This document shows, one piece after another, positions 1 to 64,000 of a stretch of 64,000 nucleotides of DNA (its first letter is position 1; every line of letters begins with the position of its first letter). This DNA is from Thermanaerosceptrum fracticalcis. GTDB taxonomy: Bacteria > Bacillota > Peptococcia > DRI-13. The notes under the pieces were generated by a model, which worked only from the letters and a program-made list of their open reading frames with translations, was not told where the DNA came from and made no database searches. The translations under genes and the position numbers were made by a program. The stretch spans positions 2,280,501-2,344,500 of the forward strand of contig NZ_CP045798.1 in NCBI RefSeq assembly GCF_000746025.2, in the 5' to 3' direction.

Positions 1-389
1 GCTTTATCCGTCAAGCCAACTTTACCTAACAGGGTATAAGCCCTCTCTTCCGCTTCCCCTTTGCTGATGCCCCTTACCTTCATGGTGGCCAGTGTAATAT
101 TTTCCAGGGCCGTCATATGGGGGAAAAGGTTGAAACGCTGGAAAACCATGCCCACCTCAGCCCTTAGTTTATTAATGTCGGTCCTGGGGTCTGTTACCGG
201 TATATTATCAATAATGATTTCCCCGGAGGTAGGCTTTTCCAGGAGGTTTAAACAGCGAAGGAAAGTGCTCTTGCCCGAGCCGGAAGGTCCGATCACCACC
301 ACCACTTCCCGTTCTTTTACGGAATTGGTAATATCTTTGAGGACTTCAAGTTTGCCAAAGCTTTTGTAAAGATTACGCACGACGATCAC
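1..389 (-). CDS. Polar amino acid ABC transporter ATP-binding protein (C-terminus outside window)
   Basis: ATPase subunit that energises amino acid import with the permease and lipoprotein encoded just upstream. The start is a GTG at 387-389, preceded by AAAGGAGG at normal distance; the first residues (VIVVRNLYKSFGKLEVLKDI) match the usual start of GlnQ/HisP-type ATPases. A Walker A motif GPSGSGKST lies near residue 40. The start overlaps the end of the permease gene by 17 nt, so the two are translationally linked. About 129 codons are visible; the signature motif and Walker B lie beyond the window edge. Substrate (glutamine, arginine, cystine or other) cannot be told from the sequence. Confidence 0.93.
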   Translation of the reverse strand, partial: MIVVRNLYKSFGKLEVLKDITNSVKEREVVVVIGPSGSGKSTFLRCLNLLEKPTSGEIIIDNIPVTDPRTDINKLRAEVGMVFQRFNLFPHMTALENITLATMKVRGISKGEAEERAYTLLGKVGLTDK

Positions 390-1062
390 TCTTAGCCAAC
401 CTCCTTTCTGTGAAAGCTACCAGACGGGAAATACTCAGGGTCATCACTAAATACATCAGCAAAACCCCGGCATAAACAGGAAAAGGTGCCGCGGTAATAG
501 CAATATACAGCTGGCCCTGGCGGGTCAATTCAGTAATACCTATGGCTGATAATAGGGAGGTGTCCTTCAACATGGCAATAAACTCGTTGCCCAGAGGAGG
601 AATGATACGTTTAAAGGCCTGGGGAAGAATAATATATTTCATGGCTTGATTATGCGTCATACCTAAGGAACGGGCTGCTTCCATCTGTCCCCGGTCGATG
701 GACTGGATGCCTGCTCTGACAATCTCCGCCACATAAGCCCCGGAGTTAATGCCGCAGGCAGCAATAGCTGCTACGTAGGCGTCGATAGGATGCTGCTGGT
801 GTGTAAGCATATATAGTAAATTGGGAATACCAAAATAAATGATAAATATTTGAACCAACAGGGGTGTTCCCCGGATAAAATCTATATACATGATAGCCAG
901 TGTTTTAATAATCACGTTGTGTGATAAACGGGCCAACCCCATAAAAAGGCCAATCATTACCCCTATAAAAACGGCAAAAGCAGTAATCCATATAGTAGTT
1001 AATGCACCCTCAAAGAGATTGGGTAATGCTTCAATAAATATTTCTGTAAAGTTGATAGTCAC
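373..1062 (-). CDS. Polar amino acid ABC transporter permease (GlnP/HisM type)
   Basis: Inner-membrane channel subunit of the amino acid importer, 229 aa, normal for the family. Hydrophobic segments are spread along the chain. The EAA loop that docks onto the ATPase starts at residue 128 (EAARSLGMTHNQAM) and is followed by LPQAF and a run of prolines and glycine (PPLGNEF), as in HisM/GlnP permeases. It sits between the substrate-binding lipoprotein gene upstream and the ATPase gene downstream. A perfect 12-bp hairpin (1088-1115) separates it from the lipoprotein gene, which may lower permease relative to binding-protein expression. Exact substrate is not determined. Confidence 0.94.
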   Translation of the reverse strand: MTINFTEIFIEALPNLFEGALTTIWITAFAVFIGVMIGLFMGLARLSHNVIIKTLAIMYIDFIRGTPLLVQIFIIYFGIPNLLYMLTHQQHPIDAYVAAIAACGINSGAYVAEIVRAGIQSIDRGQMEAARSLGMTHNQAMKYIILPQAFKRIIPPLGNEFIAMLKDTSLLSAIGITELTRQGQLYIAITAAPFPVYAGVLLMYLVMTLSISRLVAFTERRLAKSDRRA

Positions 1063-1087
1063 ATCCTCACCTCTTATCCATATAAGC

Positions 1088-1115
1088 GCGGCGTAACATA
1101 GAAATGTTACGCCGC
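1088..1115 (-). promoter_or_regulatory. Intercistronic hairpin between binding protein and permease
   Basis: A perfect 12-bp inverted repeat (GCGGCGTAACAT and its complement) with a 4-nt loop. No run of T follows on the minus strand, so it is not a typical intrinsic terminator. Its place, between the binding-protein and permease genes of an ABC operon, fits an mRNA-stabilising or partial attenuation element (inference). Confidence 0.7.
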
Positions 1116-1182
1116 ATAATCCTTTAGTATTATTATCCCTTGAATATTCCAGGCATTCTTTTAACTGGAAACTAATCCGGAA

Positions 1183-2016
1183 CTACTTAGGTAATGCAGT
1201 TTCAGGCAAGTTATATTTCTTCCGGAGTTCCTCATATTTTCCTTTCTCAATAACTTTTTTAAGACCGGAATTGATCTTATCCAGAAGTTCTTTTTTACCT
1301 TTGGCCACAGCAAAGCCATACTGTTCACTGTCTAAGAGATCGCCAACAATCTTAATTTCCGAATGGCCTTTGCTGATGAAGTCCTGGGTCACAGGGGCAT
1401 CGTTTATGGCCGCATCCACAGTACCCTTAGCCACTTCAGCCATCACTACATCAACAGTGTTGTAAGTTTTAATGGTTTTAATGATGCCTTTCTTCTTCAG
1501 CTCATCAGCCTTGTTGGCACCGGTTGTACCGATCTGAACAGCAACCTTTTTACCTTTGAGGTCAGCTTCGGATTTGATTGTATCGTTGTTTTTTGCAACG
1601 GCAATAGCAAGACCGGAGTTAACATAGGGATTAGAAAAGTCGATCTGTTCTTTACGCTTGTCTGTGATGGTCATGCCTGATGCAATAATGTTAATGGTGC
1701 CGGCTTGTAAAGCAGGAATCAGTCCTTCAAAACCCAAATTTATTATTTCTACTTTGAAACCTTCTTCCTGAGCAATGGCTTTAATCAATTCAATGTCAAA
1801 ACCGGTAATTTGATTGGTGTTCTTATCTAAAAATTCAAAGGGTGGAAAAGTTGGTTCTGTTCCGACTTTGTAAACTACTTCCGGTTTGGGTTGTTCCTTG
1901 GGGAGTTCTTGCTTAGGTGGTTGTGGAGCAGGGGCAGGTTTCCCACAAGCCGCAGCTGATAGCACAAGCCCTAAGGCCAGGAGAATCACCAGCATTATTT
2001 TGCCATACTTATTCAT
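1183..2016 (-). CDS. Amino acid ABC transporter substrate-binding lipoprotein
   Basis: Extracellular solute-binding protein, family 3 (SBP_bac_3), 277 aa. The N-terminus is a lipoprotein signal: charged start, hydrophobic core and a lipobox ending LSAAAC with the acylated cysteine at residue 24. A proline-rich, charged linker follows, then the binding domain with EPTFPPFEF, GFDIEL and ASGMTITDKRKEQIDFSNPY, all typical of polar amino acid receptors. It is the first gene of the importer operon and has a strong promoter at 2059-2087. The ligand could be glutamine, cystine, arginine or a related amino acid. Confidence 0.94.
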   Translation of the reverse strand: MNKYGKIMLVILLALGLVLSAAACGKPAPAPQPPKQELPKEQPKPEVVYKVGTEPTFPPFEFLDKNTNQITGFDIELIKAIAQEEGFKVEIINLGFEGLIPALQAGTINIIASGMTITDKRKEQIDFSNPYVNSGLAIAVAKNNDTIKSEADLKGKKVAVQIGTTGANKADELKKKGIIKTIKTYNTVDVVMAEVAKGTVDAAINDAPVTQDFISKGHSEIKIVGDLLDSEQYGFAVAKGKKELLDKINSGLKKVIEKGKYEELRKKYNLPETALPK

Positions 2017-2058
2017 CTTACGTGCCTCCCTACATACTTTTCTTTGCTAGCCAAAATA

Positions 2059-2087
2059 ATTATACATGCCCCTGTATATATTATCAA
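2059..2087 (-). promoter_or_regulatory. Sigma-A promoter of the amino acid transporter operon
   Basis: On the minus strand the -35 TTGATA (2082-2087) and the -10 TATAAT (2059-2064) are separated by exactly 17 bp, 43 bp upstream of the lipoprotein start codon. The match is nearly consensus. Confidence 0.8.
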
Positions 2088-2188
2088 TAGTAGGGGAAAT
2101 ATCTTACAGTCCGTCCTGCAAATACACTATTGGGCAACAAATTGCCCGGATAGGGTTTCTTTGACAATCCTTCTTTTTACACAAAACC

Positions 2189-2250
2189 TGTGGATAATGT
2201 GTATAACTCTGTTAGTAACTCTAAATACAACAGGTGCATGCTGTGGATAA
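2189..2250 (+). promoter_or_regulatory. Cluster of three DnaA-box matches
   Basis: Three 9-mers fit the DnaA box TTATNCACA (read here as its complement, all in one orientation): TGTGGATAA at 2189-2197, TGTGTATAA directly abutting at 2198-2206, and TGTGGATAA at 2242-2250. They lie in the 429-bp gap between the fliT-like gene and the amino acid transporter. This gap also contains a Spo0A-box match (2323-2331), the transporter promoter and a terminator (2417-2436); nothing else was recognised in it. No dnaA or dnaN gene is nearby, so this is not an ordinary oriC. Confidence 0.6.
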
Positions 2251-2322
2251 CTTAGGTTTCACACCACGAATTAAATCCGAATTAGTCGATAAGCCCTATT
2301 GACACAATTGCTTATGTTTATT

Positions 2323-2331
2323 TTTGTCGAA
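2323..2331 (+). promoter_or_regulatory. Spo0A-box match
   Basis: TTTGTCGAA, a 9/9 match to the Spo0A box known from Bacillus, lies 72 bp from the DnaA-box cluster in the same intergenic region. A single 9-mer can occur by chance; the co-location is the reason for listing it. Confidence 0.4.
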
Positions 2332-2416
2332 ATACACTTTTTTTATACAATTTTAACAGTATGCGTAAAAATTATCCGGAAACTTGTAATATTCCGTAAA
2401 GCCTTGAGAAACAGAA

Positions 2417-2436
2417 GACCCCCGTTCGCGGAGGTC
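2417..2436 (-). terminator. Intrinsic terminator of the flaG-fliD-fliS-fliT operon
   Basis: Stem GACCTCCG / CGGGGGTC with a CGAA loop on the minus strand, followed by TTCTGTTTCTC. It lies just after the stop of the fliT-like gene, the last gene of the filament-cap operon. Confidence 0.7.
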
Positions 2437-2445
2437 CTCCATAGA

Positions 2446-2958
2446 TCATCTATTATAATCGATAAACACGCCGTCACGTAAGGGAGCAGCCGGCTGATAG
2501 GCTTTCGTAGCCTTCTTGGCATCCTGCATCTGCCTGAGTTTATCCTTTACTTTAGTAATTCCCTCACGCAGCAGCTCTTCATTCTTTTTATCCAGTTCTT
2601 TTATTTTGGTAAGGACGGTACTCAATTCGGCCAGAACAGTAGTCAAAGCATGAGTGCCCGGTCCATTAACACGGTTTTGGATATTCGTAATATTAAACTC
2701 CTTAATCTCCAGAGCCTGGCATACCTCGTCCCTAATCAGGGAAATTTCCCTGTTTCTACCCTCAAGGTTCTCTATCAACTCCTGACGTTGGTTGATAAGA
2801 CCAAGCAGTAAATCCGTATCTATCTCGGCCTGCTGGAGGAGTGCTTGCTGTTCGCGGGCGATCCTGTACATCTCTTCGTAATAAGGAATCTGCTCCTCGT
2901 AGTTCTGGGCTATCCGTTCCAGGATGAGATTGATGATGCTATCCTTCAAGGGAGACAC
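2446..2958 (-). CDS. FliT/FlgN-like flagellar chaperone, coiled coil
   Basis: A 170-aa, highly charged helical protein with heptad-like stretches over about residues 10-150 and no membrane segment. Sequence identity to a named family is not obvious. Its position directly after fliS, overlapping it by 20 nt, is where B. subtilis has fliT, and its length and composition fit the FliT/FlgN export-chaperone class; the inferred job is to hold an export substrate (FliD or a hook protein) before secretion. The chosen GTG start lies inside fliS; a slightly later TTG is also possible. The last 25 residues are proline-containing and probably disordered. Confidence 0.65.
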   Translation of the reverse strand: MSPLKDSIINLILERIAQNYEEQIPYYEEMYRIAREQQALLQQAEIDTDLLLGLINQRQELIENLEGRNREISLIRDEVCQALEIKEFNITNIQNRVNGPGTHALTTVLAELSTVLTKIKELDKKNEELLREGITKVKDKLRQMQDAKKATKAYQPAAPLRDGVFIDYNR

Positions 2959-3352
2959 CCCCTGTCAGGGGTCCATTCTCCGCTTTTAGTTTTGTTGCCG
3001 CTTCTGCCCAGGTTTTCCGTAAATCTGTGAGGAAACCTATTAATTCGTCAATAATTGCCGTATCTTTTTTCATATTAGCCTCGACTAGACGGTTATAGAG
3101 ATAGTCATAAAGGGAATAGAGATTCCTTGAGATCTCGTAGTCCATATTTAAGGTGGTCATGAATTCGATAATAATGTTTTGCGCCTTCGTTAGATTGACA
3201 TGGGCTTGTTCCAGATTTCTACTCTCAATGGCTATTTTAGCTTGACTGCAAAAACGAATCGCGCCATCGTAAAGCATAATTAAAAGCTTGTCCGGTGTCG
3301 CGGTATTCACCTGCTGCTGCCTGTACTGCTGATATGGGTTCGGTAAGGCCAT
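2939..3352 (-). CDS. fliS: Flagellar secretion chaperone FliS
   Basis: Cytoplasmic chaperone that binds the C-terminus of flagellin and prevents early polymerisation; it also partners FliW in Gram-positive bacteria. The 137-aa protein has the family's N-terminus (NPYQQYRQQQVNTATPDKLL), then IMLYDGAIRF and the helical bundle with ISRNLYSLYDYLYNRLVEAN. It lies between fliD and the fliT-like gene in the standard order. The tail after residue 120 is a flexible glycine-rich extension. Confidence 0.96.
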   Translation of the reverse strand: MALPNPYQQYRQQQVNTATPDKLLIMLYDGAIRFCSQAKIAIESRNLEQAHVNLTKAQNIIIEFMTTLNMDYEISRNLYSLYDYLYNRLVEANMKKDTAIIDELIGFLTDLRKTWAEAATKLKAENGPLTGGVSLEG

Positions 3353-3380
3353 ATATCATACCTCCAAGATTTTATTATAC

Positions 3381-3415
3381 GGTGAACGGTTAACGTTCAC
3401 TGTTCACGGTTAACG
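3381..3415. repeat. Heptameric degenerate repeat array at the 3' end of fliD
   Basis: Tandem and mirrored copies of GGTTAAC/GTGAAC-type heptamers. The array runs into the fliD gene: its GTTAAC unit supplies the fliD TAA stop codon (3410-3412). It belongs to the same family as the arrays at 14866-14893 and 17465-17571. Confidence 0.75.
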
Positions 3416-5110
3416 CTGGCTAAACTGCTGAGCCAACCAGGCACTCTGGGCATTCATCTGGCTTAAAGCCTTTTCCATAGCCGTGAATTTCTGCCAGTAA
3501 CGGTCTTCAATTGTTACCAGGTAGTCGTTCATATTCTCAATTTTGCCATCTAATTCCGTAACATCTTTATCCAGGTAGCTTATACTACCGTATATAGTCA
3601 CAAAGTCTATTAAGATATTGGCACTTACGCTTCTGTATAGCTCAGAGTTATCACCAGTTCCAGCCTTGTTTATCACGTCCTTCATTCCTGTGATGATATT
3701 ATCGTAGAGTCTTGTTATAAGCCCGCTTTCACTTCTTTTTTGGCTTATTTCAGAACTGGTCATGCTGCTTTCTGATTTATATTTTAAAGCTTCACTAGGT
3801 TCCTTAAATAAAAGTTCCAGAACACTGTCAACATTGTCTTCAATAGCCTTCGTTAATTTGTCTTTGTCAATAACAAGTTTACCACCCCGAGACCCACTGG
3901 TATAACCTTCTGTGGTAATCCCAATTTCAGTCAACTGGTCGTATATACCGGTAACCCCGCTTACTTCCTGATACATACCGCTTCTTATTGATTGTAAGGT
4001 TCTCTCCATTATCTGATCATTTTTTAAAAGACCACTTTTAGCCTTTTCTTCCCAGAGTTCAATTTCTTTTTCCGACATGGCTTCTTTTTGTTCTTTAGTA
4101 AGTGGTAAATAATCCCTGTATCTTTCCTCAGCTAATTCAGTCCCGATTTTATCCATTAGCTCATTGTATTTTTCTACAAATTTCTCTATCTTTTCATAAA
4201 CACTGGTAACGTTAGTGGCCACATCAACGGTAATCGGGCCTCCTACTTTTTTTAGATTAAAACCTAAACCATTAATGGTAAATTGATTGGAACTCTGCAC
4301 AATCCCTGTAGCAGCCCCCAGATCGATTACCGCATTGGTGCCTGCATAGGTACCATTTAAAACTGTTTGACTAACACCATTGTTATCTATATACTTCATT
4401 TTTAACAAAGAGGTATTTCCAGTAATGAAATCAAATCTGGTAGAACCATCACTTAAGGTACTGTTGTCGGTAATGGTAATAGTATTTTCCGCACCTGTCT
4501 TATTAACCTGCAGGAAAAAGCGATCAATGGTACTGTCGTAGGAAGCTGTAATACCCAGGTTAGCGTTGTTTATTTCATTTACTATATCATTTATTGTAAC
4601 ATTGGTAAGATTGGTTTTATTAATTGTCACTGATTTTCCGTCTTTGTTAGTAATGGTAAAGTTGATGGTATCATTATTATTTAAACCGAATTGGGTACTA
4701 AGGTTACCCTTATCCCCTACAGAAATATTACTCTCACTGGCTGCGGACCAGTTGGTAGCCAAGCTTTTTACATTGACCGTATAGGTACCCTTCACAGCAT
4801 CGGCTCTCGCCGTTACTTCGGCTATAGTTGTATCGGAAACAGTAGTACTTTTCACCCAGTCTAAACTACTGACAGACTTGTTTAACAAGGTTCCTGTTGA
4901 GGTAGTAGTTGTGAGACCAAATTCTTTTTTGGTATCTAAGATAAAGTTAGCAAAATCCTTATTTACCTGGTGATAATTCTCCTGGCGCCACAAGATTATT
5001 TGCCTGTTCTGTTCAAGCTTGTCTAACCTTGTTCTTTCGGCTCTCATCAAATCGCCTACAATTTTGTCAATATCTAATCCTGAAGATAGACCGCCTATTC
5101 TAAAGACCAT
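3410..5110 (-). CDS. fliD: Flagellar filament capping protein FliD (HAP2)
   Basis: Forms the cap at the filament tip under which flagellin subunits polymerise. The 566-aa length is typical. The N-terminal FliD domain begins VFRIGGLSSGLDIDKIVGDL and continues with a helical stretch (RTRLDKLEQNRQIILWRQEN). The middle (about 100-300) is a variable, Asn/Thr-rich region. The C-terminal FliD domain carries the helical end (about 400-566) with MNDYLVTIEDRYWQKFTAMEKALSQMN. It lies downstream of flaG and upstream of fliS under a SigD promoter. The stop codon lies inside a heptamer repeat array. Confidence 0.96.
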   Translation of the reverse strand: MVFRIGGLSSGLDIDKIVGDLMRAERTRLDKLEQNRQIILWRQENYHQVNKDFANFILDTKKEFGLTTTTSTGTLLNKSVSSLDWVKSTTVSDTTIAEVTARADAVKGTYTVNVKSLATNWSAASESNISVGDKGNLSTQFGLNNNDTINFTITNKDGKSVTINKTNLTNVTINDIVNEINNANLGITASYDSTIDRFFLQVNKTGAENTITITDNSTLSDGSTRFDFITGNTSLLKMKYIDNNGVSQTVLNGTYAGTNAVIDLGAATGIVQSSNQFTINGLGFNLKKVGGPITVDVATNVTSVYEKIEKFVEKYNELMDKIGTELAEERYRDYLPLTKEQKEAMSEKEIELWEEKAKSGLLKNDQIMERTLQSIRSGMYQEVSGVTGIYDQLTEIGITTEGYTSGSRGGKLVIDKDKLTKAIEDNVDSVLELLFKEPSEALKYKSESSMTSSEISQKRSESGLITRLYDNIITGMKDVINKAGTGDNSELYRSVSANILIDFVTIYGSISYLDKDVTELDGKIENMNDYLVTIEDRYWQKFTAMEKALSQMNAQSAWLAQQFSQR

Positions 5111-5123
5111 TTAAACCACCACC

Positions 5124-5489
5124 TTATGCTTTCTCGTCTACTAACAGGCCAGCCATTTCCATCATTTTTGCCACCATATCCAGGATTTTCTCGGGAGGAA
5201 TTTCTTTTATAACCTCCTCAGTTTGAGTATTAATGACTTTTATCATGATTTGCTTCGTCTCTTCATGGATGGAAAACTCTAGCCTCTTCTCATATAACTC
5301 AAACTTTTGATTGGCCTTTTCAATAGCACTGATTAGTTCCTCTTCCGCATATTTATTCTCTCCACCATTCTGAACAGGAGCAGGATTATCCACAGGCTTA
5401 TCTTTTACTCTTGGCTCCTGAACTTCCCTGTTTATGTTTTGTTGTGTGTTTTGGTTTGTTCCAACCACACTTATACCGTCCACACGCAT
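5124..5489 (-). CDS. flaG: FlaG family flagellar protein
   Basis: Small cytoplasmic protein of 121 aa affecting filament length in other bacteria; biochemical role unsettled. The first 45 residues are polar and low complexity. The conserved FlaG part follows: RLEFSIHEETKQIMIKVINT, then EVIKEIPPEKILDMVAKMME. It is the first gene of the flaG-fliD-fliS-fliT operon, 37 bp downstream of a SigD-type -10 element, the same place as yvyC in B. subtilis. Confidence 0.92.
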   Translation of the reverse strand: MRVDGISVVGTNQNTQQNINREVQEPRVKDKPVDNPAPVQNGGENKYAEEELISAIEKANQKFELYEKRLEFSIHEETKQIMIKVINTQTEEVIKEIPPEKILDMVAKMMEMAGLLVDEKA

Positions 5490-5525
5490 ATAGATCCACC
5501 CTTCTACTTCAATTCCTTAATATAT

Positions 5526-5552
5526 ATATCGGATGTTAAACTAAAAAGTTTA
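5526..5552 (-). promoter_or_regulatory. SigD (sigma-28) promoter of the flaG-fliD operon
   Basis: On the minus strand TAAA (5549-5552), a 15-bp spacer and TCCGATAT (5526-5533) match the flagellar sigma-28 consensus TAAA-N15-GCCGATAT at all but one position. Confidence 0.85.
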
Positions 5553-5711
5553 GATGTTTAGATCATTTTTATTGTAAAAACTTCTTACTTCCATCCATGC
5601 ATCCTGCTTTTCCATCACAAGCTGATAAATCTTTTGCAATATTTCCGCCAGTCTACCGAGTAAAATTCTTGCCGCTTCAACTGCCAAAATATCTGGCAGT
5701 CTAAAAAATAA

Positions 5712-5742
5712 TGCAACAGCAGGAACCGTCCCCACTGTCGCA
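5712..5742. repeat. GAACCGTCCCC-core hairpin element, copy 1
   Basis: Short inverted repeat (arms TGCAACAG and CTGTCGCA) around the core GGAACCGTCCCC. It lies directly after the nucleotidyltransferase stop codon. Another copy with almost the same arms lies at 6647-6677 and one with different arms at 57402-57432, so the core is conserved and the arms vary. The form resembles REP-like elements that Y1 transposases mobilise. Confidence 0.75.
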
Positions 5743-5754
5743 TTTGCTCTTCCT

Positions 5755-6063
5755 TCACTGTGGCCCATAAAATAACCTGCCGTATATGTCTATATGCTCC
5801 TTTAAAGAAGCATTTTTTAAAGATTCATAATGAATTATGTCAAAATAATAAGGTAACGGCAGCTTCTCGTTAAGCATAACACTTAAAGCGTCTATTATGT
5901 CTGTCGTTATATTGGAACCGTATAGAACTATGTCCACATCCGACCCTCTTTTATAATTTCCCATGGCTCGACTGCCAAAAACTGCAGCCTTTTCAATTTC
6001 TGGCCACAAAGATAGTGTGTGCATAATTAAATTAAAACTTTCCTGCGATATGCCAAACCTCAT
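5755..6063 (-). CDS. MNT-type nucleotidyltransferase (antitoxin of HEPN/MNT pair)
   Basis: Minimal nucleotidyltransferase of 102 aa. The signature GSRAMGNYKRGSDVDI (residues 30-45) contains the GSx10-DxD active-site pattern of the polymerase-beta fold; D42 and D44 should bind metal. In characterised pairs the MNT protein inactivates its HEPN partner by adding AMP to it. The start codon overlaps the stop of the HEPN gene (ATGA, 6060-6063), so the two are co-translated. It closes the two-gene module and is followed by a REP-like hairpin. Confidence 0.88.
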   Translation of the reverse strand: MRFGISQESFNLIMHTLSLWPEIEKAAVFGSRAMGNYKRGSDVDIVLYGSNITTDIIDALSVMLNEKLPLPYYFDIIHYESLKNASLKEHIDIYGRLFYGPQ

Positions 6064-6461
6064 AGCTTTTCTCCCAATTCTTTATATACCTGAGTTATTG
6101 CTTTGTGATAATTATTTTTAATTTTTGCCACAGCTAATTTAAAACGCTCCTCATCGTATGCATGAGCCAGGAGGTTTCGCTTATCCAGCATATCCATCCA
6201 GACATCTCCATCTTCTATTAATCCATAGTGAAAAGCTGCTTTGATAACTTCTCTTGGGAAGTTCACTGCAACCTCTTGAGATTCCAGGTAATCCTTCATT
6301 GTTTTCCAGGCTAATTCAAATGTATACTCAAACCTTTGAATAAGCCCTTCCTTCTCCAGGTCACTCAAAATTTCAAAATCTATAATTGCCGAATTAAACT
6401 GATTATATGCTTTTTTAAAATTTACAAATCTCTGTCTCCATCTGATATCTTTCTCATTCAT
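6060..6461 (-). CDS. HEPN-domain protein, HI0074 family (toxin of HEPN/MNT pair)
   Basis: All-helical 133-aa protein of the nucleotidyltransferase substrate-binding (HI0074) family. The HEPN ribonuclease motif Rx4H is present as RNLLAH (R95, H100). The family's FEYTFELAWKTMKDYLE and FPREVIKAAFHYGLI segments are clear. It pairs with the MNT gene that overlaps its stop codon, which makes a type VII-like toxin-antitoxin module likely. It stands in an accessory block between flaG and flagellin. Whether this copy is an active RNase cannot be read from the sequence. Confidence 0.88.
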   Translation of the reverse strand: MNEKDIRWRQRFVNFKKAYNQFNSAIIDFEILSDLEKEGLIQRFEYTFELAWKTMKDYLESQEVAVNFPREVIKAAFHYGLIEDGDVWMDMLDKRNLLAHAYDEERFKLAVAKIKNNYHKAITQVYKELGEKL

Positions 6462-6646
6462 CCTTTTTTGCTCCTTTCCCCACTGACTGGAAAGTCCTCT
6501 GTTTATTCATAACAAGTCATAATATTATTTAGCGTTATTCTCTTTCTGTCTTTTCCTACAATAATTTTACACCATTGAGAATCTAATACAAATAGGAAAC
6601 TATATAAGCAACAAAGAACAATAAATCACCTGTTTTGCCGGACAAA

Positions 6647-6677
6647 TGCGACAGCGAGAACCGTCCCCGCTGTCGCA
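6647..6677. repeat. GAACCGTCCCC-core hairpin element, copy 2
   Basis: Perfect 10-bp arms TGCGACAGCG / CGCTGTCGCA around the loop AGAACCGTCCC. It is the best preserved copy of the dispersed hairpin family, 905 bp from copy 1 on the other side of the HEPN/MNT genes. The gap 6462-6846 holds this element, two further hairpins (6722-6764, 6772-6795) and a bidirectional terminator (6685-6701); no gene was seen in it. Confidence 0.8.
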
Positions 6678-6684
6678 CAAAAAA

Positions 6685-6701
6685 ACCCGCTTTATGCGGG
6701 T
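6685..6701. terminator. Bidirectional intrinsic terminator
   Basis: ACCCGC TTTA TGCGGGT stem-loop with a run of A before and T after, so it can act on either strand. It lies in the gap between the stalk-domain gene and the HEPN gene. Confidence 0.75.
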
Positions 6702-6721
6702 CTTTTTGTGCGATATGTCGA

Positions 6722-6764
6722 GGCCAGTTCTTGACTTGAATAGGAATCAAGTCAAGAACTGGCC
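6722..6764. repeat. Perfect 18-bp inverted repeat
   Basis: Arms GGCCAGTTCTTGACTTGA and exact complement with a 7-nt loop. There is no T-run after it, so it is not a classical terminator. It is followed within 8 bp by a second hairpin, AAGCTGGC / GCCAGCTT (6772-6795), which is followed by TT. The 18-bp arms are unusually long and perfect for a simple terminator; a mobile hairpin or a folded RNA end are alternatives. Confidence 0.75.
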
Positions 6765-6846
6765 CTAATTCAAGCTGGCTGTAACATGCCAGCTTTTAGT
6801 CTGTTGTATTCTTTTTTTATCAGACCAATCGGTAATAAAATCTACT

Positions 6847-7833
6847 CTATTCAGTGACTATTACCATTTGGGTATCGGGTAAATATTGAACTTTGGCTTT
6901 AAGGGCTTCGCTGATAAACCGTAGGGGCACTAATGTGCGTCCGTTTTCGATGAATGCCGGAATATCAAGGGTATATTGCCGGCCATTTACTAGCGCTGAC
7001 TTTTCACCTACGGGAAGCTGTACTACATTATCACCTTTTTTGAAAGACACTGTTTGGGTAGAGGGATCCCAGTTAATAGTAGCGCCCAGGGCTTCACCTA
7101 ATGCTCTGAATGGCACGAGGGTTCTACCGTTTTGCACTCTAGGCTTTACATCAAAGACAGGCTGTTGGCCATTAACAAAGGCTTTAAGCTCTTCATTTCC
7201 CATTTTCTTATAGATTTGTCCTATCTCTTGGTACGTAGCTAAATCTTGAGGCATAAATTTAAGTATTTCTTCTAAGTTAGCCAGAGCCTTTTCTCTAGAA
7301 CCCATATTATTATAGAATTCGGCAATCTTGGCTAAAACTTGCTTTTTATCTTCATTTTCCATTTGTTCCTTTTCTTGCTCTATTTTTTCTTCCAATTCTT
7401 CAGCAACTTTCTCCAATTCTTCTCTGGTTTTCTCATCGATGTCTTCAAGTTCTTCCTGGGCCATATCCCCTAAAGTTTGGGCAACTGATTGCATGTCACC
7501 TTGAGATTCAATCAGTTTTTCTAAAACCTTCTGAGCTACGGGTGAGCCGTTAGCTTTAACTCTGTCTAAAGCAATGTGTAATCCCGGTATTCCCATACCA
7601 AACAATTTTTGACTGGGTACTGGGCCTGTTACAGGCTTAGGCTCATTTTCCCCGGTGCCGGGTGTTGTATTAGCGTCATAATCTGCAGTTTCTTCCTCCG
7701 TTTCCGTATTTCCCGGGTTATCCTTAATTTGCTCAATGCCTGGACTAACCGGATTCCCTGTCGCCAAGACCATATTATTTAAGGACAGGGTGAAAATCAG
7801 AACCAGTGTTAATACTCCAAGTTTTTTAATCAT
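6847..7833 (-). CDS. Secreted stalk-domain (copper amine oxidase N-terminal-like) protein with TPR region
   Basis: 328 aa. An N-terminal signal peptide (MIKKLGVLTLVLIFTLSLNN then VLA) is followed by a Pro/Glu-rich linker, a charged coiled coil (about 115-165) and a TPR-like helical pair (about 165-205). The C-terminus has two halves of the stalk domain found next to cell-surface proteins in Clostridia: GRTLVPFRALGEALGATINW and GRTLVPLRFISEALKAKVQY. The likely site is the cell wall or surface; function is unknown. It lies downstream of rsgI, and its upstream region contains a SigI-like promoter match, which suggests it may belong to the SigI regulon. Confidence 0.8.
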   Translation of the reverse strand: MIKKLGVLTLVLIFTLSLNNMVLATGNPVSPGIEQIKDNPGNTETEEETADYDANTTPGTGENEPKPVTGPVPSQKLFGMGIPGLHIALDRVKANGSPVAQKVLEKLIESQGDMQSVAQTLGDMAQEELEDIDEKTREELEKVAEELEEKIEQEKEQMENEDKKQVLAKIAEFYNNMGSREKALANLEEILKFMPQDLATYQEIGQIYKKMGNEELKAFVNGQQPVFDVKPRVQNGRTLVPFRALGEALGATINWDPSTQTVSFKKGDNVVQLPVGEKSALVNGRQYTLDIPAFIENGRTLVPLRFISEALKAKVQYLPDTQMVIVTE

Positions 7834-7915
7834 TGTACATCTCCTCCTTGTTTTTAAAATTAGGGATATGGTCCCAAATATCCTTGTATTATTTATTACG
7901 TAGAATAGAAAAAGA

Positions 7916-7935
7916 TTCGGGGTCTCTCCCCCGAA
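7916..7935 (-). terminator. Intrinsic terminator after rsgI
   Basis: TTCGGGG-N6-CCCCGAA stem followed by TCTTTTTC on the minus strand, 32 bp beyond the rsgI stop. The plus strand also has a T-run (ACTTTTTT), so it may be bidirectional. Confidence 0.8.
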
Positions 7936-7966
7936 ACTTTTTTCGATTTCATTTGTTTTTTATTTT

Positions 7967-9268
7967 TTACCTCATGTTACTTCCTCCGCTAATACTGCCG
8001 CCGGTTTGCCCATTGGCCTGGGCAGTGTCTTCTTTCTCCTCGGCTCCAATACTATTTGCTCCTTGATTAACAACATAGTCATTTTCGTTAGCAGGTGGCT
8101 TCAGAGGAGGTGTACTATCCTCTTGCTCACTGTTATTTTGCATTTTTTCGTCTTGTAGATCTATTTCACTTTTCTCTTGTCCGTTATTAATAGCTGGTGT
8201 ATTTACTACATCCTGTTTATTGGGCTCTGGAAGTGTAGTATCAACGGTTGCCGGTTTATTTATAACAGAACCAGGACTACTTTTTTGGTCCGTGTTTTTC
8301 GGATTTAACTCAATGGGAGGGGGATTATTAATGATTTTAGGCTTTACAGGTTTCGGTGGTGTTTCTCCATTTGTAGTCCGTGTTTGGTTTTGTTTATTGG
8401 TTGCATGGGGCACATTAAGATCTTCTTTTATAGAATTAGCCATTTCATTTTCAGGGAATGGATATAGACCCGCGGACAAATTTTCTCTTTCTTTTTTGGG
8501 TATGGTTTCAATTTCATCAAATAAGTCATTAAGCATGCCTTCTTTTATTAAAATATTGACCATATCTGCCGTTTCTTTTTGCGATATATTGGAAAATCCG
8601 GGGATGCCTCTCCTTGCAGCTTTTTCTCTAATCAGATAAATGTTTAGCGAGAGACCTTCCTGGCGGGCTTTTTCTCTGTCTTCTAGGGAAGCTTTCATTA
8701 TTCCTGCACTACCCGGTAAGTTTTCTTCATTCATTCGATTTGATATAAGATTTTTTATGCCTGAAGGTGGTAATGAACTTGTGTCTCCTTTTATATTGAT
8801 CACGGTGATTAAAACTGTATTATCTTTCTCAGGGGAAATGAAGCCATCCTTCTGGGCTTTTTCCATGATAATATTTAGAGATTCCCATACATCCTTGCCT
8901 TTCAAGGAGATACTATGGAGAAATAACTTGGCATCTTCGTTTAAAGGGATGGCTTTTGCTACTTTATTTTCTGAATTTATGGCCAACTCCAAACTGGGAT
9001 TTATGTCTATAGCTACATAGGCAATTGTTGTTTTATCGAAAACAATATTGATTACCGTGCCCAGGAGTAAAAGAAATACTATACTGGCGGCAAGTACCTT
9101 GGGAAGATGTGATCTTGAAGTATTGACCTGGTTAGAGTCTACCAACACTTCCATTCCCGGTTTAATACTACTGGATGGAAGAGGGAAACGCCTAAACCGG
9201 CGATCTTCCGTAGCTACCCACATCCAGGAACCTTCTGTTTTTACTATTAATCCCTTAATTTTATTCAT
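7967..9268 (-). CDS. rsgI: RsgI-family membrane anti-sigma factor
   Basis: Controls SigI by binding it from the membrane. The cytoplasmic RsgI N-domain (about 1-55; KGLIVKTEGSWMWVATEDR) binds the sigma factor. One membrane segment follows (ASIVFLLLLGTVINIVF, about residues 62-80). The extracellular part begins with AYVAIDINPSLELAINSENK, the conserved periplasmic RsgI core, and ends in a long Pro/Asn/Gln-rich tail without a recognised carbohydrate-binding domain. The ATG at 9266-9268 is chosen because AAAGGAGG lies 8 nt upstream. It overlaps the sigI stop codon by a few bases, so the pair is translationally coupled. Confidence 0.9.
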   Translation of the reverse strand: MNKIKGLIVKTEGSWMWVATEDRRFRRFPLPSSSIKPGMEVLVDSNQVNTSRSHLPKVLAASIVFLLLLGTVINIVFDKTTIAYVAIDINPSLELAINSENKVAKAIPLNEDAKLFLHSISLKGKDVWESLNIIMEKAQKDGFISPEKDNTVLITVINIKGDTSSLPPSGIKNLISNRMNEENLPGSAGIMKASLEDREKARQEGLSLNIYLIREKAARRGIPGFSNISQKETADMVNILIKEGMLNDLFDEIETIPKKERENLSAGLYPFPENEMANSIKEDLNVPHATNKQNQTRTTNGETPPKPVKPKIINNPPPIELNPKNTDQKSSPGSVINKPATVDTTLPEPNKQDVVNTPAINNGQEKSEIDLQDEKMQNNSEQEDSTPPLKPPANENDYVVNQGANSIGAEEKEDTAQANGQTGGSISGGSNMR

Positions 9269-10040
9269 CCCGGACACCTCCTTTCCAACCGCTAACTTGT
9301 TTTTTGGCGCTCTCTGTGTTGCTGTAATTTTTACACGGTAACGAGAAGAATGAACGTAAATGTTTAAATTCCATATTAGAAATAATTAAAAAAACTGCAA
9401 TAATATACTGTCGGCCTCGTTTAATTACTTTTTTGCTTATACCGCTTACTAGAGAAAGCTCTTTTAAAGGAAGCTGTTTATTCCTGTTGACATATTCTAT
9501 AAAATCCTTACGGCTGGCTATAAGCTCTGCAATTTCTATTAAAATTTCACGAGTATCCTGGTGTTTGGGACAGGAAATTTCTAATTGGCAGAATGATATG
9601 CCAAAGGACTGTAACATCTTTTGAAAAAGTGCCATTTCTTCAGCCCGCTCTAAAGCCAATTGTTCCTCATTATACTTCTTCCAGGCACTTTCCACTTCCC
9701 ATTTTTGCACAACTATATTGTCTTCATTTAATTCTTCCAGGGGGAGATGCTTATGCCGGGCTTCTTTACGAAAGTGGTCAATCAGGCGGCTTTTAATAAC
9801 CAGCCGGGCATAATTATGAAATTCCTTACCATAAGAAGGATTGTAAGTATCAATGGCTTCGTTGAAAGCCAGTAAACTGATACTCAGTTCATCATCATTT
9901 TCCCACTCCAGTTTTCTGCCGCAAACCCCTGCAGCAATTTCTAAAATGTTGGAACGGTAGTAATATATCAGTTCTTCGCGAAGTGCCTGATTGCCTGATT
10001 GTATCCTTCTGATGATATTTTCCATTCCTTCTTGTCTCAT
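9261..10040 (-). CDS. sigI: RNA polymerase sigma factor SigI
   Basis: Alternative sigma factor of the sigma-70 family, heat- and envelope-responsive in Bacillus and controlling polysaccharide-degrading enzymes in Clostridium thermocellum. Region 2 is recognisable: DDELSISLLAFNEAIDTYNP and FHNYARLVIKSRLIDHFRKE. The C-terminal SigI-specific part has VSGISKKVIKRGRQYIIAVF. The ATG at 10038-10040 follows AGGTGAGG; a GTG 15 bp upstream is a weaker alternative. It is the first gene of the sigI-rsgI operon and has a candidate autoregulated SigI promoter immediately upstream. Confidence 0.92.
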   Translation of the reverse strand: MRQEGMENIIRRIQSGNQALREELIYYYRSNILEIAAGVCGRKLEWENDDELSISLLAFNEAIDTYNPSYGKEFHNYARLVIKSRLIDHFRKEARHKHLPLEELNEDNIVVQKWEVESAWKKYNEEQLALERAEEMALFQKMLQSFGISFCQLEISCPKHQDTREILIEIAELIASRKDFIEYVNRNKQLPLKELSLVSGISKKVIKRGRQYIIAVFLIISNMEFKHLRSFFSLPCKNYSNTESAKKQVSGWKGGVRDE

Positions 10041-10077
10041 AACCTCACCTGCCACTTTATTACCTGGATAAACTTTA

Positions 10078-10103
10078 TACGGGTAATTATCCTTTTTTAG
10101 GGG
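10078..10103 (-). promoter_or_regulatory. Candidate SigI-dependent promoter of sigI-rsgI
   Basis: On the minus strand CCCCTAAA (10096-10103) and CGTA (10078-10081) are separated by 14 bp. This fits the SigI promoter type known in Clostridium thermocellum (C-rich -35 followed by A, CGWA -10) and would make sigI autoregulated. Confidence 0.6.
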
Positions 10104-10125
10104 CTATGTAAGGGGAAAATGCTCT

Positions 10126-10139
10126 ATTTGTCGACAAAT
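10126..10139. promoter_or_regulatory. 14-bp perfect palindrome upstream of sigI, Spo0A-box-like
   Basis: ATTTGTCGACAAAT reads as two head-to-head TTTGTCGA motifs (8 of 9 Spo0A-box positions on each strand), 23 bp upstream of the candidate SigI -35. It could be an operator for Spo0A or another dimeric regulator. Confidence 0.4.
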
Positions 10140-10182
10140 GATTTCTTTGTCAGTCATATTATTGTAATTCTTTTCAGTCAAT

Positions 10183-10326
10183 ACATATTCCTGTAGCTCT
10201 GCACATACATTGCGGCACTGTTTTGCTACACATGCCTTGGAAAGCGGAATCGACCCTGTGTTCATCCAGCAAATGCTGGGTCATAAGAACCTTCAAACTA
10301 CATTGACATACCTTCACATGATGTGA
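10183..10326 (+). pseudogene. Tyrosine recombinase, C-terminal fragment
   Basis: About 48 codons in one frame end at the TGA 10324-10326 and encode [15 protein letters not shown], then [14 protein letters not shown] and YLHMM. These are box II of phage-integrase/Xer recombinases (HxLRH, the LGH histidine, then the segment holding the catalytic Tyr). The N-terminal catalytic half is missing. The IS91-type transposase fragment follows 46 bp downstream on the same strand; such recombinases often accompany IS91-like elements, so both are probably remains of one element. Confidence 0.85.
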
Positions 10327-10372
10327 AAGAGTCTTATGGGTATCAAGAGTCCCTGGACATTGATGACACGAA

Positions 10373-10771
10373 ATGACTACGGTGCAGGATGTTTTCCTTA
10401 GATTTTACCCTCAGTATACGATGGTATTGGCAGGGGGATTATCAGAGAACAATCAGTGGCGCAATAGCAGCAAAAAGTTCTTTATTCCTGTGAAGGTATT
10501 GGCAAAAAAGTTCCGTGGCAAATATCTGCACTACCTAAAACAGTACTACCGCCAAAACTTGCTTAAATTTTATGGCAATGCAGAAGAATACCGCAATCCC
10601 AAATCTTTCTCCCGTTTGCTAGACCAATGCTATGCCCAAAACTGGTATACTTATACAAAAAGGACCTTTTCAGGCCCCCTGGCGGTAGTCCAATACCTTG
10701 GGAGATACACACACCGTATAGCCATATCCAATACCAGGATTGTTTCCATGGATGAGAACACGGAATCCTAA
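10373..10771 (+). pseudogene. IS91-family transposase fragment
   Basis: 132 codons matching the middle of IS91/ISCR Y2 transposases: FFIPVKVLAKKFRGKYL, then FSGPLAVVQYLGRYTHRIAI. The N-terminal zinc-binding part, the tyrosine pair region and the C-terminal end are missing. The metal-binding HxH segment, normally close to HPHVH, here reads YPQYT, so the fragment is not catalytic. It is on the plus strand, against all neighbouring genes. It is a decayed transposon in the accessory block between sigI and flagellin. Confidence 0.85.
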
Positions 10772-10791
10772 CACCGCGACTTCGTTCTTCT

Positions 10792-10899
10792 GGGTCAATC
10801 GAAAATTTTGTCAGTAGGAATATCGGTATAATGATGGCTCATCAATTAGCTATATATGATTGTTGAGCCTTTTTTACACGCAAAACCTCCGATTGACCC
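10792..10899. repeat. Nested imperfect palindrome, about 108 bp
   Basis: Outer arms GGGTCAATCG (10792-10801) and its exact complement (10890-10899) enclose an inner hairpin with 13-bp arms matching at 11 positions (10836-10848 and 10857-10869). The inner hairpin is followed by TTTTTT, so it can act as a terminator on the plus strand. It lies 20 bp after the IS91 fragment and may be the structured end of that element. A short degraded GAACCATCCCC motif follows at 10906. Confidence 0.6.
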
Positions 10900-10999
10900 C
10901 TTCAAGAACCATCCCCGCTGTCAAGGTGAAAGATTTTCTTTTCGACATTTGTTAAAAGCCTGATAAAAAAAACCGAGGGTTTGCCTCTAGCCTTTTGGT

Positions 11000-11641
11000 T
11001 TAGCGCTCAGATCGGCTTAACGATTGCAATATTAATTTATCATTGTATCCCCTGAATTCGCCTCTCTCCTGAAGAATCTCAATTAATTCTTCATCATATT
11101 GTGGTTTTATCCACTCTTGTTTTTGATAATGGTAAATCTTAAGTATCCTTGCAGGGTTTCCATAAACCACACAGTGAGAAGGAATGTCCGTTGTTACTAC
11201 ACAATTGGCACCTATTACACTACCGTAACCAAGGACTATATTACCCAAAACAGTAGCTGAATGCCCTATCCAAACCCCTCGTTGAATAACTAAAACATTA
11301 TTAATGCTTTGCGTTCCTTGATATATAGGTGGTACCTGCGGATTTCTGTATTCATGCTGTGAGTCTGATATATAAACTCCTGACGCTATCATAACATCTT
11401 CCTCAATAATAACCTGATTATAAGATTCTATTATTACTCTTTGACCAATAAATGTTCTGTCATCGACCTTAATTCTCATCTTTTGCTTGGCATTACCGAA
11501 GGGATGTATCCCAAATAAAACATCCCTTTTAATTTCAACATTGTTTCCTATCCATGTTTTTGAGGGCAACGCTATGTTAATTCCAGTTTCAACTTTAACA
11601 TTTTTCCCCAAAAACAAAAATTGTTCATTAGTCTTTAACAC
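11000..11641 (-). CDS. Hexapeptide-repeat (left-handed beta-helix) acyltransferase
   Basis: 213 aa. Repeated hexapeptide units (for example WIGNNVEIK, FIGQRVIIE, WIGHSATVLGNIVLGYGSVIGAN, quoted in part) build the LbH fold of CoA-dependent sugar O-acetyltransferases. The end of the fold has the usual CVVTTDIPSHCVVYGNPARI. The loop SDSQHEYRNPQVP carries the acceptor-site histidine seen in the maltose/galactoside acetyltransferase group. It starts with GTG after GGGGTGA. Its place just downstream of flagellin suggests, without proof, a part in modifying flagellin glycans or other surface sugars. Confidence 0.82.
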   Translation of the reverse strand: MLKTNEQFLFLGKNVKVETGINIALPSKTWIGNNVEIKRDVLFGIHPFGNAKQKMRIKVDDRTFIGQRVIIESYNQVIIEEDVMIASGVYISDSQHEYRNPQVPPIYQGTQSINNVLVIQRGVWIGHSATVLGNIVLGYGSVIGANCVVTTDIPSHCVVYGNPARILKIYHYQKQEWIKPQYDEELIEILQERGEFRGYNDKLILQSLSRSER

Positions 11642-11753
11642 TTTTCAATCACCCCAAGAACAAAATTATACCTGATAATTTATCTTAACATTAGGGCTTA
11701 TTAATATTTTTAATTGACTCCCTCCAGCCTATATCAAAATACTTGTAAAATCA

Positions 11754-11786
11754 AAAGGGTCAGAGAGGAAATTTCTCTGACCCTTT
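11754..11786 (-). terminator. Intrinsic terminator of the flagellin gene
   Basis: A 13-bp perfect stem (AAAGGGTCAGAGA and complement) with a 7-nt loop lies right after the flagellin stop. TTTTGATTTT follows on the minus strand. This is a strong terminator, as expected for a very highly expressed gene. Confidence 0.9.
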
Positions 11787-11793
11787 AGCTCAA

Positions 11794-13257
11794 TTATCTC
11801 AATAACTGAAGTACTCCCTGAGGAGCCTGGTTAGCTTGAGCTAACATAGCCTGAGCTGCCTGCTGGAGAATATTGTTCTTGGTGAATTCCATCATTTCCC
11901 TGGCCATGTCTACGTCTCTGATACGGGATTCGGAAGCTTGTAAGTTCTCAGCGGAGGTATCCAGGTTCTTAATAGTATACTCTAACCTGTTCTGCACAGC
12001 ACCTAGTTTGGCCCGTTCATTGGAAACATCGCTAATGGCTTGATCTAAGATTGTGATGGCTGCCTTAGCACTTGCATACGTTGCAACAGAGATAGCTTCT
12101 GTAGAAGTAGCACCATTAATACCCAAGGCTATGGCATCCATCTTGTTAATAGAGAAGTTGATGTTTTGGTTCTCATTGGCACCGATTTGGAAATCTAAAG
12201 TGTTATTACTGCTCACTGTTACTGTGGCAGTATGCCCGTCAGCTACTGTACCATCAATGCCTTTTACTGTTAATCCATTGCTAAATGTAACCTTATTACC
12301 AACTGATTCAACTACAGTCGCACCACCAGAAAGGGTTGCGACAGCATCAGTACCTGCATCGGAGTAAACTGTATTGGTATCAGCGTTAACGGCAATACCT
12401 AAAGCTTTTAACTGGTTCAACGCACCTGAGACTTGTATTGTTGCATCTGAACCATATGCTGTACTCTTAAGTTGAATCGCACTTTTTGCTGCAGAAGCAG
12501 TATCAGTTACAGCGACTAATGAAGCAGTAACACCTGTTTCTGCAGTTAAATTATTAATCTTTTCGAGAACATTATTTAACGTATCAGTTGCTGCAATCGT
12601 TACTGATTTATTATTAATTGTCAATGTACCTGCAGCATCAGCATGAACTTGAGTAGCACCACCGTTTACGGTAGTTGTTGCATAAGCATTGGCTGCCCCA
12701 GTTCCTCCAACTACAGCCTGAGTAGCTGCTGTTGTAAAGGTTAAAGTGTAAACACCAGCTTGAGTACTGCCAGTTGTTCTGTAAGCATTGTCATCAAATG
12801 AAGCTGCGTTAGTTCCGCTGTCAGTTACCGTTTTAGCAATATCGCCGTTCAGTAACTTCTTGGTGTTAAACTCAGTATTATTAGCAATTCTGTCAACTTC
12901 CTGACGCAACTGGTTCATCTCATCCTGAATCTTAGTTCTTTCATCAGAGGTGTTGGTGCCTGTAGCTGCCTGAACAGCCAGTTCTCTCATTCTCTGGAGA
13001 ATAGCGTGAGTTTCGTTTAAAGCACCTTCAGCAGTTTGGATAAGGGAGATACCATCTTGGGCATTTCGGGAAGCCTGGGTTAGACCTCTGATTTGGCCTC
13101 TCATTTTTTCGGAGATGGCCAGACCGGCCGCATCGTCACCTGCTCTGTTGATTCTGAAACCGGAAGACAGCTTTTCAATAGATTTTGCAGTTGCACTATT
13201 GGTGATTCCCAACTGACGATTGGTGTTGAGTGCCATCAAGTTGTTGTTAATTCTCAT
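11794..13257 (-). CDS. hag: Flagellin
   Basis: Filament subunit, 487 aa. The N-terminal D0/D1 part begins MRINNNLMALNTNRQLG and contains KLSSGFRINRAGDDAAGLAI. The C-terminal D1/D0 part contains LGAVQNRLEYTIKNLD and ends FTKNNILQQAAQAMLAQANQ followed by PQGVLQLLR. The centre (about 150-400) is an Ala/Thr/Val-rich variable domain about 200 aa longer than the B. subtilis Hag. It has its own SigD promoter, a leader with a CsrA-type hairpin and a strong terminator. The genes of its CsrA/FliW control system lie directly upstream. Confidence 0.97.
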   Translation of the reverse strand: MRINNNLMALNTNRQLGITNSATAKSIEKLSSGFRINRAGDDAAGLAISEKMRGQIRGLTQASRNAQDGISLIQTAEGALNETHAILQRMRELAVQAATGTNTSDERTKIQDEMNQLRQEVDRIANNTEFNTKKLLNGDIAKTVTDSGTNAASFDDNAYRTTGSTQAGVYTLTFTTAATQAVVGGTGAANAYATTTVNGGATQVHADAAGTLTINNKSVTIAATDTLNNVLEKINNLTAETGVTASLVAVTDTASAAKSAIQLKSTAYGSDATIQVSGALNQLKALGIAVNADTNTVYSDAGTDAVATLSGGATVVESVGNKVTFSNGLTVKGIDGTVADGHTATVTVSSNNTLDFQIGANENQNINFSINKMDAIALGINGATSTEAISVATYASAKAAITILDQAISDVSNERAKLGAVQNRLEYTIKNLDTSAENLQASESRIRDVDMAREMMEFTKNNILQQAAQAMLAQANQAPQGVLQLLR

Positions 13258-13284
13258 TTTTTCTCCTCCTTGAAATCATTTTTC

Positions 13285-13300
13285 ATATCATCCTTGATAT
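13285..13300 (-). promoter_or_regulatory. CsrA-type hairpin in the flagellin leader
   Basis: On the mRNA ATATCA-AGGA-TGATAT forms a 6-bp stem presenting AGGA in the loop, the classical CsrA target, about 30 nt before the flagellin start codon. The Shine-Dalgarno sequence itself (CAAGGAGGAG) supplies a second GGA site. This is the arrangement by which CsrA represses flagellin translation in B. subtilis. Confidence 0.7.
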
Positions 13301-13345
13301 CAGAAAATCATACTGGGCCCTAGTATGAAATTTCTTTCATTACTT

Positions 13346-13372
13346 ATATCGACAAAAACTAGAAAAAGTTTA
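13346..13372 (-). promoter_or_regulatory. SigD (sigma-28) promoter of flagellin
   Basis: On the minus strand TAAA (13369-13372), a 15-bp spacer and GTCGATAT (13346-13353), one mismatch from consensus. The resulting leader is about 85 nt and includes the CsrA hairpin. Confidence 0.88.
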
Positions 13373-13427
13373 GGACTTTTGCATACTTTTTAGATAAAAG
13401 TTCCATAAATATTTTTTATACACAAAC

Positions 13428-13667
13428 CTACTCATGCTCAAAAAAAGCCTTAATTTGCTCTTTTATTAATGCTGTGTCTAAAGCACTCTCAACTGACTTC
13501 CTGTTTTCTTCTCCGATGACCTCAAATATTTCTTTCCTGTAAATACTCACATTTTTAGGTGCTTTCACACCCAGTCTCACCTGGTTTGGGCTTATCTCTA
13601 CTACCACAATCTCTATATTATCCCCGATCATAATGCTCTCTTCCTTTTTTCTAGTCAGAACCAGCAT
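13428..13667 (-). CDS. csrA: Carbon storage regulator CsrA
   Basis: RNA-binding dimer that represses flagellin translation by covering GGA motifs in the leader. 79 aa: MLVLTRKKEESIMIGDNIEI, then VRLGVKAPKNVSIYRKEIFE, with the RNA-binding arginine of the VSIYR segment. The C-terminal tail is longer than in gamma-proteobacterial CsrA, as usual for the Gram-positive, FliW-regulated form. Its start overlaps fliW by 17 bp, and flagellin follows immediately downstream. Confidence 0.97.
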   Translation of the reverse strand: MLVLTRKKEESIMIGDNIEIVVVEISPNQVRLGVKAPKNVSIYRKEIFEVIGEENRKSVESALDTALIKEQIKAFFEHE

Positions 13668-14124
13668 CTTTAATCCCTCCCCGGGTACTTTTCCGCAGCT
13701 CTTCCATGATCAAGTGCTTGGTAGCATACCGTGTATCATCTAAGATAACCTGTTTTCCCTTCCTATTCTCTATATTAATCACCAAGGGAGCCAGGAGATT
13801 GGCTGTCATTTTAGTGATATCCTCCGGAATTACCAGAATCACAAGGATATGTACATCATTATGTTTGTTTATTGCTAACTCAGCTACTGCATCCTGGGGG
13901 ATATCGAATTCATAATCTTTTTTGAAGACAAAAGGATTCATTACGACAAAAGCCAGGCTTGGGTCATCAATGGACTGCAGCCACGACAAAGGCAATTTTT
14001 TATCTTCACTATCTATGAGGACAAAACGCTTCTTATCTTCAAATGCAATAATACCATGGGGAAAAGTAATCACCTTATCTCCCACTACTTCGATTTCACC
14101 AAAATGTTTGGTTTGTAGTTTCAT
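13651..14124 (-). CDS. fliW: Flagellar assembly factor FliW
   Basis: Protein antagonist of CsrA that also binds flagellin, so translation is released when flagellin is exported. 157 aa with the family pattern: KLQTKHFGEIEV, ITFPHGIIAFEDKKRFVLID, LPLSWLQSIDDPSLAFVVMN and VILVIPEDITKMTANLLAPL. The gene overlaps csrA and lies before flagellin, giving the full partner-switch cassette in one place. Confidence 0.96.
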   Translation of the reverse strand: MKLQTKHFGEIEVVGDKVITFPHGIIAFEDKKRFVLIDSEDKKLPLSWLQSIDDPSLAFVVMNPFVFKKDYEFDIPQDAVAELAINKHNDVHILVILVIPEDITKMTANLLAPLVINIENRKGKQVILDDTRYATKHLIMEELRKSTRGGIKDAGSD

Positions 14125-14150
14125 TATTTATCTCCCCCATTGAGTTTTAT

Positions 14151-14705
14151 TTAGGCTTTTTCATCAATTACACTAATCTGGATTTGCCCTCTTTGTCTCA
14201 AATAGATCTCTACTTTACCTGGCTGGTACTGGGTAATGGCCTTGCGCGGCTTATATTCTGTAACCGCCCCACCCAGGCGCCAGTCAATTTTAAGATATCC
14301 AGTTACTTCGATTTTAGGCCTGCTTTTGGGAATAAAATCTATGTTAAAGTCAATTACCGGCCAGGCATTTTCCTCAGCCATATCGGCAATCAGAGTTCGA
14401 AATGGTATAGGATCCTCGATACGTCCTAACCTGTCACCTTCTTCAGCACGCCTGGCAGTTCCCTCCAGGACTAACTTTCGACCTAATTGAGCATACTCAT
14501 CTGATAATTCCTGGGGGCTTTTTAATCCAGCTTCGGAAAAGCACTGCCGCTGGTCTATCAGTACTTTCGGCAGTTCCTGGTCTATGATCATCTCCGCCTT
14601 GATTTGTTGTATACTCTGCTCACCCCGGGGCCGCCGGATACTCTGCACAGGCTTAATATTATTAATTCCAATTTTCGCCCAAGTAGTATGGATTTGTAAC
14701 CTCAT
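14151..14705 (-). CDS. yviE: YviE-like (DUF6470) flagellar-cluster protein
   Basis: 184 aa protein of unknown function found between flgL and fliW in many Firmicutes. It begins MRLQIHTTWAKIGI and continues with RPRGEQSIQQIKAEMIIDQELPKV (quoted in halves across residues 23-46), then a region ending in short beta strands (QYQPGKVEIYLRQRGQIQIS). No membrane segment or signal peptide. Assignment rests on position in the conserved order flgL-yviE-fliW-csrA and on the N-terminal pattern. Confidence 0.82.
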   Translation of the reverse strand: MRLQIHTTWAKIGINNIKPVQSIRRPRGEQSIQQIKAEMIIDQELPKVLIDQRQCFSEAGLKSPQELSDEYAQLGRKLVLEGTARRAEEGDRLGRIEDPIPFRTLIADMAEENAWPVIDFNIDFIPKSRPKIEVTGYLKIDWRLGGAVTEYKPRKAITQYQPGKVEIYLRQRGQIQISVIDEKA

Positions 14706-14865
14706 TTACTACAGCCCCCTTTCTTTTGACATAAAGCGAAGGACCTCCCGGCAGCGGAGATCCCTGACTATCATTACTTTGTATATATAACAGTTCGCAG
14801 CAATCCCTCACGAGAACCGTTAACATTAACAGTTACACGTAAATATCTCACAGTGCTAGAAATGC

Positions 14866-14893
14866 GGTTCACGGTTTACGGTTAACGGTTAAC
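14866..14893. repeat. Heptameric repeat array, four GGTTNAC units
   Basis: Exactly four 7-bp units in phase: GGTTCAC, GGTTTAC, GGTTAAC, GGTTAAC. Further GTTAAC-type half-units lie at 14817-14838. The array ends 7 bp before the flgL stop codon. Confidence 0.85.
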
Positions 14894-14900
14894 GCTTATG

Positions 14901-15803
14901 CTACCGTATAAAATCCATGAGCGTCGGCATCATCACCCGGGCACCCACAGCAAGAGCCGATCTATATACGTTCTCCTGGTTCTTCAGGTCCATGATTACC
15001 TTGGCAGGGTCAGCCCCTTCTATTTCCGACTGGAGACCAGTAAAGTTCAGTTCCTGTTCAGCAAGACGATTGGCCGTCATCTCCAAACGGTTAATTCTGG
15101 CCCCAACCTGGGCCCGGGAAGAAAGTACCTGGTTTATATTATTCTTTATTCGCTCAATATCACTACTCCCCAGAGCCACCGTATTATCACCCCGGAGATG
15201 ATCATAAATATCTTTTAAAGTCTGTAACAACCGTTTGCTAGGATCACTGGCATCCTTTTGAAAAACATCATCTGCGGTCAGATTAACAGGAATTTCAATT
15301 CCCACCCCGATTTCAAATTTAATAACGTCATTATTAGCGTTTGCATTCCAAACTCCTGCATTTTTATCATACGGAGGCTCCGTGGTGTTGCTTCCACCAA
15401 AAACATAACGGTCACCATAGGCAGTGTTGGCAATAGACTCTACTTCATCTATAAGTTGCCCAACTTCATCAGCCAAGGCACTTCTATCTTCAGTAGCCAG
15501 AGATCCATTGGCCCCATAGGTAGTTAACTCATAAACACGATTTAATATTTTGCTTAAATTATTCAACGCAGATTCAGTAGTCTCCAGCCAGCTAATGGCA
15601 TCTTTAACGTTTTCCTGAAACTGCTGGTTCTCCTTTATCCGTGTCTTGTAGTGCAGGCTGTCCACAATACCCGTGGGGTCATCGGAAGGCTTGTTGATTC
15701 TCCTCCCTGTAGCCAGCTGCATCTGGCTTTTTTCCATATTGCGAATGTTTATGGTTAGATTACGTTTCATGTTATTGATCAGGACATTATTGGTTACTCT
15801 CAT
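14901..15803 (-). CDS. flgL: Flagellar hook-filament junction protein FlgL (HAP3)
   Basis: Joins hook to filament together with FlgK. 300 aa, the usual size. The N-terminus MRVTNNVLINNMKRNLTINI and SGR-type segment QLATGRRINKPSDDPTGIVD are diagnostic of the flagellin-like FlgL family, as is the C-terminal ALAVGARVMMPTLMDFIR. It follows flgK and precedes yviE in the flagellar operon; heptamer repeat arrays flank it on both sides. Confidence 0.95.
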   Translation of the reverse strand: MRVTNNVLINNMKRNLTINIRNMEKSQMQLATGRRINKPSDDPTGIVDSLHYKTRIKENQQFQENVKDAISWLETTESALNNLSKILNRVYELTTYGANGSLATEDRSALADEVGQLIDEVESIANTAYGDRYVFGGSNTTEPPYDKNAGVWNANANNDVIKFEIGVGIEIPVNLTADDVFQKDASDPSKRLLQTLKDIYDHLRGDNTVALGSSDIERIKNNINQVLSSRAQVGARINRLEMTANRLAEQELNFTGLQSEIEGADPAKVIMDLKNQENVYRSALAVGARVMMPTLMDFIR

Positions 15804-15826
15804 GAATGATCACCTCTCTCCAAACG

Positions 15827-15981
15827 ATTACCGTAAACCGTGAACCGACTATCCGACTTCCGATATTCGACTACCGACAATGCTGTGCTAGAACATGGAC
15901 TAGGAAGTAATTAAACTCGTAAATCGGATATCGGATATCGGGAGGCGAAGCCGTATTCGCCAAAAAGTTCACGGTTCACGT
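15827..15981. repeat. Heptameric repeat arrays between flgL and flgK
   Basis: Three separate arrays in one 184-bp gap: GTAAACC/GTGAACC units and CCGACTT/CCGATAT/CTACCGA units at 15827-15879, TCGGATA units at 15924-15943, and GTTCACG units at 15966-15981. Several heptamer families are therefore mixed at one site. Confidence 0.8.
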
Positions 15982-15987
15982 TTATAT

Positions 15988-17436
15988 CTACCGTCCCACC
16001 ATTCCCAGCCTGTTCACAATTACCTCAAGCATTTCGTCCATGGTGTTGATAATTCTCGCAGCGGCGCTGTAAGCATGCTGGAACTTGATCATGTTGGTCA
16101 TTTCTTCATCCAGGGAAACACCGGAGATGCCTTCCCGCTTGTTTTGCAGCTGGTCCACCAGTAGGGACTGGTTGTTTACCATACGTTCCGCTTCCTGGGA
16201 CTGTACGCCAAGCTTACCTACTGCTGAGCGATAGAAATCGTCAAAACTGGCTACACCGCCGTTCATGGTCTTTTTGTTTTTGAGCTGGGCAATGGCCAGG
16301 GCATTTGTGTTGTCACCTTCGATAACAGGGTCGGGTAAATTATTTTTTGAGGCGGCGATTTTATTTGTATCGTTAACGATATTCTGATTAACAGCTATAT
16401 TACCGGCACTAAACGTAGGATTAAGCGGGTCCTTTGTCACAAAGAATTCTTCCCCCAAATCGCCATTCAAGTCCCTGCCCTGACGATGCAGAGTGTTCAC
16501 CTCTTGGGCGATACCTGCAGCTAATTCTCCTATTTTACTGATATATCCGTTTGACCCGCCGATAACTTCATCCCGCATATCGATAAAGCCCTTCAGCATA
16601 CCGCTCTTTACCCGCGCCGGCCCCAAAACATTGCCGCTCATGGGATCGACCCATTCCAGTTTGGCATTGGTCGGATTAATATCATCATCGGTAAACCTTA
16701 ACTCGGCAAGATAGCCGCGGGATACCAGGGTATACCCGCCTACAGACACATTGACAGCGCCGAATTCATCCTCCACCACATCCACATCCACGATCTTGGA
16801 AAGCTGTTCCACCAGTAAATCCCGCTTATCTCTCAAATCATTGGCTTTTTGCCCGGCAGCTTCCGCTTTAATGATCTGCTCATTGAGGTCACGAACCTGC
16901 CTGCCTATAGAATTTACTTCATCTGCCCTGATACTGATACTCTTATTGATATCAACCTGGAGTTCATGAAAAAGCCTGTCCATATGGTTGAAGGTGTCTA
17001 CCAGAGTAATACCCCTCTGTACCACATTGGCTCTTACCGCAGAACTTTCGGGGTTCTTGGTCAACTGCTGCCAGGCCTCCCAGTACTGGTCCATCACGGA
17101 ACGCAGCCCCGCTTCTTCAGAGGGCTCGTTAAAAACTACTTCAAGCTTGGAGAGAATATCGCTCCTTACTTCCCATTCCCCCAGGGCCTTGTTTTCTGTT
17201 CTAATCTGGTTATCCAGGAAGCCGTCCCGGATCCGCCGGAATTCTACAATGTCTACACCTGTGCCCACATAGCCCTGCAGCACCTTAATGGGTTGACTTG
17301 CAGACATGATTACATCCTGCCTGGTATAGCCCTGGGTGTTGGCGTTGGCGATATTGTGGCTGGTCACATCCAGAGCTCTCTGTTGCGCCTGCAATGCCTT
17401 GTAACCTATGTTTATGCCGAAAAAGGTTGACCTCAT
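15988..17436 (-). CDS. flgK: Flagellar hook-associated protein FlgK (HAP1)
   Basis: First hook-filament junction protein, 482 aa. The N-terminus FFGINIGYKALQAQQRALDV with HNIANANTQGYTRQ is the flagellar rod/hook signature. The C-terminus MIKFQHAYSAAARIINTMDE with MLEVIVNRLG is the matching D0 helix. It lies between flgN and flgL. Nothing unusual was seen in the coding sequence. Confidence 0.97.
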   Translation of the reverse strand: MRSTFFGINIGYKALQAQQRALDVTSHNIANANTQGYTRQDVIMSASQPIKVLQGYVGTGVDIVEFRRIRDGFLDNQIRTENKALGEWEVRSDILSKLEVVFNEPSEEAGLRSVMDQYWEAWQQLTKNPESSAVRANVVQRGITLVDTFNHMDRLFHELQVDINKSISIRADEVNSIGRQVRDLNEQIIKAEAAGQKANDLRDKRDLLVEQLSKIVDVDVVEDEFGAVNVSVGGYTLVSRGYLAELRFTDDDINPTNAKLEWVDPMSGNVLGPARVKSGMLKGFIDMRDEVIGGSNGYISKIGELAAGIAQEVNTLHRQGRDLNGDLGEEFFVTKDPLNPTFSAGNIAVNQNIVNDTNKIAASKNNLPDPVIEGDNTNALAIAQLKNKKTMNGGVASFDDFYRSAVGKLGVQSQEAERMVNNQSLLVDQLQNKREGISGVSLDEEMTNMIKFQHAYSAAARIINTMDEMLEVIVNRLGMVGR

Positions 17437-17464
17437 GTTATCATCTCCTGCTAAACCTCAGTTT

Positions 17465-17571
17465 CGTTAACCGTGATACGTTAACCGTTAACCGTTCTAT
17501 TTTCCAAAGAATCAATCAAACCTTTCAGCATAGCCATAACTGTATCGGTTCACGGTTAACGATCAACGTTC
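17465..17571. repeat. Heptameric repeat arrays between flgN and flgK
   Basis: GTTAACC/GTGATAC units at 17465-17497 and GGTTCAC, GGTTAAC and GATCAAC units at 17551-17571. Both belong to the same family as the arrays at 3381 and 14866. Confidence 0.8.
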
Positions 17572-17574
17572 TGG

Positions 17575-18063
17575 CTATACTTTCTTATCCAAGAGCCTGC
17601 TAATCTGGTCTGTCTTTACTTCTTTATCCGGTGTATAAGTAGGCTTGCTCTGCTGGCTGATAACTTCCATAGTAAAATTAACGAAGCGCAAAGATTGTTG
17701 AATAAGGTTGGTGTTTTCCTCGTTCAGCCTGGTCAAGTCCTGGAAGAGCCCAGTGAGTTCCTGGAATACGGATTCCAGAGGTTTTTTATGCTCGGACGGC
17801 ACCTTCTCCAAAATCTCACTTAAGGGAGCATCTTCTTTCAGTCCCAACAAAGATGTGACCTGGCGCCCACATTGGTAACGCTGCTCTTCCAGTTTTCCCG
17901 CTTGAAAAATAAGGGCCTCCTCCTTCTTGGTAAGCGCATCTAAAGCTTCCAGAGAGCCCTTCACTAATACTTTTTGTTTCTCTTTCGCTAATTCCAGCAG
18001 TTCTTCGTAGAGTACCTTCTGCTGGTTAAGGAGACGGGTCAGTTCTGCCAGTACTGTGCTCAT
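17575..18063 (-). CDS. flgN: FlgN-family export chaperone for FlgK/FlgL
   Basis: 162 aa helical, acidic protein beginning MSTVLAELTRLLNQQKVLYE, with the FlgN core ELLELAKEKQKVLVKGSLEA and LDALTKKEEALI. It is expected to hold FlgK and FlgL before export. It lies between flgM and flgK, as yvyG does in B. subtilis. The C-terminal 25 residues are polar and probably flexible. Confidence 0.9.
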   Translation of the reverse strand: MSTVLAELTRLLNQQKVLYEELLELAKEKQKVLVKGSLEALDALTKKEEALIFQAGKLEEQRYQCGRQVTSLLGLKEDAPLSEILEKVPSEHKKPLESVFQELTGLFQDLTRLNEENTNLIQQSLRFVNFTMEVISQQSKPTYTPDKEVKTDQISRLLDKKV

Positions 18064-18075
18064 GTCAACACCGCC

Positions 18076-18369
18076 TTAAACGAGTTTATCGAAAATATTT
18101 TCCTCCAGAATTTTTTCGGCCACCTCTTCATGATTTACCCGGTAAGTTCCTGATTTAACCGCTTGCTTTAATTCCGCTACCTTAGCTTCATCTATTTCAG
18201 GCAATTCCTGCAGGGCCTGCCTGGCTATGGCATAATACCTGGCTTCAGAAGATAACTCCACTCCGTCATTTTTGCTTACTTTCTGCTTATCCTCTACTTT
18301 GCCCGTGGTATTCTTATTCTGGTTATAGGCTTTGATAATTCCCGGAATATGCTGATTAAATATCCGCAT
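18076..18369 (-). CDS. flgM: Anti-sigma-28 factor FlgM
   Basis: Binds and silences SigD until the hook is complete. The ATG at 18367-18369 is chosen because GAGGTG lies 7 nt upstream; 97 aa result. The disordered N-terminal half is followed by the conserved sigma-binding part: VELSSEARYYAIARQALQEL, then VAELKQAVKSGTYRVNHEEV and AEKILEE. It heads the flgM-flgN-flgK-flgL operon behind a SigD-type promoter embedded in the yvyF terminator. Confidence 0.94.
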   Translation of the reverse strand: MRIFNQHIPGIIKAYNQNKNTTGKVEDKQKVSKNDGVELSSEARYYAIARQALQELPEIDEAKVAELKQAVKSGTYRVNHEEVAEKILEENIFDKLV

Positions 18370-18399
18370 ATTGACACACCTCACACTACTAGTTGCGAG

Positions 18400-18500
18400 C
18401 ACCGATTACCGAGCAAACATTTTTCAGTGACCGATAACCGGTGACCAGTGACCAGTATATTCACCGGACTCTGGACACTGGGCTCTGGTCACTAAATACT
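18400..18500. repeat. Heptameric repeat arrays upstream of flgM
   Basis: CCGATTA/CCGATAA units at 18400-18440, then GTGACCA units (two in tandem, 18441-18455) and mirrored CTGGACA/CTGGTCA units to 18492. They fill most of the gap between the flgM start and its promoter. Confidence 0.8.
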
Positions 18501-18540
18501 CGTGACTCTTAATACTAGCCCCATCGCGGTTACGCAAAAA

Positions 18541-18569
18541 TACACCTACCTTTTTATCGGATAGGTGTA
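18541..18569 (-). terminator. Intrinsic terminator of yvyF, with SigD -10 in its loop
   Basis: Stem TACACCTA / TAGGTGTA with a 13-nt loop, followed by TTTTTG on the minus strand. The loop contains CCGATAA of the overlapping SigD promoter. Confidence 0.8.
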
Positions 18570-18581
18570 ATGTTCTTTTTA
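18554..18581 (-). promoter_or_regulatory. SigD promoter of the flgM operon
   Basis: TAAA (18578-18581), 16-bp spacer, TCCGATAA (18554-18561) on the minus strand, about 185 bp upstream of flgM. B. subtilis also has a SigD promoter between yvyF and flgM. The spacer is 1 bp longer than in the other two SigD promoters here. Confidence 0.65.
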
Positions 18582-18647
18582 GGACTATTTAGTCCATTTA
18601 TTCGCTGCTTACACGTTTTCTTTCAATATTACTCTTTCTTACATATC

Positions 18648-19076
18648 CTAACGTCTGTCTTTCCAGAAATCAGCGGTATGCATGCGAACTCCTGCTTTTT
18701 TCTTTTCCATCTCTTCCAGGGTTTTCTTATTTTCCTCCTGGATGCTCTTCTTTAAACCGGAGACTAATTTCTCGCTGCATTCCTTGCAGAAACGTCCTCC
18801 TGAAATAAGGGTTCCGCAGACCTCACAATTTATCTTAATATTGGTACCGGCAGTATTATTCGCTGTAATCCTGCCCTCCCGCAGGTAACGGATAATCTTG
18901 GCCTCACTTACCCCTGTACCTTCACTCACAGTGATAAGATCACAGCCGGGGTTTTGGGCAATAAACTTCCGAACCGCTTTAAATTCCTCTTCGTCCTTTT
19001 GTTGACAGGCAGGGCATAAATTTGTGCGAACATACGTAAAGACCTTGCCACATTCGGGGCAATTCCTTAACTCCAT
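18648..19076 (-). CDS. yvyF: YvyF-family flagellar operon zinc-finger protein
   Basis: 142 aa. Two zinc ribbons: CPECGKVF with CPACQQ at residues 5-23, and CEVCGTL with CKECSEK near residues 85-100. Between them is a short HTH-like segment (VSEAKIIRYLREGRITANN). The C-terminus is a charged helix. The family occurs only in flagellar clusters of Firmicutes, and a regulatory, DNA-binding or partner-binding role is likely but unproved. It lies between comFC and flgM, as in B. subtilis. Confidence 0.92.
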   Translation of the reverse strand: MELRNCPECGKVFTYVRTNLCPACQQKDEEEFKAVRKFIAQNPGCDLITVSEGTGVSEAKIIRYLREGRITANNTAGTNIKINCEVCGTLISGGRFCKECSEKLVSGLKKSIQEENKKTLEEMEKKKAGVRMHTADFWKDRR

Positions 19077-19167
19077 GATAGCCTTCCCCCTTCATAGCAC
19101 TTTATGTCTTTATTCGCCAAAATATGTCTTCTTTCCTGCAATTATTTCCTAAATTCCCAAATTCTCT

Positions 19168-19269
19168 TTACTTAGGGGATTTACTATTCATATAATCCGC
19201 AATCTGCCGGCACTTCCGCCACAGTTCCAGCCTCTTCTGCATATCTTTCGCTGTCATCTTCTCAGCCAT
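19168..19269 (-). CDS. Small protein, 33 aa, between comFC and yvyF
   Basis: ATG at 19267-19269 follows a very strong ribosome binding site (TTAGGAGGGTTAAG). The peptide MAEKMTAKDMQKRLELWRKC continues with RQIADYMNSKSPK. It is basic and likely one amphipathic helix with a single cysteine. No homolog is recognised. The strong ribosome binding site and the place inside a conserved operon argue that it is translated. Confidence 0.6.
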   Translation of the reverse strand: MAEKMTAKDMQKRLELWRKCRQIADYMNSKSPK

Positions 19270-19353
19270 CTTAACCCTCCTAATTAAGTTGAAAAACTCT
19301 TAATTAGAGTATGGCCAAATATTTGCTAAAATATTCCATATATTGCCGGCAAA

Positions 19354-20112
19354 TCACGTACGTGCTTTTGTTCCACCTGCCGCCCAGACAACCCCATAGA
19401 TTTTACCAGCCCCTCCCTCAGCCAGTGTATGGGCACAGGCCAGGAGCGTTGAGCCTGTTGTCATAATATCATCCACCAGGAGAATATTCCGCCCTAATAC
19501 CTTACTGTTATCCCGAAGCCGAAAAGCCCCCTCCATATTCTTTAATCTTTCCTGCCGCCCTAAACCCGTCTGGGGTTTGGTAAAATGTTCCCGGATCATG
19601 CTTTGTCCATCCAGGGGCAGGTGCAGAACTCTGGCCGCCTCCCGCGCCAACCACTCACTCTGGTTATAACCCCTCTCCTTATGCCGGGAGGGGTGTAACG
19701 GCACGGGTATGATTAAGTGCACTTTTCCTAAAAGACCCGATTTTTTCACCGTCTCCCCCAGCAAATACCCCAGGGGCTTAGACAATTCCTGCCTGCCCGA
19801 GTATTTCAGGTTATGAATCAATTCCCGGTAGACACCTTCGTAAGGCACTACCCCCAGTACTTTTCTTAAACTGTTATCCCATTCCAGGCAGTTGGTACAG
19901 TCGATAGCAGCATAAAAATGGCCGCAGCGCGGACATGTTGGGATAGTGTCTTTTAAGCTCAGAACCCCCTTTAGGCAGGTTGTACAAATCACGCCGTCCT
20001 GGCCCTGTATCTCATTTTGACCACAAAAAGGACACAAATTCCCTCCCGGGAAAACCAGCTCCAGGATAGCCTCCCACCAGTTCCGCCACTCCATGCCTTC
20101 ACCCTCCATCAT
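19354..20112 (-). CDS. comFC: ComFC-family phosphoribosyltransferase-like protein
   Basis: Single-strand DNA uptake/competence factor of the PRTase fold, 253 aa from the chosen start. An N-terminal zinc ribbon (CPFCGQNEI, then CTTCLKG and CPRCGHFYAAIDCTNC) is followed by the PRTase core with IIPVPLHPSRHKERGYNQSE and the PRPP-loop NILLVDDIMTTGSTLLACAH. The start M at 20110-20112 has AGGAG five nucleotides upstream; upstream residues of the open frame lie in repeat DNA. comFA is absent. It heads the flagellar operon as in B. subtilis. Confidence 0.93.
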   Translation of the reverse strand: MMEGEGMEWRNWWEAILELVFPGGNLCPFCGQNEIQGQDGVICTTCLKGVLSLKDTIPTCPRCGHFYAAIDCTNCLEWDNSLRKVLGVVPYEGVYRELIHNLKYSGRQELSKPLGYLLGETVKKSGLLGKVHLIIPVPLHPSRHKERGYNQSEWLAREAARVLHLPLDGQSMIREHFTKPQTGLGRQERLKNMEGAFRLRDNSKVLGRNILLVDDIMTTGSTLLACAHTLAEGGAGKIYGVVWAAGGTKART

Positions 20113-20169
20113 AATATCTCCTATTATCATTCTTTTCGCCACGAAAATAGCGAACCCTGCTAAAATAAA

Positions 20170-20379
20170 TACGACTTCCGACTTCCGACATAGTGAGACT
20201 AGGTGCGTTAGCAACGTAGCGAGACTTGTGCCTGTGGTGCATTAGTGACCAGAGACCAGTGTCCAGTAACCAGTGGAGATAAAAACCGGTTACCGGTCAC
20301 GGGTTACCGGTCACTGTAAAGTTCCTGCGAACTGCCAACTGTAAACTATCGAAGGTCGGATATTGGAAAGCAGATATCG
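20170..20379. repeat. Mixed heptameric repeat arrays upstream of comFC
   Basis: The densest repeat site in the window. CGACTTC units (20172-20190), AGTGACC/AGAGACC/AGTGTCC/AGTAACC units (20244-20275), GGTTACC/GGTCACG units (20287-20314), AACTGCC/AACTGTA units (20330-20350) and TCGGATA-type units (20356-20379). Most units keep a strict 7-bp period; each family has its own consensus. Confidence 0.85.
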
Positions 20380-20380
20380 T

Positions 20381-20429
20381 AGTCATAAACAAAGCGGCTG
20401 GTTTAAAACCAACCGCTTTGTTTATGACT
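20381..20429 (-). promoter_or_regulatory. Long hairpin at the 3' end of codY
   Basis: About 22 paired bases per arm with one mismatch around a short AT loop; the outermost arm includes the codY stop codon. No T-run follows on the minus strand, so it may stabilise the mRNA end rather than terminate. Confidence 0.7.
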
Positions 20430-21171
20430 AAATATTAGCTAATTGTTCGTAGAGGTAGTCGTTTAAGACTTTAATATAAGTCCCTTTCATCCCCAGTGAC
20501 CTGGCATCAATAACACCGGCACTTTCCAGTTTCCGCAGGGCATTGACGATGACTGAGCGGGTAAGCTTGTACTCCTCCGCCAGTTTGCTGGCTACCAGGA
20601 AGCCCTCGCTGCCTTCGATTTCACTGAAGATGTACTTGACAGCCTCCAGCTCTGAGTAAGAAAGAACCTCCAGGGCCAGCTGGACCACTGTCTTCTTGCG
20701 AGCCTCATTCTCCATTTTCTCGTTGGCGCTCCTGAGGATTTGCATCCCGGCTACGCTGGCACCGTATTCCGCCAGAATGATCTCGGCAGGGGTGTAGGGA
20801 CGGTCCTCGCGGGCGTAAACCACTGTTCCCATTCTTTCGCCGCTTCCGAATACGGGAGCCAGGATACAGTAAAAATTGGTGTCCTTTGGCATGAAATTTA
20901 CCTCTGTATGGGTATAACCAAAGACCCACTGGAGATTGCTCTCGGAGACCTGTCCATTGGCTAACTCCTCAGCACTGAATAAACCGCCATGGGTTGAACT
21001 GATTTCAGTCTTACCCAAGAGCTTACCTTTCCTGCCAATTACATAAACACTGGCTTCAACTCCCCGGGATAATTCGTCAGCAATGGTGTTAAAATTGAGG
21101 GTCTGGCTTGCTGATTTTTGTAGTAATTGGTGCAGGATTCTGGTTTTTTCTAACAACAACTGCATTTCCAT
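20428..21171 (-). CDS. codY: GTP-sensing transcriptional regulator CodY
   Basis: Global repressor responding to branched-chain amino acids and GTP. 247 aa. The N-terminal GAF ligand domain begins MQLLLEKTRILHQLLQKSAS and includes the GVEASVYVIGRKGKLLG segment. The C-terminal winged HTH is clear: LTRSVIVNALRKLESAGVID and ARSLGMKGTYIKVLNDYLYE. The gene stands alone rather than in the usual xerC-hslUV-codY cluster, between flagellar and Tad operons. No clear CodY box was seen at its own promoter. Confidence 0.96.
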   Translation of the reverse strand: MEMQLLLEKTRILHQLLQKSASQTLNFNTIADELSRGVEASVYVIGRKGKLLGKTEISSTHGGLFSAEELANGQVSESNLQWVFGYTHTEVNFMPKDTNFYCILAPVFGSGERMGTVVYAREDRPYTPAEIILAEYGASVAGMQILRSANEKMENEARKKTVVQLALEVLSYSELEAVKYIFSEIEGSEGFLVASKLAEEYKLTRSVIVNALRKLESAGVIDARSLGMKGTYIKVLNDYLYEQLANI

Positions 21172-21416
21172 AAAATTGCCTCCTAATTGTAATTTTGAGC
21201 TGTTGTTAGTATTATTTCCACCATTTAGTAATATATACTTAAATTGTCATATTCAAATAATATTTTTTGCTACTCTAGTTAAGCCCTGGCCTTTTTCCTC
21301 GTAATACATCCGTTTTAACAGCATGGGCTTATACCCTCTTTCTCCCCCGGCCGTACTTTACATGTTGTGATACGTCAGGCCTGGCGGTTCTAATATGGTT
21401 TGATAGAAGTACTCCT

Positions 21417-21767
21417 CTAACTGGAATATAGGATTTCCAGAAAATCACCTCTTCTTAAGTTATATTTTTCTACACTGCCGGAAGGAAGCTCTAAGACCTG
21501 CCAGGACTTATGATATTTGGGACTAACCTGACCCGCCTTCATATTCTGTTCTAAACCAACAATCCGGTTATATTCGTCGAGAAATACAACATCTATAGTA
21601 TAGCCCATAAGCCAGGTATGCACCTGACTACAGGGGCGCAAAAGCAAGCCTTGGCCCTCTGCTAAGGATTTGGTACCGAGAAGTCCCTTTAAGCGCTGCC
21701 AAAATGTAACGGCAAGCCTAATCCTGTTGCCTATCACTTGTCCTTCCTTAGCAATCACAATCTCCAA
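21417..21767 (-). CDS. DUF192 family protein
   Basis: 116 aa. TTG start 2 bp after the tadC stop, with GGGGGGAAG upstream, so it is probably co-translated with tadC. DUF192 pattern: RLKGLLGTKSLAEGQGLLLR, then TWLMGYTIDVVFLDEYNRIV and VLELPSGSVEKYNLRRGD. The family is unassigned biochemically. Its place at the end of a Tad operon recurs in Clostridia, but no role in pilus assembly has been shown to my knowledge. Confidence 0.88.
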   Translation of the reverse strand: MEIVIAKEGQVIGNRIRLAVTFWQRLKGLLGTKSLAEGQGLLLRPCSQVHTWLMGYTIDVVFLDEYNRIVGLEQNMKAGQVSPKYHKSWQVLELPSGSVEKYNLRRGDFLEILYSS

Positions 21768-21769
21768 AT

Positions 21770-22699
21770 TTATCTTCCCCCCAGAAACTGTTTATAGATC
21801 TGAATGGCGGCCGGACCCAGTAACACTATGAAAATACTGGGAAAAATAAAGAAGACCAGGGGAATCAGCATCTTGATAGGTGCTTTCATCGCTTTTTCCT
21901 CTACTCTTTGCCGCCTTTTTATTCGCACCTGATCAGCCTGGGTTCGCAGTATCTTGGTGATGGAGACTCCCAGTTGATCGGCCTGAATCATAGCCCCTAC
22001 GAAGGTCAGGATATCGTCAACTCCCGTCCGCTTACCAAGATCCCGCAGGGCTTCGCGGCGGGATTTCCCCATCTGCAGTTCCTGCAGGGTGGTCACGAAT
22101 TCCTTGGCCAGAACACCTTTGGACTTCTCGACAACCCGTAAGATGGCCGCATCAAAACCTAAACCGGCTTCCACGCTCACGGTTAAAAGGTCCAGCACAT
22201 CGGGTAGTTCCTTTTGCATGGCCATTTGCCGCTGCCTGGTCCTCGTAGAGAGGTAGACTTTCCCCAGCAAATAACCGATTAACCCTAAAAGAAAAGCCAT
22301 AGCAACCTGTTCTAAAAAACCTTTCCGTGTCACCCAGGCCAGACCCCAGCCCAAAAGTAACAAAACCGCGATTAATAAGAAATGTAGGGCCTGATATTCA
22401 GAGGCCTTCAGATTACCAGGGTTACCGGCAAACTGTAAAGCCTGCTGCAGCTTTTCCCGGCTGTGACCAGGGGTAAAGCGGGTAACCAGGGTAGAAAACC
22501 AGCCGATAAAAGGCCAGATCACCCGTTCAGAAAAAGGTTTGCTTAACTCGTCTTCCTCCTGCTGTTTTTGCCGGACCTGACTGGCAGTAAATTTTTTTAA
22601 TCGTCTCGCCAGTTCATCCTGTTCCCGGAAGAGGGACTGGAAAAAGGCAATCACCAGCGTACAGGCAAAGAGAAAGGTTATAATCAATACTGGTAACAT
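21770..22699 (-). CDS. tadC: Tad pilus membrane platform protein TadC
   Basis: 309 aa inner-membrane protein of the GspF/T2SF type that, with TadB, forms the pilus assembly platform. Membrane segments occur near residues 3-18, 120-170 and 280-302. The T2SF core includes LPDVLDLLTVSVEAGLGFDA and GVDDILTFVGAMIQADQLG. The natural order is tadB-tadC; here an IS607-like element of about 2 kb separates them. The present upstream region offers only AGGGA as ribosome binding site, while a strong GGAGG lies after tadB on the far side of the element. Confidence 0.94.
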   Translation of the reverse strand: MLPVLIITFLFACTLVIAFFQSLFREQDELARRLKKFTASQVRQKQQEEDELSKPFSERVIWPFIGWFSTLVTRFTPGHSREKLQQALQFAGNPGNLKASEYQALHFLLIAVLLLLGWGLAWVTRKGFLEQVAMAFLLGLIGYLLGKVYLSTRTRQRQMAMQKELPDVLDLLTVSVEAGLGFDAAILRVVEKSKGVLAKEFVTTLQELQMGKSRREALRDLGKRTGVDDILTFVGAMIQADQLGVSITKILRTQADQVRIKRRQRVEEKAMKAPIKMLIPLVFFIFPSIFIVLLGPAAIQIYKQFLGGR

Positions 22700-22769
22700 A
22701 AAGTCCCTGATTTCTGAAAGCTAAACATATCTGATTTATACAGAATAATCCAGATTTATTTAGCTTTCT

Positions 22770-22990
22770 CTCCCGCCGACTAACGAGAGGCAGTGTCACA
22801 GGATTCAACTGCTGGGCCATAAGCTTTCGCTTATGTTCCGGGTGGTTTACCCCGCAGGGTTCCCCGCCGTCAGCTTAGGCTGTCCGTCCTGCCCGGAAAG
22901 GGTGTTACCCTTGCCTCGGTAGTTAACTTATGACAGCAGCCTTTCTCTGCGTGTACTGCTGCCATAACGCAAACTTATGAGCATAGGGTT
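22770..22990 (-). ncRNA. Candidate omega-RNA (reRNA) of TnpB
   Basis: The 220 bp after the tnpB stop are G/C-rich and strongly folded on the minus strand: TTATGGCAGCAG pairs with CTGCTGTCATAA (22930-22970 region), GGGTAACACCC, and CATAAGC-GAAA-GCTTATG. TnpB guide RNAs come from exactly this position, overlapping the end of tnpB and running to the right end of the element. The guide would then lie in tadC-proximal DNA. Not shown by sequence alone. Confidence 0.5.
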
Positions 22991-24445
22991 TTACCCTGCA
23001 CCTAACAGTTGTTTCCGGTGAACCTGCCAGGAAACCAGGCTGTTCACCCCTTTCTTCTCTTTCTTCTTTAGCTGTTTTAGTATTGCTTTTTTGACAGCAG
23101 CCCACTGCTGCCAGTTGTTTATCTTACTAAAGCCTTCTTTTGCTTTGATAAACCTGTCTGCCAGTAATTTGGGAACTCTTTCATAGTCAAACCCCAGTCC
23201 CCTCCTGGCTATCACCAAGGCTGCTGCCTGGTGGTTTGATAATCCGTACTGGTGCTGGTATTTCAGAATTCCTATTACCGAGGTAAAGGCCGGCTTTGCT
23301 TTGAACACCGGCACCCCTTCCCGGAAAGCCCTCCGTTCTGCATCTGCCAAAAACTTTGACCAGACAAAACCGTGGCTCATACGGTTAAATTTGGTCGTTA
23401 CGGACTTGTCGTGTTTGAACTTTAAGTCCTCTATCACCAGGGCACTGCCTGTTTCTTTTGCCAGAGCTACTACTTTCTTTACCGTTTCTCCAATAAGGTT
23501 ATCCCTCCGGTTGCTTCTGGCATAAGTCCATTCTCCCTGTCTTAACCACTGGCTGCCCCGGTACTGCCCCAGATAGTCTGTCAGGGCCACCCCTAAGCCG
23601 TCAGGGTTGGTATCTACCCCGACAGCACCCTGGGCATGATAGGGAACCGGCATATCTTCTTCGATGGTGACATGGATATAGTACCTGCCATCCTTACGGA
23701 TTATTTCCACCTGGTAGGCGGCACCTGTTTTGAGGTAATCCAAAACCATCTGCCGGTAGTTGCGACCATTGATTTTACCTGTCTTTTGGGAAGGTTTATG
23801 GGCCAGGTAAACCGGCACTGTGATCCGGTTATATCTGACAGATTTCTCCGTCTGCACCTGTTCCGCTGCTATATCAAGATAGATTTGACCATCAACTTCG
23901 TATAATCTTGTATTTAAGTTGCCGCCCTTGGTTTTGTCTCCCCGGGACAGGTAACGGTTGTTTCTGGCTTCCTGCCACTCTGCCCGGGTGATATTGCCCT
24001 TACATCTTTCCAGAAAAAGTTTCTTGCCGCCGAAAACAACTGTCGGAAAGGTCTTGCCCTCCAGGTGTTTTTGCCAGTATGACAGCTTTCTTTGTTCTTT
24101 CTCCAGCCGTTTTTGCAGGTTGGCTTTTTGCTTGGACGATTTGGCTTTAGCTATTCGCTTTTGGGTAAACTCTACTTTGGCCCGGGCATTTTCGCAGTAT
24201 AACTTAACCAATTCATGCTGGCTTTTGATGGTGCTCTGGGCATCGTATACCGCATCGTTGGCCTGGCGGGAGTTGAGGTTAAACTTGACCTGCACGCCTT
24301 GGCGGATGTCCTGGACTCCTTTGCCTTCCAGTAATCTTTTAAAGCTCCACCTGACTGCTGCACAGTAACGGGCCATGAGGTTATCGAGGTAGGCTTGTTG
24401 GGTTTCGGTGAGTTCAAGAATTACTCCCATTACCGTCGTTTTCAC
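22991..24445 (-). CDS. tnpB: TnpB-family RNA-guided nuclease-like transposon protein
   Basis: 484 aa from the GTG at 24443-24445, which has AGGTGG upstream. Numbering here is from the upstream in-frame TTG. RuvC-I GVDTNPDG (D285) and RuvC-II LVIEDLKF (E346) are intact. The C-terminal zinc finger of typical TnpB is absent, and where DxNAA is expected the sequence is LSNHQAAALVIARRGLG, so the third acidic residue is not evident. A basic coiled stretch lies at about 95-135. In characterised relatives the protein cuts DNA guided by omega-RNA and helps the element persist. Confidence 0.88.
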   Translation of the reverse strand: MKTTVMGVILELTETQQAYLDNLMARYCAAVRWSFKRLLEGKGVQDIRQGVQVKFNLNSRQANDAVYDAQSTIKSQHELVKLYCENARAKVEFTQKRIAKAKSSKQKANLQKRLEKEQRKLSYWQKHLEGKTFPTVVFGGKKLFLERCKGNITRAEWQEARNNRYLSRGDKTKGGNLNTRLYEVDGQIYLDIAAEQVQTEKSVRYNRITVPVYLAHKPSQKTGKINGRNYRQMVLDYLKTGAAYQVEIIRKDGRYYIHVTIEEDMPVPYHAQGAVGVDTNPDGLGVALTDYLGQYRGSQWLRQGEWTYARSNRRDNLIGETVKKVVALAKETGSALVIEDLKFKHDKSVTTKFNRMSHGFVWSKFLADAERRAFREGVPVFKAKPAFTSVIGILKYQHQYGLSNHQAAALVIARRGLGFDYERVPKLLADRFIKAKEGFSKINNWQQWAAVKKAILKQLKKKEKKGVNSLVSWQVHRKQLLGAG

Positions 24446-24647
24446 CGGCAGCCACCTCGCTTTCAATGACAGTTATCTCTTCGCCAATTAATGCCATTAT
24501 CTGTGATTCTTTATAGCGTCTATGGCCGCCGGGTGTGTGTAAAGGTTTTAATTTTCCTTCTTTTTCCCAGCGACGCAACGTATGTGGCCACACGTTTAAT
24601 AGCTTTGCGACTTGGTGAGATGTTAGCAACTTTTCCATTAACACCAC
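24414..24647 (-). CDS. MerR-type helix-turn-helix protein of IS607 TnpA, lacking the recombinase domain
   Basis: 77 aa. LTSHQVAKLLNVWPHTLRRW and GGHRRYKESQI are the MerR-like DNA-binding head of IS607 TnpA. TnpA normally continues with about 130 residues of serine recombinase, which are missing: the protein ends in a short acidic, Gly/Asn-rich tail that overlaps the tnpB start. It could still bind element ends or regulate tnpB. Confidence 0.85.
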   Translation of the reverse strand: MVLMEKLLTSHQVAKLLNVWPHTLRRWEKEGKLKPLHTPGGHRRYKESQIMALIGEEITVIESEVAAGENDGNGSNS

Positions 24648-24746
24648 CTTTTATCAATACTATAAGTAGAACATATGTTTGATGTCAATGGTTTGTTGCT
24701 TTTTGTTTATTTTTATTTAATTAATCTGTAGCTGCTTCAAACCTCC

Positions 24747-25718
24747 TTATATGTCAATGGTGATGATTTTCTTAATGATTAAGAGCCCCATCAATTCGCT
24801 TATTACCCCTCCTGCCAGCATCACCAGACCAGCAGTAGACTGGAACAAGGGTTTGAGATAAGTAGGATTAATTAAGAAAAGAATGACAATCAAAAAGGGA
24901 GGAATGAGGCCGATGATGATTCCTGAGATTTTACCCTGGGCCGTTAGTGTCTTTATTTCACCCTGTATTCTTACTCTTTCGCGAATGGTAAAAGAGATAT
25001 TATCAAGAACCTCTGCCAGGTTTCCCCCTACCTGCCTTTGGATAAGCACAGCCGTCACTACCAGGTCCAGGTCGGAACTGGCCACTCTTTTGGTAAGATT
25101 GTGCAGGGCCTGTTCCATAGGAGCCCCCAGGTTCATCTCCCGGAAAGTACGGGCAAATTCTTTGGCGATGGGGTTCGGCATCTCCCGGCTCACCAGCTCC
25201 AGGGTCTGCATAAAACTAAACCCCGCCCGCAGAGCGTTGGACATGATGGCAAGGGAGTCACCGATCTGCTGGTCGAATTTCTTTAAGCGTTTCTGCTGGG
25301 CTGTACTAATCATTAAAGGAGGCAAGATAATGCCTGCCATGTATAGTAAGAGGCTCAATGCCACCTTACGGCTAAGTATGTAAATTAAGGTCCCCGGCGC
25401 CAGGGCCGTAAACATCCAGGTTATCAAAAATTCTTCGCCGCGGAGAGGGATATCGGCTTTAATTAAGTGATACTCCAGCTGTTTGGTCATTCCCCGCCGG
25501 ACAAAGATTTGGCCAGCCCTACCTAAGAGAGTCTTTAAGCTAAAACTACGTTCTTTACCTTCCTCTTCTGTTCGAGCCTTACGGGAAGTATCCGTAAACT
25601 TTTCCAGCCGTACACTTATGTTTCGTTTTCCCCTGGTGACCCGGTAATAGAACCAGAGTAAAGCTAAAAAGATGGAAACAAATGAAGTTATGCTGATTAT
25701 GATAAGTCTCATCTTCAA
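24747..25718 (-). CDS. tadB: Tad pilus membrane platform protein TadB
   Basis: 323 aa membrane protein, T2SF type, partner of TadC. Hydrophobic segments at the N-terminus (IIISITSFVSIFLALLWFYY), near residues 105-145 and at the C-terminus. The T2SF core contains DSLAIMSNALRAGFSFMQTL and LDNISFTIRERVRIQGEIKT. It follows cpaF. The stop codon is directly followed by GGAGG, presumably the original ribosome binding site of tadC before insertion of the mobile element. Confidence 0.94.
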   Translation of the reverse strand: MKMRLIIISITSFVSIFLALLWFYYRVTRGKRNISVRLEKFTDTSRKARTEEEGKERSFSLKTLLGRAGQIFVRRGMTKQLEYHLIKADIPLRGEEFLITWMFTALAPGTLIYILSRKVALSLLLYMAGIILPPLMISTAQQKRLKKFDQQIGDSLAIMSNALRAGFSFMQTLELVSREMPNPIAKEFARTFREMNLGAPMEQALHNLTKRVASSDLDLVVTAVLIQRQVGGNLAEVLDNISFTIRERVRIQGEIKTLTAQGKISGIIIGLIPPFLIVILFLINPTYLKPLFQSTAGLVMLAGGVISELMGLLIIKKIITIDI

Positions 25719-25740
25719 TGCTCCTACTTAGGGTGATTTG

Positions 25741-27108
25741 CTACAAAAATAAATCCTCGGGTACACTGACTCCCGCCACCAGGAGCTTGTCCATAAACTT
25801 AGGCCTTACCCCTGTGGCCACGAAGCGCCCCTTCAACCTTCCCCTGTCATCATAACCTTCATTCTCATAACGGAAGATATCCTGGAGGGTTATCACATCT
25901 CCCTCCATGCCCACTACCTCGGTAATATGGGTAATCTTACGGCTGCCGTCCCGCAGGCGGGCTTGCTGAACAATGAGATCAATGGCAGAGGCCATCTGTT
26001 CCCGGATAGCCCGCATGGGTAATTCCATGCCGGCCATTAAGACCATGGTTTCCAAACGGGATAGAATGTCCCGGGGTGAATTGGCATGGCCGGTAGTCAG
26101 TGATCCATCATGACCCGTATTCATGGCCTGCAGCATGTCTAAAGCCTCGCCCGAGCGAACCTCACCAATGACAATACGATCAGGGCGCATCCGTAAAGAG
26201 TTGCGGACCAGATCACGGATGGTCACGGCCCCCTTCCCCTCAATATTAGGGGGACGGCTCTCCAGGGTAATTACATGTTCCTGCCGCAACTGTAATTCAG
26301 CCGCATCCTCAATGGTTACAATCCGCTCATTTTCGGGAATAAAGGAAGATAAGACATTTAAGGTACTGGTTTTCCCGCTGCCGGTTCCCCCGGAAATAAC
26401 AATGTTTAAGCGCGCTTTTACACAGGCCTCCAGAAAAGTAGCCATTTTAGGGGTTAAAGTACCAAAACGAATTAAATCATGAATGGTTAAAGGATCACGG
26501 GAAAACTTTCTAATGGTGATGGTAGGACCGGTGATGGCCAGGGGAGGGATGATGGCATTGACCCGGGAACCATCAGGCAGGCGGGCATCCACCATAGGCA
26601 TCGACTCATCAATCCGGCGCCCCAGAGGGGAAACTATTTTATCAATAATGTGCAGCACATGCTCATTATTGCGGAAGGTAAAGGGCACCTTTTCCAGCTT
26701 TCCTTTGCGTTCCACAAAAATCTGGTTGGGACCGTTCACCATGATTTCAGAGATTTCAGGGTCTTTGATTAACTGTTCAATAGGTCCTAACCCAATTACT
26801 TCATCCAGTATCTCTGTAATAATTTTTTGCCGCTCCATCCTGGTAAGATGAGAAGCATCCCGGTCCACAATAACATTAACCATTTCCTCTACCTTTAGAC
26901 TCAGTTCCTCCGGGGACAGAAAATGGGCTGCCTGGTCTTTTTGTTCCAGGAGTTCCGTATCCATCAACTCGATAACTTCTTTATGGACTTTTACTTTTAA
27001 GTCCCGGTAAGGATCAGCCGTCTTAAGGGCCTGGAATTTGTTCTCAACTGCTCCGGACCCTATTTTCGTACCTTTTTCTTTTTCCAGGCGCTGCAGCAGC
27101 GACATCAT
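25741..27108 (-). CDS. cpaF: Tad pilus secretion ATPase CpaF/TadA
   Basis: Hexameric ATPase that drives pilin assembly; 455 aa. Walker A is GGTGSGKTSTLN. The Asp and His boxes (ERIVTIEDAAELQL; TGHDGSLTTGHANS) and the family's LRMRPDRIVIGEVRSGEALD are intact. The N-terminal domain includes the LGPIEQLIKDPEISEIMVNG segment. It lies between cpaE and tadB. All catalytic elements appear present. Confidence 0.97.
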   Translation of the reverse strand: MMSLLQRLEKEKGTKIGSGAVENKFQALKTADPYRDLKVKVHKEVIELMDTELLEQKDQAAHFLSPEELSLKVEEMVNVIVDRDASHLTRMERQKIITEILDEVIGLGPIEQLIKDPEISEIMVNGPNQIFVERKGKLEKVPFTFRNNEHVLHIIDKIVSPLGRRIDESMPMVDARLPDGSRVNAIIPPLAITGPTITIRKFSRDPLTIHDLIRFGTLTPKMATFLEACVKARLNIVISGGTGSGKTSTLNVLSSFIPENERIVTIEDAAELQLRQEHVITLESRPPNIEGKGAVTIRDLVRNSLRMRPDRIVIGEVRSGEALDMLQAMNTGHDGSLTTGHANSPRDILSRLETMVLMAGMELPMRAIREQMASAIDLIVQQARLRDGSRKITHITEVVGMEGDVITLQDIFRYENEGYDDRGRLKGRFVATGVRPKFMDKLLVAGVSVPEDLFL

Positions 27109-27119
27109 TCATCCCCCCG

Positions 27120-28322
27120 CTACTTAAAGAGTCTCACTAAAAAACTGCCTCGCCGCTGTTCCTTTAAATCTTCCTGGTAGCCCTTATCTTTAATGACCAG
27201 GTCAGCGATATTACGAATAGCCTGGCTCACCCTGGCGTTGGGGTCGGAGAGGACAAAAGGTATTCCCTTGTTGAGGGCAGAAACGCACAATTTACCGTCA
27301 CTGGGGATTTGGGCGGCAATCAGGAAGTCCAAAGTCTCTTCGGCGTTACTGATTTTTATACCCATGTCTTCGGAAGCCCTGTTGAGAATTAATTTGGTCT
27401 TGCCGCGGTGATGCAAGGAATCGAGAAGTTCCAGACTTAATTTGACATTTTTAATCGTGGCCAAGTCTAAAGACAAAGCCAAGAAGACCTGGGTAGAAAG
27501 GTCCAGCGCAACAAGATTGGTTTCATTAAACAAGGGCGGTGTATCAATCACAACATAATCATAGTGCTGTTTCAAAATGCTAATCACTTTTTCCATCTGG
27601 ACCGGTGCGATTAACTCCGCATATTCAGGCCTCCCCGGGGCAGGCAGAATTTTAATCCCCGATAAATGGGGAATCATATAGGACTCCACCAATTCAATAT
27701 CCAGGTTATTTCCTTCCTGGGCCAGTTCCGCCATGGTCCTTTTGGGCAGGAGATTGAGAAAAACGGAAACATCCCCAAACTGCAGGTCTAAATCTACAAT
27801 CACCACTTTTTTCTTGGTATTAGCCAGGAGAACAGCCAGGTTCACGGCAATGGTGGTTTTACCCACCCCGCCCTTGGTGCCGAAGATGGTAACCACCTGG
27901 GGCTTTACTTTACTGAGTTTATTTTCCTTCCCTGGAGCAACCCTCTTAGTCTCTAATTGATAAGCCCGCTTAATAGTATCCATGAGTTCATCGCCGCTAA
28001 AGGGCTTGACCAGGTAATCACGGGCTCCGGCCATCATAGCCTTTCTCAGGTATTCCGGTTCCCCCTGGACGCTTAAGAATATTACCGCACAGCCCGGGTA
28101 TTCCAGGGAAATTCGTTCTGTGGCCGCAATACCGTCCAGTTTGGGCATGTTCACATCCATTAACACTACATCAGGATTTAAAGCCTGCACTTTCTGTAAA
28201 GCCTCTAAGCCATCCCGGGCCTCGCCTATAACGGCAACTTCCCTGTCAAAAGAGAGGATACGGCGTACGTTATCTCTGGTTTCATCAGTATCATCCACAA
28301 GCAGGACACGAATCGGTTCCAT
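27120..28322 (-). CDS. cpaE: CpaE-like Tad pilus protein: receiver domain plus ParA/MinD-type ATPase
   Basis: 400 aa. Residues 1-122 form a complete CheY-like receiver: D10/D11, phospho-acceptor D56 (VVLMDVNMP) and K106 (YLVKPF). After a linker, an ATPase of the MinD/CpaE type has a deviant Walker A, GTKGGVGKTT (K155), and DTPP. CpaE places the Tad machinery at a cell site. Most CpaE proteins have a degenerate receiver; this one looks phosphorylatable. A DegS-like kinase gene lies a few kb upstream. Confidence 0.93.
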   Translation of the reverse strand: MEPIRVLLVDDTDETRDNVRRILSFDREVAVIGEARDGLEALQKVQALNPDVVLMDVNMPKLDGIAATERISLEYPGCAVIFLSVQGEPEYLRKAMMAGARDYLVKPFSGDELMDTIKRAYQLETKRVAPGKENKLSKVKPQVVTIFGTKGGVGKTTIAVNLAVLLANTKKKVVIVDLDLQFGDVSVFLNLLPKRTMAELAQEGNNLDIELVESYMIPHLSGIKILPAPGRPEYAELIAPVQMEKVISILKQHYDYVVIDTPPLFNETNLVALDLSTQVFLALSLDLATIKNVKLSLELLDSLHHRGKTKLILNRASEDMGIKISNAEETLDFLIAAQIPSDGKLCVSALNKGIPFVLSDPNARVSQAIRNIADLVIKDKGYQEDLKEQRRGSFLVRLFK

Positions 28323-28334
28323 AATCTCACTTCC

Positions 28335-29048
28335 TTACTGCAGGAAATTAGCGGCTCTATACGGCGTAGTATTCACCACACCCGTATCTACCGGCGAACG
28401 AAGCATGAGCCGGATAGTACCCTTTTGGCTGGCCAGGACCAGAGGACGGGATTGTTCCACCGTTACGGCGACGGTAACCGTCTTGTTCTCCACTGTAGAC
28501 TTACCGTCGCCTTTATCATCTAAGGTCCTGCCCACAGCCAAAACCTGGAGGTCCTGGAGTACCACCAGGGAATGAGGGGTTTCTTTTAAACCCGAAGGGT
28601 CGGGTATATTAACAGTAGCCACCACGTCAACATGGTCACCCGGCTTAATCAGTCCCGCAATCCCACTTACTTCATCGACAGCCAGAGTTAACGCCCTCTT
28701 GCCAACGGGTACTATATAAGCCAAGCCGTTCTTCATATCACTCTGTTTGGCAATCTTCTTTTTCAAAACCTGTTCACCCTGGGTAAGGGGTGCAAGGGTG
28801 ATACTACCTGTCACCTCTTCCTTTTTCCGGGCAGCCTGGGGGTGAATATAGTCAACAGGCATTTTTTTTATCTCCAGCATTTCAGCGGTGAGAAGGGTTT
28901 TCCCCGTGACATCCCCGGCCGCTACTACCACCTCACCGTACTGCATATTTGTCATACTTTGTTCCACTTTAGTCAGGTAATCATAAATAAGATAACTGGT
29001 GAGCAGACCAAAAACTATAGAAAGTATAATGATCACCTTGTTTTTCAA
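28335..29048 (-). CDS. cpaB: Flp pilus assembly protein CpaB/RcpC
   Basis: 237 aa with an N-terminal membrane anchor (IIILSIVFGLLTSYLIYDYL) and the SAF domain (about residues 40-105; VVVAAGDVTGKTLLTAEMLE). The RcpC core GKRALTLAVDEVSGIAGLIK with PGDHVDVVATV is clear. TTG start with GGAGGG upstream. It acts outside the membrane in pilus biogenesis; in Gram-negatives it works with the secretin, which is absent here as expected for a Gram-positive. Confidence 0.92.
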   Translation of the reverse strand: MKNKVIIILSIVFGLLTSYLIYDYLTKVEQSMTNMQYGEVVVAAGDVTGKTLLTAEMLEIKKMPVDYIHPQAARKKEEVTGSITLAPLTQGEQVLKKKIAKQSDMKNGLAYIVPVGKRALTLAVDEVSGIAGLIKPGDHVDVVATVNIPDPSGLKETPHSLVVLQDLQVLAVGRTLDDKGDGKSTVENKTVTVAVTVEQSRPLVLASQKGTIRLMLRSPVDTGVVNTTPYRAANFLQ

Positions 29049-29088
29049 GGATTGTTCCCTCCGCCCCTACAAGTATTGTTAGAGTATT

Positions 29089-30033
29089 TTATTGAATAAG
29101 CCTTGGTGCATAAATCCCGTTATCCGGCCCTGTAGGAGAACTGGCACCGGAAATGGTATGATAAAGAAACTGTCCCGTAATATAGTTTTCATTCCCCATC
29201 CCGGCCACTGCCTCCACTAAAAAGGCGGCAAAGCCCATGACCTGGACTTGTTTGCTGTTATAAGGTTTGATCATGGGAACCAAAAGAATCTTTGGACAAT
29301 CTTTTTCGTAATGGTCGGGTGTACAGGCAGGAGTATGCTTACATCGATCAATTCTGTACTGCACCCCGGATTGGGTTTTTCCTGAAATATTACCGGTTTG
29401 GATGTTCAGCAAGTCTCCTACTTTTACTTCCTGGTCAAAACCATACATTAAATCCTCCTCGTAGAGTTTAGCCCCAGGACCTTGTAAGGCCAGGATCCCA
29501 AGCCATCCCGAATGGTATTCCCCACCAGGTTCAGACCCTGCGGCATACTTTAAGATATACGTCTCACCGAAAATCAGGACCTGCTCCTCTATACCCAGGG
29601 GTACTATTCCCTTAACCCCCGTCAAAGGCTCTAGTTTAACCCGGGCCTGGGCTTGAGCTAAAGTACTGTTATGCCCCATAACCCGGGCAAAAAGCAAGTT
29701 AGTAGTGCGCTGGGCTGTCACTTTGATCTCCCGTCTGTCTTCCGTAACCTCCACCACAATATCCGGTACATTGTTTTTAACCCCGTATTCCTCCGCTAAC
29801 AGTTCAGCCCGTGTTTTATCGTCCGGTAAAGCCTGCACCCCGGCCAGGGCGGCCGCATCAGCGGCATTGGCTACCTGAATCCTGTTAAGAAAAATGATGC
29901 CTACATCGGTGACAAGGGCCACGGAAGATAAGAGGACTGTTAAAGCTAAAGCTATAAGGACAAGTGCCGAACCCCTTTCCTCCCCTATCATCTTTCTAAA
30001 TAGTTGGGATAACCTCAAGGCATTTCTTTTCAT
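29089..30033 (-). CDS. TadG-like pilus-associated protein
   Basis: 314 aa. The N-terminal TadE/G-like segment GEERGSALVLIALALTVLLS with VALVTDVG is a pseudopilin-like or single membrane anchor. The remainder is extracytoplasmic, with ADAAALAGVQAL typical of the TadG family and four cysteines near residues 230-250 that could bind metal or form disulfides. It follows tadE and precedes cpaB. The exact function of this family in pilus assembly is open. Confidence 0.85.
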   Translation of the reverse strand: MKRNALRLSQLFRKMIGEERGSALVLIALALTVLLSSVALVTDVGIIFLNRIQVANAADAAALAGVQALPDDKTRAELLAEEYGVKNNVPDIVVEVTEDRREIKVTAQRTTNLLFARVMGHNSTLAQAQARVKLEPLTGVKGIVPLGIEEQVLIFGETYILKYAAGSEPGGEYHSGWLGILALQGPGAKLYEEDLMYGFDQEVKVGDLLNIQTGNISGKTQSGVQYRIDRCKHTPACTPDHYEKDCPKILLVPMIKPYNSKQVQVMGFAAFLVEAVAGMGNENYITGQFLYHTISGASSPTGPDNGIYAPRLIQ

Positions 30034-30043
30034 GGTGACCCTC

Positions 30044-30439
30044 CTACTCTACCCGCATGACGCTAATACCTTCTACAGTTACGGTCTCGCCAGTGAAGAC
30101 TGAGATGAAAGGCGCAAAGACTACCACCGGATAACGGACCCTTACCCTTACCTCCCCGCCCCTCTTCCGGTCGGTTTCTGTGGGTGTAACGGTAACTGAG
30201 AGCTGGGAAGTGTCAAGAGTAACAGCCGTATTCTGGACCCGTGTGACAATGGCACTATCGAGAGCCCCTACAGCGCCCAAACGGGCTCCCTCCCTGGCCC
30301 CGTGGTTTACCACCAGACCAGCGCTAAAGATGCGGCCGAATTCGATAATGCCAAACACTAAGAGCAATAAAAGCGGGAGAATAAGAGCCATCTCTACAAG
30401 AGCCTGGCCTTTTTCTTTCTGTGCAATCTTTTTCCACAT
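30044..30439 (-). CDS. tadE: TadE-family minor pseudopilin
   Basis: 131 aa. EKGQALVEMALILPLLLLLV is the TadE-like signature: a prepilin-type KGQALVE site followed by a hydrophobic helix. Processing by the prepilin peptidase encoded directly upstream is likely. NHGAREGARLGAVGA follows, the usual motif after the helix. A short beta-rich C-terminal domain ends the protein. Confidence 0.92.
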   Translation of the reverse strand: MWKKIAQKEKGQALVEMALILPLLLLLVFGIIEFGRIFSAGLVVNHGAREGARLGAVGALDSAIVTRVQNTAVTLDTSQLSVTVTPTETDRKRGGEVRVRVRYPVVVFAPFISVFTGETVTVEGISVMRVE

Positions 30440-30440
30440 T

Positions 30441-30959
30441 TTAAATCACCCAGTAAGTCGTAATCGTACCTAAAACAATGGCAACCCCATAGGGGAAAAT
30501 GATACTGTTTCCGTCGTCTTCCTCAAGGCGTGGCAAATTCCAGACGGTCAAACGGGAATAAACCAATACTTTGAACCCCATCCCTATACGTCTGAGGGTT
30601 TGAGCCAATCGCCCCCTGTAGAGAAGTATGAATACTGAAAGCAAGCCCCCTGCCAGAACTGTCATGAGAAAACTACTAAATACAAAATAGGGTCCTTTCA
30701 GCGCTCCTATGACACCTAGGAGTTTTACATCCCCCGCACCGATTCCCCCTGCAAGAAAAGGAAGAATAAAGAGAGCTATACCTAATCCTAAACCCTGAAG
30801 CCAGGTGAAACCTCCCTGCAATCCTTCCTGCCAGAGGTGTAAAACAAGGGATAAAACTGCAACAGGCAGCAGCACCATATTGGGTATCCTGTGATACCTT
30901 AAATCCGTATAAGCACAGATAATTAATACCAGGAAAAGAAGAGTATCAAGCCAAATCAC
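30441..30959 (-). CDS. tadV: Prepilin peptidase (TadV/CpaA type)
   Basis: A4-type aspartic membrane protease that removes the leader of Flp pilin. The GTG at 30957-30959 follows GGGAGG with a 7-nt spacer; 172 aa. The two catalytic aspartates are visible: D in CAYTDLRYHRIPN and in GGIGAGDVKLLGVIG. It has multiple membrane helices. It follows the pilin gene after a hairpin and is 1 bp from tadE. Confidence 0.93.
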   Translation of the reverse strand: MIWLDTLLFLVLIICAYTDLRYHRIPNMVLLPVAVLSLVLHLWQEGLQGGFTWLQGLGLGIALFILPFLAGGIGAGDVKLLGVIGALKGPYFVFSSFLMTVLAGGLLSVFILLYRGRLAQTLRRIGMGFKVLVYSRLTVWNLPRLEEDDGNSIIFPYGVAIVLGTITTYWVI

Positions 30960-30998
30960 AGGAAAGCCTCCCTTTTCTACGGTCTCCCGGGACAAAGG

Positions 30999-31028
30999 GG
31001 CCCTACCTAAGGGGACTTAAGTAGGGCC
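30999..31028 (-). terminator. Hairpin after the Flp pilin gene (attenuator)
   Basis: Stem GGCCCTAC / GTAGGGCC extended by TAAG / CTTA with a 4-nt loop, between the pilin and prepilin peptidase genes. On the minus strand CCCTTTGTC follows, a poor T-run. Partial termination would give more pilin than assembly proteins. Confidence 0.65.
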
Positions 31029-31054
31029 GTCGGGGTTATAACACCAAATAGAAA

Positions 31055-31255
31055 TTAGGGACTTGTCCCGCCGCCGGTAGAAGTTCCCAATTTACTGTTT
31101 ACATCTTTAAACAGGGTATCTAATCCACCACCTAGCATTGATAGCCCCGCAACTACTACCAAAGCAACTAAAGCGAGGATTAACCCGTATTCGGCCATAC
31201 CTTGACCTTTTTCTTCCACAAGAAGGCGCTTTACCATTGCTAACATAAGAAACAC
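31055..31255 (-). CDS. flp: Flp-type major pilin
   Basis: 66 aa pilin precursor. EEKGQGMAEYGLILALVALV contains the Flp cleavage site (KGQG before MAEYG, with the conserved glutamate and tyrosine) and the start of the hydrophobic helix. The mature pilin would be about 45 aa, ending in a Gly/Ser/Thr-rich tail. It is the first gene of the Tad operon with a promoter at 31289-31317. Confidence 0.95.
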   Translation of the reverse strand: MFLMLAMVKRLLVEEKGQGMAEYGLILALVALVVVAGLSMLGGGLDTLFKDVNSKLGTSTGGGTSP

Positions 31256-31288
31256 TCCTTTCTTAATTTCTTGGTTATTTAATGGGGA

Positions 31289-31317
31289 TATATCACCATC
31301 TTGTCTTTATTGTACAA
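31289..31317 (-). promoter_or_regulatory. Candidate promoter of the Tad/Flp operon
   Basis: TTGTAC (31312-31317), 17-bp spacer, GATATA (31289-31294) on the minus strand. Both hexamers are off consensus, so activation by a regulator is possible. Confidence 0.45.
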
Positions 31318-31406
31318 GCTGGCTTGTCTCCTGCCATCCGGCCATAAGCTCATTTTTTTCAGAATTTTCTCCTATCTCTAAGCCGTATTATGTCCTAAAT
31401 TGTATA

Positions 31407-31435
31407 CAGGGCTCAAGTCTGAGACTTGAGCCCTG
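31407..31435 (-). terminator. Hairpin after the glycosyltransferase-like gene
   Basis: Perfect 13-bp stem (CAGGGCTCAAGTC and complement) with a TGA loop, 5 bp after the stop codon. The following DNA is AT-rich but lacks a clear T-run. Confidence 0.65.
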
Positions 31436-31439
31436 TCAC

Positions 31440-31889
31440 CTAGGCTTTTGATATTACTTTTGACTTATTATTGTCCGTCTTATAGTGCCGCAAAAATCCC
31501 TTAACCTCTTTAAGCGCTGTCCTGTAAGAGGACTGGGGTCCCAGCAGCAAATAATATACACCGGCCCTATCATTCCCCAGCCCGTACTTTTTCCCTTCCG
31601 GTACACCATAAGCCTGGTGTACGATGAAGTCAAGCTCCTGCTCCAGGCGTTTTAAAATCTCGATGGTTTCATCCTGGGAAAAATCATCAATAATAACAAC
31701 CGGTCCGGGAAAACCCCTTCGTCTTATGCCTTTCACCAGCAGCCGCAGGATGCCTTCGATGGTGTCTGCCTGATTGTTGACCACAATATACAATACAGGC
31801 AAAAATCGCTCTTTTTTTGTCTTTATGATCAGATACGTACCATAAAAAAGCAGGCCCACTGTAAAGAGGCCCAGCAGCCATAATCCCAT
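31440..31889 (-). CDS. Small membrane-anchored glycosyltransferase-2-like protein
   Basis: 149 aa from the ATG at 31887-31889, which follows GGGGAGAAG. One N-terminal membrane helix (LWLLGLFTVGLLFYGTYLII), then a Rossmann-like segment resembling the front of GT2 enzymes: LYIVVNNQADTIEGILRLL and VVIIDDFSQDETIEILKRLE. The DDFSxDxT pattern recalls the nucleotide-sugar site, but the acceptor half of GT2 is missing, so catalysis is doubtful. It lies between the Tad operon and the two-component genes on the same strand. Confidence 0.65.
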   Translation of the reverse strand: MGLWLLGLFTVGLLFYGTYLIIKTKKERFLPVLYIVVNNQADTIEGILRLLVKGIRRRGFPGPVVIIDDFSQDETIEILKRLEQELDFIVHQAYGVPEGKKYGLGNDRAGVYYLLLGPQSSYRTALKEVKGFLRHYKTDNNKSKVISKA

Positions 31890-31907
31890 AATGCTTCTCC
31901 CCATTAC

Positions 31908-31940
31908 AGTTGTTAGTTGTTAGTTGATAGTTGGTAGTAA
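31908..31940. repeat. Heptameric repeat array, GTTAGTT units
   Basis: Tandem units GTTAGTT, GTTAGTT, GATAGTT, GGTAGTA in phase, upstream of the glycosyltransferase-like gene. The reverse complement (AACTAAC/AACTATC) matches the arrays at 57489 and 63049. Confidence 0.85.
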
Positions 31941-32012
31941 AACTTCTAACGGGTAACTAAACAGCCAACTTAAATATATGCAAGGGGGAGAGATTAATTT
32001 ACATGAGATATC

Positions 32013-32675
32013 CTATGAATTTAAATCAACAAGACGGTGTTTGATGGCAAAGAGTACAGCCTGAGTTCTGTCCTCCACCTGAAGTTTACGGAATATATTG
32101 GTAACATGGTTTTTTACAGTCTTCTCGCTGATAGTCAGACTCCGGGCGATTTCTTTATTGCTGCACCCTTGGGACATCAGCTGGAGTACATCCATCTCCC
32201 TGTCAGTAAGGGTTTCCCACTCCTCTTTTTCTTTACGGCGTTTACTGAGGCGATTTAACTCGCCAAAAAGTTTATTGGTAATGCCAGGATCGATTACGGA
32301 CGGGCCTTTGGCTACGGTTTTAATGGTCTCCAACAGTTTGGCGGGTGCAATATCCTTCAATACGTAGCCCGATACCCCTGCCCGCACTAACTCCAAGACA
32401 TACTCCTCCTCTTCATGGATGGTCAAGGCAATAATGCCGGTAGAGGGAATTTCCCGTTTGATTACCCGTGTTGCCTCAATACCGTTAGTTCCGGGCATAT
32501 TGATATCCATCAACACAACATCAGGTCTCAGCCTGCGGGCCAAATTAATAGCTCCCTGTCCATCCCCCGCTTCGTCTATGACCTCAATCTCATCGTCCAG
32601 GGTCAAAACTTTTCTTAGTCCCTCTCTCACCAGGGGATGATCGTCAACGATAATCACTCTGATTTTTTCCTGCAT
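32013..32675 (-). CDS. NarL/LuxR-family response regulator (DegU-like)
   Basis: 220 aa. Receiver domain with D57 as phospho-acceptor (VVLMDINMP), D11/D12, T and K (GYVLKDI). The C-terminal LuxR-type HTH is LTDREMDVLQLMSQGCSNKE with IARSLTISEKTVKNHV. It is 2 bp from the kinase gene and is its cognate partner. The arrangement equals DegS/DegU or ComA-like systems; it may govern the neighbouring Tad operon or motility, but no binding site was identified. Confidence 0.93.
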   Translation of the reverse strand: MQEKIRVIIVDDHPLVREGLRKVLTLDDEIEVIDEAGDGQGAINLARRLRPDVVLMDINMPGTNGIEATRVIKREIPSTGIIALTIHEEEEYVLELVRAGVSGYVLKDIAPAKLLETIKTVAKGPSVIDPGITNKLFGELNRLSKRRKEKEEWETLTDREMDVLQLMSQGCSNKEIARSLTISEKTVKNHVTNIFRKLQVEDRTQAVLFAIKHRLVDLNS

Positions 32676-32677
32676 CT

Positions 32678-33823
32678 TTACCTCTCTCCTTCTAAATCCA
32701 AGGGAAGAATGACCAGAAGTTCTGTGCCTTCTCCCGGTTTAGATTTAATACTAAGCTCTCCACCTAGAATATCTAATCTTTCCTTCATACCCAGGATACC
32801 ATAACTTCCGGGTCTTGGCTCCTTAAGATAAGCCTCATAATCAAAACCTATGCCGTCATCCTTAATAATTACGGCAATCCGGTGGGGACCCATATCTAAG
32901 AAAACATGGATATTACGAGCCCTGGCATGCTTAATCGTATTTTGTACGGCTTCCTGTATAATACGGAAAATCGCAACCTCCTGGGTAGCGCCAATACGCC
33001 GGGGCTGTCCTGTACAAATAACCTGCACGGAAATATCATGATTTTCCTTGAGTTTTTCCATATAACGAGAGAGGGCGGGCGCTAAACCCAAATCATCCAG
33101 GGCCATGGGCCTCAAGTCAAAGATAATCCGCCGTACATCCTGCAGGCTGTTTTTTACGGCCTGCCGCAGTTCCCGCAGTTCCTTACGGGCTGCCGCCTGA
33201 TCAATATCCATGAGCTTTTCGCAGACCTCAGTACGTAATACAACATTGGCCATAGACTGAGCCGGACCATCGTGGATTTCTCGAGCCACACGCTTTCTTT
33301 CTTCTTCCTGGGCCTGAATAATCTTGGGCGCCAGCTGCTGTTTTTGCTGGAAAACTTCCAACTGGTCATTAATACTTTTAAGATTACCGCCTAAATAATC
33401 GAGGACTACACCGACTTGGGTAATTAGAGATTCGGCCTTTTCTACTGTCACCTGGAGTTTACGCAAACTCCTTTCCAGCTCATTACGCCGGATTCTTAGT
33501 TGGAATTCCCTTTCCCGTAAAGTACCTAGTTCCATTTGTAGTTCACGGGCTTTCTCATAAGCAACGCGTATATCATCTTCCGTATATCTCTTAAAATTAC
33601 GGCTAACCTCCATCAGGCGGATACGGGCCGCTTTCTCCAGTTTCTCTAAACTATCAACTCTCTCAATAGTAGCCATGACTTGCCGCTGGACCTCCAGCAT
33701 CTCTCTTTTAACCCTTTCACTTTCGGTCCGGGCATTTTCGGCAATATCGTAAATCTGGTTTTTATTATTCTCGATAACCGTCATGGTTTCGTTAATAATC
33801 TTGTCTAAACTGGCAATACTCAT
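32678..33823 (-). CDS. DegS-like sensor histidine kinase
   Basis: 381 aa, cytoplasmic, no membrane segment. The N-terminal 170 residues are a long coiled coil, as in the DegS sensory domain. The HisKA_3 dimerisation segment holds the phosphorylated H184 in RVAREIHDGPAQSM. The ATPase has ALDDLGLAPALSRYM, RIIQEAVQNTIKHA and DDGIGFD. It is transcribed with the response regulator. DegS-like proteins sense internal signals, so the input here is unknown. Confidence 0.94.
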   Translation of the reverse strand: MSIASLDKIINETMTVIENNKNQIYDIAENARTESERVKREMLEVQRQVMATIERVDSLEKLEKAARIRLMEVSRNFKRYTEDDIRVAYEKARELQMELGTLREREFQLRIRRNELERSLRKLQVTVEKAESLITQVGVVLDYLGGNLKSINDQLEVFQQKQQLAPKIIQAQEEERKRVAREIHDGPAQSMANVVLRTEVCEKLMDIDQAAARKELRELRQAVKNSLQDVRRIIFDLRPMALDDLGLAPALSRYMEKLKENHDISVQVICTGQPRRIGATQEVAIFRIIQEAVQNTIKHARARNIHVFLDMGPHRIAVIIKDDGIGFDYEAYLKEPRPGSYGILGMKERLDILGGELSIKSKPGEGTELLVILPLDLEGER

Positions 33824-33936
33824 ATATCCCCCACACCTATTATATTTATTTTATTAATTCTAGTAATACCTGTATATCTCCTGCAAAGCAGGAGAGAATA
33901 TCCGAAAAGAGGATCTTTTGATGAAGGTGATAGTTG

Positions 33937-34095
33937 ATGCAAGAAACAAATTGTTGTGCTCGTTGTGGTCAGCCTTTAAACCTAATTGATGAGGCCTGGG
34001 CTGAAGACAAGGTCGCTACCTGGCGGAACCTGGGTGAGTATTGTCCCAGCTGTTATTTAGACCTCGTAGAACGGCAAAGGGAGCATTTGTATTAA
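33937..34095 (+). CDS. Small zinc-ribbon protein, 52 aa
   Basis: Plus-strand ORF starting ATG after AAGGTGATAG. It encodes METNCC-like start MQETNCCARCGQPL, then GEYCPSCYLDLVERQREHLY at the end. Two CxxC knuckles (CARC and CPSC) can bind one zinc. It is the only apparently intact plus-strand gene of the window and is divergent from the DegS-like kinase. A plus-strand hairpin (34197-34213) and a bidirectional terminator (34253-34284) follow. Function unknown. Confidence 0.65.
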   Translation: MQETNCCARCGQPLNLIDEAWAEDKVATWRNLGEYCPSCYLDLVERQREHLY

Positions 34096-34131
34096 CTTCG
34101 ACTTCCCGATTACCGATTTCCGACGTCCGCT
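34096..34131. repeat. Heptameric repeat array, CCGATTA units
   Basis: CGACTTC, CCGATTA, CCGATTT, CCGACGT in phase, starting at the stop codon of the small zinc-ribbon gene. Mirror-image units (TCGGATA) lie at 34300-34376 on the other side of two hairpins. Confidence 0.8.
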
Positions 34132-34196
34132 ATGTAACACCATATTATTATAAAATGTGAAAGGTAATTTGTATTTGCGACGGTACTAATGAAAAA

Positions 34197-34213
34197 CCCT
34201 TGCTTAGCAAGGG
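34197..34213 (+). terminator. Short hairpin after the zinc-ribbon gene
   Basis: CCCTTGC TTA GCAAGGG, a perfect 7-bp stem. No strong T-run follows, so termination is uncertain. Confidence 0.4.
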
Positions 34214-34252
34214 CTGAGAACCACAAAAATTTTTATACTTTCCTATACGTTT

Positions 34253-34284
34253 AAAAAATCCAGGAAAATTTTCCTGGATTTTTT
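34253..34284. terminator. Bidirectional terminator between zinc-ribbon gene and carboxyltransferase gene
   Basis: Perfect palindrome built on AAAAAATCCAGGAAAA and its complement, with A and T runs on its outer sides. It serves both converging genes. Confidence 0.85.
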
Positions 34285-34299
34285 GAATTCTATTGGGAT

Positions 34300-34376
34300 T
34301 TCGGATAACGGATGTCAAACGTGGCTTAAATTTAAATATTCTATTTGGAATTCGGATAGCGGATGTCGGATATCGT
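34300..34376. repeat. Heptameric repeat arrays, TCGGATA units
   Basis: Two blocks, TCGGATA/ACGGATG at 34300-34316 and TCGGATA/GCGGATG/TCGGATA at 34351-34374, 11 bp before the carboxyltransferase stop codon. Confidence 0.8.
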
Positions 34377-34387
34377 TTTACTTAAGT

Positions 34388-35800
34388 TTACGCCGGGTAG
34401 ACCTTGGCTCCCATGTTGGCTTCATTTTCCTGGGCCATATTAAAATCCACATTGCATTTGGCAGCATAGCGTTCTTCTAAAAACTTTTTCGCTACCTGGG
34501 GAAAGAGCACATAAGACAGAACATCTTCCTCTTTCTGCAGGTAAATCCCAATTTCTTTCCGGGCCTGTTCCAACTGGGGTTCGATATGGTCTGCAGGTCT
34601 GCCCGTGATGGGTTTCTCCTCACCGATAATCTGTTTCCTGATTTCCTCGTTAACAGGACCGGGAGTAGCACCATAAAGCCCCTTCATATAAGCACGAACC
34701 TCGTTAGTAACCATTTTATAACGGCCCATGAGGACATTGAGCACGGCCTGGGCCCCCACAATCTGACTGGTGGGAGTAACCAGGGGAGGATAACCCATAT
34801 CTTCTCTAACCCGGGGAAGTTCCGCCAGCACCTCGGGCAGCCGGTGTAAAGCATTCTGCTGCTGCAGCTGGGAAATGAAGTTAGACAGCATACCACCGGG
34901 AATCTGATAAATCAAGACGTTAGTATCTACACCGCCGGTATAAACGTCAAACTCTTTGTATTTCTTACGGATCTCCTTAAAGTATTCGGCAATCTCAGAC
35001 AAAGCTACCAGGTTAAGTCCTGTATCATAAGGTGTATCGGCAAAAGTGGCTACCATGGTCTCTGTAGCCGGCTGCGATGTACCTAAAGCCAGAGTGGAGA
35101 TGGCTGTATCTATGACATCAGCACCGGCTTCTACGGCTTTCATATACATCATGGCTGCCATCCCGCTGGTATAGTGGGTATGCATCTGGACGGGCAGGTC
35201 AAACTTCTTCTTTAAGGCGCTGACCAGTTCAAAGGCGGCATAGGGCTGGAGAATTCCAGCCATGTCTTTAATACAGAAAGAGTCCGCCCCCAAATCCACG
35301 AGGTCTTGCGCCATCTTCAAGAAATACTCCATGTTGTGTACAGGACTGGTCGTATAGCAGATCGTAGCCTGGACATGGGCTCCTTCTTTTTTGGCCACTT
35401 CCATGGCTTTAGCCAGGTTGCGCACATCGTTCATAGCATCGAAAATCCGGAAGATATCCATGCCATGGGCTGCAGCTTTTTTGACGAATTCTTCCACTAC
35501 ATCATCGGCATAATGTTTATAACCCACAAGATTTTGTCCGCGAAGCAGCATTTGGATTTTTGTCTTTTTTAATGCTTTTCTGATTTTATCCAGGCGTTCC
35601 CAGGGGTCTTCATTTAAAAATCTCATACAGGTATCAAAAGTAGCCCCACCCCAGACTTCCATGGAATAAAAACCAATCTCATCCATTTTCTCCGCAATTG
35701 GAAGCATGTGTTCTGTTTTCATACGGGTGGCCAGGAGTGACTGGTGTCCATCCCGCAAGGTTGTGTCAGTTATACCGACACGATGCTTTTTCTCTGCCAT
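34388..35800 (-). CDS. oadA: Biotin-dependent carboxyltransferase subunit (oxaloacetate decarboxylase alpha / pyruvate carboxylase subunit B type)
   Basis: 470 aa. The HMGL-like TIM barrel starts GITDTTLRDGHQSLLATRMK and has the metal ligands D and HxH (MHTHYTSG) and the lysine of FCIKDMAG. A conserved post-barrel PYC/OADA domain follows, ending near residue 460. The biotinyl domain found in longer family members is absent, so a separate biotin carrier protein is needed; none is encoded nearby. It interconverts pyruvate and oxaloacetate. The enzyme could also be part of methylmalonyl- or transcarboxylase-type complexes. Confidence 0.92.
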   Translation of the reverse strand: MAEKKHRVGITDTTLRDGHQSLLATRMKTEHMLPIAEKMDEIGFYSMEVWGGATFDTCMRFLNEDPWERLDKIRKALKKTKIQMLLRGQNLVGYKHYADDVVEEFVKKAAAHGMDIFRIFDAMNDVRNLAKAMEVAKKEGAHVQATICYTTSPVHNMEYFLKMAQDLVDLGADSFCIKDMAGILQPYAAFELVSALKKKFDLPVQMHTHYTSGMAAMMYMKAVEAGADVIDTAISTLALGTSQPATETMVATFADTPYDTGLNLVALSEIAEYFKEIRKKYKEFDVYTGGVDTNVLIYQIPGGMLSNFISQLQQQNALHRLPEVLAELPRVREDMGYPPLVTPTSQIVGAQAVLNVLMGRYKMVTNEVRAYMKGLYGATPGPVNEEIRKQIIGEEKPITGRPADHIEPQLEQARKEIGIYLQKEEDVLSYVLFPQVAKKFLEERYAAKCNVDFNMAQENEANMGAKVYPA

Positions 35801-35946
35801 GTGCCTACCCCCATTATTATAAATATATTTATTTAACGAGAACCCATCTCGCTTTGTAGCACTCTAAACATAAAAATTACTATATATATTAACACTAGTC
35901 TCCTGAAATTAATAGAAATCTTGCTAATTGTATACATTATACATCA

Positions 35947-37062
35947 CTATGTTAATTCTTGCAATTTATCCGTTGCTTTTAAGCCCGAACCCGTCAATTC
36001 CAGAATTATTTTTTGCCCTGCAGTCCATTCTTCCTGCTGCCGGAGGGCTCGCCAGGCCGCCCAGACCGTAGCGGAGGTGGGTTCTACAAAAACACCCAGC
36101 CTGCCCAGTTCAAGAAGGGCCCTTTTAATCTCTTCTTCCTGGACTATCACTACAGTACCATCGCTTTCCCGTATAGCCTCCAGGATATATGCACCTTTCA
36201 CCGGCGCTGCCGAAGCAATTCCTTCCGCCAGGGTAGGTTGCTTTTTTACCGCCGGCACAACATCCAGGCCCTGGTGAAAAGCCCTGTAGACAGGGCTGCA
36301 GTTGGCAGCCTGTACAGCAATAATGCGGGGCAGACGGTTAATATAACCCATTTCTTTTAATTCAGTAAAGCCCTTATACAGGCCTAGAACAAGGCTACCG
36401 TTCCCTGCAGGGACAATCACTGCATCAGGCGCCTGCCACTCAAGCTGTTCCCAGCATTCAAAGGCCAGGGTTTTAGTTCCTTCAATAAAATAGGGACTCC
36501 AGTTGTGGCTGGCATAAAAAACTTCCTCGGCCCGCCTTATAGCCGCCAGCGTAGTATCTTCCCGGGTCCCTGGCACCTTGACCATGTCCGCCCCATAATA
36601 CTGGATCTGTACCAGTTTTCCCGCCGAAGTATATGCTGGAACAAATATTTCGCACTCAATTCCAGCACGGGCACAGTAAGCAGCCATAGAGGCACCGGCA
36701 TTGCCCGAGGAATCTTCTGCCACTCTATTTACTCCCCATTCTTTTAATTTACTAATCAGGACAGAAGTGCCCCTATCCTTGTAGGAGCCCGTAGGCTGTA
36801 AGAAATCCAGTTTTAAGAATACCTCTCTTCCTTCATAGGTCACCGGTAACAGAGGTGTTAACCCTTCACCCATGGTGACGCGGTATTCTTCTGAAACCGG
36901 TAGAACTTCCTGATAACGCCACAGGGAAAAAGGTCCTTTTTGAATCTTTTCTTTATTCAGTTTTAGCTCCGGGGTAGTGTAGAGGAGATAGCTTCCGCAA
37001 TCACACTGCCAAAGAGCCTTTTCTTCCGGGTAAGTCTTACCACAGTCATAGCACTGTAACAT
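35947..37062 (-). CDS. thrC: Threonine synthase-like PLP enzyme
   Basis: 371 aa. N-terminal zinc-ribbon-like CYDCGKTYPEEKALWQCDCG as in many threonine synthases. PLP lysine in GSYKDRGTS (about residue 94), nucleotide-phosphate-binding loop in PAGNGSLVLG and DSSGNAGAS. The family makes threonine from O-phosphohomoserine; related folds act as threonine dehydratase or diaminopropionate lyase. There are no other threonine biosynthesis genes nearby, so the assignment to threonine synthesis is probable but not certain. Confidence 0.85.
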   Translation of the reverse strand: MLQCYDCGKTYPEEKALWQCDCGSYLLYTTPELKLNKEKIQKGPFSLWRYQEVLPVSEEYRVTMGEGLTPLLPVTYEGREVFLKLDFLQPTGSYKDRGTSVLISKLKEWGVNRVAEDSSGNAGASMAAYCARAGIECEIFVPAYTSAGKLVQIQYYGADMVKVPGTREDTTLAAIRRAEEVFYASHNWSPYFIEGTKTLAFECWEQLEWQAPDAVIVPAGNGSLVLGLYKGFTELKEMGYINRLPRIIAVQAANCSPVYRAFHQGLDVVPAVKKQPTLAEGIASAAPVKGAYILEAIRESDGTVVIVQEEEIKRALLELGRLGVFVEPTSATVWAAWRALRQQEEWTAGQKIILELTGSGLKATDKLQELT

Positions 37063-37152
37063 AAATACTCCCTCTCCAGTAATTTTTCTCTAGCTGCATT
37101 GTACGCAATAAGCCAAAGAAAAGCAATAAGGCAAGCCAGTTACTTGCGCTTG

Positions 37153-37170
37153 CGCGACACCGGTGTCGCG
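37153..37170. repeat. 18-bp perfect palindrome upstream of thrC
   Basis: CGCGACACCGGTGTCGCG, perfectly self-complementary, 91 bp upstream of the threonine synthase-like start codon. It may be an operator for a dimeric regulator. Confidence 0.55.
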
Positions 37171-37187
37171 AATGTGGCATAAAATAA

Positions 37188-37216
37188 CACCTCCAGCTAT
37201 AGAATGGCCGGAGGTG
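37188..37216 (-). terminator. Terminator of the sugar-acid operon
   Basis: CACCTCC / GGAGGTG stem with a 15-nt loop, followed by TTATTTTATG on the minus strand, 15 bp after the larA-like stop codon. It marks the end of the uxaA to larA operon. Confidence 0.75.
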
Positions 37217-37230
37217 TAGAAGATGATTCT

Positions 37231-38544
37231 TTAATTGTGGGCTGGGCTCCAACTTGGTATGACTAAATTACCCTTTTCGTCAAAAACAAAAGGTTCAGGT
37301 TCACCGATAATTTCAAAGCCCTGCAGTCCTGCTAACTCTTTAGCCAGGTATTCCGAGACATAAATCTCGTCTAGGAACAGGGTATTCCGAACATAAACAA
37401 CTTTCAGCTTATCGGGTTTCACACGGGCACAGGCGCCGACCGCCACCTGGATAGCTTCCTCATCAGTATCAATGATCATGGGGATTTTCACCGAATTAAG
37501 CATAGTGGCGGTAAAAGAGTTAATATAACTCTTCATATAATCAATTTTGTCAAAGAGACGTTTGGTAATCACATCAGCCAGGCCGGTCCCATTGGCGTTA
37601 CCCTCTGTTTTCTCCGTGAGGTCAAGCACAACAATCTTCTGTACCTGAATATCACCTTTGATTCCGGGGACCAGATATCTCCCTACCACGTTGGGATCCA
37701 TTCCATCACCGCTGACATCCTTGCCAATTTCCTGAAGAATGAGGACATCTATTTCAGGAATCTTGATTTTCCCCATAATGGCCTTAGCTTTAGCCAGGAG
37801 TTCTCTGTCCACCTGCCGAAAATTTTCTTTGGGGACTACACGGATATCTGCAGGCTCTTCGTAGGCATTTTCCACAATACCCACCCCAAAATAGATGGGG
37901 GCCTTTTCCAGGATTTTTTCACCCACCGCCGGGATTAACTCATGAAAATACTCCGTGCCCTGGCGATGCACCATACTGGCTCCCTGGTGCTTGCCCAGGC
38001 CAATGGTCAGCATTTTCATCAGACCGCTCTCCACGTCACCTCTAAATAAAGTGTGAGGCTTGACCCTGTTAATCACTACAATGCCATCGGCCTTTAAAGC
38101 GTAGTTATCTACATAGACAGGAAAAGCTTCAGGGGAGGAAGGTATAGTGACCGTTCCTACCTCAGTAACATCCAAAGAAGAAAGGATTTCTACACCCATG
38201 GTTTCTTCAGTTATACCATACTCCTCCAGGATATGTTTTTGCCCTTCAGGCGTGGCCCCGCCATGGCTTCCCATTGTCGGTATGATAAAGGGGTTAAACC
38301 CCTTGTCTTTCAATAAATCAATAACCGCTTTGGTAACCTCGGCAATACAGTGGATACCCCGGCTGCCTACACCTACAGCAATCCTGGCACCTGGCTGCAG
38401 GCGCTCTTCCAAACCTTGGTTTTCAAACTGCTCTCGAATAGTCTGGGCAATGTCTTTCACCCGGGGCCGTTCAAATTTTTGCCGGACACGCACCATACTG
38501 GGAAGTTCCATTTTACTCCATTCCTTAATTAGACCACTAACCAT
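37231..38544 (-). CDS. LarA-family (nickel-pincer) racemase-like protein
   Basis: 437 aa, lactate racemase domain (DUF2088). Family landmarks: ARIAVGVGSRGIHCIAEVTK, then PTMGSHGGATPEGQ, and RVKPHTLFRGDVESGLMKML with its histidine. LarA isomerises D- and L-lactate with a nickel-pincer cofactor; homologs act on other 2-hydroxy acids. It is the last gene of the operon. The lar cofactor genes (larB, larC, larE) are not in the window. The substrate may be a sugar-derived hydroxy acid rather than lactate. Confidence 0.85.
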   Translation of the reverse strand: MVSGLIKEWSKMELPSMVRVRQKFERPRVKDIAQTIREQFENQGLEERLQPGARIAVGVGSRGIHCIAEVTKAVIDLLKDKGFNPFIIPTMGSHGGATPEGQKHILEEYGITEETMGVEILSSLDVTEVGTVTIPSSPEAFPVYVDNYALKADGIVVINRVKPHTLFRGDVESGLMKMLTIGLGKHQGASMVHRQGTEYFHELIPAVGEKILEKAPIYFGVGIVENAYEEPADIRVVPKENFRQVDRELLAKAKAIMGKIKIPEIDVLILQEIGKDVSGDGMDPNVVGRYLVPGIKGDIQVQKIVVLDLTEKTEGNANGTGLADVITKRLFDKIDYMKSYINSFTATMLNSVKIPMIIDTDEEAIQVAVGACARVKPDKLKVVYVRNTLFLDEIYVSEYLAKELAGLQGFEIIGEPEPFVFDEKGNLVIPSWSPAHN

Positions 38545-38572
38545 CTTCTCATTCCTCCATTTTCTGACAGAT

Positions 38573-39799
38573 CTACACCAATTCCAGGGGATGACAGATT
38601 TGGGTGGAAAGTCCGGCTCCCCGTACTCCCGACGTCAAATACATGCGGCAGGAAGGGCAAGTGGTAATGAGGATATCTGGCTTTTTCTCCTGTATTTCCT
38701 CTATTTTTTCTCTCTGAATGCCCTTCAACAGCTCAGGGTGCAGCAGCCCAAAACTGCCCCCGCCACCACAGCACTTGGTTTCAGTCTCCATAGCGATGTA
38801 CTGTGCTCCTTCATTATAATATAATACTTGCCGTAATGCCTGTCTAGATATCTCTTCACGCCGGGTATGACAGGGCGCATGATAGGCTACTTTTAGCCCG
38901 CCGGTTTGGGACAATTTTTTTGGTAAACTGTTCTCCCTAGCCAAAAAACCCATAACCTCCATAACAGGTAGAATCTCTTCAGGCTTATCTTTGGCTAAAA
39001 CCATTCCCACATTTTCTTTCCACATATTGGCACAGGAAGCACAGTCAGCCACAACCATATCAACCTTGGCAGCTCTGAAGATTTGTAGATTCTCCCGGGC
39101 TTTTTTCCGGGCCTCCTCCAGGTCCCCATAGGTAAAAGCCGGTAAGCCGCAGCACTGCTGGTCCCGGGGGATGACCACCTCGTATCCGCCGTCCAGGAGA
39201 TGCTGTAAAACAGCCTTACCCGTGGACTGGTAGCACAGATTAGTCATACATCCCACGAAATAGCCTACACGTTTGACAGGTTTTTGTCCAGGTCGATGGA
39301 TTCCTCCATACCTTTCTAAAAAGCTTTGTTCCCCAAACTTGGGCAACTGGTGTAAAGGCATAAACTTTTTGAAGAGGCCCTTGGGGATTAACCCATCAGA
39401 AACTCTATCAGTAGCCAAGCTGCAAAAAGGGTCTGCCAATTGCGCCAGTTTCCCTGCTCTTTCCAGATCGCTTAATGCCCATAAGGTTATTTTTTTTGTG
39501 AAAGGAAGGCCTTCCCTGGTCTTTATCAGATGACGAGCTACAGCCATGATCTGGGCCACGGGCATACCGGAAGGACAGAGGGAAGAACAGGCTTCACACA
39601 TGAGGCACTGGTCCAGGATTTCACTCAACCGCCCTGTAACTGTTAGTTCCCCCTCTACAAGAGCATATAAGATACGCATGCGGCCTCGGGACGTCAGGGA
39701 AGCCAAGCGGCTTGAGCGAAACACAGGGCATTCACCCAGACACAAACCGCACTGGAGGCAGTAGGTGAGGTTACGTCGATATTCTTCTAACCCAATCAT
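38573..39799 (-). CDS. glcF: GlcF-like iron-sulfur subunit of glycolate/lactate oxidase
   Basis: 408 aa from the ATG at 39797-39799, which follows GGTGAGG. Two ferredoxin-type clusters: CLQCGLCLGECPVF and CLMCEACSSLCPSG. Two CCG (DUF3411-type) domains follow with QQCCGLPAF and ETKCCGGGGSFGLL, likely binding further Fe-S. It accepts electrons from the FAD subunit encoded immediately upstream (4 bp gap) and passes them to the quinone or electron-transfer system. LutA/LldE-type proteins are close relatives. Confidence 0.92.
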   Translation of the reverse strand: MIGLEEYRRNLTYCLQCGLCLGECPVFRSSRLASLTSRGRMRILYALVEGELTVTGRLSEILDQCLMCEACSSLCPSGMPVAQIMAVARHLIKTREGLPFTKKITLWALSDLERAGKLAQLADPFCSLATDRVSDGLIPKGLFKKFMPLHQLPKFGEQSFLERYGGIHRPGQKPVKRVGYFVGCMTNLCYQSTGKAVLQHLLDGGYEVVIPRDQQCCGLPAFTYGDLEEARKKARENLQIFRAAKVDMVVADCASCANMWKENVGMVLAKDKPEEILPVMEVMGFLARENSLPKKLSQTGGLKVAYHAPCHTRREEISRQALRQVLYYNEGAQYIAMETETKCCGGGGSFGLLHPELLKGIQREKIEEIQEKKPDILITTCPSCRMYLTSGVRGAGLSTQICHPLELV

Positions 39800-39803
39800 T
39801 ACC

Positions 39804-41228
39804 TCACCCACCACTAACCCCTCCCTCACCTTTGACTGTCCATAGCTTACCTGGATTCATCAAATTGGCCGGATCAAGTACTTTTTTGATGGCCTGCATA
39901 TAGCGAATGCCCTGGGGTCCTAACTGCCAGGAAACAAAGGGTGCCTTGGCCAGGCCCACACCATGTTCCCCGGAAAGTACACCGCCCATCTCCAGGGCCG
40001 CTTTAGCCACCTCACTCATCACATGTTCCACAGCTTCCATCTGGGCACTGTCCCTTTTGTCCACCATAAAGTTGGGATGCATGTTGCCATCGCCGGCATG
40101 GCCTCCCACACCAACCCTGATATTATAGCGGGCACTGGTTTCTTTAATGACCCGCACAATATCGGGCACCCGTCTCCGGGGCACTGTCACATCTTCCGTC
40201 ACTACTGTGGGTGCAGCCTGGGCAAAGGCTGCAAACATAGAGCGGCGGCCAAGCCATAAGCGGGCTACCTGTTCCTCATTGGCGGCCACCACAATATTTT
40301 GTGCGCCCATCATCCGGCAAACATCAGTAACTTCCTGCATTTGTTTCGTTACATTATCTTCTTCGGCCCCGTCACATTCTATTAAAAGAACACCTTCAGC
40401 ACTAGTAGGATATCCTACATTCCGGAAAGATTCCACGGCTCTTACCGTTTCCTGGTCCATGAGTTCCAGGGTTGTCGGAATGACTCCCCTGGCTACCAGC
40501 TCAGAAACCGTAGTAGCTGCCGCATTTAAATCATTGAAACTTACCAGCATTGTCTTCTTATATTTCGGTTTCGGAATAACTTTTAAGATTGCCTCAGTAA
40601 TGATACCCAGGGTACCCTCAGAGCCCACAAGCAGCCGCCCAAATTCGTACCCCACTGATAATTTCATGACTTTACCACCGTAGACCAGCACTTCACCGGG
40701 CGGCAGCACGGCTTCCAAGCCCAGGATATAGTCCTTGGTGGTACCATATTTCACGCCCCGGGGCCCCCCTGCTCTCGTGGCAATATTACCACCGATGGTG
40801 CACACCGTCTGGCTGGCAGGGTCGGGTGGATAAAAAAGCCCTTCCCGTTCTACAGCCCGGTGAATTTCAGCCGTTATAACCCCAGCCTGAACCTTGACCG
40901 TCATATTATCCCGGTCAATCTCCAGGATCTTATTCATCCTTCCCATATCAATCACCAGGGACTCTTCTACGGGGACAATACCTCCAGACAAACCTGTACC
41001 GCTTCCCCGGGGTATCATAGGAATACCCTGGCGGTAGCCATAGGTAAGAACCCGTTTCACTTCTTCCGTAGATGTGGGCAGGACCACCGCCAAAGGAGTT
41101 CCCGAAAACCAACTGGCATCGTTACGATAAGCCATCAGGTCAGCAGGATCTGTTAATACAGCAGCCTCTGATAAAACGTGGACCAAATCCTTACGTAAAC
41201 CCTTTACATCAATCTTTTTATCTTCCAA
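39804..41228 (-). CDS. glcD: GlcD-like FAD-linked 2-hydroxy-acid dehydrogenase
   Basis: 474 aa of the FAD-linked oxidase family (BBE-type). FAD-binding: GSGTGLSGGIVPVEES and GNIATRAGGPRGVKYG. The C-terminal domain has GVGGHAGDGNMHPNF and LSGEHGVGLAKAPF. TTG start with GGGGGG upstream. Together with GlcF it should oxidise glycolate, D-lactate or another 2-hydroxy acid to the 2-oxo acid. A third subunit (GlcE) is missing, as is usual in Clostridia. Confidence 0.93.
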   Translation of the reverse strand: MEDKKIDVKGLRKDLVHVLSEAAVLTDPADLMAYRNDASWFSGTPLAVVLPTSTEEVKRVLTYGYRQGIPMIPRGSGTGLSGGIVPVEESLVIDMGRMNKILEIDRDNMTVKVQAGVITAEIHRAVEREGLFYPPDPASQTVCTIGGNIATRAGGPRGVKYGTTKDYILGLEAVLPPGEVLVYGGKVMKLSVGYEFGRLLVGSEGTLGIITEAILKVIPKPKYKKTMLVSFNDLNAAATTVSELVARGVIPTTLELMDQETVRAVESFRNVGYPTSAEGVLLIECDGAEEDNVTKQMQEVTDVCRMMGAQNIVVAANEEQVARLWLGRRSMFAAFAQAAPTVVTEDVTVPRRRVPDIVRVIKETSARYNIRVGVGGHAGDGNMHPNFMVDKRDSAQMEAVEHVMSEVAKAALEMGGVLSGEHGVGLAKAPFVSWQLGPQGIRYMQAIKKVLDPANLMNPGKLWTVKGEGGVSGG

Positions 41229-41259
41229 GTGTTATCCCCCCTTAGTTTTGACAGGACCA

Positions 41260-42033
41260 TTAACCTGATATTACTGTTCTGAAGGCTGCCAGCTTATCTT
41301 TAGAGGCCTGTACCAGCATCCCGGCGTCAGTGGAGTGCATTATGTACTGCACACCACTCTCTGCCCAGTAGCGGGCATCCTCGGGGTCCCTGGCAAAAGT
41401 TCCTATGGCTACCCCTTTCTTCCGGCAGGCCATTGTTACCTTCTCCATTACCTCCACTACCCTGGGATGTTTAACCTCTCCAGGCACCCCCAGAGACTGG
41501 GACAAATCCCATGGCCCTAAGAAGATGACGTCAATACCGGGTACAGCAATGATTTCTTCAACTTTTTCTGCCACCTGGGCCCCCTCGATATGAACAACAG
41601 TTAATACCTCCTCATTAGAGGTAGGGATGTGTTCGGCAGGAGGAATGATGGAATAACCGGCAGCCCGCACAAAACTGCAGAGACCCCTTTTCCCCTGGGG
41701 ATAGTAGCGAGCCGCTTCCATCAACATCTTTACCTGTTCAGCCGTTTCTACCTGAGGGATCTGTACCCCTTCGGCTCCGGTGTCCAAAGCTCGCATGACA
41801 TAGGAAGGCCTAGGTTCAGCCACCCGCACCAGGCTGGTAGTCCCTGAACTCCGGGCTGCCCGCAGCATATTTTCAACTGTAGGGTAATCATATACGCCAT
41901 GTTCCATATCGATAACCACGAAATCCCAACCGGTAAGACCGAGTATCTCTACGGCAGCCGGATTTAAACGGGCAAAAGTCCCCATGCACACCTTGCCTTC
42001 CTTTAACTTTTTCTTCAGTATATTCTCCCTCAT
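41260..42033 (-). CDS. HpcH/HpaI-family class II aldolase
   Basis: 257 aa TIM barrel of the 2-dehydro-3-deoxyglucarate / 4-hydroxy-2-oxovalerate aldolase group. FVVIDMEHGVYDYP carries the base histidine, HIEG the metal-binding glutamate and FLGPWDLSQSLG the metal-binding aspartate. It cleaves a 2-oxo-4-hydroxy acid to pyruvate plus an aldehyde. In this operon it follows the dehydratases and should cleave their 2-keto-3-deoxy product. Product aldehyde depends on chain length and could be glyceraldehyde, glycolaldehyde, lactaldehyde or tartronate semialdehyde. Confidence 0.92.
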   Translation of the reverse strand: MRENILKKKLKEGKVCMGTFARLNPAAVEILGLTGWDFVVIDMEHGVYDYPTVENMLRAARSSGTTSLVRVAEPRPSYVMRALDTGAEGVQIPQVETAEQVKMLMEAARYYPQGKRGLCSFVRAAGYSIIPPAEHIPTSNEEVLTVVHIEGAQVAEKVEEIIAVPGIDVIFLGPWDLSQSLGVPGEVKHPRVVEVMEKVTMACRKKGVAIGTFARDPEDARYWAESGVQYIMHSTDAGMLVQASKDKLAAFRTVISG

Positions 42034-42036
42034 CTC

Positions 42037-43746
42037 TTATCGCCTCCTTTGTTTTGCGATCATTTTGGCCATAACACCCCTGGTAAATCTGGGAGCAGGT
42101 GCTGTCCAACCCTGTTTGCGAACCTCTAAAACCTTCGCTACCTCTTCTGCACTAACTTCGTTGCCAGCAATACCGACGATATTCAACTGGCGCTCCGGTA
42201 TGTTGATTTCAATAATATCGCCATCTTCCACCAGGGCAATTGGTCCCCCTTCCACAGCCTCAGGCTGTACGTGACCGATGCAAGGTCCACGGGTACCTCC
42301 GGAGAAACGCCCGTCAGTAACAAGCGCCGTAGTCTTGGCAAGCTCCGGCTTTATTACCAAAGCTTCAGTAGTCATCAGCATTTCCGGCATACCGCTGCCA
42401 CAGGGTCCTTCATAACGAATGATTAAAACATCTCCCGGACGTACCTTGCCTTCCGTTACTGCCCCACAGCAATCTTCCTCACTGTCAAAGACACGGGCCG
42501 GGCCTTTGTGCACCATCATTTCCGGCTCCACTGCCGAATACTTGATGACTGCACCTTCCGGAGCCAAATTACCGTAGAGGACGGCGATGGAACCCTTCAT
42601 CTTTGCTTTTGGCGGGGGAGTTATCACATCATCGCGGTTGATGCCATAATTATGTAGAAAACCAAGGTATTGTTCAAAATATCCGGCCGCCTCAAGCTCA
42701 GCCAGATTTTCTCCCAGAGTCTTACCCGTGGCGGTCATGACATCCAGATGCAGGTAATCTTTAATATACCACTGCACAAGAGGTATCCCACCTGCAAACC
42801 AGAAAGCTTCGCTGGGATAGGGACCGCTGGGCTGTACCCAGGCCAGGTGAGGTATGAGGCGGTTGTAACGGTCAAAAACTTCTAAAGGTAACTCCAACCC
42901 TAATTCTGCTGCTACCGCAGGAAGATGGAGAGTGGCATTGGTAGAACCACCAATGGCTGCATGTATCGCTACAGCATTTTCAAAGGCCTTCCCTGTTAGG
43001 ATTTGGGAGGCAGTAATGCCCTTCTCCGCTAGCCTAATCACGGCCTGTCCGGCCTGCCGGGCCAGGTTTTGTATGACTGCCATGGTGGCGGGAGCCAGAG
43101 CACTCCCCGGTAGAGCCAAACCCAGGGCCTCAGCCATACACTGCATGGTACTGGCGGTACCCATAAACTGGCAAGCACCGCAGGTTGGCGCTGCTGTCCG
43201 TTGCCTAGAGCGTACCTCTTCCTCGCTGATCGTTCCTTCTTTCTTTCGTGTGGAGCAATCTCCCAAAATAGAGTTACTCATACGGGGCCCAGGCCGCATA
43301 CTCCCTCCGGGTACATGAACCGCAGGAAGATCCAAACGGGCGGCAGCCATCAGGTGAGCCGGTATGGATTTATCACAAGAAGAAATGAGAACCATACCAT
43401 CCCAGGGCCAGACGGAGCCGTGAAGTTCAACCATATCCGCCATGGTTTCCCTGGAAGCCAGTATGTAGTTCATACCGTCATGCCCCTGGGCCCAGCCATC
43501 ACAGATGTCTGTAACATGGAAGTGGACAGGTCGTCCCCCCGACTCCCAAACGCCAATAGCTACGTCCCGGCTTAAACGGTCTAGGTGGACACTGCCGGGA
43601 TGACTTTCTCCCCACACATCATCTACTAAAATTTGCAGTTTATCTAAATCACCTTCCGACCAGTTGGTGCCCATGCGCAGGGCATCGGATTGGGGCCAGA
43701 GGTCCCTGGCTTTTTGCGAACGTTGGCTTTTAACCTGTTTCTCCAT
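42037..43746 (-). CDS. IlvD/Edd-family dehydratase (sugar-acid or dihydroxy-acid dehydratase)
   Basis: 569 aa. The Fe-S cysteines are visible in ISSCDKSIPAHLMAAA and TCGACQFMGTAST, and a further one in GACQ-distal EEDCCGAVTEG. MEH-type substrate loop DGRFSGGTRGPCIGHVQPEA is typical. The family includes IlvD for branched-chain amino acids, Edd, and pentonate/arabonate dehydratases. Its place between an aldolase and a sugar-acid permease favours an aldonic/uronic acid role. It follows a hairpin with a T-run that may attenuate entry into this half of the operon. Confidence 0.88.
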   Translation of the reverse strand: MEKQVKSQRSQKARDLWPQSDALRMGTNWSEGDLDKLQILVDDVWGESHPGSVHLDRLSRDVAIGVWESGGRPVHFHVTDICDGWAQGHDGMNYILASRETMADMVELHGSVWPWDGMVLISSCDKSIPAHLMAAARLDLPAVHVPGGSMRPGPRMSNSILGDCSTRKKEGTISEEEVRSRQRTAAPTCGACQFMGTASTMQCMAEALGLALPGSALAPATMAVIQNLARQAGQAVIRLAEKGITASQILTGKAFENAVAIHAAIGGSTNATLHLPAVAAELGLELPLEVFDRYNRLIPHLAWVQPSGPYPSEAFWFAGGIPLVQWYIKDYLHLDVMTATGKTLGENLAELEAAGYFEQYLGFLHNYGINRDDVITPPPKAKMKGSIAVLYGNLAPEGAVIKYSAVEPEMMVHKGPARVFDSEEDCCGAVTEGKVRPGDVLIIRYEGPCGSGMPEMLMTTEALVIKPELAKTTALVTDGRFSGGTRGPCIGHVQPEAVEGGPIALVEDGDIIEINIPERQLNIVGIAGNEVSAEEVAKVLEVRKQGWTAPAPRFTRGVMAKMIAKQRRR

Positions 43747-43771
43747 ATCTACATCTCTCCCTCACAGAAAA

Positions 43772-43797
43772 CAGGTAGTAACTTGCGTCACTACCTG
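43772..43797 (-). terminator. Hairpin with T-run upstream of the IlvD/Edd gene
   Basis: CAGGTAGT / ACTACCTG stem, 10-nt loop, followed by TTTTCTG on the minus strand. It may be an internal attenuator that divides the operon in two. Confidence 0.6.
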
Positions 43798-43820
43798 ATA
43801 CTAAGTTATCTCACTGTTAA

Positions 43821-44276
43821 TTAATCCTTAAGAGTTTCCAGCGCAAGTGCCGCTTTTTTCACCATGCGCTGGGCGCTGCGGTAGCGTACAGTACAGTAAA
43901 TACCAATAAGTATCATTGTGATACTTACAGGTGGAAAGTGCAAAAGTATAATGCCAACTAGAGCACAAACACCAGCTACAAAGGCAAGAATAAGCCAATT
44001 CTTGGAGTTTCTTTTCTGTAAAGCCAGATAAGCCTCCAGTTCATTTCTGCCCGGTTTAAACTTGTTCACCGGGGGTTCTTCCCCTGACTTCCCGGTTTCG
44101 GGTTTTGTGGAAGCAGAGCGGGGATTTCTCCCCGCCACTGCTGATTTGTAAAATCCACACAGGTAGGCAACGCCTATGGCTCCTAATACCAACGCCACAC
44201 CAGTCTTGCCGTCCATCAAGCGCAGGCCAACCAGCACTGCAAGACAGACGCTAACAAGTAAATAATGCCATTTCAC
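43821..44276 (-). CDS. Small membrane protein, 151 aa, unknown
   Basis: GTG start after GGAGGG. Two hydrophobic stretches at residues 4-45 (YLLVSVCLAVLVGLRLM; TGVALVLGAIGVAYLCG), a polar loop (about 50-90), and two more at 92-130 (NWLILAFVAGVCALVGIILL; VSITMILIGIYCTV). The C-terminal tail is basic. No family is recognised. It follows the permease in the operon with a gap of about 45 bp and may be an accessory subunit of it. Confidence 0.7.
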   Translation of the reverse strand: MKWHYLLVSVCLAVLVGLRLMDGKTGVALVLGAIGVAYLCGFYKSAVAGRNPRSASTKPETGKSGEEPPVNKFKPGRNELEAYLALQKRNSKNWLILAFVAGVCALVGIILLHFPPVSITMILIGIYCTVRYRSAQRMVKKAALALETLKD

Positions 44277-44322
44277 AGCGTTCCCTCCTATCTGTTAGAT
44301 CATGTCAGTTATTACCCTAGTA

Positions 44323-45819
44323 TTAGAGTACTTTAAGATACTGGAGAACTGCAATTATACCCAAGATGGTCATTACAATACCAGAAATAATGAGAAGAAC
44401 AGAAGCTGCAGTTCCCAGTTGATAGGACTTAGGCATCATCTTTCTGTCAGTCCAGTACATAGCCAGACACCAGATACCACCGGTCAGCACACCACCCAGG
44501 ATGGAGGCAGGTGTAATGATGGCTACGGGGTTAAGTCCGGTCCAAACAGCCACAAGACCACCTAGAGCAATGTAGAGGGATACTGGTAATTTGATGCCTT
44601 TGAAACCTAATTCCTTAATCTTCCTGGATACAGGTGCAAAAGTTTCATAGGTAGTATAAACATAACCCATGTAGCAGCCGTAAATTGTACCAAAGAGTGC
44701 ACAGAATACAGCCAGGTAGTAGAGGTAAACAAGCATAGGATGAATCTGGGTTAAGAATTTAGCCTGATGTGTCAGCATGTCATTGTTAGCAGGTACTAAT
44801 TGAGCGGTGTTAAGGATTACTGCACCGTTAACCATGAAACCGATAGTAAAGATAACCAGGAGTACGAAGGATACTAAGTTGTCCATGAAAGGCGCTTTGG
44901 CCCAGGCGAGACCTTTTCTAACTTCCTCAGGGTCTTCACTGAGAGGAATGCGCTGTCCCTCTTGTAAGCCATCAAGGTAATCCCTGATTTGATCCAGGTC
45001 TTCCCTGCCTAATACGCCCCAGCCTTTTTCACGCATTAAGCCGGTGTATCCGATATAGTCATATGTACCGCCGCCGATAGCTCCCAGATAGGTTACGACT
45101 TCAACCCAAACGGGGCGGCCAGCTATACTTGGATACTTAGCAGCAATCCAGGGTTCATATGAAGGAATAGTGGGAATAAAACTACCTATAAGTACTTGGA
45201 GCCAATCAGGTTTAGCCGCCACAACGGCAACTAAGAGAGCTACAACCATGGTACCGACAATGGCAGTTTGGGCTTTTTCCATGGCATCATAGCCACCGGC
45301 CATAAATAAACTAAAGGCACCTAAGATCAGCAAACTTGCCCAAATTTGTGTTGAAAAGAAAGCGAAGTTCTTACTCAATAAGGTTCCCAGGAGTGAAGAA
45401 ATACCGCCCTGCCAGAAGGGGAAACAGAAGATAGAGAGGATACCCATGAGTAAGGGGAACCAACCTTTAGGCCCTGGGAAAATATATGCCCACCGGTTCA
45501 TGGGATGTTCGCCGGTAAGGGTAATATAGCGGTTAGCAGTATAGGTTTGAACACCTTTCATGACTGCACCTAACATAAAGCACCAGAGAATGGCATAACC
45601 AAAGATAGCTCCTCCCCTGGAAGCAAAGAAGACCTCACCACTACCAATGGTAATCGAAGCTAAAATGGCACCAGGGCCAAAGTACTTAATCAGATCCATG
45701 AATTTACCTTGGGTCAAATCCTTGGGCGGTTCAGGATAGGTAATCAATACGTCCTTCTGAATATTTGGATAACTGGGAATATTCGTTTTCTTACCAATCT
45801 CAATACTCAAATTATTCAC
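44323..45819 (-). CDS. NRAMP-fold permease, probably for a sugar or hydroxy acid
   Basis: 498 aa with about eleven hydrophobic segments. The first one has FGPGAILASITIGSGEVFFA, at the place where metal-transporting NRAMP proteins carry DPGN; Asp and Asn are missing, so metal transport is unlikely. FCFPFWQGG and IGGGTYDYIGYTGLMREKGW follow. The start codon is GTG (or a nearby TTG). Lying between uxaA and the dehydratase/aldolase genes, it is the only transporter of the operon and probably imports its substrate. Confidence 0.78.
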   Translation of the reverse strand: MNNLSIEIGKKTNIPSYPNIQKDVLITYPEPPKDLTQGKFMDLIKYFGPGAILASITIGSGEVFFASRGGAIFGYAILWCFMLGAVMKGVQTYTANRYITLTGEHPMNRWAYIFPGPKGWFPLLMGILSIFCFPFWQGGISSLLGTLLSKNFAFFSTQIWASLLILGAFSLFMAGGYDAMEKAQTAIVGTMVVALLVAVVAAKPDWLQVLIGSFIPTIPSYEPWIAAKYPSIAGRPVWVEVVTYLGAIGGGTYDYIGYTGLMREKGWGVLGREDLDQIRDYLDGLQEGQRIPLSEDPEEVRKGLAWAKAPFMDNLVSFVLLVIFTIGFMVNGAVILNTAQLVPANNDMLTHQAKFLTQIHPMLVYLYYLAVFCALFGTIYGCYMGYVYTTYETFAPVSRKIKELGFKGIKLPVSLYIALGGLVAVWTGLNPVAIITPASILGGVLTGGIWCLAMYWTDRKMMPKSYQLGTAASVLLIISGIVMTILGIIAVLQYLKVL

Positions 45820-45846
45820 CTCTCCTCTAGAATTCTCCCTTTGTCC

Positions 45847-47007
45847 CTATAATGACATGGATAATCTAGTAATGCCAAATTCCCTGTGCCCCATCACCTC
45901 CGCTCTGGCAAGCCGCCCGTTAATGACCTCAACCAGGTAACGGAACAAATGCTCTTCAACGTCAGCCAGCGTTTCGCGTCCCATAATTACAGTACTAGCA
46001 TTAATGTCCATATCGTCTCCCATCCGTTCCCAGGTTTGAGGGTTCCCTGTAACCTTAATTATCGGGCAAATGGGATGACCGGTGGGTGTCCCCCGACCGG
46101 TGGTGAAAATAGACACCTGACTGCCACCAGCCGCCATACCCGTCAGGGACTCTACGTCATGACCCGGAGTATCCATGACTACCAGTCCTTTCTTAGAAGG
46201 CCTTTCCCCATAGTCTAAAATTTCCTGGAATTTGCTGGTTCCCGCTTTGTGAATAGCACCCAAGGACTTTTCTTCTAGAGTAGTAAGGCCGCCTTTAACA
46301 TTTCCGGGGGAAGGATTTCCTCCTCTGAAATTCGCTCCGAGCCGGAGATAACGAGCTTCTACTTGCTTGATCAGTTCCAAAAACTGCTGACCCAGTTCGG
46401 GCGTAACAGCGCGCTTAGCCATGATATGCTCCGCACCGATGATTTCCGGTGTTTCGGATAGAATAACCGTGCCTCCCAAATTTACAACACGATCGGCTAC
46501 ACCGCCAGTTACAGGATTGGCGGCAATGCCGGAGGTAGTATCAGACCCTCCGCACTCTGTTCCCAGGATCAGGTGTTCCCAGCCAAAAGGCTCTCTCCTG
46601 GCCTGGCCCAACCGTTCTGCCATCTTAATGGCTTTTTTGGTCCCTGCCTCTACAGTCCTGGCTGTTCCGCCAGACTTTTGAATAGAGACAAAATCTACAG
46701 GTTTACCACTTACCGCAATACGACCGGCCAGATCGGCCGCATCCACACTCTCGCAACCCAGGCCTACTACCAGGACAGCTCCCACGTTAGGGTTTTTCCC
46801 GGTACCCTCTAAGGTACGAAAAACCATCTCCATATCAGCACCAATCTGAGCACAGCCATGCTGGTGAGTGATAGGTATGGCCCCCGGGACTGCCGCTGCA
46901 ATGAGTTCTGTAGCTCTATTAGCGCACACCACCGAAGACATGATTACCAGGTGGTTTCTGATTCCGACTTGCTCATCGGGCCGCCAGTAACCCAGCAGTT
47001 CTTTCAT
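45847..47007 (-). CDS. uxaA: UxaA-family dehydratase, large (C-terminal) subunit
   Basis: 386 aa corresponding to the catalytic second part of altronate/galactarate/sulfolactate dehydratases. Landmarks: GIRNHLVIMSSVVCANRATE, THQHGCAQIGAD, LGTECGGSDTTSGIAANP and DTPGHDVESLTGMAAGGSQV with GRGTPTGHPICP. The N-terminal SAF part of one-chain enzymes is a separate protein, encoded 6 bp upstream. Likely reaction: removal of water from a C5-C6 sugar acid to a 2-keto-3-deoxy acid. Sulfolactate lyase is an alternative. Confidence 0.9.
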   Translation of the reverse strand: MKELLGYWRPDEQVGIRNHLVIMSSVVCANRATELIAAAVPGAIPITHQHGCAQIGADMEMVFRTLEGTGKNPNVGAVLVVGLGCESVDAADLAGRIAVSGKPVDFVSIQKSGGTARTVEAGTKKAIKMAERLGQARREPFGWEHLILGTECGGSDTTSGIAANPVTGGVADRVVNLGGTVILSETPEIIGAEHIMAKRAVTPELGQQFLELIKQVEARYLRLGANFRGGNPSPGNVKGGLTTLEEKSLGAIHKAGTSKFQEILDYGERPSKKGLVVMDTPGHDVESLTGMAAGGSQVSIFTTGRGTPTGHPICPIIKVTGNPQTWERMGDDMDINASTVIMGRETLADVEEHLFRYLVEVINGRLARAEVMGHREFGITRLSMSL

Positions 47008-47013
47008 AAACTT

Positions 47014-47304
47014 CTACCTCCCCTGTTGATCACCGCGTCCTCTGCGTCCTTCCGTGTTATGGATATGTACGTGTTCACCTGCTTTGATAAAGGCAAAAGC
47101 TGCACCGATGGATTCCCCGTACTTAATCACTTCTTCCCCCGCCTGAATGTCCCTCAAGGCAACTTTATGACCAAAGGGAATGGGTTGAAGGGTTTTCACG
47201 TCCATGATTGTTTCGGCTATAAGTGTTTCACCTTCAGCCAAGTCTCTTATTACCGTGGCTACGTTATCTCGTTTACTCATTACCACCACATTTTTCTCCT
47301 GCAT
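47014..47304 (-). CDS. UxaA-family dehydratase, small (SAF-domain) subunit
   Basis: 96 aa from the ATG at 47302-47304 (AGGAAGAGG upstream; an in-frame TTG at 47311-47313 is possible). SAF domain with VIRDLAEGETLIAE, then PFGHKVALRDIQAGEEVIKY and the ending HVHIHNTEGRRG characteristic of UxaA/GarD small parts. First gene of the operon, coupled to the large subunit. Confidence 0.88.
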   Translation of the reverse strand: MQEKNVVVMSKRDNVATVIRDLAEGETLIAETIMDVKTLQPIPFGHKVALRDIQAGEEVIKYGESIGAAFAFIKAGEHVHIHNTEGRRGRGDQQGR

Positions 47305-47419
47305 CCGAACCAACCTCTTCCTGAAACCATATGCTAAAAATTTGTAACTTATGAATATTCAGTCCTTTATGAAAGTAAACAGGAATACCCGTCAGTTAAT
47401 TCACTGGTATTTGCCGTAA

Positions 47420-47617
47420 GTTCATTATATTGAACTGTTGTTTATGGCTACTGGGTTACTAGAGATGTGGTCATAAACCACATCTCTAGTAACAAAACTA
47501 TATTTCCGCCTTGTTTATTATATAGAATCGGCTGTATGAAATCCAAGTCCATCGGAATCGTTCATTATATTGAACAACGAGGCCGGTTTTGCTGTTTTTT
47601 TGTTCATAATTATGAAT
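47420..47617. promoter_or_regulatory. Three GTTCA-N6-TGAA(C/T) dyads upstream of the sugar-acid operon
   Basis: GTTCATTATATTGAAC occurs twice without change (47420-47435, 47560-47575), and GTTCATAATTATGAAT at 47602-47617. On the minus strand the first two contain TATAAT. The dyads lie in the 410-bp gap between the AOR gene and uxaA, with a 17-bp hairpin (47455-47493) between sites 1 and 2. The pattern fits a dimeric repressor acting through several sites; its gene is not identified. Nothing else was seen in the gap. Confidence 0.7.
47455..47493 (-). terminator. Perfect 17-bp hairpin after the AOR gene
   Basis: GTTACTAGAGATGTGGT and complement with a CATAA loop. It lies about 230 bp after the AOR stop and has no T-run, so it may be a terminator aided by the surrounding AT-rich DNA, or a folded leader of the uxaA operon. 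Confidence 0.6.
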
Positions 47618-47723
47618 CTATGTTTATTATATCAAATAGATAATTATAATACAATGCGCCATTGATAGATTTTAATTTTATATATACGGCTAGAACATTT
47701 TTTTGTGGATTCTTCCGGTATCA

Positions 47724-49613
47724 TTACATCTTTTCGGCAATCCAATCCAATTCCAGTTCAGCCAGTTTCGTCTTAGAGGGGACCCCTTCCTCATTCCAGC
47801 CCACGAAAGCATAATACATTTCAACGGTCTGTTGAAATTCTTCCCTGGGAATGGCATGCCCCTGTAATTTACCGTTTTCCAGTGGTTCAAAGAGCCTTTC
47901 GGGGATGGTATCATCTTCCCTGGTAAAACCCTCTCGTATATTAAACATCCTGGCCATGTTAATGACCCGTTCTGCACTCTTCATGATTTCCCAGAGAGAG
48001 GTATCCCAACCCGCAGCGGCTTTCACCAGGTCTACTACGTCGTCCATGGGTAGCGAACCCCGGGGCACAGGCCCAAAGTGACATATCCCGGCCATATTGT
48101 GAAAGCACCACCACTGCTGGAGATAGCTGAAGTTCCGGACCTTTCGCGGTGTCAATTCCCTAGGGCTTACAGGTTCCAGTATTCCCAGGGGAGCAACGCT
48201 GTCCAGGATAATACCCTTTTGCTCTAACAAAGGATCATGAGCAGCCACCATGTGGTCGGCCCCTATTTCCGATACGGCATAACCTAACCCCAGCCCGTAC
48301 TTGGCTCTGGGATCATGCATAGGCAGTTCCTGGCCTTTCACACACAACGTGAATTTTTCAGATCCTTTGCCTATTTTCCGGGCGGCACTGGCCGAGCCTT
48401 CAGCCAGCAGGTCACCGATACCCTCCCGTTTTGCTATCTTTTCAATGAGTTGTAGCACTGCTTCACCATTGCCAAAAGTCAATTCCATACCGTCCAAATC
48501 ATCTTTACTGAGAATACCTTTTTCGAAACACTCCATGGCAAAGGCAATGGATGCTCCCGTACTAATGGTATCAATGGTATAACGGTTACAGAGTTCGTTG
48601 GCCTTGGCAATTAACTCCAGGTCGTCTATTTCACACAGGGAACCGAAAGAGCCTATAGTTTCATACTCCGGTCCTCCAAACTTGGGATCCACCTGCATTT
48701 GTTCTTTATCTACTTTTACAGCCCTCTTGCACCTGACGGCACAGGCATAGCAACCTTCTCTTTTTTGCAAGATGGTGTCCGCCATGGTTTGGCCACTAAT
48801 TTTATCAGCCCCGGCAAATTCCCCTTTAATAAAGTTTTTGGTGGGCAAATTTCCCCCGGCGTTGAGGCTAGTAACACCCGCGGAAGTTCCAAATTCATAT
48901 AAAGTCCGGCTCATGGGATGGTTCATATACTTAGCCAGGTATCTCTTGCCGATTTCCTTAATCTTTTCCTCATCGGCAAAGGGTATTCTCTTGGTACCCC
49001 TTACCGCTACCGCTTTAAGGTTCTTGGAACCCATGACGGCCCCCAGGCCATTCCTGCCGTTAAAATGTTTCAATTCATTGGTAATGCAGGCAAACCTTAC
49101 GAGATTTTCCCCACCGGGGCCGATCTGGGCGATGCGAACATTCTGATCCTTCAGTTGGTCGCGAATTAAATTCTGGGTATCCCCCGTCTCTTTCCCCCAG
49201 AGGTGTCTAGCATCTTTAATTTCAATCTTATCGTCATGGATATAGATGTATACCGGTGCCGGTGCTTTCCCTTCAATGATAAGGGCGTCATATCCTGCCT
49301 TTTTTAGCTCCGGCCCCCAGAAACCACCCGCTTCCGATTCGCCAAAAGCACCGGTAAGCGGCGATTTGGCTCCCACAGAAAAACGGGGCATAGCCGCTAC
49401 GGGAGCACCCGTAAGAATCCCGGTGGCAAAAATCAACTTATTTTCTTCCCCCAAAGGATCGATGTGAGGAGGCAGTTCTTGCAGCAAATAATAGGCAACC
49501 AAACCTTTCCCTCCGTAATATTTCCGGTAGAACAGGTCTCCGGGTTCCTCAATCTTGATTTTAGCTGTCGATAAATTGATACGAATGATTTTACCTGTGT
49601 AACCAAAAGGCAT
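47724..49613 (-). CDS. aor: Tungsten-type aldehyde ferredoxin oxidoreductase
   Basis: 629 aa. AOR domain 1 begins GYTGKIIRINLSTAKI with KYYGGKGLVAYYLL. The [4Fe-4S] ligands are C288, C291 and C295 (CYACAVRCKR) and C511 (AGICHFGPV). Pterin-binding NGRNGLGAVMGSKNLKAVAV is intact. It oxidises aldehydes to carboxylic acids, or in reverse, with ferredoxin. It ends a three-gene operon after gntR and a moaD-like gene. A second AOR-family gene enters the window at 63079. Confidence 0.95.
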   Translation of the reverse strand: MPFGYTGKIIRINLSTAKIKIEEPGDLFYRKYYGGKGLVAYYLLQELPPHIDPLGEENKLIFATGILTGAPVAAMPRFSVGAKSPLTGAFGESEAGGFWGPELKKAGYDALIIEGKAPAPVYIYIHDDKIEIKDARHLWGKETGDTQNLIRDQLKDQNVRIAQIGPGGENLVRFACITNELKHFNGRNGLGAVMGSKNLKAVAVRGTKRIPFADEEKIKEIGKRYLAKYMNHPMSRTLYEFGTSAGVTSLNAGGNLPTKNFIKGEFAGADKISGQTMADTILQKREGCYACAVRCKRAVKVDKEQMQVDPKFGGPEYETIGSFGSLCEIDDLELIAKANELCNRYTIDTISTGASIAFAMECFEKGILSKDDLDGMELTFGNGEAVLQLIEKIAKREGIGDLLAEGSASAARKIGKGSEKFTLCVKGQELPMHDPRAKYGLGLGYAVSEIGADHMVAAHDPLLEQKGIILDSVAPLGILEPVSPRELTPRKVRNFSYLQQWWCFHNMAGICHFGPVPRGSLPMDDVVDLVKAAAGWDTSLWEIMKSAERVINMARMFNIREGFTREDDTIPERLFEPLENGKLQGHAIPREEFQQTVEMYYAFVGWNEEGVPSKTKLAELELDWIAEKM

Positions 49614-49618
49614 CTCCC

Positions 49619-49852
49619 TTAGCCTCCTCCGAAAACTTGAAATAGTTGCAGCACATCCTTATCCTTTAATATTGTCTCATTGTTTGCCAACTGGGCATTA
49701 AGCAAGATAATACCCACTTCTCCCGGGATAATTTTGAAATGATCTAAAACTTGCTGGATCGTTGTTCCCTCGGGAAAATCAATTGTCACCTTATTACTCC
49801 CGGTATGACAATACCTGCTAAGTGTCGGGTCAAAGATAACGGTAATCTCCAC
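49619..49852 (-). CDS. MoaD/ThiS-like ubiquitin-fold protein
   Basis: 77 aa ending in the GGG tail (VFGGG) needed for activation by a MoeB/ThiF-type enzyme. FPEGTTIQQVLDHFKI and LLNAQLANNETILKDKDVLQ are the beta-grasp core. GTG start after GGAGG; 5 bp upstream of the AOR gene. It probably serves sulfur transfer for the tungsten/molybdenum pterin cofactor, dedicated to this AOR. Confidence 0.88.
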   Translation of the reverse strand: MEITVIFDPTLSRYCHTGSNKVTIDFPEGTTIQQVLDHFKIIPGEVGIILLNAQLANNETILKDKDVLQLFQVFGGG

Positions 49853-49855
49853 ACC

Positions 49856-50575
49856 CTAAACCTCCGCCTTGTTCTCAGGGGTAATGTTCTCCACCATCAA
49901 AATGTTCTGCTTAGCTTTTTCCAGGTGTTCTCGCATATAGTGAGCGGCAAGGTTCTCATCCCCTGCTTTGATGGCCTCAAAAATCTCCCGATGGTCCCTT
50001 ACTGTTTTTAAGGGTTGATTGGGAATTTTCAGGGTGGCTTCCCGGCTGGAACTCAACATATCCCCAATTAAGTTCATGATCTTCAGTAAAACCTGATTCT
50101 GGGAGGCGGTAGCAATAGCCAGATGGAAGGTGTCATCACCCCGCAGACCTATGTTTCCGGACTGGATTTCCTCCTCCATGATGGTGATACCCTCCTCAAT
50201 GGCCTTGAGGTCCTCCTCTGTGGCATGTAAAGCCGCTAACCGGGCCGTTTCCACTTCCAGCAAACTCCTTACATGAAGGAGGTCCAGAATATGACTCCTT
50301 TCCTTGAGAATAATAGAAGCAAAGGGTTCAATGATGGAGTCAATGGTGATCTCCCGGACAAAAGTACCTTCTCCTGGCCTGCCATAGATAAAGCCCATGA
50401 TTTCCAAAGCCCGCAGTGCTTCCCGTACCGCAGTTCTACTGACATTCAGGGTCTCGGCAAGTTCCCGTTCTGTAGGTAATTTGTCTCCCGGTTTTAAAAC
50501 CCCTTGGGTAATCAGGTCCTTAAGCTGCTTTACTATTCCCTCATATAGTCTGGTCCTTTTCATGGGTTCCAGCAT
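49856..50575 (-). CDS. GntR/FadR-family transcriptional regulator
   Basis: 239 aa. Winged HTH with LKPGDKLPTERELAETLNVS and VREALRALEIMGFIYGRPGE. The FCD ligand-binding domain (about 95-225) shows LHVRSLLEVETARLAALHAT, with DTFHLAIA and HREIFEAIKAGDENLAAHYM giving the metal/ligand Asp and His. It is likely a repressor responding to a carboxylic acid or aldehyde. It is the first gene of the gntR-moaD-aor operon. A FadR-type TTGGT-N3-ACCAA site lies upstream of the dehydrogenase operon and a related dyad upstream of this gene. Confidence 0.93.
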   Translation of the reverse strand: MLEPMKRTRLYEGIVKQLKDLITQGVLKPGDKLPTERELAETLNVSRTAVREALRALEIMGFIYGRPGEGTFVREITIDSIIEPFASIILKERSHILDLLHVRSLLEVETARLAALHATEEDLKAIEEGITIMEEEIQSGNIGLRGDDTFHLAIATASQNQVLLKIMNLIGDMLSSSREATLKIPNQPLKTVRDHREIFEAIKAGDENLAAHYMREHLEKAKQNILMVENITPENKAEV

Positions 50576-50613
50576 TTAATTCACCCTTCTTACTCTATAC
50601 ATTTACAGAATTC

Positions 50614-50634
50614 CCCTGGTTAGCTCGACCAAGG
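50614..50634. promoter_or_regulatory. Dyad upstream of gntR
   Basis: CCCTGGT-N7-ACCAAGG, 6 of 7 paired positions, 39 bp upstream of the gntR start. The half-sites TGGT/ACCA equal those of the FadR-type operator at 57279 but with a wider spacer, so it could be an autoregulatory site. Confidence 0.4.
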
Positions 50635-50689
50635 AAATATCTATTACTCTCATCATACCATGTCTTTGTCCAGGATGCTCGAGTTGAGA

Positions 50690-51727
50690 TTATGGCTCTA
50701 ATACTGCCTTGATCACTTTTCCTTCGGATACCTTACGGAAGATTTCTTCCCATTCCTCGAGCTTGGCTTTATAAGAAATCAGTGATTTAACATCTAATAC
50801 TTTTTTCTCCAGCATCTTTAGTACCAGGTCCCAGCTGGTAGAGGAAGAACTGTAGCTGAAGATCACCTGAATGGCCTTAAACACCGAAGTTTTCCATTTA
50901 ACCTGAATATATTCTTCTCCCGGAATACCGATGACGCACATTTTACCATGTTTCCGCAACATCTCGATACCCATATTGATGGCAGACACAGCGCCGGCTC
51001 CTTCCACAACCAGGTCTACTCCCAGTCCCCCTGTTAGCTCTTGGACCAACTGCAGGGGGTCTTCTTTCTGGCAGTTCACTACATAATCAGCACCAAGCTT
51101 TTTTGCCAGTGGCAGTCTTACTTCTTCGTCAGCAGTGGTCCCTACCACCATAATCTTACCGGCTCCGGCAATTTTAGCCATCTGCAAAGCCAACAAACCT
51201 ACGGGGCCAGGACCCATGATCACTACAAAATCGCCCACATTGACCCTGGTTCTTTCCAGCAAGGCATGAACCACAATAGCCGAAGGTTCAACTAAAGCTG
51301 CTTCCTCATCTGACACAGTATCGGGAACCTGGTGCAGCAAATGATAGGGCATTTTAATGTAATCAGCACAGGCCCCGTCGATGCCATGGCCCGGTGAGGT
51401 CTTCTGGGGACAGATATGGGCATTACCGGTCTTACAATATACACAGGTTCCACAGGCTTTTACACTAAGTTCAGAAACAACCCGGGTTCCTTCGGAGAAT
51501 CCCTGGACTTTACTGCCCCGTTTTACTACAACACCGCTAAATTCATGACCCAGCAGTACAGGAGGATTACTGGGAAACTCGTCTGTGTAAATATGATAGT
51601 CCGTACCACACATACCAATAGCTTTTACCTTTAAGAGAACCTCATGATCAGCTATCTGGGGTTCGGGATAGTTGTCAACAAGCTCAACGTTCCCCTTACC
51701 CCTCTTCGTCTTAATAAGCGCCTTCAT
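50690..51727 (-). CDS. Zinc-dependent alcohol/polyol dehydrogenase (MDR family)
   Basis: 345 aa. Catalytic zinc segment MCGTDYHIYTDEF and GHEFSGVVVKRGS; structural zinc cysteines in CGTCVYCKTGNAHIC. The Rossmann loop GPGPVGLLALQMAKIAGAGK binds NAD(P). Close to sorbitol and threonine dehydrogenases. It is 31 bp downstream of the SDR gene and probably in the same operon. The substrate may be a polyol or a C3-C4 alcohol such as butanediol; not fixed by the sequence. Confidence 0.92.
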   Translation of the reverse strand: MKALIKTKRGKGNVELVDNYPEPQIADHEVLLKVKAIGMCGTDYHIYTDEFPSNPPVLLGHEFSGVVVKRGSKVQGFSEGTRVVSELSVKACGTCVYCKTGNAHICPQKTSPGHGIDGACADYIKMPYHLLHQVPDTVSDEEAALVEPSAIVVHALLERTRVNVGDFVVIMGPGPVGLLALQMAKIAGAGKIMVVGTTADEEVRLPLAKKLGADYVVNCQKEDPLQLVQELTGGLGVDLVVEGAGAVSAINMGIEMLRKHGKMCVIGIPGEEYIQVKWKTSVFKAIQVIFSYSSSSTSWDLVLKMLEKKVLDVKSLISYKAKLEEWEEIFRKVSEGKVIKAVLEP

Positions 51728-51758
51728 ACCAACATACCTCCTGTACCTTAGAAAAATT

Positions 51759-52493
51759 TTACCTCATGGTTGTACCGCCGTTGATATCAATGGTTGAGCC
51801 CGTGATATACCTGGATAAGTCAGAAGCCAGGAATACGATAACATCGGCTACGTCTTCCGCTGTCCCTAAACGTCTTAAGGGAATAGCGTTAACATCTACC
51901 CCGAAATCTTTCGTCATCTCAGTATCAATAAATCCCGGAGCTACAGCATTCACATTGATGCCGTAAGGTCCAGCATCTTTGGCTAGGGACTTGGTCAGAT
52001 TTATCATGCCGGCCTTGGAAACGGCATAATTGGCTCCGACGAATTGGCCGCCGGTTTCTCCCGCCTGAGAAGCCAGGTTAATGATCTTGCCGCTCTTTTG
52101 TTTTTTCATTACCGTTAACACTTTCTGGGTAAGGAAGAAGGCTGATTTTAAATTAATATTCAGCATCCGGTCCCAATCGGCTTCAGTCAGGTCGGCCACA
52201 CTAACCCTCTGGCAAATACCGGCATTATTGATTAAAACATCAATCCTGGCAAACTTGTCTAAAGTCAGGTCTACGATTTTGGCCAGGTCTTCACTCTTAG
52301 AAACGTCAGCCTGGATAGCTAAGCCTATTCTGCCCATACCTTCGATTTGGGATGCAACTGCTGCTGCCCCTTCATAATTTAAGTCCGCAACAACTACATG
52401 AGCTCCTTCCCGGGCACAAGCCAGGGCTGTAGCCGCTCCGATACCACGTGCTCCGCCGGTGACAACAGCTACTTTATCTAATAATAAATTCAT
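51759..52493 (-). CDS. Short-chain dehydrogenase/reductase
   Basis: 244 aa from the ATG at 52491-52493 (GAGGTG upstream). Classical SDR: VVTGGARGIGAATAL for NAD(P), NNAGICQR, and the catalytic Ser, YAVSKAG with Tyr and Lys. The C-terminus ASDLSRYITGSTIDINGGTT is typical of the FabG/acetoin-reductase group. It lies between lpd and the zinc alcohol dehydrogenase gene in the dehydrogenase operon. Diacetyl/acetoin reductase would fit the context; FabG-type activity is the alternative. Confidence 0.9.
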   Translation of the reverse strand: MNLLLDKVAVVTGGARGIGAATALACAREGAHVVVADLNYEGAAAVASQIEGMGRIGLAIQADVSKSEDLAKIVDLTLDKFARIDVLINNAGICQRVSVADLTEADWDRMLNINLKSAFFLTQKVLTVMKKQKSGKIINLASQAGETGGQFVGANYAVSKAGMINLTKSLAKDAGPYGINVNAVAPGFIDTEMTKDFGVDVNAIPLRRLGTAEDVADVIVFLASDLSRYITGSTIDINGGTTMR

Positions 52494-52503
52494 AATTTTC
52501 ACC

Positions 52504-53910
52504 TCATTTTCTGGGCGGTATATGGATGGCATGCCCCGTGACATCCAGTGCCGCCTCTTTCATTATTTCGGAAATAGTAGGATGGGGATGAATCAGATCA
52601 GCCACTTCTTCGATAGTTCCTTCCAGTTTCATGGCTAGCGACATCTCGCTGATCAGATCCGTAGCATTATGCCCGATAAGATGGGCCCCCAGGATTTCTC
52701 CCGTCTGGCTGTCACAAATGATCTTGGCAAACCCGGTTGCATCGCCATGGGTTAAAGCCTTGCCGCTGGCCACATAAGGGAATCTGCCGACCTTGTAGTT
52801 TATCCCTCTCTTCTTTACCTCATCTTCGGTTAGACCTACACAGGCTACCTCAGGGATGGTATAAATGCAAGAAGGTACAATGCTGTAATCCATAGGCAAT
52901 TGTTTATCGAGGATATTAAGCACAGCCCTTTCCCCTTCCTGGGAGGCCACATGGGCCAGCTGGATACCGCCAATAACATCACCGATGGCATAAATATTAG
53001 GCAGGTTAGTTATTAAATACTTATCTACAGCAATGTTGCGACCATTCAGTTTAACACCTATTCCCTCTAGGTTCAGACCCGTGGTTTCCGCCGCCCTGCC
53101 CACAGCCACCAGGATAGCGTCAACCTCTATGACTTTACGCGCATTGTCTTTCTCCAGGGTAAGTGTTTTACCCTGGGCATTGTCGCCAATCTCCAATATT
53201 TTCGCGCCCGTAAGGATCTCTATCCCTTTATGTTTGAGGGTCTTAGCCAGGAGCTGAGAAATTTCCTGGTCCACAGCAGGCAAAATGCTGGCCATAGCTT
53301 CCACCACTGTAACCCGGGAACCCAAGGCGTGATAGATGGTTGCAAATTCCATGCCAATCACGCCGCCACCGATAATGGCTATGCGCCCGGGGATATAGGT
53401 CAATTCTAGCGCCTCGTCGCTGGTCATGATATTTCTTCCCTGAATCCCCGGCAAATTAATAATGGCAGGTTTGGAACCAGTAGCGATAATAAAGTTGTCA
53501 CAATTATATTCTTTTGTTTCGCCGGCAGCTACTTCGACCATAATAGTATGAACATCCTTGAAGGAAGCTGTTCCTTTTATGACGGTAACTTTATTGGCCT
53601 TTAAGAGACCCTCTACCCCCTGTCTTAACTGGGCAGTAACTCTTTCTTTTCTTTTAACCAGAAGAGACCGGTCAAGGGAAAATTTATCAACCAGGACTCC
53701 ATAATCCTTAGCGTGGGCTACTGTCTCTATTACTTCCACGCTGCGTAAGAGGGCTTTGGTAGGGATACACCCCCGGTTTAGGCAGGTGCCGCCCAACTGG
53801 CCCTTCTCCACCAGGAGCACCTTAGCCCCAAGTTGGGCGGCCTTGATGGCTGCCACGTACCCTCCAGGGCCTCCCCCAATGACCCCAATGGTATATTTAT
53901 CGCTGTTCAT
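52504..53910 (-). CDS. lpdA: Dihydrolipoyl dehydrogenase (E3)
   Basis: 468 aa flavoprotein. FAD-binding GVIGGGPGGYVAAIKAAQLG, redox disulfide GGTCLNRGCIPTKALL (C43, C48), NAD-binding IAIIGGGVIGMEFATIYHAL and active-site His in IHPHPTISEIMKEAA. It reoxidises the lipoyl groups of the E2 encoded directly upstream (11-bp gap). Complete and normal in length. Confidence 0.97.
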   Translation of the reverse strand: MNSDKYTIGVIGGGPGGYVAAIKAAQLGAKVLLVEKGQLGGTCLNRGCIPTKALLRSVEVIETVAHAKDYGVLVDKFSLDRSLLVKRKERVTAQLRQGVEGLLKANKVTVIKGTASFKDVHTIMVEVAAGETKEYNCDNFIIATGSKPAIINLPGIQGRNIMTSDEALELTYIPGRIAIIGGGVIGMEFATIYHALGSRVTVVEAMASILPAVDQEISQLLAKTLKHKGIEILTGAKILEIGDNAQGKTLTLEKDNARKVIEVDAILVAVGRAAETTGLNLEGIGVKLNGRNIAVDKYLITNLPNIYAIGDVIGGIQLAHVASQEGERAVLNILDKQLPMDYSIVPSCIYTIPEVACVGLTEDEVKKRGINYKVGRFPYVASGKALTHGDATGFAKIICDSQTGEILGAHLIGHNATDLISEMSLAMKLEGTIEEVADLIHPHPTISEIMKEAALDVTGHAIHIPPRK

Positions 53911-53921
53911 ACTTAACTCTC

Positions 53922-55235
53922 CTATAGTAACAAGTAGGGATTTTCCATTAATTGTTTAACGCGCTGCAAGAATTTGGCGGCAGGTGCGCCGTCAATGATG
54001 CTGTGATTGTAAGTTAAACTCAGCTTCATGATGGGCCTGATAACGATCTGGTCATCAATAACCACAGGAGTCTTCACAATCTCTCCAACGGCTAAAATGG
54101 CACTTTCCGGGGGATTGATGATAGCAGTGAAACTGTCAATACCAAACATGCCCAAGTTGGAGATAGTAAAAGTTCCCCCGGACATTTCCTGGGGCTGGAG
54201 TTTACCATCCCTGGCCTTATCAACGAGCATCTTGCATTCTTCGGATATTTCCAGCACTGACTTAGCCGCAACGTCCTTAACCACAGGTACAACCAGGCCA
54301 CTGTCTACAGCAACAGCCAAACCGATATTCACTTTTTCCAAAAGCCTGATCCCTTCAGGGGTAAGTGTAGCGTTTACCATCTTATGTTCCTTTAAAGCTT
54401 TAGCCACAACCTTCATCAAGAGGGCATTCAAAGAGACTTTGTTCTGGAATTTCTCCCTGAGGGCCAGTAATTCCGTCATATCCACTTTCGCCCTGTGGTT
54501 GGCCTGGGCCATGGTCTTAAGACTAAGCTCCATTCTCTCGGCAATAATTTTCCTGATTCCCTTCATGGGAATAATGGCGTCGTAAGGACTGTAGTTTTCT
54601 GGCAGCCCTTCACCGGCGGGAGTTTCCTCACGCAATGCTCCCAGTACATCCTGTTTCAGGATTTTGCCTTTAGCACCCGTTCCGGTAATACCCTCCAGCT
54701 CAATTCCATGAATTTCAGCAACCTTCTTGGCCAGAGGTGTGGCCTTGACCGTTTGTTTAGCCAGGTATTCTTTAATATCCCGCTCCACAATGCGCCCGTT
54801 AGGTCCAGTACCCTTGATTGTGGTATAATCAACATCCTTTTCCCTGGCCAGTTTGCGGGCCCGGGGTGAAATGAATATTCTACCCGTCTCACTTTTTTGT
54901 ACTGCTTCAAGCTTAGCACAAAGGGCAGGTACCGCCTCTTTCTTCACTTCTCCAGCACCACTTACATCCGTTGATTCTACTTCTTCAACTTTTTCTCCAG
55001 GCTGGCCGATGTAAGCCACTACCGCATTAACGGGCACCACAGCATCTACTTCAGCCAGAATCTTCAACAGAGTTCCGGCAACAGGACTGTCCACTTCTAC
55101 CGCAGCTTTATCCGTCATTACTTCGAAGAGAATATCCCCTTTATTAACCTGGTCGCCCTCTTTGAAAAACCACTTCATGATGGTTCCCGTGGTCATGGTC
55201 AAGCCCAGTTTGGGCATCACAACTTGATTTGCCAT
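53922..55235 (-). CDS. E2 component of 2-oxoacid/acetoin dehydrogenase (dihydrolipoyl acyltransferase)
   Basis: 437 aa from the ATG at 55233-55235. One lipoyl domain with the lipoylated lysine at about residue 43 (VMTDKAAVEVDSP). Then two copies of the E3/E1-binding domain: ISPRARKLAREKDVDYTTIK with GTGPNGRIVERDI (about 123-156), and ATPLAKKVAEIHGIELEGIT with GTGAKGKILKQDV (about 165-200). The catalytic acyltransferase domain ends with YNHSIIDGAPAAKFL, holding the His and Asp. Tandem binding domains are uncommon. Confidence 0.93.
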   Translation of the reverse strand: MANQVVMPKLGLTMTTGTIMKWFFKEGDQVNKGDILFEVMTDKAAVEVDSPVAGTLLKILAEVDAVVPVNAVVAYIGQPGEKVEEVESTDVSGAGEVKKEAVPALCAKLEAVQKSETGRIFISPRARKLAREKDVDYTTIKGTGPNGRIVERDIKEYLAKQTVKATPLAKKVAEIHGIELEGITGTGAKGKILKQDVLGALREETPAGEGLPENYSPYDAIIPMKGIRKIIAERMELSLKTMAQANHRAKVDMTELLALREKFQNKVSLNALLMKVVAKALKEHKMVNATLTPEGIRLLEKVNIGLAVAVDSGLVVPVVKDVAAKSVLEISEECKMLVDKARDGKLQPQEMSGGTFTISNLGMFGIDSFTAIINPPESAILAVGEIVKTPVVIDDQIVIRPIMKLSLTYNHSIIDGAPAAKFLQRVKQLMENPYLLL

Positions 55236-55246
55236 ATCCACATCCC

Positions 55247-56221
55247 CTAACCTAACAACTTTTCTACACAAGTCACAATATCCTGAACTTGTGGCAGGCA
55301 GATATCTTCCAGCTTCTTGTTATAGGGAACAGGCACATTCATCCCTGCTACACGCATGACCGGAGCATCCAGGTAATCAAAGGCCTCTTCCATAATCATG
55401 GCGGAAATCTCGGCACCCACGCCGCAAACTTTGTTCGCTTCATGGGCTACCACGACTCTGCCTGTTTTCTTCACAGACTCTAAGATAGTTTCTTTATCTA
55501 AGGGCACTAAGGTCCTGGGGTCAACGATTTCTACACTGATGCCTTTTTTCGCCAGGATTTCAGCCGCTTCCAAGGCTTTAGGCACCATCATGGCCAGGGC
55601 GACGATGGTTACGTCAGTTCCCTGTCGTTTGATATCGGCTTTCCCGAAAGGAATTGTGTATTCTTCCTCGGGAACTTCCCCCTTCATCCAGTACAGGAGC
55701 TTGTGTTCCAGGAAGAGAACAGGGTTATCGTCTCTGATGGCCGTCTTTAAAAGCCCTTTTGCATCGTAAGGAGTAGAAGGCATTACTACCTTGAGACCAG
55801 GGGTATGCATAAACCAGGCTTCTAAGCTCTGGGAGTGCTGGGCTGCGTTACCCCGCCCGCCGCCTTGCTGTGTTCTGATGACCATAGGTAACTTTGCTTT
55901 GCCGCCAAACATATAACGTAATTTCGCAGCCTGGTTAACAATTTGGTCCATGGCCACACAGACAAAATCCACATACATAAGCTCTGCAATAGGTCTCATG
56001 CCGGTAACGGCAGCGCCGATGGCCGAGCCGATAATGGCTGATTCTGAAATAGGCGTATTACGGACCCTCTCGCCGCCAAACTCCTGAAAGAGTCCTTTGG
56101 TGGCACCAAAAATTCCACCGTGGAGGGCCACGTCTTCGCCCATGACAAAGACTTTCTCATCTCTTAACATTTCTTCACGGATGGCTTCCCTAACAGCTTC
56201 CACATATAAAATACTTCTCAT
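55247..56221 (-). CDS. E1 beta subunit of 2-oxoacid/acetoin dehydrogenase
   Basis: 324 aa. Transketolase-type fold with [40 protein letters not shown] and [20 protein letters not shown], then [20 protein letters not shown]. It forms the alpha2beta2 E1 with the product of the upstream gene. The closest matches by motif are the Aco/Pdh branch of Firmicutes. Pyruvate, acetoin or branched-chain 2-oxo acids could be substrates. Confidence 0.94.
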
Positions 56222-56247
56222 CGCACAACCCTCGTTTCCTCAAATTC

Positions 56248-57207
56248 TTAAGCAAAAACATCGTTTAAGAGATCAGCCGCATCGGGCTCGGGACTATTCA
56301 AGGCAAACTGTTCGGCCTGGTCGATCACATCATCAACCCGTTTTTCTCTTACCGCCAGCTCTTCTTCCGTAGCAATGTTGTTTTCCAGGATATAGCATCT
56401 TAATCTCTTAATGGGGTCTTTCTTCTTCCATTCTTCCACTTCTTCTTTGGTACGGTAGATCTGGGGGTCCCCTGTATAATGGCCCATATGCCTGTAGGTC
56501 TTGGCTTCAATGAGCATAGGCCCTTCTCCTTTACGAAGTTTCTCTACCGCTTCTTTAGCTGTTTTGTAAACCTCTAAAACATCATTCCCGTCTATAATCA
56601 CACTGGGCATATTGTAAGCCCGGGCTCGCACGGCAACGTCTTTAATAGCGGAGGCTTCACTGAAAGGAACGGTAATCCCGTATAGATTGTTTTCACAAAC
56701 AAAAAGTACAGGAAGCTTCCATGCCGAAGCTAAATTCATACTTTCATGGAATGTGCCCTGGTTGGAAGCACCGTCGCCAAAGAAGGCCACGGCTACCTTG
56801 TTATTTTTCTGCAGCCTGGCGGACAAGGCAGCACCCACGGCAATGGGCAGGCCTCCTCCCACAATACCATTAGCACCTAAGTTACCGGTTTCTAAATCGG
56901 CAATGTGCATAGAGCCGCCTTTCCCTTTGCAGTAACCTGTGGCTTTGCCTAAAAGTTCGGCCATAGTTAAATCAATACGCGCCCCTTTAGCCAAACAGTG
57001 ACCGTGTCCCCGGTGAGTACTGACTATGTAATCATCCTTGTTCAACGCAAAACAAACCCCTGTGGCCACGGCTTCCTCCCCTATATAAAGGTGCATGGAA
57101 CCACGGATTTTATCGCGGGTAAACAGATCCATCGCCCTTTCCTCGAATTTTCTGATTTCCATCATCCTGTCATACATCTGCAGAATTAAATCCTTGTTGA
57201 TTTCCAT
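56248..57207 (-). CDS. E1 alpha subunit of 2-oxoacid/acetoin dehydrogenase
   Basis: 319 aa from the ATG at 57205-57207 (AGGAGG upstream). ThDP-binding motif GDGASNQGTFHESMNLA with ENN, preceded by STHRGHGHCLAKGA and GKGGSMHIADLETGN. MRRFEE-type start IRKFEERAMDLFTRDKIRGS. First gene of the E1a-E1b-E2-E3-SDR-ADH operon, behind a FadR-type operator. The two dehydrogenases at the operon end favour acetoin over pyruvate, but both remain open. Confidence 0.94.
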   Translation of the reverse strand: MEINKDLILQMYDRMMEIRKFEERAMDLFTRDKIRGSMHLYIGEEAVATGVCFALNKDDYIVSTHRGHGHCLAKGARIDLTMAELLGKATGYCKGKGGSMHIADLETGNLGANGIVGGGLPIAVGAALSARLQKNNKVAVAFFGDGASNQGTFHESMNLASAWKLPVLFVCENNLYGITVPFSEASAIKDVAVRARAYNMPSVIIDGNDVLEVYKTAKEAVEKLRKGEGPMLIEAKTYRHMGHYTGDPQIYRTKEEVEEWKKKDPIKRLRCYILENNIATEEELAVREKRVDDVIDQAEQFALNSPEPDAADLLNDVFA

Positions 57208-57278
57208 TCCTCTTTTCCTCCTAACATCATTGGCGCATAACACAATTCTTCATATTTGTTTATTTGTATAATGGTGTG

Positions 57279-57291
57279 TTGGTCTAACCAA
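57279..57291. promoter_or_regulatory. FadR/GntR-type operator at the dehydrogenase operon promoter
   Basis: TTGGTCTAACCAA, a perfect 5-bp dyad with the N3 centre of FadR-subfamily GntR operators (TGGTNNNACCA). It is 72 bp upstream of the E1 alpha start codon, with AT-rich promoter-like DNA (TATACA at about 57265-57270) just downstream. The FadR-type regulator at 49856-50575 is the obvious candidate to bind it. Confidence 0.65.
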
Positions 57292-57401
57292 TAAACAATA
57301 TTCTACCTTCCCCTTTATTTTCCTTCTCATCATTTGTTAAATTTTTTAGTATTAAGTCTTTTTTCAAAAAAATTCTTCTTTATATATTGCAGATAAACCT
57401 A

Positions 57402-57432
57402 ATGAGTCAAAGGAACCGTCCCCTTGACTCAT
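57402..57432. repeat. GAACCGTCCCC-core hairpin element, copy 3
   Basis: Arms ATGAGTCAA / TTGACTCAT around GGAACCGTCCCC. The arms differ from the copies at 5712 and 6647, the core is identical. It lies between the glp operon terminator and the dehydrogenase promoter. Confidence 0.8.
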
Positions 57433-57445
57433 CCTTACAAAAAAC

Positions 57446-57479
57446 AAAAGGTTCTCCCAGCAACCTGGTTGAACCTTTT
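57446..57479 (-). terminator. Intrinsic terminator of the glp operon
   Basis: AAAAGGTTC / GAACCTTTT stem with a 16-nt loop, followed by GTTTTTTG on the minus strand, right after the glpC stop and a short heptamer array. Confidence 0.85.
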
Positions 57480-57488
57480 CATCACACT

Positions 57489-57515
57489 ACCAACTATCAA
57501 CTGCCAACTATCAAC
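57489..57515. repeat. Heptameric repeat array, CCAACTA/TCAACTG units
   Basis: CCAACTA, TCAACTG, CCAACTA, TCAACTT in phase. The last unit lies inside the 3' end of glpC. Confidence 0.85.
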
Positions 57516-58681
57516 TTTTCCATTACCTGCACAGGATGAAGCACCTTCCGGCCCGTATTCTGCTCTATCTGCAGTTTACAGGTACCGCAATCCGTGAGCA
57601 CTAATTCATAATCTTTATCCATGATTCCCTGAAAGACCGGACTGCCAATAGCCTTGGACAGTTCATATTTTTCCTTCTTAAAGCCGTAAGTTCCTGCCAT
57701 GCCGCAGCAGTACCCGTCACTTACAGTCAATTCCCGTGTAATTCCCTGCCCCAGGAGTTCTGCCGCAGGAGTACCAATGCCCTGGGCCTTCAGGTGGCAG
57801 GGAACATGGTAATATGCTGAAGCATAAGGACTGGTCACTCCCGTTAGAGATAATCCTTCTTCCACCAGGAGTTCGCAAACATCATAAACTCCCTGGGCTA
57901 ATTTCTCCCCTTCAGGTAAAGCAAAGAGGTCACGATATTCCTCTTTTAAGGTTAAGGTACAACTGGGACAACTGGAAATTACCTTATAACCCCTTTCTAT
58001 ATAGTCTAAAAGAACACGGGTATTCTTCTCAGCCAGTCCCCTGGCTTCTGCTAGAAAACCATTGCTGAAGAGGGGGGTGCCGCAGCAGCCTAAGGGCGCT
58101 ATCTCCAGTTGATATCCCAGAGCTTGGAAAATATTGATCACACTCTGGGCTATTGAACGCTCGTTATAGCGGGCATAACAGCCGAGGAAATACACTGCTT
58201 TCTTCGGAGAGCCCAGGGCTTTACCAGTCTTTAATTTACCTGTATCATACCTGGGCAAATCACGGGGCGCTAATCCTATCACATCAAAAACTAATCTGGT
58301 GAGGGGATTGTGCAGGGCCAGATTGCTCAAGGCAGGTATGTGACTGGCAATCCCACCCCACCGGCCGTTATGGGCCAGCAGCCAGTCCCGTACTTTCTCC
58401 TTAAGGGAAAGACGCACGCGGGCCCGGTTATGCATGTTAAAGACAGAAGGCTTGACTCCATGGGGGCAGGCCAGGTCACAGCGTTTGCAGTTGGTACAGC
58501 AGGACAGCTTTTCGTCGATGTGAAGCTGTATTTTATGCCCCTGGGCCATCCGCAGTCTTTCCAGTTCCGGCCCCAGGTGTTTGGGCCCCGGAAAATCCAG
58601 GAAATTCTCCAGCACGGGACACTGGGTATGGCAGGTACTGCATTTGAGACAGTAATCAAGTCTTTTTTCATACTGCTTCAT
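57497..58681 (-). CDS. glpC: Anaerobic glycerol-3-phosphate dehydrogenase subunit C (GlpC-like)
   Basis: 394 aa from the ATG at 58679-58681, which overlaps glpB by 14 bp. Two ferredoxin clusters: YCLKCSTCHTQCPV and CTNCKRCDLACPHG. Two CCG domains with LGCCGTPLFSNGF and DGYCCGMAGTYGF. It is the membrane-associated electron acceptor of the GlpABC complex. The last codons lie in a heptamer repeat. Confidence 0.92.
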   Translation of the reverse strand: MKQYEKRLDYCLKCSTCHTQCPVLENFLDFPGPKHLGPELERLRMAQGHKIQLHIDEKLSCCTNCKRCDLACPHGVKPSVFNMHNRARVRLSLKEKVRDWLLAHNGRWGGIASHIPALSNLALHNPLTRLVFDVIGLAPRDLPRYDTGKLKTGKALGSPKKAVYFLGCYARYNERSIAQSVINIFQALGYQLEIAPLGCCGTPLFSNGFLAEARGLAEKNTRVLLDYIERGYKVISSCPSCTLTLKEEYRDLFALPEGEKLAQGVYDVCELLVEEGLSLTGVTSPYASAYYHVPCHLKAQGIGTPAAELLGQGITRELTVSDGYCCGMAGTYGFKKEKYELSKAIGSPVFQGIMDKDYELVLTDCGTCKLQIEQNTGRKVLHPVQVMEKLIVGS

Positions 58682-59960
58682 ATGAAAACGCCCCCTTCCC
58701 TGCCAGCCATCCGGCCGCATAACCGCTCACCAGGGCCACCCCGTTGCCGCTCTTCTCTACAAAGGGATCATAACCGGTCAAGTTTTTCCCGGCCACAAAA
58801 ACATTGGTAAGAATTGGTTCCCCCTGGGCGGTGATGGGCTGGAGCAAAGAATTCACCTTAACACCGGTACGGCTGAGGGGCTGCCCCTGTGGGGCAAAAA
58901 AGTCCTGATGGCTTATCTCCTTGGGCATCTCTATTTTAATCTTGAAAATCTCTTCCGTAATACTATAGGGTTTTACCCTTAGCCCACCGCCCAGGATACC
59001 TCCTGTGGCCAGGACAAAGGTACGGGCTTCTTTTACCTGTATTCTCCCACTGGCTGTGGCAATTTTCACGCCCGTACATCTTTTCCCTTCCTGGAGAGCA
59101 CCAGTCACAGGGTAACCCAACTGGAATTCCACACCTCTCTGCTCCAGATACCCCATTAAACTTTCTGCCAAACGCATGCCGGTAACAGAGGGAGGTAAGG
59201 TGGGTATCTCCAGGAAAGTACACGCCAGCATTCTCTGCAGATGGTCCTGTACCCGGTTCCACTTGCGCACGCCTAAGACGGCGGGCAGTATTACCAGGGT
59301 ATGCTCTGATACTTTAACCCTTAACTGCTCGGCCAGGCGAAAACGCACAGCCTCGTCTTCCAGGGCTACAGCCAGATCATAACTGTTAAGCTCCCGCTCT
59401 TGAGAAAGCCCCAGATCCAGCCAGACAGCACGAACCAGCTTTTTCTCTCCTTGCAAGTAAAACTGTTCCCGTAGATTATCGGCAGCATAAAAAGGATAAA
59501 AATCAAGCATCTCACGAAAACCAACTACGAGAATATCCTGGTATGAGGCTAAATCAAGACAAGACCTCTGGGGCACAAGGGAGGTGGGCGCTAAAGCACC
59601 TGCCGCCGTGGGATGAATCCTGTTCTTTTGCCAGGAACCCCCGTAGGGATAGCCGGCACGGTTCATCACTTCCAGAAAAAAACGAAAAGCCTGATCAATT
59701 TTCTCTTTCCCCAGCAGGGCATAGGGATGCTGAGGGTTATTCTCCACTATATCCTCTAAAGCTCTGGTGACATTTTCCAGGGGCTGGCGGCGATCTGTGG
59801 GATAATAGCCTAAAAAATCAATATACCCTGAAGCAGAGTATAAGTTCCCGCGCCCTTTGGCCACCACCAGTACCTTTTTATTTAGTTCTGCTGCTGCCGC
59901 AGCCGCCATTAAGCCGGCCAGCCCGGCTCCGATGACAATTACATCATACATAGTCTCCAC
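58668..59960 (-). CDS. glpB: Anaerobic glycerol-3-phosphate dehydrogenase subunit B (GlpB)
   Basis: 430 aa flavoprotein. FAD-binding Rossmann motif DVIVIGAGLAGLMAAAAAAE; further FMN/FAD-type segments FVLATGGILGGGLRVKPYSI and NVFVAGKNLTGYDPFVEKSG. YSASGYIDFLGYYP is typical of GlpB. The start overlaps the glpA stop by 17 bp. It links GlpA to GlpC in electron transfer. Confidence 0.93.
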   Translation of the reverse strand: METMYDVIVIGAGLAGLMAAAAAAELNKKVLVVAKGRGNLYSASGYIDFLGYYPTDRRQPLENVTRALEDIVENNPQHPYALLGKEKIDQAFRFFLEVMNRAGYPYGGSWQKNRIHPTAAGALAPTSLVPQRSCLDLASYQDILVVGFREMLDFYPFYAADNLREQFYLQGEKKLVRAVWLDLGLSQERELNSYDLAVALEDEAVRFRLAEQLRVKVSEHTLVILPAVLGVRKWNRVQDHLQRMLACTFLEIPTLPPSVTGMRLAESLMGYLEQRGVEFQLGYPVTGALQEGKRCTGVKIATASGRIQVKEARTFVLATGGILGGGLRVKPYSITEEIFKIKIEMPKEISHQDFFAPQGQPLSRTGVKVNSLLQPITAQGEPILTNVFVAGKNLTGYDPFVEKSGNGVALVSGYAAGWLAGKGAFSYEAV

Positions 59961-61461
59961 TATCCAATCTATCCAGATTGAGGAGGCTTAAATAGATGCC
60001 TCTGTTAATCTCTATCTCCTGGGCCTGACCGCCCCACAGCACGGGCCTGGCCCCCTTCCAGCGTTCCTGTACATGATCTTTGAGAAGTTTATTGCCTTCC
60101 TGGGCGGTAAGGTTCTTTAACTCATGGTAAAAACCGGTGGCCCGGTAGGTGCAAAAAGTACCCTGGCAGGGCCCCATGCCCAGGCGTGTCAGCCGCCTGA
60201 TATCGCTTAAACTGAACTGTTCCTTGCCCTCCACCGCTTTCTCCAGCATTCCTTTGCTGATCATTTCACATTGACAGAGATGTTTTCTGTCTTTATCCCT
60301 TTCTATCCCCAAATCCGCCAGGGGCTCCAGGTGAGTGCGGCAGGGTTTGTCATTACCCAGCTTTTGCGCCGCCAGGTCGCTGGCGGCCTGGGCCATCAGG
60401 CGATAGGTGGTGAGTTTGCCGCCTACCACAGAAATAAATCCCCTAAGGCCATCAAGTTTTTCATGGTCCAAAAGAGAGAAGTCACGGGTAGCCTGGCGCC
60501 CGCTCCCCTCCTGGTCACCCGCTTGGTAGAGAGGTCTCACCCCGGCAAAGGCCCTAATAAGCCGCATCTCCTCTAGGTCAGGAATCATCTTTCTCCCTTC
60601 TTTTAAGAGGTGCAGGACATCTTCCCGGGCAGCCTGGTTGTCCTGGGGGTCATCAGTAGCCCGGGAGGTGGTACCAAAGATGGTAACACTGCCGTGGGGA
60701 ACGAAAATATCGCCGTCGCCCGGAGGCCGGAGGCGGTTTAAAACCTTACCGGTAATCCGGTGGTTAAAAACAATCAAGACCCCTTTATCTGGGATGATAT
60801 TCAGGTTAACACCGGCCAGCTCACCGATCTGCCCGGCCCAGGCTCCCGCCGCATTAATCACCAGGCGGCAGTTTGCTTCCCACTCCTGACCCGTGATGAC
60901 ATTACGCAGAAAAACTCCGGCGATTCTCTGCCCCTCCCGTTTAAAGCCCACAACCCGGGTGTAGTTTTTCACCTTGGCTCCTAGTTTTTCAGCGGAAAGG
61001 GCATTGGCCGCGGCCAGGGTAAATCCGTCTACGGCAGCATCGGGTACCAGGTAAGCTTTGGCGATATCCTTATGGAGTACAGGTTCCTGTTTTAAGAGTT
61101 CAGCCGGTGAGATTTCCTGAGTCGCAATACCCCCATGACGGCAGGCCTCCAGCCACACCCGTATATATTCAGGATCATCTTCTTTCAGGGCAATAAAATA
61201 GCCTCCCGTATCTTCCAGGCAGTTAGCGGCAATCTCCTTTAATATACGGTTTTCCTGGGCGCATTCCTGGGCGGAATGGGGGTCTCTGACGGCGTAACGG
61301 GCTCCGCTGTGCAGAAGCCCATGGAAACGTCCGCTGGTTCCCGTGGCCAAATCCTCTTTTTCTACCAGTAAACAGGATAAACCCCGCATGGCCAAATCCC
61401 GGACAATCCCTGTACCGGTAGCCCCCCCTCCGATAATCACTACATCATATTTGTCTGCCAT
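59944..61461 (-). CDS. glpA: Anaerobic glycerol-3-phosphate dehydrogenase subunit A (GlpA)
   Basis: 505 aa from the ATG at 61459-61461 (AGGAAGGAG upstream). FAD-binding VVIIGGGATGTGIVRDLAMR and the GSGR-type LATGTSGRFHGLLHSGARYA. The C-terminal BFD-like [2Fe-2S] domain has CQCEMISKGM and GMGPCQGTFC, a mark of anaerobic GlpA versus aerobic GlpD. It oxidises glycerol-3-phosphate to dihydroxyacetone phosphate. It lies after glpK. Confidence 0.95.
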   Translation of the reverse strand: MADKYDVVIIGGGATGTGIVRDLAMRGLSCLLVEKEDLATGTSGRFHGLLHSGARYAVRDPHSAQECAQENRILKEIAANCLEDTGGYFIALKEDDPEYIRVWLEACRHGGIATQEISPAELLKQEPVLHKDIAKAYLVPDAAVDGFTLAAANALSAEKLGAKVKNYTRVVGFKREGQRIAGVFLRNVITGQEWEANCRLVINAAGAWAGQIGELAGVNLNIIPDKGVLIVFNHRITGKVLNRLRPPGDGDIFVPHGSVTIFGTTSRATDDPQDNQAAREDVLHLLKEGRKMIPDLEEMRLIRAFAGVRPLYQAGDQEGSGRQATRDFSLLDHEKLDGLRGFISVVGGKLTTYRLMAQAASDLAAQKLGNDKPCRTHLEPLADLGIERDKDRKHLCQCEMISKGMLEKAVEGKEQFSLSDIRRLTRLGMGPCQGTFCTYRATGFYHELKNLTAQEGNKLLKDHVQERWKGARPVLWGGQAQEIEINRGIYLSLLNLDRLDSGDYV

Positions 61462-61474
61462 GGAGAACTCCTTC

Positions 61475-62962
61475 CTAAAGCCAGGCTTTGGAACGTTCCA
61501 CTGCTTTCTTCCAGCCCTGATATAAATCCTGGGCCCGGAAGGGTGACATTTCCGGCACAAAAGAGCGATCTAACTGGCAGATAGTTTCCACTTCCTGAAT
61601 GGAGCCGTAATAACCTGCACCCAAACCCGCCAGGAAAGCCGCACCCAGTGCCGTGGTTTCATTTACCCGCGGTCTTTCTACAGTTACACGGAGAATATCA
61701 GCCTGAAACTGCATGAGGAAATTGTTTTTGACAGCCCCGCCGTCAACGCGTAATTTTTGCAAATCTATCTGAGCATCGGCCAGCATGGCCGCTAACACAT
61801 CCTTGGTCTGGTAAGCAATAGCCTCGAGAGCCGCCCGAGTAATGTGATACTTGTTGGTCCCCCTGGTGAGCCCTATGATGATTCCCCGGGCATACATATC
61901 CCAGTAAGGTGCACCCAGTCCCACAAAGGCCGGAACCAGGTAAACACCGCCGGTATCCGCTACCTTGAGGGCAAATTCCTCGGACTGGGCGGCATGGGGA
62001 AGTATACCTAACTCGTCCCTCAGCCACTGGATAATAGCTCCCCCCATAAAGATACTTCCTTCCAGGGCATAAGAAACCTTGTTATCAAGTCCCCAGGCAA
62101 TGGTCGTTAAAAGGCCGTTTTGCGAGGGTATGGCTTTTTCCCCCGTATTCATCAGCATGAAACAGCCCGTACCGTAAGTATTTTTGGCCGTCCCGGGAGT
62201 AAAACAGCACTGTCCGAACAGGGCGGCCTGCTGGTCACCGGCCACACCTGTAATGGGGATACTGGCACCGAAAATTTCAGGTGCCGTTTCACCAAAAGTT
62301 CCGCTGGAGGGTCTCACCTCAGGGAGGATCTTCCGGGGTATACCCAATTCTTTCAGGATATCCTGGTCCCACTCTAAGGTGTGGATATTGAACAACATGG
62401 TGCGGGAAGCATTAGAGTAATCCGTAGCATGTACCCGACCTCCTGTGAGCTTCCAGATGAGCCAGGTATCAACAGTGCCACAGAGTACCTTGCCCTGTTC
62501 TGCCTTTTCTCTTAAACCCGCCACATTATCCAGGAGCCATTTGATTTTGGTCCCTGAAAAATAGGCATCAACTACCAGGCCTGTTTTTTGGCGAATGGGT
62601 TCTGCCCAGTTCTTCCTGTTTAATTCCTGGCACAGTTCCGCCGTGCGGCGGCACTGCCAGACCAAAGCATGATAAAGGGGTTTGCCCGTTTCTTTGTCCC
62701 AGATGAGGGTAGTTTCCCTCTGGTTGGTAATGCCGATGGCAGCTATCTCACCAGGTTCCACACCTGCCTCCGTAAGAACCTGCCGGGCTACTGTCACCTG
62801 GCTCTCCCAGATTTCTTCACCGTCATGTTCCACCCAGCCCGGCTGGGGATAAATCTGTCGAATTTCTTTACTGCACTGTTTAAGGGGGTTACCCAGGCGA
62901 TCAAAGATAATAGCCCGGGAGCTGGTCGTTCCCTGATCTAGGGCTAATAAATACTGGGCCAT
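61475..62962 (-). CDS. glpK: Glycerol kinase
   Basis: 495 aa from the ATG at 62960-62962 (AAGGAGG upstream), the usual length. FGGY-kinase landmarks: [16 protein letters not shown] for [20 protein letters not shown], and [16 protein letters not shown], and [18 protein letters not shown] near the end. The in-frame upstream extension lies in repeat DNA and is not translated. It starts the glpKABC operon: glycerol is phosphorylated, then oxidised by GlpABC. No glycerol facilitator (GlpF) is seen in the window. Confidence 0.97.
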
Positions 62963-62989
62963 GTAAATCCCTCCTTGTTTCGATTTCCA

Positions 62990-63080
62990 ACAGTTCGCAG
63001 ATCGTAGTTGGCAGTTCGCAGTGAAAATTAGGGGTTTCCGCAACTTAATACTGCGAACTACGAACTAACAACTGCCAGCT
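62990..63080. repeat. Inverted pair of heptameric repeat arrays between the AOR gene and glpK
   Basis: AGTTCGC, AGATCGT, AGTTGGC, AGTTCGC units at 62992-63019 and the mirror-image units CTGCGAA, CTACGAA, CTAACAA, CTGCCAG at 63050-63077. The two arms can pair to a long hairpin. The second arm ends at the AOR stop codon. Confidence 0.85.
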
Positions 63081-64000
63081 AATAGAGTCCTAATCTTTTG
63101 ATCGTCTCTTCCCTGGGAATACCGTCTTCACTCCAGCCCATGGCCTGATAATACTCATCGAGCATAGACTGCAGGTCGATAGTCTGTCCCTGGCTGGGTC
63201 CCTCTTTCATGGCCTCTTCCAGGAAGCGCTTGGGAAGGGTATCGTCTTTACGGCTAAAGCCCTCCCGCACATTAAAGAGCCTTTCCAGGTTAAGAATGCG
63301 TTCCCCTACTTCCAGGAGCTCTTGCTTGCTGTAGTTGAGGCCGGTGGCCAGATTGAATAAATCCACTTGTTTATCCACGGTATAAACAAAACGCATGGTA
63401 GAGCAGTAGCCCAGGGAATCAACTACAGCCATCTGCATTTGTATATCGCGAACAAGATTGGCTTTACCCTTTTCGGCAAAGCGGTCCCCCGCCAGTTCAA
63501 CTCCCATGGTCGGCGAGTACATATGGTGGGCTCCCTTGGAAGAAGTGGCATAAGTGAGGGCCATACCCTTACAACCCCGGGGATCATAAGTAGCAGGAGC
63601 TGCGCCTTTGGAATGCATGGCTAATTCCGGTGCTCCCAGTTTTTCACTGGCCAGCTTAACCCCTTCTGCCAGGAGATCGCCTAACCCTTCCCGTTTCACC
63701 ATTTTTTCCAACATGGCGATTAAACCGTCTCCATTGCCGAAACGAAGGTCTATTCCATCTGTGTCTTTCTCCGTGATAATTCCTTTTTCAAAGGCTTCCA
63801 TGGCAAAAGAAAGGACAGCACCGGCGGAAATTGTATCTATACCGTTGTGGTCCAGGATTTGTGTGGCTTTGAGGATAGTTTCCCAATCACTGATACCACA
63901 GTTGGGTCCCAGCAATCCCACTGTTTCAAATTCAGGTCCTTCGATAAGAATCTTGCCGTACTTCGCGGAATTTACCTGGGATATTTTTCCACAGGCAATG
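63079..64000 (-). CDS. Second aldehyde ferredoxin oxidoreductase family protein (N-terminus outside window)
   Basis: About 307 C-terminal residues; the coding frame is open to the window edge. It shows ACGKISQVNSAKYG (the first part of the Fe-S ligand region), FETVGLLGPNCGISD, GIDTISAGAVLSFAMEAFEK and NVREGFSRKDDTLPKRFLEE. It is clearly related to, but different from, the AOR at 47724-49613. The final Fe-S cysteine near SLGYCSTMRFVYT is present. It precedes glpK on the same strand and may act on an aldehyde from glycerol metabolism. Confidence 0.9.
   Translation of the reverse strand, partial: IACGKISQVNSAKYGKILIEGPEFETVGLLGPNCGISDWETILKATQILDHNGIDTISAGAVLSFAMEAFEKGIITEKDTDGIDLRFGNGDGLIAMLEKMVKREGLGDLLAEGVKLASEKLGAPELAMHSKGAAPATYDPRGCKGMALTYATSSKGAHHMYSPTMGVELAGDRFAEKGKANLVRDIQMQMAVVDSLGYCSTMRFVYTVDKQVDLFNLATGLNYSKQELLEVGERILNLERLFNVREGFSRKDDTLPKRFLEEAMKEGPSQGQTIDLQSMLDEYYQAMGWSEDGIPREETIKRLGLY

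Follow-up and report, generated by a model that had tools for sequence, protein, structure and literature searches.

An IclR-family regulator encoded in trans as the predicted partner of three probable operator dyads upstream of the uxaA operon in Thermanaerosceptrum fracticalcis

The uxaA operon of Thermanaerosceptrum fracticalcis lies in a 64,000-nucleotide stretch of the genome (NCBI RefSeq assembly GCF_000746025.2, contig NZ_CP045798.1, forward-strand positions 2,280,501 to 2,344,500), referred to here as the window, and positions given without a further label are counted from its first letter. The operon and its neighbouring genes are as follows.

47014 to 47304, minus strand: uxaA small subunit (SAF domain), first gene of the operon proposed to be regulated
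45847 to 47007, minus strand: uxaA large subunit (D-galactarate/altronate dehydratase domains)
44323 to 45819, minus strand: Nramp-superfamily transporter
42037 to 43746, minus strand: IlvD/EDD-family dehydratase, a candidate aldonate dehydratase
41260 to 42033, minus strand: HpcH/HpaI-family aldolase
38573 to 41228, minus strand: GlcD-like and FeS (GlcF/GlpC-like) hydroxyacid oxidase subunits
37231 to 38544, minus strand: nickel-pincer-cofactor isomerase, group 22, above the curated cut-off

Because an IlvD-type dehydratase, an HpaI-type aldolase, an AOR gene and GlcD/GlcF-like subunits lie nearby, a reasonable guess is that the pathway would run from an aldonate through a 2-keto-3-deoxy acid to pyruvate plus an aldehyde, and on to a hydroxyacid and an oxoacid. 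The statement in the original prediction that no regulator is encoded in the operon holds for the uxaA operon itself, but an FCD-type GntR gene (49856-50575) is located two genes upstream.

The 419-bp intergenic gap between the AOR gene (47724-49613) and the uxaA small subunit contains three dyads, O1 to O3, located 115-313 bp before the small-subunit ATG, together with the elements of a candidate promoter, P1.

47420 to 47435, minus strand: predicted operator dyad O3, GTTCAATATAATGAAC on the operon strand, same letters as O2
47440 to 47443, minus strand: third box AAAC of O3, giving the sole full AAAC-N4-GTTCA-N6-TGAAC match genome-wide
47513 to 47528, minus strand: degenerate copy ATTCTATATAATAAAC, 13 of 16 letters, a doubtful operator or the -10 region of a second promoter
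47560 to 47575, minus strand: predicted operator dyad O2, GTTCAATATAATGAAC, centre 42 bp (4 turns) from that of O1
47602 to 47617, minus strand: predicted operator dyad O1, ATTCATAATTATGAAC on the operon strand, overlapping the predicted start of P1
47622 to 47625, minus strand: third box AAAC of O1, 4 bp upstream of the O1 dyad
47622 to 47637, minus strand: degenerate copy ATTTGATATAATAAAC, centre 20 bp from O1, including the P1 -10 and the O1 third box
47626 to 47631, minus strand: candidate -10 of P1, TATAAT, read from sequence
47649 to 47654, minus strand: candidate -35 of P1, TTGTAT, weak, 17 bp before the -10, read from sequence

Two identical 16-mers 140 bp apart and a third 42 bp further on had been described, and these positions are correct: on the forward strand GTTCATTATATTGAAC occupies 47420-47435 and 47560-47575 (140 bp start to start), and GTTCATAATTATGAAT at 47602-47617 follows 42 bp beyond the 47560 copy. 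Their description as a triplicated GTTCA-N6-TGAAC is accurate as to the three sites, but the motif is exact only twice, the third copy carrying one arm mismatch. The role of the degenerate copy at 47622-47637 would mostly be to supply the extra AAAC box of O1.

Exact GTTCA-N6-TGAAC occurs at four places in the whole 3.81 Mb genome, two of them in the uxaA upstream region and the other two both within protein genes. A first-order Markov model of the 419-bp gap gives on average 0.00025 exact sites in each simulated sequence, and two never occurred together in any of the 20,000 of matching length and composition, which argues that the dyads upstream of uxaA are not a product of chance. A random spread of the motif over the genome had been named as an outcome that would speak against a regulatory role; close matches beyond the two regulated promoters, those of uxaA and of the regulator described below, lie nearly all in coding sequences and appear chance-like. 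Looser matches elsewhere in the genome are likewise nearly all intragenic, and no further regulon member was accepted among them. When the whole intergenic region was compared by BLAST with 100 related genomes, only one trivial 43-bp match was returned outside this genome, and a plasmid search with the same region gave no match. Conservation is thus restricted to the sites, and for this reason relatives were fetched by protein, with the large uxaA subunit as query.

The candidate promoter P1 was called by eye and scored below the promoter-scan threshold; its predicted start near 47619 falls within the span of the O1 third box and dyad. As originally noted, TATAAT is present in both identical copies, O2 and O3, when these are read on the minus strand, which is the strand of uxaA. 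The hexamers could therefore be true promoter -10 elements around which the palindrome is incidental. However, no plausible -35 is found at 16-18 bp from O2 or O3, and the dyad arms are conserved between genomes whereas their centres are free to vary (GTACTC, AAACTA, TTAGAT), so that this explanation appears highly improbable.

Could the dyads instead work in RNA, as small hairpins of the uxaA leader? If transcription starts at P1, the putative leader (47300-47625, minus strand) would be ~315 nt long, and it folds much better than shuffled sequences (z = -6.0), with a predicted long-range stem pairing AACCGGCCUC with GAGGUUGGUU beside the uxaA start. However, much of this stability comes from other stems, among them a perfect 17-bp inverted repeat between the operators at 47455-47493 (GTTACTAGAGATGTGGT-5-ACCACATCTCTAGTAAC), which occurs once in the genome and is flanked by no T run. 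Moreover, the arm changes seen at the sites (GTTCT...TGAAC, GTTCA...TGTAC, GTTCA...CGAAC) break the pairing rather than compensate for it, the AAAC box, conserved on one side only, has no part in RNA pairing, and a search against Rfam returned sub-threshold chance matches with no family above its gathering score. A function as RNA hairpins seems highly improbable.

Which protein, then, would recognize these sites? In BRH_c20a (L024) the gene order is dyad, maoC-like, iclR, uxaA small subunit, uxaA large subunit, aldolase, and the dyad GTTCAGTACTCTGAAC lies just ahead of the maoC ribosome-binding site. The IclR protein of this cluster is 63% identical over 252 residues to an IclR-family protein of T. 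fracticalcis, P0002, clearly its orthologue in this genome; no other IclR protein encoded there exceeds 47%, and that over part of the length. P0002 is encoded at G000:C1:3536154-3536915, 1.2 Mb from the uxaA operon, and contains the N-terminal domain PF09339 (HTH_IclR, 55 bits) and the C-terminal domain PF01614 (IclR_C, 182 bits), both above cut-off. Its promoter carries GTTCAATATAATGTAC, 65 bp before the start (L035 1391-1406), which agrees with the 16-mer at 15 of 16 letters; a whole-genome search gave no other match outside the window with one mismatch or fewer. The 3-kb loci of the other IclR genes of this genome contain no dyad with one arm mismatch or fewer. A candidate iclR promoter, TTGAAA-16-TATAAT, read by eye at L035 1333-1360, would start transcription near 1367, upstream of the dyad. 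Downstream of P0002 follow iorA, iorB, an hpaB-type gene, an acyl-CoA dehydrogenase gene, etfB, etfA and a fixC-like gene. A hairpin (GATACG...CGTATC) with TTT and a TATAATAAAC element behind it lies in the gap between iclR and iorA (L035 2270-2330) and may be an attenuator or another promoter.

The dyad recurs before maoC, iclR or uxaA in G031/G430 (L022, L072), in G038/G432 (two maoC copies) and in G077. The L022 locus has GTTCTTTATATTGAAC at the equivalent place before maoC and GTTCAAAACTACGAAC before uxaA, and in G077 an exact GTTCATTAGATTGAAC lies ~100 bp before the start of a 47%-identical IclR in a locus syntenic with that of P0002 (iclR-iorAB-hpaB-acd-etfBA, order kept up to the etf genes). 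A site at the regulator's own promoter is found in T. fracticalcis and likewise in L024, L072 and G077. The site-linked IclR proteins form one clade with a support of 0.999, joined by two G432 relatives, and have a distinctive helix in common. Orthologues of P0002 with at least 63% identity are present in G031/G430 and G038/G432 (the genomes of L022 and L024); no site could be recognised directly upstream of a second orthologue in G038 (C51:33572).

The dyad is absent from the uxaA upstream regions of G001/G429 and T. wiegelii, genomes that have uxaA without this IclR clade. The nearest matches to P0002 in G001/G429, which belong to the same genus, are 41% identical and fall in other clades, although the absence of the regulator from G001 is uncertain because that genome is only ~80% complete; T. 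wiegelii has no P0002 relative at E <= 1e-20, and its single near-match to the dyad (L023 5921) lies within the uxaA coding sequence. At locus L021, from the same genus and with a uxaA 91% identical, no dyad is found upstream of uxaA even at two mismatches. There the AOR gene before uxaA survives only as a decayed remnant (5437-5688, 59.5% identity over 84 residues), and for this reason the operator region has apparently been lost by deletion; operator region and IclR regulator are both missing from this genome alongside the AOR remnant. Exact matches to the full site AAAC-N4-GTTCA-N6-TGAAC show the same distribution, with one in G077, two in G038 and one in G031, all four intergenic and before maoC or iclR, versus none in G001 and none in T. 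wiegelii, and they are confined to genomes with this IclR clade.

The nearest regulator gene is that of the FCD-type GntR protein, which is on the same strand as uxaA and adjoins the AOR gene, and one could propose that the dyads are its sites. Operators of the FadR/PdhR/LldR type have the form TNGTNNNACNA. GTTCA-N6-TGAAC lacks this form, and there is no perfect TNGTNNNACNA core before uxaA. A perfect TTGGTTAGACCAA does occur at 57279-57291 (minus strand), before a PDH-like cluster ending in the FCD-GntR gene, and is likely the operator of that regulator. Since the dyad is moreover linked to iclR in relatives, assignment of the dyads to the GntR protein is very unlikely.

Taken with the genome comparison, the architecture of the sites points to the IclR family. 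In six of nine aligned sites AAAC lies at offset -8, which leaves exactly 4 bp between box and dyad, and the next best offset accounts for two; the nominal binomial value of 1e-10 is overstated because some of the sites share descent. The box is seen independently in O1 and O3, the maoC group and G077; O2 and the L022 uxaA site are without it. Wherever present it is on the upstream side of the dyad, which gives the three-box site a direction relative to the gene. Three-box sites with a half-site outside the dyad have been published for IclR-family operators, in which three- and four-turn spacings of neighbouring sites are over-represented (Suvorova and Gelfand 2021, PMC8222616). The present sites resemble these group-1/three-box operators in the third box, with its opposite arrangement and short spacing, in the 42-bp O1-O2 distance (4.0 helical turns, same face), in the proposed autoregulation together with control of one or two operons, and in the dyad itself, GTTCAATATAATGAAC being close to the group-1 consensus GKTYCRYW3-4RYGRAMC with some general-consensus positions unmatched. 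It also fits the NpdR consensus of Rhodococcus opacus (GTTCMRYATMRTGAWS, cited in PMC8222616) at 16 of 16 positions, although NpdR belongs to another phylum and to a 2,4,6-trinitrophenol pathway. PcaU of Acinetobacter baylyi (cited in PMC8222616) similarly has a three-box site with the third box external to the palindrome, but regulates aromatic-acid genes rather than sugar-acid or hydroxyacid genes. The present case departs from the operators in that survey in that a single operon has three dyads in front of it, the most distant ~300 bp away, and in that the gene for the regulator is not linked to this operon. Regulators and sites of this class are already well known, and the predicted pair is a further example.

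The dyads are very probably operators of P0002, encoded in trans and controlling both the uxaA operon and the regulator's own operon, as judged from sequence comparison. That the region holds regulator-binding sites for uxaA, as first proposed, is strongly supported, and the suggestion of an IclR-type candidate is supported by comparative genomics down to a specific gene. Points that speak against the assignment to P0002 are the lack of linkage to the uxaA operon in this genome, the second G038 orthologue without a nearby upstream site, the missing third box at O2 and at the L022 uxaA site, and the weak -35 of P1. We hypothesize that P0002 would bind as one dimer per GTTCA-N6-TGAAC dyad, with the extra AAAC half-site at most sites, as an autoregulated repressor working by promoter occlusion or as a roadblock. 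O1 and its third box would cover the -10/+1 region of P1; O2, which lies 42 bp (four turns) further downstream on the same helix face and close enough for side-by-side cooperativity, would assist in this way; and O3 would act as an additional roadblock. In the case of iclR and maoC, the site would lie downstream of the promoter or directly before the ribosome-binding site. Repression is probable because the bound protein would cover the start or block the path of the polymerase at uxaA, iclR and maoC; the sign is nonetheless uncertain because the IclR family also includes activators and dual regulators. A two-layer switch, in which the regulator bound to an oriented three-box array also governs read-through or ribosome access past the folded uxaA leader, would be a long shot.

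The original prediction envisaged a looping repressor. Since IclR-family proteins can be tetramers (PMC8222616) and two strong sites lie 140 bp apart, one tetramer might bridge O3 and O1/O2 over 140-182 bp. The looping part of the claim is not favoured by the geometry, as, with 10.5 bp to the turn, O3-O2 (140 bp) spans 13.3 turns and O3-O1 (182 bp) 17.3, so that the sites are out of phase, and promoters in most relatives have just one site, which places looping outside the conserved mechanism. Looping over 140 bp is unsupported and not needed to account for the sites, and we consider it unlikely.

A pathway 2-oxoacid or hydroxyacid would presumably lift the proposed repression by P0002. The best NCBIfam models for P0002 are BhcR (202 bits, cut-off 350) and KdgR (193 bits, cut-off 275), and P0002, being below both curated cut-offs, was rejected as an equivalog of either. 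The effector of KdgR is a 2-keto-3-deoxy sugar acid. The effector of BhcR is a small 2-oxoacid, and in E. coli IclR residues D212, S239 and S241 contact the carboxylate oxygens of glyoxylate or pyruvate (PMC11323563). The equivalents of these residues appear conserved in P0002 when it is aligned to AllR, a hint that its effector may be a small 2-oxoacid.

With this assignment, an anonymous palindrome becomes a specific regulator-operator pair that is open to experiment. One predicted regulon would join distant operons, the first with uxaA, IlvD, aldolase and hydroxyacid oxidase and the second with IorAB, HpaB, acyl-CoA dehydrogenase and ETF, and the shared regulon is a clue that both serve one pathway in these anaerobic Firmicutes. 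In G038 (C51), the second maoC-like gene has a perfect three-box site in front of it (L149 1619-1642), and the genes behind it encode a glycyl-radical enzyme with its activase and ProC-like and DapA-like proteins, a different pathway placed behind an operator of this type.
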